From a virus: DNA of 20,521 nucleotides. A program made the translations under genes and the position numbers. The notes beneath the pieces are model-generated. The model was not told the DNA's origin. It ran no database searches and saw only the letters and a list, made by a program, of their open reading frames with translations. The stretch is taken from the IMG/VR virus record IMGVR_UViG_3300025652_000711, positions 1-20,521 of that record. One strand, given 5' to 3'. Numbering within the stretch: the first letter of the stretch is position 1; each line of letters begins with the position of its first letter. Of this stretch, positions 1 through 20,521 are shown one piece after another.

Positions 1-481
1 CCTCTAAACGCTCACGGACTAGCGCTTTAAGAGTCATGGGCTCAACCTTCAACTTTTGTGTCGGTTGAAACCCACGTTCCTCTGCAAGAGCAGCATAATC
101 AGCTGCCTTGTTATCCTCGTTACGACCAAATGATACGGATATCTCATTTTTGATTATATCACCTAAGCCATTTTCACGAAGCCAGTTAAATGCTTTCTCT
201 CTGTTTGCTACAGAAATATTTGCACTGTAATTTGGTTTAACATCTACCGTTGATCCATCTGTTAATTTAAGATGTGATAATCCCATTTCAGCCATCATGG
301 TTGGAATTACTTCTCCAGATAATCGGTCATGTTCTTTTTTTAAATCTTTTAAATTGTTTTCACTTTTTTCTATTCTAGAAATTAAGCCTTCTAACATTTG
401 TATTTGATCTGCTAGAGATTGTATACTTGCGGTTTTATCTACAAGGTCTTGTTGGTCTTCCTCAAAGTTAATACTACTCAT
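1..481 (-). CDS. Hypothetical phage protein, C-terminus cut by window edge
   Basis: The open frame runs from ATG at 481-479 to the left edge with no stop: 160 codons are visible and the 3' end is missing. The product begins MSSINFEEDQQDLVDKTASI. Roughly residues 10-55 are a charged, probably coiled-coil helix. A mixed region follows (VDVKPNYSANISVAN, then SFGRNEDNKAADYAAL) and a more basic tail with TLKALVRERLE. I recognise no enzyme motif. The start overlaps the end of the upstream gene by 8 nt (ATGAGTAG), so the two are probably translationally coupled and share the promoter near 847-875. Being next to a helicase and apart from the late operon suggests an early or replication-associated role, but that is only context. 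The last ~130 bases of this gene look less AT-rich than the rest of the left end. Confidence 0.8.
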   Translation of the reverse strand, partial: MSSINFEEDQQDLVDKTASIQSLADQIQMLEGLISRIEKSENNLKDLKKEHDRLSGEVIPTMMAEMGLSHLKLTDGSTVDVKPNYSANISVANREKAFNWLRENGLGDIIKNEISVSFGRNEDNKAADYAALAEERGFQPTQKLKVEPMTLKALVRERLE

Positions 482-839
482 CTATCTTTCCTCTTTCATA
501 TAAGTTAATTGTTATAGGATAATATTTTCTTTCTTGTTTATCCCATTTTAGTAAATTGTATTTACCATTTGTCATGTCAGAAACTATAGAACATGCTACT
601 CCAATAATTGCAGGATCACCAGTTAATAATAAATAATCTTCTGTAGTAAAATCTTTTAAACCTTTTCTAAGTTTAAAAATTAATGGTCCAGGAGAAAAAA
701 TTATTTGTGATAACTCAGGTAATAAAAAAATAAAGTCACGGGATGTAGAATAATCAGATGCACCCATAATATTTATTTTAGGTCTACCGTCAGCACTACC
801 AGCAATTTCTTGTATTACATAAACCTTTTTTTCTTTCAT
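474..839 (-). CDS. Hypothetical early phage protein, 121 aa
   Basis: I chose ATG at 839-837 (MKEKKVYVIQEIAG...), giving 121 aa. A TTG three codons upstream (848) is in frame but lies inside the apparent -10 element, so it is unlikely to be used. The protein is a compact mixed alpha/beta type with a hydrophobic middle (FIFLLPELSQIIFSPGPLIF) and a TTEDYLLLTGDPAIIGVA segment. I see no signal peptide and no catalytic motif I can name. Proteins of this look (KVYVIQE start, then FLLPE, then LLLTGDPA) seem familiar to me from marine phage genomes as conserved hypotheticals, but that is recollection rather than a search. There is no Shine-Dalgarno sequence, and the predicted transcription start falls at or within a few bases of the ATG, which suggests a leaderless message. 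The gene is divergent from the helicase gene and co-transcribed with the truncated gene to its left. Confidence 0.75.
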   Translation of the reverse strand: MKEKKVYVIQEIAGSADGRPKINIMGASDYSTSRDFIFLLPELSQIIFSPGPLIFKLRKGLKDFTTEDYLLLTGDPAIIGVACSIVSDMTNGKYNLLKWDKQERKYYPITINLYERGKIDE

Positions 840-840
840 G

Positions 841-876
841 CTTGACAATATAGGTGTGAGTTGTTATCTTGTCAAG
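841..876. promoter_or_regulatory. Overlapping face-to-face sigma70-type promoters on an inverted repeat
   Basis: Plus strand: TTGACA (842-847), 17-nt spacer, TATCTT (865-870), reading into the helicase. Minus strand: TTGACA (875-870), 17-nt spacer, TATATT (852-847), reading into the 121-aa gene. Each -35 box overlaps the other promoter's -10 box. The outer ends form an exact 8-bp inverted repeat, CTTGACAA (841-848) and TTGTCAAG (869-876), separated by 20 nt. Two RNA polymerases could not bind at once, so the arrangement predicts mutually exclusive early transcription; the inverted repeat could also be an operator. Boxes and spacing are seen directly; function is inferred. Confidence 0.65.
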
Positions 877-893
877 TAGAAAGAAGAAAAATT

Positions 894-2324
894 ATGAACT
901 ATAAATTTAAAACAAAACCTTATGCACATCAAATGACTGCATTAGAAAAGTCATGGAATAGAGAAAGTTATGCTTATTTTATGGAAATGGGTACAGGAAA
1001 AACAAAAGTATTAATAGACAATTTAGCTATGCTTTACGATAAAGGTAAAGTTAATGGTGCTCTTATTATTGCACCAAAAGGTGTGGTTGGTACTTGGTAT
1101 AATAATGAATTACCAAATCATTTACCAGATCATATAGAAAACGTAACTGTTTTATGGAAAGCAGCTATCACTAAAAAACAAAAACAATCTTTAGATGAAT
1201 TGTTTTCAGAAGGCGAAGGCTTACATATTTTAATTATGAATGTAGAAGCTTTTAGTACAGACAAAGGATTAAAATTTGCAGAAAAATTTTTATCTTGTCA
1301 TGAAACTTTAGTTGCTATCGATGAGTCTACTACAATTAAAACACCTTCTGCAAAAAGAACTAAAAACATTTTATCTTTAGGCAACACAGCTAAATATAGA
1401 CGTATTATGACAGGTTCTCCTGTAACTAAAAATCCGTTAGATTTATTTTCTCAATGTTATTTTTTAGATCCATTTCATTTAGATCATGACTCTTATTATT
1501 CTTTTAGAATGCGTTATGCTATTATGAAAACAGCTAATATATCTGGTCGTAAAATACAACTTGTTAATGGTTTTAAAAACTTAGGTGAGTTATCTGACAA
1601 ATTACAACCTTTTTCGTATCGTGTATTAAAAGATGATTGTCTAGATTTGCCTGATAAAATTTTTATAAAAAGAGAAATACAACTATCTCCAGATCAACGT
1701 AAACTTTATGAACAAATGAAACAAGAAGCTTTAGCTGTTCTTAAAGGTAAGCAATCTACTACGGTAAATACATTAACACAGTTAATGAGACTACAACAAA
1801 TTACTTGTGGTCATTTTACTTCTGATGATGGTGTTACACAACCAATTGCTAATAATAGAATTACAGAATTAATGAATGTGTTAGATGAAACAGAGGGTAA
1901 AGCTATAATATGGGCTCACTATCAATATGACATGACCACCATAATTAAAGCTGTTACAGAAAAATATGGTCCGGGGTCCATTGTCGATTATTATGGATTA
2001 ACTCCACAAGAAGAAAGACAACCTAATATTAAGCGTTTTCAGGATGACCCTAAGTGCCGGTTTATCGTTGGAACGCCCTCTACGGGCGGCTATGGCATTA
2101 CTTTGACAGCTGCAAACACCGTAATTTACTATTCTAATGGTTATGACTTAGAAAAGCGATTACAATCAGAAGACAGAGCACACAGGATCGGCCAAAAAAA
2201 ATCGGTAACTTATGTTGATTTAATGGCGGACGATACAGTGGATGAAAAAATCGTGCAAGCTCTACGCAAAAAAATAGATATAGCATCAGAAGTTTTAGGA
2301 GAAGAATTAAGGTCATGGATTTAA
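894..2324 (+). CDS. SNF2-family DNA helicase/ATPase
   Basis: This is a superfamily-2 ATP-dependent DNA translocase of the SNF2 type, 476 aa from ATG 894. A TTG at 861 would add 11 residues but lies inside the promoter -10 region, and a weak AAGAAG precedes ATG 894. Motifs, numbered from ATG 894: a Q-like HQMTALEKSW near residue 13; Walker A MGTGKTK at about 32-38; APKGVVGTW (Ia); Walker B DEST at 143-146; motif III MTGSPVTK near 172-179; motif V GYGITLTAA at about 399-407; motif VI QSEDRAHRIGQ at 424-434. Both RecA-like lobes are therefore present and look intact. Small single-unit SNF2 helicases of about 450-500 aa are common in phage replication modules, where they probably help replication or recombination. 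It is the only plus-strand gene in the left half and converges on the endolysin gene. Confidence 0.93.
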   Translation: MNYKFKTKPYAHQMTALEKSWNRESYAYFMEMGTGKTKVLIDNLAMLYDKGKVNGALIIAPKGVVGTWYNNELPNHLPDHIENVTVLWKAAITKKQKQSLDELFSEGEGLHILIMNVEAFSTDKGLKFAEKFLSCHETLVAIDESTTIKTPSAKRTKNILSLGNTAKYRRIMTGSPVTKNPLDLFSQCYFLDPFHLDHDSYYSFRMRYAIMKTANISGRKIQLVNGFKNLGELSDKLQPFSYRVLKDDCLDLPDKIFIKREIQLSPDQRKLYEQMKQEALAVLKGKQSTTVNTLTQLMRLQQITCGHFTSDDGVTQPIANNRITELMNVLDETEGKAIIWAHYQYDMTTIIKAVTEKYGPGSIVDYYGLTPQEERQPNIKRFQDDPKCRFIVGTPSTGGYGITLTAANTVIYYSNGYDLEKRLQSEDRAHRIGQKKSVTYVDLMADDTVDEKIVQALRKKIDIASEVLGEELRSWI

Positions 2325-2335
2325 TAGGATATATA

Positions 2336-2359
2336 CGCGACGCGCGCTGGAATTTTTTT
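2336..2359 (+). terminator. Possible weak terminator between convergent genes
   Basis: A short GC stem CGCG-ACG-CGCG (2336-2346) is followed six bases later by a run of seven T (2353-2359) just after the helicase stop codon. The stem is only 4 bp and is not adjacent to the T run, so termination is uncertain. The T run overlaps the endolysin stop codon. This GC-rich patch stands out in an otherwise AT-rich sequence. Confidence 0.25.
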
Positions 2360-2834
2360 AAACCAGTTCGACTGCTTTTCCAATAATTGGTTTGTATTTA
2401 GTTTTTTTATCTTCACGATATGCTCGTAAATATTGATGTCTAGGATTAAAAGGTATGTAACTTGCGTGGATCCATCCCGAGTTAGGTTCTCCAGGAGTGT
2501 AGTACTCGAGGATCAATTGATCTACCTCGCAATTCATTTTAACCCAGTCTGCTACTTCAGCGTTGTCGATTCCCATACATTCAAAATCAACGGCCTCAGC
2601 TTTTGAGTGCTGACTCGTCAAACTCGATCCTATGGCCACACACAACTCAGGTGAACGATAGCCGCTGGTTACCTTTACTCTACCGAATTGATCACGCACT
2701 GGCTGTAAAATATTTTCACACAATGCTTTTAGTTTATCTATTTGATCTGCGTTAGGTTCGTTGTCTATACCTTTACGTATAGCTGTGTCTGATTTAGTTA
2801 ATTCCTGAAGGGAAAAATTTCGCGATAGCTGCAT
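2358..2834 (-). CDS. Endolysin, M15-type D-Ala-D-Ala carboxypeptidase-like peptidase
   Basis: This 158-aa zinc peptidase is of the phage/hedgehog-like M15 fold (peptidase_M15_3 type) and is predicted to cut peptidoglycan peptide bridges at lysis. Residues 1-15 (NFSLQELTKS) are the usual N-terminal signature. The core has VTSGYRSPELCVAIGS at 55-70, then SQHSKAEAVDF with predicted zinc ligands H76 and D83, and GWIHASY with the third ligand H123. E110 in the LILEYY segment is a possible catalytic acid. The length matches a stand-alone catalytic domain with no cell-wall-binding domain. There is no signal peptide, so export would need a holin, and the next gene upstream is holin-like (6-nt gap). 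It is the last gene of the minus-strand late operon. Confidence 0.9.
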   Translation of the reverse strand: MQLSRNFSLQELTKSDTAIRKGIDNEPNADQIDKLKALCENILQPVRDQFGRVKVTSGYRSPELCVAIGSSLTSQHSKAEAVDFECMGIDNAEVADWVKMNCEVDQLILEYYTPGEPNSGWIHASYIPFNPRHQYLRAYREDKKTKYKPIIGKAVELV

Positions 2835-2840
2835 AATTTT

Positions 2841-3035
2841 TTATTGAGTGTTTGATAATAACATAAAAATCATATTAGCCATACCCATGATTAACATGCC
2901 GGCTGATACTAATACAATTTTTTCTAATCTATTTATTTGATGTTCTATTTTGTGAATTTTGTCATGCGTTTGCTTTTGCATAATTCTGCAAAGCTTTTCA
3001 TGATCTTCTATTTTTTGTAATGCGTTTTTTGCCAT
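2841..3035 (-). CDS. Holin-like single-span membrane protein (XhlA-like)
   Basis: This 64-aa protein has a charged helical N-terminal half (EDHEKLCRIMQKQTHDKIHK, then IEHQINRLEKI) and one C-terminal hydrophobic segment at roughly residues 41-60 (VLVSAGMLIMGMANMIFMLL), ending in a short polar tail. This coiled-coil-plus-one-membrane-span layout matches haemolysin XhlA-type proteins and class III holins. The gene sits directly upstream of the M15 endolysin, the usual place for a holin. Its start overlaps the stop of the 1506-aa gene as TAATG, so translation is probably coupled. The membrane span and context are clear; the holin role is inferred, and a spanin-like or accessory lysis role is possible. 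Confidence 0.7.
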   Translation of the reverse strand: MAKNALQKIEDHEKLCRIMQKQTHDKIHKIEHQINRLEKIVLVSAGMLIMGMANMIFMLLSNTQ

Positions 3036-6000
3036 TATGTTCTACCTGCTATTACCTTTTCTGTTGGTGATAGTAATGCAGTCTCCGTTGATGTCAAGTT
3101 AGTTGTTGGATCTTTTTGTTGTGAAACTGACGTAGTATTTACAACAGGTTGTGGTGGTTTTTGACTAAACCCTTCTGGTAATGGTGTAGTTTCTTTTTCT
3201 TTGTTAAATAATTCTATACCTTTTTCAAAGATATTTTGTTCGTTAAATAGATATCGTTCTTCATCTATTATATAATCTTTGTTTAATCTTTGTTTCTTTA
3301 ATTTTTTTTCTATTTTGTTAATTCTTTTTAATATTCTTTTAGATAATGGGTTAGGTATCTTATACTTATCTGCTAATCTTTCGTAAGCATCTTTCATACC
3401 ATCTGTAACACCAAACGGATTAAATTTATTTCGTTTAATTGCTTTGTACAATGGCATCATACCCCTGTCGTCAAAGATCTGTTTAATTTCTTTTTCTTTC
3501 ATACCTAAAAGTTTAGCTGCATCATACTGTCTTCTCATTACTTCAAATGTTTCTAATCTTTGTTTGTTTGCAAATATAAATTGTCTTATAATTAAGTTAT
3601 CATCTTTTACAGGATCTCCTGATAGTGTGCCTGCATAAATTAAACCCCTTTCATTTCTTTCAGCTTTTCTAAACTGACCAATCATTATTTCCATGGATCT
3701 AGGTATGTCTACAGGAGCTTTTCTTAATCCAAGTAAACCTAACAATTCATCTGACACTTCATATTGTGTACCTTTAATTGTTTTACCAGTTATAGAACTA
3801 TATAGTCTTTCAAGTTGCACTGCAGAACCTGGTGTATATAATTTAGTTAAGTGTCCAATAGCCTTAGCTACCTTTGTACCTAATCCATCTCTTTCATTCC
3901 AAATTTTTTGACCTTGTTTAGTTACACCTTTTCTAAAATATAAATCTGCTACACCACTAATCCAAATAGATTCTGATACAAATGGATCAGCTAGTTGTGC
4001 AAATGCTTTTGTTAAACCTATTGCAAGACTAGGTATTACAGCTTCATCTTCTCTTCTATTCATTTCTGTAAACGCAGTTTGAACTGGCGCGGTTACTACA
4101 TCATAGAAAAATGCTCTGCTAAAATCTATGTATTTATATTTACCATCTTCATACACTGGTAAAAGGGTAGAGTTTTCTGAAAAGTATGGGACAAACTCTC
4201 TTAGTGCCATAAGTTTTTCTTTAGTAAATCCATATGCTTGACTTGTTCCCCACACAGCTGCAGGTCCAAGAATACCGACTGTTGCTGCAAATCCAGCGGC
4301 TCTTTCATACCCTATTCTAGCTAAGATTGGGTTTTGTATTTCTTTTTTAGCACCAGACATTATGTTTCCTGATGTTCTAATAATTTCTGCAGGCCATGAT
4401 ACAAAGTTACCAAGTGGTGATCTTCTAGAAGCTTGCACTAATTCTGATACGTATGCATAGTTAGGTAACATTTCTCTAACATTTTTAGTTGCCATTTTCA
4501 TTATTTCTAATCTACTTGGCATGTCACCTTTTTTAATTTTACCTTTTTTTAATGCAGAGTTGTATGCTCTAGCTATTTTAAAATCTTCTGCTAAAAAATT
4601 AAATATTTTCCATATGTCATCTTCTGCAATGTACATATCTTGTGCACCTTTTAAAAATCTTCTTGTTTTATTACCTAGTTTACTCCACATTTTTTGTAAG
4701 AAACCTGTTTTAGCTGTGTCTTCAATCAAACCCATTACATCTCTATAAATAGCACTTTGATTTACCATACCTTCCTCTAATAAAAATCTGTACAAAGATT
4801 GACCACCTTCACCTTTCAATGCATCTGCAAACTGAGATTCATTTACGTATTTATCTATACTTTTTGCACCAGGTTTATTTCTATAAAGTATTTGTGGTTG
4901 CAAAGTATTGAATGCAGTTTTTAAAGTTTGTAATATAAAACCAGGATTTGTAACTAACAGAGAAATGTTCCCCATAGACACAGTTGTTACTGCGCCTGAT
5001 GAAAAATTTCTTGCATGTGTAAAAGGACCACCAACTGTTTTACCAGCTTGAATTAAACCTTTGGGCACCATGACTGCGTATTGATATGCTATATTTTTTG
5101 TAATACTTCCCATGGTATTAGCAGCGCCTCTTATTAAACCATCGGCTATTTCTTTAGTCGTAAACATACCATTGATTGGAACTGTGTAAGCTTGCTCACC
5201 TAATTTTTGTGGTAGTTGTAAACCTCTTGATGCATCCACAATCTCTGCGTCTAATCCAAATGCTTTTCTAGCTGAGTTGTATGTAGGATAGACAATACCT
5301 ATCTCTCCTTTTTTAATTAAATCATCTGATCCTTGTTTAATTACATTATAAAATCTATCTCTTGATGCTATCTCTGCAAGGTCCGTGGTCACATTAGCTA
5401 TGATTGAGTTAGCATTTTTAAACTCACCAAACAAACTTTTAAATGCAGCAAGGTCTGATTTAGTTTGTATCAACCCGCCTTTTTTATCTGGTTTAAATTT
5501 ACCACCACCAGTTATATTTTCTGCTATATTTTTTGTAATTAGTGCTTTGTCTTTTGCAATGTCTGATGCTTCAAATCTAAAGATAGGACTAAATGTTTGT
5601 GGATCTAACTCAACGTTTTTAACAATGTCTTGTACAATTAACTGTGCGTCTTCTTTTTTTAATGTTTTACCATTAGCTTTGGCGCTTCTAACAAATATAT
5701 CTGCTACTTCATCTATTACACTGTTAGATGGTGCATATTCTTTTATAGGTTTTAAACTTTTTTCACCAAAAATTTTATATTCAGAACTTAGACTACTTTT
5801 AATTCTTTCATTCATAAGCTGCACAAATTCTTTTGGTGCAACGTTTAAATTTTTACCTTTTAATACTGCATTAAGAAACTGGGCCCATGATGTGTGTACG
5901 TTCATTAACTCATCAATTAATTTTGTTGCGTCTCCAGGTTTTACATTTAATTTTTTAGTTATGTCAGTCCAAAAAGTATCTAATGATGCATCATCAAAAC

Positions 6001-7555
6001 CTTTTACAACAACTCTACCGTTTTTAATTCCTAAATTACCTCTGTTAATTAATTTTATAATCAAGTCAGATAACTCAGTAGTCATACCAGAAGTATTGGC
6101 TGCTGACTGTGAGTATTTAGATATTTGTTTTGTAATTTCGTCTATGTTTTTAAGATAGTCTGTTGACAATAAATTAGCAGAAGATTTTTTACCTTCTAAT
6201 CTTTGCATACCTTGAAACTGTTCTTCAGGAAAAGGTCCTCTTGATCTTAACGGTCTTGCAAAATATTTTTCTACAAACTTATCAAATTTTGTTGCTTGTC
6301 CTGCTCTTTTAACGTTTGCATCTAGTATACTTTTAGCAACTTTACCAGCACCTACTACAGCAGGTATAATTGGAAAACCCATCTCACCTGAAAATTTTAA
6401 TTTATTATATAACATTCTCATAGCATCATCTTTTGCTGTTCGTTTGCCATCTCTATCTAATGCTGTAAGCTCACCTTCATCAAAAAATATATCACCAAAC
6501 GTACCTATGTTTTCTGCATCGTAAACTACACCACCTGTAACACCACCACCTACAAACAATCCTACAAACTTTTGTTTGCCTGAAAGTTTATTCCATTTTT
6601 CTACTTCTTTAGCTAGCTTGTAACCATCTTTGTTACCAGCAGTTCTTAAATATTTTTTCTTTTTTATTGCAGATGTAGCTTTGTTATACATTTCAAAAGC
6701 TTTGTCAGTTACCTTAGCACCAGCAGATCCAACTGCTTTCCAACCACCGTATAGTTGTACTAATGATTCTGTTATTCTACCAATCGCTCTTTCTTTAGCT
6801 TTACTATCTAATTCTTTTTCAATCATACCAAACATAGTTTTGTCCCACCAGTTTTCTAACTGTGCAACTTTACTTTGTTCTACAGGAATTCCTTCTTCAC
6901 CAAAATAATCCATGACCATTGCTCCAAGATTTACAAATCCTTTTGGTATTTTAATTGCACCAGAACCAACACCAGATATAATAGATTCTGTTATACCTAC
7001 TTCGTTTTCAAACGGTATACCAGCTGACTCAGTATATATAAAACCACCAGATCCTGGTTGTTCTGATGTAAATTTAAACGGTTGTTCTTCATCAGTTTCA
7101 CCTGCCTCACTGGCAAGTGTTTTGTATTTACCTTTTTTAAAAAATTTCTTTTGATTTTCGTTTAGTTTATCGTCTTCAGGATAAATTGTATTACCTGTAG
7201 AAAAATCATACTTAACACCTTCCATGATACCACGCATACTTTCCATTTCTTTACGAAAGTATTCTTTGTTTTCTGCATCAGAAAATTTTCTAGTATCTCT
7301 GTATTCTGGATCTTCTTTTAATTTTTCATCGATGAATGCGTCTTCACCATGTTTTTTTTTAAATTGATGTTCTCTTAGTGTTTTAAAAGCAGTGTCAAAC
7401 GCATTTGATATATTACTTTTTTTACGAATAAAAGCTTCGTTTTTTTCTGCTTCTTCTTCAAAAGTTAATACAGAATCAACAGCTTCTTTGACTTCTTTCT
7501 TTTTATCCTCTTGATCTTCTTCGACAAGTTTACGAGGGTCAAATCCAAATACCAT
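3035..7555 (-). CDS. Giant putative internal virion / DNA-ejection protein, 1506 aa
   Basis: This is the largest gene in the window. Its place after the other virion genes and just before lysis, its size and its composition resemble the large internal core/ejection proteins of podoviruses (T7 gp16-like in role). I see no lysozyme/transglycosylase or other catalytic motif. The N-terminal ~150 residues are highly charged and helical (KKKEVKEAVDSVL, KKKHGEDAF). Glycine-rich hydrophobic stretches follow near residues 331-344 (VGLFVGGGVTGGVV), about 389-410 (PIIPAVVGAG) and about 1085-1103 (GFAATVGILGPAAVWG). A segment near 840-865 contains GGPFTHARNFSSGAVTTV, which I associate with large proteins of marine phages. 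The C-terminus is basic and helical, then Pro/Thr-rich. The start has a strong AGGAGG overlapping the upstream gene's TAG. A tape-measure role is less likely because no tail-tube genes are seen. Confidence 0.7.
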   Translation of the reverse strand: MVFGFDPRKLVEEDQEDKKKEVKEAVDSVLTFEEEAEKNEAFIRKKSNISNAFDTAFKTLREHQFKKKHGEDAFIDEKLKEDPEYRDTRKFSDAENKEYFRKEMESMRGIMEGVKYDFSTGNTIYPEDDKLNENQKKFFKKGKYKTLASEAGETDEEQPFKFTSEQPGSGGFIYTESAGIPFENEVGITESIISGVGSGAIKIPKGFVNLGAMVMDYFGEEGIPVEQSKVAQLENWWDKTMFGMIEKELDSKAKERAIGRITESLVQLYGGWKAVGSAGAKVTDKAFEMYNKATSAIKKKKYLRTAGNKDGYKLAKEVEKWNKLSGKQKFVGLFVGGGVTGGVVYDAENIGTFGDIFFDEGELTALDRDGKRTAKDDAMRMLYNKLKFSGEMGFPIIPAVVGAGKVAKSILDANVKRAGQATKFDKFVEKYFARPLRSRGPFPEEQFQGMQRLEGKKSSANLLSTDYLKNIDEITKQISKYSQSAANTSGMTTELSDLIIKLINRGNLGIKNGRVVVKGFDDASLDTFWTDITKKLNVKPGDATKLIDELMNVHTSWAQFLNAVLKGKNLNVAPKEFVQLMNERIKSSLSSEYKIFGEKSLKPIKEYAPSNSVIDEVADIFVRSAKANGKTLKKEDAQLIVQDIVKNVELDPQTFSPIFRFEASDIAKDKALITKNIAENITGGGKFKPDKKGGLIQTKSDLAAFKSLFGEFKNANSIIANVTTDLAEIASRDRFYNVIKQGSDDLIKKGEIGIVYPTYNSARKAFGLDAEIVDASRGLQLPQKLGEQAYTVPINGMFTTKEIADGLIRGAANTMGSITKNIAYQYAVMVPKGLIQAGKTVGGPFTHARNFSSGAVTTVSMGNISLLVTNPGFILQTLKTAFNTLQPQILYRNKPGAKSIDKYVNESQFADALKGEGGQSLYRFLLEEGMVNQSAIYRDVMGLIEDTAKTGFLQKMWSKLGNKTRRFLKGAQDMYIAEDDIWKIFNFLAEDFKIARAYNSALKKGKIKKGDMPSRLEIMKMATKNVREMLPNYAYVSELVQASRRSPLGNFVSWPAEIIRTSGNIMSGAKKEIQNPILARIGYERAAGFAATVGILGPAAVWGTSQAYGFTKEKLMALREFVPYFSENSTLLPVYEDGKYKYIDFSRAFFYDVVTAPVQTAFTEMNRREDEAVIPSLAIGLTKAFAQLADPFVSESIWISGVADLYFRKGVTKQGQKIWNERDGLGTKVAKAIGHLTKLYTPGSAVQLERLYSSITGKTIKGTQYEVSDELLGLLGLRKAPVDIPRSMEIMIGQFRKAERNERGLIYAGTLSGDPVKDDNLIIRQFIFANKQRLETFEVMRRQYDAAKLLGMKEKEIKQIFDDRGMMPLYKAIKRNKFNPFGVTDGMKDAYERLADKYKIPNPLSKRILKRINKIEKKLKKQRLNKDYIIDEERYLFNEQNIFEKGIELFNKEKETTPLPEGFSQKPPQPVVNTTSVSQQKDPTTNLTSTETALLSPTEKVIAGRT

Positions 7556-7563
7556 TTAGCCTC

Positions 7564-8466
7564 CTAGTCTGTTGAAATTGTTTCCGATATGTAATCTGTG
7601 TATGGAATTAAATACTGTCCTTGTTTAACAAATGCTTTTTTAGTTATAAAATCTATGTATACTCTGCCTTCTTTGTAATCAGATTGTTCTGGATTGTAGT
7701 CTCTAATAACTAATCTTTTTTCTGCATCAGTTTGTCCTCTACCTACATCACTGTCATCAATAAAATATTGTTCAGGATCGTGTGGCACTTCAAATTTTTG
7801 TGATTCAATATCACTAAAGAATTGATCTAAAATTACAGCATCTGGTCTGCCTATTTCATATATTTTAACAAGGTCATCAACTCTATTTATAGTTAATTTT
7901 TCTGCATCTAATGTTTCTTTTCTTGCAATTTCTTCTGGACTAGCATCTTTTCTATACGTTGGAACTAATACTTGTAATGCTTCTTGCACAGTTTCAAATC
8001 TACCAGCTTTAACCATTTGTTCTGCTCTGTTTATTAATGCGTCTTTATCTTCGTCACTTAAATTTTTATAAGTTTGCATTATAAGATCTCTTCTATCTTC
8101 ATACTTACCTAACTCACTTTTTTGTTGATTACCATAATCAGCAAGATTTTGTGCAGCTAATGTTTTTAGTGGATTTATTCCTGCTTGACCTATTGTTTGA
8201 AATATAGGTTGTCCACCTGGTTGAGCTAAAATATTAGCACCTAGTCCCATAAAAAAATCAGATCCTTTGTAAGGATAAGGTTTAATTTCTGGTCTTTCTC
8301 CTATAGCTTTTTGTAAAAATGAAGTTTCTGTATCAAGTTTTTTTACTCTTTGATCTGCAGCATTATCAGTTCCTTGATAACCCTGTCTGTCAACACCAGT
8401 CATGATGCCACCGCCGGCTCTACCACCACGTCTAAACATCGGTCTATTTAAAGTTCTATTATACAT
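7564..8466 (-). CDS. Putative virion protein with N-terminal GGR/GGGIM module, 300 aa
   Basis: I recognise no named family. Residues 11-30 (FRRGGRAGGGIMTGVDRQGY) are a glycine/arginine module closely matched in the 690-aa protein two genes upstream. The middle is helical and charged (YEDRRDLIMQTYKNLSDEDK, then a VQEALQVLVPTYRKDASPEE segment). The C-terminal ~80 residues look beta-rich and acidic (DPEQYFIDDSDVGRGQTD, then GRVYIDFITKKAFVKQGQYL). The start codon is one base after the TAA of the preceding gene (TAATATG), and the stop overlaps the ribosome binding site of the 1506-aa gene, so it lies inside a coupled block. A structural or ejection-complex role is inferred from position and the shared module. 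Confidence 0.7.
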   Translation of the reverse strand: MYNRTLNRPMFRRGGRAGGGIMTGVDRQGYQGTDNAADQRVKKLDTETSFLQKAIGERPEIKPYPYKGSDFFMGLGANILAQPGGQPIFQTIGQAGINPLKTLAAQNLADYGNQQKSELGKYEDRRDLIMQTYKNLSDEDKDALINRAEQMVKAGRFETVQEALQVLVPTYRKDASPEEIARKETLDAEKLTINRVDDLVKIYEIGRPDAVILDQFFSDIESQKFEVPHDPEQYFIDDSDVGRGQTDAEKRLVIRDYNPEQSDYKEGRVYIDFITKKAFVKQGQYLIPYTDYISETISTD

Positions 8467-8467
8467 A

Positions 8468-9391
8468 TTATGTTAAAGCTTTGTAAGCCCCTAACCCTAA
8501 TGAAGCTATACCTAACGCCTGCTGCAACGGCGATTGATTAGGTGTAACTTGTGAAGTGTATTGACCCATAGCACCACCCATAACGTTACCCATACCAGCA
8601 CCCATGTAACCAAGTCTTTCGTATGGTTCGTAAGCTGCAAGTCTGTTAGCTTCTCTTTGTTGATCAAGAATAGATTGTTGATATAATTGTTGGTCGCGCC
8701 CAGCTTGACCCAACGTTGAAATATCTCCACCTTGTAAACCTGGAACTAGTTGAGCCATTCTTTGTTGATCGGCTCCTAATTGTTGTGCTCCTGTAAATAA
8801 TTGTCCTTGTTGATTGAATGCTTGATTAGCTTGAGTTTGCGCTTGACCAAAACCTTCTTGTAACATTCTTGCTTGTAACATAGCTCTATTCATATCTGAT
8901 TGATTTTTATATTGTGCTCTCATTACACCTTCTCTACCACCACCTAAATTACCAGACTTTGCTGCACCTAAACCAATATTAGTTATACCAGCTTGAGCTT
9001 GCTTGTCGTATTCTGATAGTGTTGCATCAATTACATCTTGTTGATACGGAGACATAAATTGTTGGTAAGCTTGTGGGCCTGACATAGCGCCTTGCGCTTG
9101 TAAATAATCTTGTGAACCCATCATGTTTGTAGGCGTACCTGCAAACGTTCCTGTTCCTGTTTGAAACTGTCCTGCTTGTTGTAAGTATGGTGCATATGCT
9201 CCTATACCTTGACCTTGTGTTGTAGCTCGTGTGTATGCATCTTTAGTTGCCTGGTCTTGACCAGCAACCATAGGTTGGAATTTTGTTGTATCTAATGCTT
9301 GAGAAGTTAAACCTGTTAATTGAGTTGCATAATCTCTACCTAGATCTTCTACAAACTGTGGGGGTAAACTACGTGTTTCTGTTATTGCCAT
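8468..9391 (-). CDS. Gln/Ala-rich putative ejection (internal virion) protein, 307 aa
   Basis: The protein is rich in Gln, Ala and Gly and is largely helical and low-complexity (QGQGIGAYAPYLQQAGQF, then QQLGADQQRMAQL). A conserved-looking core holds FMSPYQQDVIDATLSEYDKQ at 112-131 followed by GLGAAKSGNLGGGREGVMRA near 140-159. I associate this 'PYQQDVIDAT ... GGGREGV' pair with internal or ejection proteins of marine podoviruses. The C-terminal part is glycine/methionine-rich (GYMGAGMGNVMGGAMGQY), a pattern suited to a flexible or membrane-active segment. The start has a good AGGAGA, and its ATG overlaps the upstream stop (TAATG). It lies among other virion genes, consistent with the ejectosome role, but the assignment is by pattern only. 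Confidence 0.7.
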   Translation of the reverse strand: MAITETRSLPPQFVEDLGRDYATQLTGLTSQALDTTKFQPMVAGQDQATKDAYTRATTQGQGIGAYAPYLQQAGQFQTGTGTFAGTPTNMMGSQDYLQAQGAMSGPQAYQQFMSPYQQDVIDATLSEYDKQAQAGITNIGLGAAKSGNLGGGREGVMRAQYKNQSDMNRAMLQARMLQEGFGQAQTQANQAFNQQGQLFTGAQQLGADQQRMAQLVPGLQGGDISTLGQAGRDQQLYQQSILDQQREANRLAAYEPYERLGYMGAGMGNVMGGAMGQYTSQVTPNQSPLQQALGIASLGLGAYKALT

Positions 9392-11463
9392 TAAATTACT
9401 TCTCCTATTCTCTCTGATACACTAAACATGTTCTGAGCGCCAGTGTTTCCTTGTGATTCCTCAGACACTGTACCACCATTTTCTAAATTTTTCATCATAT
9501 TTTCCATAACTTCTGCACCTCTATCTATGTCTCCACCGCCAGCGTTTCTGACAGCGTCGGCCGTAAATACAAATTCATTTACGCTTAGTCTTGCAGGTAC
9601 ATCATCTGCTTTTTCTTCTCTACCTATTGGTACAAATCCACCTTCAGCTCTATAATCTTTTTCCATACCACCAAGGTCCATGAGCCCACCTTCTTCCATA
9701 GGCATTCGTGATTGAGGCATCATCATTCGTGGATCACCCATAGTCATACCACCACCCATGTAACCTATTCTGCCACCTGCTTGTGCCATTTCTCTATCAG
9801 GTAAAACGGGTCCTGTAGGTTTAGGTTGAAAAGGATTAATAGGTTTTGTAGGGTCTGATGGTAATGGTTTTGCTATAGTTTTTTCTGATTCTTCAATCAT
9901 TTTTTTAAATTCTTCAAAATCAAGAGGTTTATTACCTGTATTAATCATTTCTTGAATATATCTTTTGTATTTGTCCATTATAGAAGAGCTACCATAAGTA
10001 TCCATTTGCTCCATAAATATTTCTATTTGAATTATTTCATCTTCAGTTAAATCTGATAAAGGCTTACCATATTCTTCCATGGCAATGTTTTCCATCATCT
10101 CGTTTCTTGAATCTTCTAGTGATGGGTTTGAAGCCATCATCATATTTTCCATATCACCAAGGTCCATGATCCCACCACCTTCTTCAAATCCTATTCTACC
10201 ACCATTGGCAACATAGGTGCTATAATTTGGATAAGGTTCAGTAGTAAATAACATGTTGTTATAAGCTTTATTTAATGCATCTAGTTTATCTGGATCTCCA
10301 GCTGCTTCTAGTTTAGCAAGTTCTATGTTTTCTCTCATCTCAGCTGGAGTTGCTTCTTCTTTTGTTAATGGATCAATTAACCCGGTATTTTTTCTGGTTG
10401 CTATAAGACTAGGGTCTTGTTTAACATCGTTAAGACCTGGAAGAAAAGGTAACGCTCCTGATAAACTTAACATTTTCATAAAACTAAAATTGTCTTTGGT
10501 AAAATCACCTGTAGAATCTTTTAACAATAATTTTTTACCTATATCAGTTATACCACCACCTATGTTACCAAATTTAAAACCAGCAGCATCCGGTCTTAAA
10601 CCAAACATTTTTCCACCGCCTAAATAGTAAGCTCCCAAACCAGCGATTGCCATCTTACCTACATCACTTTTTAAAACTTTTCCTGCTGCTTTGGCTACTC
10701 CTTTAAAAGCTTTACCTATAGATTTACCTATACCACCTAAAAAATATCCTTGTCTTGGTACAGCATTCATAATGCCTCCCATGTTTCTTGGTACTCTGCC
10801 ACCTTGATTAAAGTATCTACCAAGTTTTACATCTAATGCTTTTCCTTTATTAGGGTCACCAAGTCTGTAAGGAATTGTGTCATCAACAACAGGTAATATT
10901 TGTTCGTTTACGGAATAGGGAAGTGTTGAAACATCTCCACGATTAATATTGTTAACAAGTTTAGGTCCGAATTGTTTCATATACTCACCATCGTAATTAA
11001 TAATATCTAATGCATTACTACCAGATAAATCTTTTCCCATTGCTGCTAAATATTCTTCTTCAGTTTCATAATCTTCATCTGAATAAAGACCTAATCTATC
11101 CATCATTGCTTTTCTTGCTTTTGGATCTAATCGATTTATGTAGTCCATTCTTTTTTTAGAATCACCAGGTACCACGTTTCTTAAAATTTTAAAAAAAGAA
11201 CTACCGGGTATAAAAGCAGGAAGTTCTTTTGGTTTGAACGTACCTATCTTATATGCATTTGCAGCATCTCTCATTTGTCTACCTGTTAATGGATTTGATT
11301 CTACAAATTGTTCATTATTATCTCTAGCACCTGTTCTAGTATTAGGATCTCCTAAACCAGCTTTTACACTTTGCCTATCATATGATTCTGAAAAATCTTT
11401 TTTAGAAGCATCAAAACCTCCACCTTTAAAACCTTTTCTTTTAATTGCTGTTATACCAGCCAT
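9391..11463 (-). CDS. Gly/Met-rich modular virion protein, 690 aa
   Basis: This protein repeats a glycine module. GGR at 221-223 is followed by GGIM and RQGY (to 240); GGRIGFEEGGGIMDLG lies at 421-436; GGRIGYMGGG at 563-572; EEGGLMDLGG at 590-599; and EGGFVPIG at 607-614. Residues 243-284 form a basic, amphipathic to hydrophobic stretch (GKAFKGVAKAAGKVLKS, then MAIAGLGAYYLGGG) that could interact with membranes. The C-terminal part has DDVPARLSVNEFVFTADAV at 620-638, a motif I associate with the C-termini of many large tailed-phage proteins. A 15-nt exact DNA repeat (9669-9683 and 10155-10169) underlies two of the modules, suggesting internal duplication. It sits between small virion genes and ejection-type proteins; a structural or ejection role is inferred. 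Confidence 0.75.
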   Translation of the reverse strand: MAGITAIKRKGFKGGGFDASKKDFSESYDRQSVKAGLGDPNTRTGARDNNEQFVESNPLTGRQMRDAANAYKIGTFKPKELPAFIPGSSFFKILRNVVPGDSKKRMDYINRLDPKARKAMMDRLGLYSDEDYETEEEYLAAMGKDLSGSNALDIINYDGEYMKQFGPKLVNNINRGDVSTLPYSVNEQILPVVDDTIPYRLGDPNKGKALDVKLGRYFNQGGRVPRNMGGIMNAVPRQGYFLGGIGKSIGKAFKGVAKAAGKVLKSDVGKMAIAGLGAYYLGGGKMFGLRPDAAGFKFGNIGGGITDIGKKLLLKDSTGDFTKDNFSFMKMLSLSGALPFLPGLNDVKQDPSLIATRKNTGLIDPLTKEEATPAEMRENIELAKLEAAGDPDKLDALNKAYNNMLFTTEPYPNYSTYVANGGRIGFEEGGGIMDLGDMENMMMASNPSLEDSRNEMMENIAMEEYGKPLSDLTEDEIIQIEIFMEQMDTYGSSSIMDKYKRYIQEMINTGNKPLDFEEFKKMIEESEKTIAKPLPSDPTKPINPFQPKPTGPVLPDREMAQAGGRIGYMGGGMTMGDPRMMMPQSRMPMEEGGLMDLGGMEKDYRAEGGFVPIGREEKADDVPARLSVNEFVFTADAVRNAGGGDIDRGAEVMENMMKNLENGGTVSEESQGNTGAQNMFSVSERIGEVI

Positions 11464-11465
11464 GA

Positions 11466-11855
11466 TTACATCCCTCTGTTGTAGAGACCCATCAAACCGC
11501 CGTTGGCTGCCATTGCAACTTTTTCTCTCATGTCAACATCAGCTATTCCGCCACCAGGCATTTGTTCCTGCATGTTAACATTCTCGCTCATACTCATTTC
11601 TGGAGCTTGAGATTGGATTCCTGATTGATCTTGTTGCAACTGTTGTAAAATTTGTTTCCAGATACCACTTTGAAAAAATGCTTCGAAGCTAGCAAATTGA
11701 ACTTTTTGTTCAGGTTCCATTTGTGACCATATTTCTGCCGCAATTTCCATGCCTTGTTGATCTTGACCACCACCCATTCTAATATCACCTTGACTGTATT
11801 TAATGTCAGGTGCTCCAGCTTGTATTGATTCGTTCATTGAAATTTTTTCTTCCAT
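11466..11855 (-). CDS. Small Gln/Met-rich virion-associated protein, 129 aa
   Basis: No family is recognised. The N-terminal half is polar with MGGG at 27-30. The central part is a helical segment, FASFEAFFQSGIWKQILQQL at 54-73, which looks amphipathic. The C-terminus has MPGGGIADVDMREKVAMA and then NGGLMGLYNRGM, close in style to the GG-I/L-M modules of the 690- and 300-aa neighbours. A strong AAGGAG precedes the start with a 5-nt spacer. The stop lies 2 nt before the 690-aa start, so the two are co-translated neighbours. The shared glycine modules suggest they act in the same particle component. Confidence 0.7.
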   Translation of the reverse strand: MEEKISMNESIQAGAPDIKYSQGDIRMGGGQDQQGMEIAAEIWSQMEPEQKVQFASFEAFFQSGIWKQILQQLQQDQSGIQSQAPEMSMSENVNMQEQMPGGGIADVDMREKVAMAANGGLMGLYNRGM

Positions 11856-11866
11856 AGTATCTCCTT

Positions 11867-12034
11867 TTACTTTGTTTTTGAGAACAAATCAAGAGGAGGC
11901 ATAATAACTTTTACGTCTTGCGCCATCTCTTCTGCTTTGTACCCTTTAATTTCCCAGTCTTTTCTTTCCTTAAAAACCTCTCCAGTCTCTTTGTGTCTGT
12001 AAGTTTCTTCTACTTTTGCGTTATATACTTTCAT
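11867..12034 (-). CDS. Small hypothetical protein, 55 aa
   Basis: An open frame of 56 codons runs from ATG at 12034-12032 to TAA at 11869-11867. It begins MKVYNAKVEETYRHKETGEV and ends PPLDLFSKTK. It is charged and probably beta/helical, with no membrane span. The start overlaps the upstream stop as TAATG, and it ends just before the AAGGAG of the next gene. It therefore fills what would otherwise be a 178-base hole in a packed operon. The coding evidence is this tight fit; I recognise no function. Confidence 0.75.
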   Translation of the reverse strand: MKVYNAKVEETYRHKETGEVFKERKDWEIKGYKAEEMAQDVKVIMPPLDLFSKTK

Positions 12035-12369
12035 TATGTTGTTACTTCTTTCTTAATGTTTAGATAGCTAATAGCTACATCAAACGAATCTGTTGTGCTT
12101 GATTGTACTGTAAAGGCTTTTCCACCTTCTACTATTAGCGGTTGAGTTAATAATTCTTTAGTTGTGTTTGCTGTTAATTGTACAGATTTAATAGCTGTAA
12201 TACTATTATTAGTCACCGTTACAGTAGGTGTCCCTGCTGATGTAACTAATATTGATTTAATAACAATAGTTTCATTAACCGCAGGAATACTAGCACCTAA
12301 TGGTGTAAGTGCACTACCTGTTGTGCTATTATCTATACCTACAAACTTATATTGATTTACTACTGCCAT
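12034..12369 (-). CDS. Small putative virion protein, 111 aa
   Basis: The protein is Thr/Val/Ile-rich and probably all-beta: ETIVIKSILVTSAGTPTVTV followed by a VEGGKAFTVQSSTTDSFDVA segment near residues 81-100. The alternating pattern and lack of charge clusters suggest a beta-sandwich, such as a capsid-decoration, head-tail or tail accessory protein. I do not recognise a named family. Its ATG overlaps the TAA of the 54-aa gene, and its own TAA overlaps the next ATG; both junctions are TAATG. It belongs to the small-protein block just downstream of the gp10-like gene. Confidence 0.75.
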   Translation of the reverse strand: MAVVNQYKFVGIDNSTTGSALTPLGASIPAVNETIVIKSILVTSAGTPTVTVTNNSITAIKSVQLTANTTKELLTQPLIVEGGKAFTVQSSTTDSFDVAISYLNIKKEVTT

Positions 12370-12533
12370 TAATCTAAAAAGAAACTTCTAGCTTCTATCT
12401 CCTGTTTTAACTCTTCTTGAAATGTTGTATTTAATTTTTCTAACACCGCATCTAAATCTCTAACTAAAGACTGTGCTACATCTTCCTCATACTCTGAGCT
12501 TGCTCTAGTTAACGATTGTACTATTTTAGCCAT
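12369..12533 (-). CDS. Small helical protein, 54 aa
   Basis: ATG at 12533-12531 opens a 55-codon frame ending in TAA at 12371-12369. The product starts MAKIVQSLTRASSEYEEDVA and ends KQEIEARSFFLD. It is almost entirely charged and helical, probably a short coiled coil. The start overlaps the stop of the gp10-like gene (TAATG) and the stop overlaps the 111-aa start (TAATG), so it is locked into the coupled operon on both sides. Tiny 'MAKIVxSLTR'-type proteins next to gp10-like genes seem familiar from marine phages, but I assign no function. Confidence 0.8.
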   Translation of the reverse strand: MAKIVQSLTRASSEYEEDVAQSLVRDLDAVLEKLNTTFQEELKQEIEARSFFLD

Positions 12534-14752
12534 TATCGTCTTCCTCCAGCATGTATATCTAATCTAAAAGTACCTAGTTTCCAACTAGTATCCACTGCTG
12601 TGTTGGATATTTTAAGAGCTATAGCTCTTGCTCTAGCACGAGTATCTACTTTTGTTGTATTGGTAGCTACTGTAAAAGGTCCAAGTGATGAGCTTATTGC
12701 TGTGTCATTTGGATAATCTCTTAAATCTAATTGTATAATAGCGTTTCCTTGTTGAGATATAAAATCAGGAATAATTCTACTAACTCTCATAATATTTTCA
12801 CCATCACCTCTAAGATCAGCCATATTTGTAGCTGCTCCTCTTACAACTTTTTGTGTAATGTCATAGTCACCTGATGTAATGTTAGCTGGAATAGCTGTTG
12901 TTACTCCAAGTCTTACTTGGTTAACACCTGTTTCATGTTCATAGTAATATGAAATTCCCTCTGTGTTACCTGTTACATCAAAAGATGTATCTGTATCTGC
13001 ATCATACTGAGTTGCATGAGGCAAACCAAACACAGCTGAGTCTTGCCAAGTAGTTCTAATAAATAAACTATTTGCATTTACAAACCATATAGGTCTTTTA
13101 GCAGTAGAGTCTAAATAACTATATGTAACCGATTGAGTGTTTACGTTAGAGTTAGCTTCTGGATAAAACCAGGTAATTTCACCAAACAAATTATTAATTC
13201 CTGCATAGACCATTTGATTAGATGTTGTATTTAAATTGTCATAAACATAATCTTCAACTAAACAATCCATAGATTCTAGTTTACCTGTGTATCTAAAGAA
13301 ACCGTTATCAGACATCCAGTACGCAGCACCATCAACTTCGACAGCTGCATTCTTACCAATCAATCCACAGTTAGTACCTACCTGTTCAAAAGCAAATGTA
13401 AAAGGAGTTCCAACAAAACGCATAGTAAATAAAGATGTATCAGTCCAAATGTATATTGCATTTCTACCAAGTTTAGCGCCAATGATCCGTGATCCGGCGG
13501 CCAGTCTTTGTGTACCAGCACTATTTTCTGCTGTTGGTGTATAATCATTTATATTTTCTTGAGACGAAAATCTTAAAAACATTTCATCTTGCGTTGATTT
13601 ATCACCAATAGTTGTTTCTGTTCCAAAAAATACTAAGTGACGATCAGGTGTTGACACCAGCATGTCACGTGACGCTGTTGGTGCACCTGTTATAATAGTT
13701 GCTCTTGTTGTTACGGCATCTGTTAAATTTGAATCCCATTCAAAACACTCACCATTAAAAATTAAAGCTACAAGTGTGTCACCTAAATTATCTAAAGACC
13801 ACAAACCAGGTTCAGCTACTTTATCCGTGGTCGATGCTGCTTGGCCCCAAGCCGAGTAAGCACTAAAGTTAGTAACTGTTGCACCATTGCTGTGAGAAGC
13901 ATTAGTTGTTCCTCTAACATTTCTAGTAATTCCTGTAAAACTAGTAGCAGTGGTTCCTGTGTAAGATATTTCTTCATTATCTACTTGTATAAAATTTGTT
14001 CCTGTGCTTGGAAATCCAGTTGTGCTGGCTACATTAATTGTGGTTCCTGTTCCTCCCGTTCCAGCAGAGTCAGCATTTAATGCTCCGTTTAAAGTTGTTG
14101 TTTGTGGGTTTGTAACTGTACCACCCCACTGTGATATACCGTAACCAAAGACTCCAACTTGTTCAGCTGGACCAACATGATAATATCTAAAAAAAGTTAT
14201 ACCACCAGAAGTGCTTGCTCCTGCTCCTCCTTCGTTACTAGGCATTGTAATAGTAATTGTAGTTCCTGAAGGCACACTTGTTACCATAAATTTTTTATCT
14301 GCAAAATCAGCAGCTACAAAATTAGAACCTGAAATAGTAGTAAATGTAGACGCGTCACCAAACAAAATTATATCTCCAACTTCAAAACCATGAGATGTAG
14401 AAAAAGTTATAGTTACAGCAGGTTGGCCATTAGTCGTGCTAAAAGCATTGGTAATTGCTGTACCGGATGGATTAACTAAAGGATGTATATCATAGTACAC
14501 ACCTCCTGAATAAACATATAAAATCCTGTTAGTTCCTAATACAGAATATTTAATACCTGTTTTATTAACCATATGATGCAAAGCTCTAGTTGCACCAGTT
14601 AATTTACTATCTCCTAATTGTGACCACCCACCTATTTTTTCAGGCGTACCGTATCTAAAACGCACATTTTCACCACCTGTCCACTGTGACTCAGCACCTG
14701 TTGGTGTAACTTGTTTATTAAATCCGGGTAAAAATCCTAATTTTTGTAACAT
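12533..14752 (-). CDS. P22 gp10-like tail accessory / DNA-stabilisation protein, 739 aa
   Basis: The N-terminus (GFLPGFNKQVTPTGAESQW, then GENVRFRYGTPEKIGGWSQL) and the region from about 367 to 500 (RHLVFFG, NAIYIWTDTSLFTMRFVG, NCGLIGKNAAVEVDGAAYWM, SDNGFFRYTGK) match my memory of the phage stabilisation family (P22 gp10). Members form a hexameric tail-hub ring that plugs the portal after packaging. It is longer than P22 gp10 (about 470 aa). The extra length includes two beta modules at about 104-181 and 234-294 with the pattern TGFPSTG...VDNEEISYTG...RGTTNASHSNGA, resembling small E1_FCCH-like repeats. A weak AAAGG precedes the ATG. It is the first gene of the left-hand late block and lies divergent from the oxygenase cassette. 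Confidence 0.8.
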   Translation of the reverse strand: MLQKLGFLPGFNKQVTPTGAESQWTGGENVRFRYGTPEKIGGWSQLGDSKLTGATRALHHMVNKTGIKYSVLGTNRILYVYSGGVYYDIHPLVNPSGTAITNAFSTTNGQPAVTITFSTSHGFEVGDIILFGDASTFTTISGSNFVAADFADKKFMVTSVPSGTTITITMPSNEGGAGASTSGGITFFRYYHVGPAEQVGVFGYGISQWGGTVTNPQTTTLNGALNADSAGTGGTGTTINVASTTGFPSTGTNFIQVDNEEISYTGTTATSFTGITRNVRGTTNASHSNGATVTNFSAYSAWGQAASTTDKVAEPGLWSLDNLGDTLVALIFNGECFEWDSNLTDAVTTRATIITGAPTASRDMLVSTPDRHLVFFGTETTIGDKSTQDEMFLRFSSQENINDYTPTAENSAGTQRLAAGSRIIGAKLGRNAIYIWTDTSLFTMRFVGTPFTFAFEQVGTNCGLIGKNAAVEVDGAAYWMSDNGFFRYTGKLESMDCLVEDYVYDNLNTTSNQMVYAGINNLFGEITWFYPEANSNVNTQSVTYSYLDSTAKRPIWFVNANSLFIRTTWQDSAVFGLPHATQYDADTDTSFDVTGNTEGISYYYEHETGVNQVRLGVTTAIPANITSGDYDITQKVVRGAATNMADLRGDGENIMRVSRIIPDFISQQGNAIIQLDLRDYPNDTAISSSLGPFTVATNTTKVDTRARARAIALKISNTAVDTSWKLGTFRLDIHAGGRR

Positions 14753-14761
14753 ATAAAACCT

Positions 14762-14789
14762 TTGAAATATCTGGTTTATCTTATATATT
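14762..14789 (+). promoter_or_regulatory. Candidate promoter for the oxygenase cassette
   Basis: TTGAAA (14762-14767), a 16-nt spacer and TATATT (14784-14789) would start transcription near 14796, about 7 nt before the first cassette ATG at 14803, giving an almost leaderless message with no Shine-Dalgarno. The 50-bp divergent gap also contains AATAAATA (14791-14798), which resembles the T4-type late motif, but such strings are common in DNA this AT-rich. I see no convincing promoter on the minus strand for the gp10-like gene. Confidence 0.4.
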
Positions 14790-14802
14790 AAATAAATATA
14801 GA

Positions 14803-15384
14803 ATGAAAGACAAAAACATAAACTACCGCTATTTTCATTGGGGTCCTTTTCTTTTTAAAACTTTATTAGAACAAAAAGAACTAGATTCTATAAAAAAATT
14901 GTGCAGTAAAAAATCAAAAAGCTACAATAAAAATTTAGCAGGTTTAATAAAACATGAACATATGTTAGATGTTAAAAAAATATTTCCTATATTACTTCCC
15001 TATATTAAATCTTATTCAAAAGCTTTTTCAAATTATTCTGGTAAAAACTTAGGACAAAATATAGAATTAAAATCTTGTTGGGTTAATTATATGACCAAGT
15101 TTGAATCAAATCCATTACATTCACATGATGACGATCTATCTTTTGTAATTTACACTAAGATTCCAAAACAATTAAAAATAGAATATAACAAATGTAAAGC
15201 AAACACAAAACCTGGCGCAATAAATTTTATAATAAGTTTGGATGAAGGATGGATTAATCAACACACTTTTGTACCAGAAGTCGGAGATTTTTTTATTTTT
15301 CCTGCAGACTTAAAACATTACGTAAATCATTTTAAAAGTAACGGAGAAAGAATTTCTATTTCAGGAAATTTAAAAATTACATAA
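14803..15384 (+). CDS. 2OG-Fe(II) dioxygenase-like protein 1, 193 aa
   Basis: This is the first of five consecutive putative 2-oxoglutarate/Fe(II)-dependent dioxygenases, which oxidise a substrate while converting 2-oxoglutarate to succinate and CO2. The C-terminal half has NPLHSHDDDLSFVIYT (H106, H108, with D109/D110 as possible acidic ligand), GDFFIFPADLKHYV (distal H172) and GERISISGNLKI (R183, the usual 2-oxoglutarate carboxylate contact). The layout 'H-x-H ... FPxxLxH ... ERISIS' fits the Putative 2OG-Fe(II) oxygenase group (PF13759-like). The N-terminal ~90 residues are Lys-rich and helical and may bind substrate. Between the two halves is a 30-residue insert (KANTKPGAINFIISLDEGWI). Start ATG 14803 has no ribosome binding site. 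The stop overlaps the next ATG (TAATG). Confidence 0.78.
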   Translation: MKDKNINYRYFHWGPFLFKTLLEQKELDSIKKLCSKKSKSYNKNLAGLIKHEHMLDVKKIFPILLPYIKSYSKAFSNYSGKNLGQNIELKSCWVNYMTKFESNPLHSHDDDLSFVIYTKIPKQLKIEYNKCKANTKPGAINFIISLDEGWINQHTFVPEVGDFFIFPADLKHYVNHFKSNGERISISGNLKIT

Positions 15385-15875
15385 TGACATTAAATCTACA
15401 AATAAAAGATAATTTTTTTACAAAGAAAGAATACGAAATTTTATATAATAATTTAGATAAAATTTATTTCTTACCTAATGTAAATAAAACTGGAAACTAT
15501 GCTGCCTCTCATCCTTTTGAACCAGATGAACAAAATAAATGGTTATTTGATAAGATTAAAAAACAATTTTTTCCAAATGAAGATTTAGAAATAGTGATCT
15601 GTAGGTTTGATGTTAGACATAACAAAGGAAAAGTATTTTCACATTTAGATAATAAAAATACTAATTATAATTGTTTGATTTATTTAAAGGGAGAAGAAGT
15701 AACTTATAATGGAACAGGGTTTTATTATGAAAACAATTTAAATACTTACATAGGGTTTGTTAAAAATAGAGCTTTATTTTTTGATGGCGCTAATATAGTA
15801 CATAGTGATTTACAAGCTTTAGGACCCAGTTCTGCAAGATATACATTAAATATCTTTTATAAGGATAAAACTTAA
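15384..15875 (+). CDS. 2OG-Fe(II) dioxygenase-like protein 2, 163 aa
   Basis: The second cassette gene has the clearest short double-stranded beta-helix signature. H87-L-D89 in VFSHLDNKNTNYN provides the first two iron ligands, H140 in FFDGANIVHSDLQ is the distal histidine, and R152 in SARYTLNIFY is the expected 2-oxoglutarate-binding arginine. The strand layout with GTGFYYENNLNTYIGFV between the ligands resembles the DUF6445-type branch as I remember it (GGTGFYRHR pattern). At 163 aa it is a minimal catalytic domain with only a short N-terminal extension. It starts 1 nt inside the previous stop and ends one base before the next gene, so the three are probably one transcript. The substrate is unknown. 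Confidence 0.78.
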   Translation: MTLNLQIKDNFFTKKEYEILYNNLDKIYFLPNVNKTGNYAASHPFEPDEQNKWLFDKIKKQFFPNEDLEIVICRFDVRHNKGKVFSHLDNKNTNYNCLIYLKGEEVTYNGTGFYYENNLNTYIGFVKNRALFFDGANIVHSDLQALGPSSARYTLNIFYKDKT

Positions 15876-15876
15876 A

Positions 15877-16470
15877 ATGAATTTAAATACTAAAATTTCA
15901 GATTTATTATTGCGAGAAAATTCTTTAGTATTAAAAAAAGATTGTAAATTTTTAATTTCTATTTTTGAAAAATATAAAAATTTAGCTGCTGCAGAATTTA
16001 GTTATAAAAATAAATCTAAAAAAGAAGAAAAAGATAACTATAAATGTTTACCTCTTTCTAATCTATATAACCATAATGAAGAAATAAAAAAAGCAGCAGA
16101 CGTTGCTTTTAAATATATTGAAATAATGATTAACAAGTACATGCAACACATACAAAAAAATATTTGTAAAACATTTGATAGCACGTGTATATCAACTACA
16201 AATACTATAAGATTATTAAAGTATGAAAAAGATCAATACATCAAAGATCATACAGACGTAAGTTCTTCTACTAGAGCGTCTTGTACTTTAAACTTAAACT
16301 CTAATTACCAAGGAGGAGAATTTAGATTTTTTGATGGTAAAATAAAACATTCATTTAATACAGGTGATGCTATAATATTTCCAGCAGAACCAATATGGAT
16401 TCATGGGACAGAACCTATTACTAAAGGTAGTAGGTATGCAATTAATTGTTTTTTAAACTCTAAAACTTAA
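15877..16470 (+). CDS. 2OG-Fe(II) dioxygenase-like protein 3 (prolyl-4-hydroxylase-like fold), 197 aa
   Basis: The third cassette gene. The C-terminal domain has H125-T-D127 in YIKDHTDVSSST, a GGEFRFFDG turn at 146-154, GDAIIFPAEPIWIHGTEPIT with distal H176, and R186 in GSRYAINCF. This order (HxD, GGxF, GDAxxFP, H, R) is typical of the P4Hc / 2OG-FeII_Oxy_3 group of prolyl-hydroxylase-like enzymes. The complete ligand set suggests an active enzyme. The N-terminal 90 residues are Lys-rich helices (KNKSKKEEKDNYKC). The gene is strikingly AT-rich: the line 15901-15960 has only 10 G or C in 60 bases by hand count. No Shine-Dalgarno is seen; a 7-nt gap follows. Confidence 0.8.
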   Translation: MNLNTKISDLLLRENSLVLKKDCKFLISIFEKYKNLAAAEFSYKNKSKKEEKDNYKCLPLSNLYNHNEEIKKAADVAFKYIEIMINKYMQHIQKNICKTFDSTCISTTNTIRLLKYEKDQYIKDHTDVSSSTRASCTLNLNSNYQGGEFRFFDGKIKHSFNTGDAIIFPAEPIWIHGTEPITKGSRYAINCFLNSKT

Positions 16471-16477
16471 TATAAAA

Positions 16478-17044
16478 ATGGATATTTTTGCTACTAGAAT
16501 TTACACAAATAAATTAAAAGAAGATGAAAAATCTATTATTGAATATATTACTAAATTAAAAAAAAATAATAAAGGTAATAAGTTTAGCAATATTGGTTGG
16601 CAGTCTGAAAATTTAGATACAAAAAATAAAATAATATCACCTCTTGTAAAATCAATTGAACAATTAGCTTTTGAGTATGCTAACTCTTTAAACATTAAAA
16701 ATAAATTAAAAGTTGGAAATATATGGGCCAACATTAATGGCTATAAAGATTACAATAGAAGTCATATTCATGGTGGTGTTTTTTCAGGTGTCTATTATCT
16801 TAAAGTTCCAAAAAATTCTGGTAACATAGTGTTTGAAAATCCTGCAGATAAATTAATCTCATCTTTTTGGTTACTTCAGTCACCTTGTATTGTAGTAAAT
16901 AATATTTTTACATCTACTACATGGTCCTTTAAAGGAGAGCCTGGTTTAATTTTAATTTTTCCAAGCTTTTTAAGTCACTATGTTGAATGTAATTTAAATA
17001 AAACAAAAAATAGAGTATCAATGTCTTTTAATTTAATTTTATAA
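16478..17044 (+). CDS. 2OG-Fe(II) dioxygenase-like protein 4 (PF13759/TIGR02466-like), 188 aa
   Basis: The fourth cassette gene is the closest to the phage 'putative 2OG-Fe(II) oxygenase' family. It has WANINGYKDYNRSHIHGGVF with H96 and H98, SGVYYLKVP (103-111), then NIVFENP, GLILIFPSFLSHYVE with H167, and NRVSMSFNL with R179. Proteins with 'NxHxHxxxxxSGVYYLxxP' and a late 'LFPSxLxHxV...RxSxSFN' are known from cyanophages and marine bacteria. The usual acidic second ligand is not obvious in HIHGG, so metal binding may differ from a classic HxD enzyme. The N-terminus (MDIFATRIYTNKLKEDEKSI) fits the family start. It has no ribosome binding site and lies 2 nt before the last cassette gene. Confidence 0.82.
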   Translation: MDIFATRIYTNKLKEDEKSIIEYITKLKKNNKGNKFSNIGWQSENLDTKNKIISPLVKSIEQLAFEYANSLNIKNKLKVGNIWANINGYKDYNRSHIHGGVFSGVYYLKVPKNSGNIVFENPADKLISSFWLLQSPCIVVNNIFTSTTWSFKGEPGLILIFPSFLSHYVECNLNKTKNRVSMSFNLIL

Positions 17045-17046
17045 AA

Positions 17047-17637
17047 ATGGAAAAAACAGTTAGCATAAACAACTTCATAGCAACATACGACAATTACATA
17101 ACGAAAGAAGAATGTAATAAAGCTATAAAATTATATGAAGAAGAAAATAAATTTAATAAAACATTAAGTAGATTAAATAGTGAGCAAGCAAAAGTAACGG
17201 AAAAACAAGATCAACAATATTTTGCAGCAGGTAATAATTTAGAAGTATGGTGGGAATCTTTAAAATCTATGATGGTTAATTATGACTTAGCTTTTCAACA
17301 TTATGTTAAATCTACTGGCGCTTCAGAAGCTTATAATCAAGGATTTAATTTTACAAATTTAAAAATACAAAAAACATTACCTACAGAAGGTTATCATGTT
17401 TGGCATATAGAACATGGAAAAGGTTTTGAAAACGAAGCACGTGCTTTTGTTTTTTCTATTTATTTAAATGATGTAGAAGAAGGTGGAGAAACAGAATTTT
17501 TAAATCAATCTGTTAGAGTACAACCGAAAGCTGGTAGAATTGTTATTTGGCCAGCAGCCTTTCCTTACGTGCATAGAGGTAATCCTCCATTATCTGGAGA
17601 AAAATATATTTTGACTTCTTGGATGATGTTAAGATGA
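17047..17637 (+). CDS. 2OG-Fe(II) dioxygenase-like protein 5 (P4Hc-like), 196 aa
   Basis: The last cassette gene. The catalytic half reads GYHVWHIEHGKGFENEARAF (H117, H120, E122), FSIYLNDVEEGGETEF, then GRIVIWPAAFPYVHRGNPPL with distal H176, and SGEKYILTSW. H120-I-E122 is the likely HxE version of the iron triad. K186 replaces the usual arginine contact for 2-oxoglutarate, a substitution known in some P4H-type enzymes. The YLNDVEEGGETEF turn and 'P-x-x-GR-x-V-x-WP' are typical of prolyl-4-hydroxylase-like proteins in marine phages. The base composition is less extreme than in genes 3 and 4. Its last 9 bases overlap, tail to tail, the end of the minus-strand 133-aa gene, leaving no room for a terminator. 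Confidence 0.82.
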   Translation: MEKTVSINNFIATYDNYITKEECNKAIKLYEEENKFNKTLSRLNSEQAKVTEKQDQQYFAAGNNLEVWWESLKSMMVNYDLAFQHYVKSTGASEAYNQGFNFTNLKIQKTLPTEGYHVWHIEHGKGFENEARAFVFSIYLNDVEEGGETEFLNQSVRVQPKAGRIVIWPAAFPYVHRGNPPLSGEKYILTSWMMLR

Positions 17638-18030
17638 TGTGTAAGAAGTAGGTCTTGAACCTTTTCTTGATATCTGATCAGATTCACTTTCAGTAGAAGC
17701 AATTGTTCCATCTTCATTATATGTATAAATTACGTCACTATCCCATTCAGACTGAAGTACAGATAAATGATGAGCATCCCATTTAGTAATAAATTGACTA
17801 ATGTCTCCTAAATTTGCATCTTCGTATGATGTGTGAGGTGTTGTATCTCTATATTCTACTTCGTCAGAAGTAACTGAAGTTCCATGTTGAATAGCCCATA
17901 TATTAGAAAATTTAGATTCAGACCAAAAAGAACTATCATCGATAACGTATCCAGTTCCTGCTTCAGCTCCATTATTTTTGATGACTTTTTTATCATCGAA
18001 TATTACTGTCCAGTTTGAATTTGTTGCCAT
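17629..18030 (-). CDS. Small tail-region protein, 133 aa
   Basis: I do not recognise a named family. The product is acidic, aromatic-rich and probably mixed beta: NWTVIFDDKKVIKNNGAE at the start, then GYVIDDSSFWSESKFSNIWA, and KWDAHHLSVLQSEWDSDVIY in the C-terminal half. The Ser/Thr-rich tail (RPTSYTSS) is encoded partly within the 9-bp overlap with the convergent oxygenase gene. A strong TAGGAG precedes the start, 8 nt after the collar gene's stop. It lies at the end of the tail-fibre block, suggesting a small virion or tail chaperone role, which is inference. Confidence 0.72.
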   Translation of the reverse strand: MATNSNWTVIFDDKKVIKNNGAEAGTGYVIDDSSFWSESKFSNIWAIQHGTSVTSDEVEYRDTTPHTSYEDANLGDISQFITKWDAHHLSVLQSEWDSDVIYTYNEDGTIASTESESDQISRKGSRPTSYTSS

Positions 18031-18038
18031 ATTTTCTC

Positions 18039-18617
18039 CTAAGTTTTAATTATATAAATAAGTGTTAAATAAGGTTGCAAAACTGACGGGTTAGATGCTG
18101 TACCTGAAAAAGTTGCACTCATATTGTGAGAGTGTCCTGTTCCTGATCCTGCATTACCTGTGTTTGTGCTACCTGTTAAAATACCGGGTTGTACAGCTAA
18201 AGGCTGTGTTTGAGTTGTACCTGAAGGAGCACCTGAGTGAGCGTGTGATGCAAGTTGTGCTGTAGATAAAGAAGCATTAGCTGTTGAACCACCAACGTTT
18301 CCAGAAGGCGTAACTGATACTGTATCTGCTCCACCAGTCGATGCTAAAGCTTTATTGTTTGATTTTGAAACAGCTACTTTATTTTGTAAATCTGGTACAT
18401 TAAAAGTAGATGACCCATCACCTCCACCATAAGTAGAAGCTATAACTGCAAATAATGCAGAATAAGTTGATCTTGAAACGGCTGCTCCGTTACATTCTAA
18501 AAAACCTGTTGGCACTGATGAAGCAGTCCACGGCACGATAGTAGCCGTAGGAATACCTTCAATACCTGTAAGGTTTGATCCATTAAAATCGTATTTTGTT
18601 GCTTCATAATTTGACAT
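18039..18617 (-). CDS. Phage tail-collar domain protein, 192 aa
   Basis: The N-terminal half is a textbook phage tail collar domain (PF07484 type): VPTGFLECNGAAVSRSTYSA near 36-55, then LFAVIASTYGGGDGSSTFNV and PDLQNKV. This fold is found at the tips of tail fibres and receptor-binding proteins, including the T4 short tail fibre. A Gly/Ser/Thr-rich region follows, with ASHAHSG and GTGHSHNMS; the HAH and HSH pairs resemble metal-binding histidines in fibre tips. The end (QPYLTLIYIIKT) is the usual C-terminal strand of this family. Residues 1-20 (YDFNGSNLTGIEGIP) may be a trimerisation or attachment segment. GGAG precedes the ATG, and the start is 1 nt past the stop of the previous gene. It probably contacts the host surface. 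Confidence 0.88.
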   Translation of the reverse strand: MSNYEATKYDFNGSNLTGIEGIPTATIVPWTASSVPTGFLECNGAAVSRSTYSALFAVIASTYGGGDGSSTFNVPDLQNKVAVSKSNNKALASTGGADTVSVTPSGNVGGSTANASLSTAQLASHAHSGAPSGTTQTQPLAVQPGILTGSTNTGNAGSGTGHSHNMSATFSGTASNPSVLQPYLTLIYIIKT

Positions 18618-18618
18618 A

Positions 18619-19317
18619 TTATTTCTCCGTGTAAGTCCATCCTACGTCTGAACCAGAATAAACCAATCCAAATGCTGCACCCTCAGTATTGACTACTAAG
18701 TCTGATGATGCGTTAGTTATTTTAGAACTATTTCTTCCAACAGTCAATGCGTTAGAATCAAAAGTGTATCTTGAGTCTACAAAATTTACCGTATCACCAA
18801 CAGTTGGTGATGCTGGAAGAGTAGCTGTTACTGCCCCACCATTTGTATCTATAAAAAGTTGAGCACCTGCTTGAATTGTTTCTGATGCTGTTATAGTTCT
18901 CCAAAATCTAGTTTCGTGATCTTTAATCATGTTAGTTCCATCTGAGTGACAGATATAATTATTACCTTCACATAACAAGAAACCTGAAGCACTTGTAACT
19001 TTAAAAGTTAAAGTATATCCTGCGTGATTAGTTCCATCTATTACATTAAATATTTTTTCTATACTTGCTGGAAAATTTACTGTTCTGTTTGCCGCAAGAG
19101 TTCCAGTAAACTTTAAAGTCATGTTTCTTGCGTTTGAAATTGTAGCATCAGACATTGCAAGAGTAACATCTCCAGATGCTACATCTATTGCTTGAAAACC
19201 TGCAACAGATTGTTGAACAAGGTTTAAATTATTATTTGTTTTTGTGCCCCATGTACCAGCGTTTTCACCGGTTGCCATTAGCTCTAGTTTTAAATCTGAG
19301 GAATAACTTGATGCCAT
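18619..19317 (-). CDS. Tail-fibre-like protein, 232 aa
   Basis: The N-terminus (YSSDLKLELMATGENAGTWG, then TKTNNNLNLVQQSVAGFQAI) is a pattern I associate with tail-fibre or baseplate-proximal proteins of marine phages ('LxLxxTGExAGTWGxxTN'). The rest is beta-rich with repeated short strands (MTLKFTGTLAANRTVNFP, then a GYTLTFKVTSASGF stretch) and ends in NTEGAAFGLVYSGSDVGWTY, a common C-terminal signature of cyanophage and pelagiphage fibre proteins. No enzymatic motif is visible. The ATG is preceded by AGGAGA with 8-nt spacing, and a good promoter lies just upstream. It is probably part of the receptor-binding apparatus together with the collar protein downstream. Confidence 0.75.
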   Translation of the reverse strand: MASSYSSDLKLELMATGENAGTWGTKTNNNLNLVQQSVAGFQAIDVASGDVTLAMSDATISNARNMTLKFTGTLAANRTVNFPASIEKIFNVIDGTNHAGYTLTFKVTSASGFLLCEGNNYICHSDGTNMIKDHETRFWRTITASETIQAGAQLFIDTNGGAVTATLPASPTVGDTVNFVDSRYTFDSNALTVGRNSSKITNASSDLVVNTEGAAFGLVYSGSDVGWTYTEK

Positions 19318-19335
19318 AAATTTTGTCTCCTAATT

Positions 19336-19372
19336 ATTGTGTATTTATATTGTGTATTTATCTTTAAGTCAA
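19336..19372 (-). promoter_or_regulatory. Promoter with exact 13-nt tandem repeat upstream of the fibre genes
   Basis: On the minus strand, TTGACT (19372-19367), a 17-nt spacer and TATAAA (19349-19344) form a strong sigma70-like promoter whose start would fall near 19337, about 20 nt before the fibre-like gene's ATG. Two exact copies of ATAAATACACAAT (19361-19349 and 19348-19336) overlap the spacer and -10. The second copy reads TATAAATA across the junction, which also equals the T4-type late-promoter consensus. This is the largest spacer in the right-hand late block (61 nt). Confidence 0.6.
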
Positions 19373-19378
19373 ACATAA

Positions 19379-20419
19379 TTATACAGGGTTTCTTCTTGTA
19401 TATCCTGTGCTTGTTTTTGGTGTTCTAGGTGTATATCCTGTGCTAGTCTTAGGTGTTAATTTTTCATAAGTACCTGGGAAAGCTATTCCTGTACCATTAA
19501 CACTAGCTTCAAGTTCTAGGCCAGTTAATCCTATAGACATTTCTGTAGGAGAAATAGTTCCTGTACTTGCAGTTGATAACACTCCTGTTAGTGGAACTCC
19601 TATTGCAGGAATAATAGATCCAACACTTGATGTTGATGACACCCCTGTTAGTGTAAATATTTGAGTTTCAGTGATAGTGATATCTCCAACACTGGAAGTT
19701 GATAACACTCCTGTTAGTCCCATAACATCAGCTGGAGAAATACTTCCAACACTTGATGTTGATGATACTCCGGTTAATCCTATGACATCAGCTGGAGAAA
19801 TACTTCCCACAGTAGATGTTGCACTAACACCTGTTATAACAGGCGTAGAATCTATAACAAAACTTAAAGAACCAACATTAGTTGTTGCGCTAACTCCTGT
19901 TGGAGATATTACCGATGTTAAATCTAAAGTTAATGCACCAACACTAGATGTTGCACTTAATCCAGCAGGTTGTTCTAATTTATTAAATGAATCTCCGTAA
20001 GGTTCTTCACCCCAACCATTTCTACCCCAACCAACTAAAGTACCTGCGTTATCAAAACTTCCAAGTTCTGTTTGTGATTGTAATCCTGTTGGACTTACAA
20101 TGGATGTTAAATCTAATGTAAGTGAACCAAGTGCCGTAGCTGCTTGAACTCCTGTTAACTCTGCAGTGATAATTTGAGTAGCTACAACACTTCCAACACT
20201 AGAAGTTGCACTTAAACCAGTCGGTTGTACGGCATATTCTACACCCCAACCAGAGTTGCCCCATTCTTGTCTACCCCAACCTTCTTCATTAAAAGATTCT
20301 ACTGAACCAACTGTGCTTGTAGTACTAACGCCGGTTAAAGAAACTGTAAGAGTATTAGATGCCCAGGAATTTTCATTCCAGGCTACTGAAGGACTATCAC
20401 CACCCCAGATAGATGCCAT
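19379..20419 (-). CDS. Repeat-containing tail/adhesin-like protein, 346 aa
   Basis: The protein contains twelve copies of a 13-residue unit of the form (L/P/I)TGVSATSSVGSI, separated by 7-28 residue linkers. Copies near residues 28, 66, 88, 110 and onward are spaced irregularly; the later ones are nearly regular at 20-22 residues with SPADVxG linkers. Trp-Gly motifs interrupt the early part (GWGRQEWGNSGWG, VGWGRNGWGEEPYG). The C-terminus repeats TPKTSTGYT twice. Such short beta-strand repeats with Ser/Thr are typical of fibrous or stalk-like virion proteins and could be targets of protein modification. No catalytic site is seen. ATG 20419-20417 lies inside a hairpin with its ribosome binding site. 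A fibre role is inferred from the repeats and neighbours. Confidence 0.78.
   Translation of the reverse strand: MASIWGGDSPSVAWNENSWASNTLTVSLTGVSTTSTVGSVESFNEEGWGRQEWGNSGWGVEYAVQPTGLSATSSVGSVVATQIITAELTGVQAATALGSLTLDLTSIVSPTGLQSQTELGSFDNAGTLVGWGRNGWGEEPYGDSFNKLEQPAGLSATSSVGALTLDLTSVISPTGVSATTNVGSLSFVIDSTPVITGVSATSTVGSISPADVIGLTGVSSTSSVGSISPADVMGLTGVLSTSSVGDITITETQIFTLTGVSSTSSVGSIIPAIGVPLTGVLSTASTGTISPTEMSIGLTGLELEASVNGTGIAFPGTYEKLTPKTSTGYTPRTPKTSTGYTRRNPV
19725..19807 (-). repeat. 60-bp-period DNA repeat inside the adhesin-like gene
   Basis: The 23-nt string running from ACATCAGC to ATACTTCC (plus-strand view) occurs exactly at 19725-19747 and again at 19785-19807, 60 bases apart, with similar sequence between. 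It encodes the SPADVxG linker plus part of the VGS unit. The near-identity at DNA level points to recent duplication or slippage, so repeat number may vary between relatives. Confidence 0.8.
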
Positions 20420-20437
20420 AAGGAGTCCCTCCTTATG
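20417..20437 (-). promoter_or_regulatory. Hairpin sequestering RBS and start codon
   Basis: Minus-strand RNA reads CAUAAGGAG-GGA-CUCCUUAUG: a perfect 9-bp stem with a 3-nt loop. The left arm holds the upstream gene's UAA stop and the AAGGAG ribosome binding site; the right arm holds the AUG (20419-20417) of the 346-aa gene. A ribosome finishing the upstream gene would open the stem, so this looks like a translational coupling device. The pairing is seen directly; the function is inferred. Confidence 0.65.
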
Positions 20438-20521
20438 CTATCCGAAGAATTGCGTTAGATGCGTCTGCTGTTGGAAATTGAATTGTAAAAGTTCCACTTG
20501 ATACAGTTTTGTCTCCACCAA
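20433..20521 (-). CDS. C-terminus of a small hypothetical protein (N-terminus beyond window)
   Basis: Only the last 28 codons and TAA are present. They encode ...GGDKTVSSGTFTIQFPTADA followed by SNAILRIA. It is the only one of the three minus-strand frames that runs cleanly to a stop overlapping the next gene's ribosome binding site, as in the rest of the operon. The strand-like alternation suggests a small beta protein. I cannot name it. It would be co-transcribed with the 346-aa repeat protein, whose translation probably depends on it through the hairpin. Confidence 0.6.
   Translation of the reverse strand, partial: GGDKTVSSGTFTIQFPTADASNAILRIA

Follow-up and report, generated by a model that had tools for sequence, protein, structure and literature searches.

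A variable cassette of 2-oxoglutarate oxygenase-fold genes with one constant member lies between the tail and fibre genes of pelagiphages

Five adjacent oxygenase-fold genes in the window

The window analysed here is the whole 20,521-nucleotide stretch of IMG/VR record IMGVR_UViG_3300025652_000711. At positions 14803–17637 it carries five consecutive open reading frames, A to E, all on the plus strand, free of internal stops and spaced by –1 to +7 bp. Their lengths and coordinates agree exactly with a preliminary description made from the sequence alone, which had read them as five divergent 2OG-Fe(II) dioxygenase-like genes. Four of the five scored above the Pfam gathering threshold: gene A (14803–15384, 193 aa; PF13759/TIGR02466 type, 5.7e-14; phrog_81, 1.4e-28), gene C (15877–16470, 197 aa; PF13640, 2.2e-11, PKHD/YbiX-like), gene D (16478–17044, 188 aa; PF13759/TIGR02466, 5.5e-18) and gene E (17047–17637, 196 aa; PF13640, 6.1e-12; phrog_61, 2.5e-45). 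Gene E resembles prolyl-4-hydroxylases (P4H) and matched Bacillus P4H structures at 3e-8. Gene B (15384–15875, 163 aa) matched PF13640 alone, at 0.016 and under the gathering score. Its AlphaFold model (pLDDT 92, pTM 0.88) was closest in Foldseek to the HIF prolyl hydroxylase PHD2 (probability 1.00, TM about 0.7), with the P4H group also near, and this match ruled out that B is a false oxygenase call. The double-stranded β-helix fold is assigned from Pfam for A, C, D and E and from the model for B, and the five genes encode divergent 2OG-Fe(II) oxygenase-fold proteins of a phage.

The iron triad HxD/E..H is present as HxD in B and C and as HxE in E, and in B the residues H87, D89, H140 and R152 are invariant among 50 relatives. 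The preliminary description had assigned a His/acid pair to all five proteins, which holds for B, C and E but not for D, where the motif is H-x-H-G-G and the acid is absent from the HxD position; A reads H-x-H-D-D (H-x-H-x-x-D..H..R overall). The H-x-H pattern of A and D also occurs in the PF13759 structures 2rg4 and 3bvc, both of which are matched by D. The distal His, followed by a conserved Arg or Lys for the C5 carboxylate of 2-oxoglutarate, is found as described, with Arg in A to D and Lys in E. Bacterial and viral P4Hs (5hv0/3itq, 5c5t vCPH, 4j25/4iw3) and PHD2 share the fold, the triad and the Arg/Lys with E, B and C; identity is low, and the peptide substrate is known for the former enzymes. 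Cassette oxygenase families are under purifying selection (dN/dS 0.16–0.34, one two-sequence family set aside), so the genes are being maintained.

The cassette is bordered by tail genes

The cassette runs antiparallel to its neighbours. To its left, and divergent from it, lies a 739-aa virion structural or tail stabilisation protein (12533–14752, minus strand; phrog_3287). To its right, all on the minus strand, follow a conserved 133-aa tail-module protein, p17629 (17629–18030), a tail collar fibre protein (18039–18617; PF07484, 3.8e-21), a tail/fibre-region protein (18619–19317; phrog_31104, 8e-55) and a repetitive S/T/G/V-rich tail-region protein (19379–20419) with a 60-bp tandem repeat inside. 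The gap ahead of gene A holds a promoter-like TTGAAA-16-TATATT (14762–14789, plus strand). Scanned overall, promoter matches were in no excess (23 against 22.4 expected), and we used only the enrichment specific to the gap, where 24 of the 130 cassette gaps contained a stricter pattern and shuffling predicted 1.5.

The 739-aa tail gene is 45–46% identical to those of HTVC027P, HTVC023P and 023Pt_psg01 over 77–100% of its length, and gene order around the cassette is the same as in HTVC027P, a Pelagibacter phage and the closest isolate. By tail gene and synteny, the window phage is assigned to the HTVC023P/HTVC027P-type pelagiphages, a type known from SAR11 bacteria. In both HTVC023P and HTVC027P, a glycosyltransferase gene lies close to the tail gene.

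Cassette content varies around one constant gene

Across 135 distinct IMG/VR cassettes, 1–8 oxygenases occupied the slot that separates the tail gene from the opposite-strand fibre genes, at times accompanied by a halogenase or by carbamoyltransferase, methyltransferase or sulfotransferase-like genes (Pfam matches in relatives: Trp_halogenase, 5e-37; Carbam_trans_N, 4e-15; Methyltransf_23, 2e-10). This kind of cassette is conserved across marine viromes. Gene E was present as a single copy in 135/135. Because 80 loci had been retrieved by searching with E itself, the claim that E is obligate rests on the 62 cassettes located via tail genes alone, a count that required two border genes and so covers phages with collar and p17629 homologs; E occurred exactly once in 62/62. 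E is the obligate single-copy core gene of the antiparallel cassette subgroup. In a sister group the same families lie in the same slot but on the tail-gene strand, with at least one oxygenase in 55 of 58 loci and 207 oxygenases among 319 upstream ORFs; most of these parallel-orientation loci are without a recognised E (11 E matches among the 207).

Around this core, content turns over almost completely, even between cassettes whose E proteins are 80–90% identical. The turnover is structured: o0 is followed by o3 in 29 cases (7.5 expected) and C by o4 in 23 (4.6 expected), making C part of a swap module C-o4, while C and o3 never co-occur in one cassette; these counts ignore shared ancestry. 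The exact A–E order turned up on four contigs only, the window and three others (L003/L065, L004/L064 and L005), all of the window's close lineage. L005 is 98–100% identical to the window over the tail stabilisation gene, A–E and the fibre genes, 43–94% identical in neighbouring genes and strongly different in upstream genes. The cassette moved jointly with the tail block, and the presence of the set on four contigs, one with very different upstream genes, rules out an assembly artefact.

These counts bear on two earlier suggestions. Five oxygenases in a row had seemed unusual, but at least five are present in 15 of the 62 tail-anchored cassettes. It had also been suggested that the five could act in series; a fixed five-enzyme pathway is ruled out by the turnover of content, with E alone obligatory. 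What the window carries is one arrangement of a cassette whose content varies.

Relation to known phages

The nearest described counterpart is HTVC027P gp72–gp74 (MN698241), which shares the slot, the antiparallel orientation and the borders, with three cassette genes instead of five: gp73, the sole one annotated as an oxygenase, is the E ortholog (78%), and both gp72 and gp74 belong to the A/D-related o1 oxygenases. Eight non-orthologous, co-located 2OG oxygenases were reported from HTVC023P-type pelagiphages (Wittmers et al., 2022, PMC9599517), described as nearby, not adjacent, and paired with a ferrochelatase; in the same phage group, we find contiguous genes with E obligate in the antiparallel subgroup. 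HTVC008M (KC465899) has a run of five adjacent genes of oxygenase families, antiparallel to virion genes as in the window, at the edge of its tail/baseplate island (56808–59681), including E-like and cl3 members, and a PhyH-halogenase pair at 63198–65157; it is, however, a T4-like myovirus with different neighbours. Cyanophage S-SCSM1 has 24 2OG genes (PMC9602691), and the text on its virion proteome, consulted for oxygenases packaged in virions, names none. S-SCSM1 and S-ShM2 hold the same Pfam families in bulk; the single modular cassette with an obligate core is described here for the window's phage group. In S-ShM2 the oxygenase run 039–042 adjoins fibre genes, and a tryptophan halogenase also lies beside fibre genes. 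The earlier view of the genes as a candidate undescribed system stands in part: multiple and even five adjacent 2OG genes are on record, while the literature searched held no account of an obligate core, of the modules or of the fixed location at the tail-fibre genes. What is new is the obligate core gene, the modular swapping and the evidence placing the 'ferrochelatase' partner among the oxygenases.

That partner family (cl3/o3) was left open by profile-profile comparison by itself (14%), and HTVC023P gp67 and psg01 URG13120 matched no Pfam family. The cl3 model (pLDDT 89.9) had 2OG oxygenases as all of its best 50 Foldseek matches, and H90-x-D92..H136 is invariant in the family. The model provides evidence that the family is another 2OG oxygenase, and for cl3/o3 a ferrochelatase supplying iron chemistry is ruled out by model and Foldseek. 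This removes the partner gene underlying published ecological interpretations (PMC9599517, PMC11561400).

A possible role in tailoring virion tail proteins

Of the targets raised in the preliminary description, a virion target fits the genomic context best. Our tentative reading, which we put at somewhat short of an even chance, is a swappable tailoring-enzyme cassette, made late, that hydroxylates virion tail proteins as putative substrates. The genes would be read as one operon during virion assembly, and each enzyme would hydroxylate tail-protein side chains with the help of Fe(II), O2 and 2-oxoglutarate, E at a constant site and A–D at variable ones. In relatives, carbamoyl-, methyl- or sulfotransferase-like enzymes would cap new or existing groups and a flavin halogenase would halogenate. 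Swapping an enzyme would then alter tail-tip chemistry, and with it receptor binding or masking, while the fibre gene stayed unchanged. A more speculative form, possible but not one we would expect to hold, is a chemical-diversification locus in which the constant hydroxylase E and exchanged modules decorate tail fibres, varying the adhesin by chemistry, not sequence.

The tail-protein reading is favoured because the cassette is fixed between tail and fibre genes (135/135; 62/62 tail-anchored), because the sister group keeps the same families in that slot on the tail-gene strand, and because it moved with the tail block in L005. It is also favoured by the resemblance of E to protein P4Hs and of the B model to the PHD2/P4H group, by partners (halogenase, carbamoyl- and methyltransferase) whose chemistry is in each case directed at side chains or hydroxyls, by the modularity, and by turnover like that of host-recognition loci; metaviromic-island genes listed under 'host recognition' include Fe(II)-oxygenases (Mizuno, 2014, PMC3909814). 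In the T4-like HTVC008M and S-ShM2, oxygenase blocks and tryptophan halogenases adjoin fibre, baseplate, neck or other virion genes, and p17629, a candidate substrate, keeps a near-invariant R-P-T-S-Y-[ST]-S C-terminus. Counting against the reading, fibre, collar and p17629 sequences showed no covariation with accessory content (Mantel r <0.07; column signal not beyond chance), which site-specific fibre modification might predict. Some oxygenase copies also lie near replication genes in T4-like phages, and enzymes of the same fold also have small-molecule substrates: EctD and free-proline hydroxylases were among the Foldseek matches. No papers on tail-fibre hydroxylation in phages were found in the literature searched.

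Alternatively, the enzymes could modify host surface structures or proteins (porins, glycans, EF-Tu-like targets), blocking superinfection or tuning the infected cell. The glycosyltransferase of HTVC023P and HTVC027P would suit this, as would those in pelagimyophage host-recognition islands, for which a role in changing the surface of the host has been proposed (PMC7029224). Among prokaryotic P4H structures, those closest to the phage folds include 4iw3, which is bound to EF-Tu, and high turnover fits phage-phage competition. The slot nevertheless has a fixed place within the tail module, its genes share the strand of the tail genes in the sister group, and no constant dedicated surface or export partner was found in it among the cassettes, so we consider this rather unlikely.

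Action on small molecules, or a drain on 2-oxoglutarate that signals nitrogen status, an idea put forward for cyanophages (Sullivan, 2010, PMC3037559), would accord with the ectoine and free-proline hydroxylases among the structural neighbours. A single enzyme would be enough for such a drain, however, content swaps freely among close relatives, and separate, specific targets are the better fit to the many divergent subfamilies, the mutual exclusion and the capping enzymes; we judge a metabolic role unlikely. Free turnover and the lack of covariation with flanking genes would be expected of a strand-switch exchange hot spot in which small enzyme genes, selfish or neutral, gather without unified function. 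That is improbable given the obligate, single-copy E, the fixed pairs, the dN/dS values and a slot occupied by nearly one enzyme superfamily alone.

A nucleic-acid target had also been raised. Modification or repair of this kind (TET/JBP or AlkB-like), perhaps as a counter to restriction, has in its favour related families labelled 'DNA endonuclease V' in PHROG, an early DNA-repair proposal for phage 2OG proteins (PMC3037559) and a ParB_N-like plus methyltransferase pair in 10 cassettes. It is very improbable, since none of A–E matched a Tet_JBP or AlkB-type Pfam domain at E<=1, the relative labelled 'endonuclease V' is a member of the H-x-D oxygenase family cl17 and PADLOC returned generic 2OG models only. 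Those PADLOC models ('2OG, CAS-associated') were for A, C and E, with no defence neighbours seen; a defence or DNA-modification family is ruled out by the lack of a Pfam or PADLOC system match.

Pelagiphages of the HTVC023P type are widespread, and no marine bacteria are more abundant than those they infect. In marine phages, 2OG oxygenases rank with the unexplained genes that recur most often, and they are usually accounted for by host metabolism. Given the fixed tail-module slot, the obligate core and the capping enzymes, a virion-modification role becomes a specific proposal that can be tested on cultured HTVC027P/HTCC1062. HTCC1062 is the strain infected by HTVC023P/HTVC027P-type isolates, and E homologs were present in Pelagibacteraceae and Alphaproteobacteria single-cell assemblies.

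Five intact oxygenase genes in the window

The preliminary description had placed five consecutive 2OG-Fe(II) dioxygenase-like genes at 14803-17637, an observation borne out by intact ORFs, family matches and a structural model of B. The five ORFs of this 20.5-kb virus contig, A (14803-15384), B (15384-15875), C (15877-16470), D (16478-17044) and E (17047-17637), lie on the + strand with almost no gaps: the last base of the A stop codon begins B, and the remaining gaps are 1, 7 and 2 bp. Their strand is opposite to that of the structural genes around them, so that a 739-aa virion protein (12533-14752, –) on the left is divergent from A, and a 133-aa protein (17629-18030, –), a fibre protein with a collar domain and other genes of the fibre region on the right converge on E. 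G+C is 0.235-0.252 over 15001-17000, compared to 0.30-0.39 in the rest of the window.

All five are 2OG-oxygenase-fold proteins. Pfam PF13759 matched A and D and PF13640 matched C and E, each above cut-off; B fell below it. The predicted model of B (pLDDT 92) has HIF prolyl hydroxylases as its top solved-structure matches, and H87, D89, H140 and R152 occur without exception in relatives of B. E resembles Bacillus prolyl-4-hydroxylases. Comparison among the five detected paralogy for A-D (about 1e-8) and C-E (about 1e-6), with B separate. A His/acid pair, earlier proposed for all five, is found in B, C and E and not in D, where H-x-H occupies the iron-pair position throughout the family, as in structures 2rg4 and 3bvc. 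Since dN/dS is 0.16-0.23 in the large cassette families and up to 0.34 in small ones, the cassette genes are in use.

A modular cassette with an obligate gene

Loci were gathered by searches with A, B, D and E and, against bias, with the left tail gene and collar gene alone, giving 135 distinct cassettes, each bounded by those two genes. The slot between them measures 0.63-5.9 kb in increments of about one gene; about 98% of it is coding, with 581 of 592 ORFs in the same direction. E is single-copy in 135/135, including all 62 from tail-anchored searches, which carry 1-7 oxygenases each (at least five in 15); minimal cassettes hold E only. Accessory-content Jaccard was 0.17-0.18 at 80-90% E identity versus 0.15 at 65-70%, and near-identical content was seen only above 95%. 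A-E are thus one content of a cassette rather than a fixed set, and the locus is a tail-linked cassette of exchangeable 2OG-oxygenase modules around one obligate core gene.

Neighbour counts were tested against gene-order shuffles within each cassette, uncorrected for shared ancestry, against which caveat E identity between cassettes is mostly 64-87%. Subfamilies o0 and o3 were neighbours 29 times (7.5 by shuffle), C and o4 23 times (4.6), and ParB-like and methyltransferase genes 7 times (1.7). No cassette held both C and o3 (0 of 36 and 39; p = 6e-7). The fixed pairs and this exclusion therefore indicate two alternative two-enzyme modules competing for the slot; in the window, D, not o4, follows C. 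The slot of relatives also holds a flavin tryptophan halogenase (PF04820, 5e-37), an O-carbamoyltransferase, often as two ORFs (PF02543, 4e-15), and a methyltransferase (PF13489, 2e-10). A DUF6817-2OG fusion and a JmjC/cupin protein (1e-7) occur there too, as does a protein resembling sulfotransferases (PF03567, 1e-3, below cut-off). The carbamoyltransferase forms two adjoining ORFs (N- and C-terminal halves) in loci L203, L267, L289, L290, L323 and L096 and one in L228, L255 and L296. A ParB_N-like 109-aa gene and the methyltransferase co-occur in 10/10 (L269, L273, L282, L286, L292, L294, L296, L330, L337 and L342), mostly adjacent or nearly so, and are possibly a separate module.

Relatives and published annotations

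In Pelagibacter phage HTVC027P, the closest isolate, the same slot holds three oxygenases, its gp73 being the E ortholog (78%). In a sister contig set, these families sit at the same position but are encoded on the tail-gene strand; 55/58 contigs have one or more oxygenases within 6 kb, and oxygenases make up 207 of 319 ORFs there. E is mainly confined to the antiparallel group. Five in a row, initially regarded as unusual, is not unique: in T4-like HTVC008M, five oxygenase-family genes follow one another on the strand opposite to its virion genes, flanked by the baseplate/fibre region and the neck genes, and a PhyH-halogenase pair adjoins terminase; S-ShM2 has an oxygenase run adjoining fibre genes. 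Because neighbours do the same, the cassette is less singular than supposed. Its organisation becomes the more interesting aspect, since a vague class of 'auxiliary metabolic gene' becomes a locus whose target can be tested. That marine phages can each carry many 2OG genes was already known (PMC3037559, PMC9602691, PMC9599517, PMC9964418); we found no description of the modular slot, obligate E or module exclusion in the literature searched. Single-cell assemblies of Alphaproteobacteria and Pelagibacteraceae (L363, L365) contain E homologs (62-72%), probably phage DNA within infected SAR11 cells.

A 'ferrochelatase' has been reported as partner of pelagiphage 2OG oxygenases (PMC9599517, PMC11561400). 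These proteins, HTVC023P gp67 (L355:5289-5909; 3e-28), HTVC008M AGE60402 (L357:1809-2450, –; 8e-33) and 023Pt_psg01 URG13120 (L353:7054-7710), fall in cassette subfamily cl3, that is, o3. H-x-D..H is invariant in cl3, the 'ferrochelatase' proteins gave no Pfam ferrochelatase match, and for the cl3 AlphaFold model (pLDDT 89.9) the best 50 solved matches (Foldseek) are 2OG oxygenases, P. putida P4H included. Sequence family, conserved residues and structural comparison of the family thus identify them as 2OG-oxygenase-fold proteins, and the published pairs are probably oxygenase-oxygenase pairs, i.e., the o0-o3 module. Two further labels concern the loci L353:5313-5795, L357:21477-21959 and L358:31955-32671. 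Phage genes labelled 'DNA endonuclease V' (family cl17) have H-x-D..H and match oxygenases of the cassette, and a 'minor coat protein' of S-ShM2 has the HxD..H pattern by eye, without an HMM match. In PHROG, phrog_274 and phrog_1644 seem to be mislabelled.

Tail proteins as possible targets

Fold, residues, slot, core gene, modules and selection are established; for function, we tentatively propose, as the likeliest of the readings considered, that the cassette enzymes act on tail proteins. Such a target is indicated by the relation of E, B and cl3 to P4H/PHD enzymes, the presence of capping enzymes, the fixed place within the tail module and transfer of the cassette together with the tail block. 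In the last case, IMG/VR contig L005, which carries the A-E set, is 98-100% identical to the window from the left tail gene through the cassette to the fibre genes, and neighbouring genes are at 43-94%, a pattern that points to recent exchange of the entire tail block. Expression would be timed with virion assembly, given that the oxygenase genes of the sister group run in the direction of its tail genes and that a promoter-like element, enriched across gaps, lies in the divergent gap before the cassette. Many divergent gaps hold a conserved AGAATGAAAG in addition to TTGA..TATATT (e.g., window 14753-14815); AGAATGAAAG includes the A start codon in the window and lies before the first gene in other cassettes.

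Counting against tail modification, a search of the fibre sequences found nothing in them that reflects module content. That the enzymes instead target a host surface or protein is rather unlikely; a metabolite or 2OG effect is doubtful, as is, equally, an exchange hot spot whose genes share no common function. A nucleic acid target is highly improbable.

If tail proteins are modified, the best single candidate substrate would be the 133-aa border protein, whose C-terminus is near-invariant R-P-T-S-Y-[ST]-S (17632-17655, –), the rest being variable; among isolates, only HTVC027P has a homolog. The position of a prolyl-hydroxylase-like enzyme next to a conserved, possibly exposed Pro is suggestive only. 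A 60-bp tandem repeat at 19685-19830 lies inside the gene for an S/T/G/V-rich tail-region protein (19379-20419, –), and the peptide repeated there could serve as a substrate at several sites.
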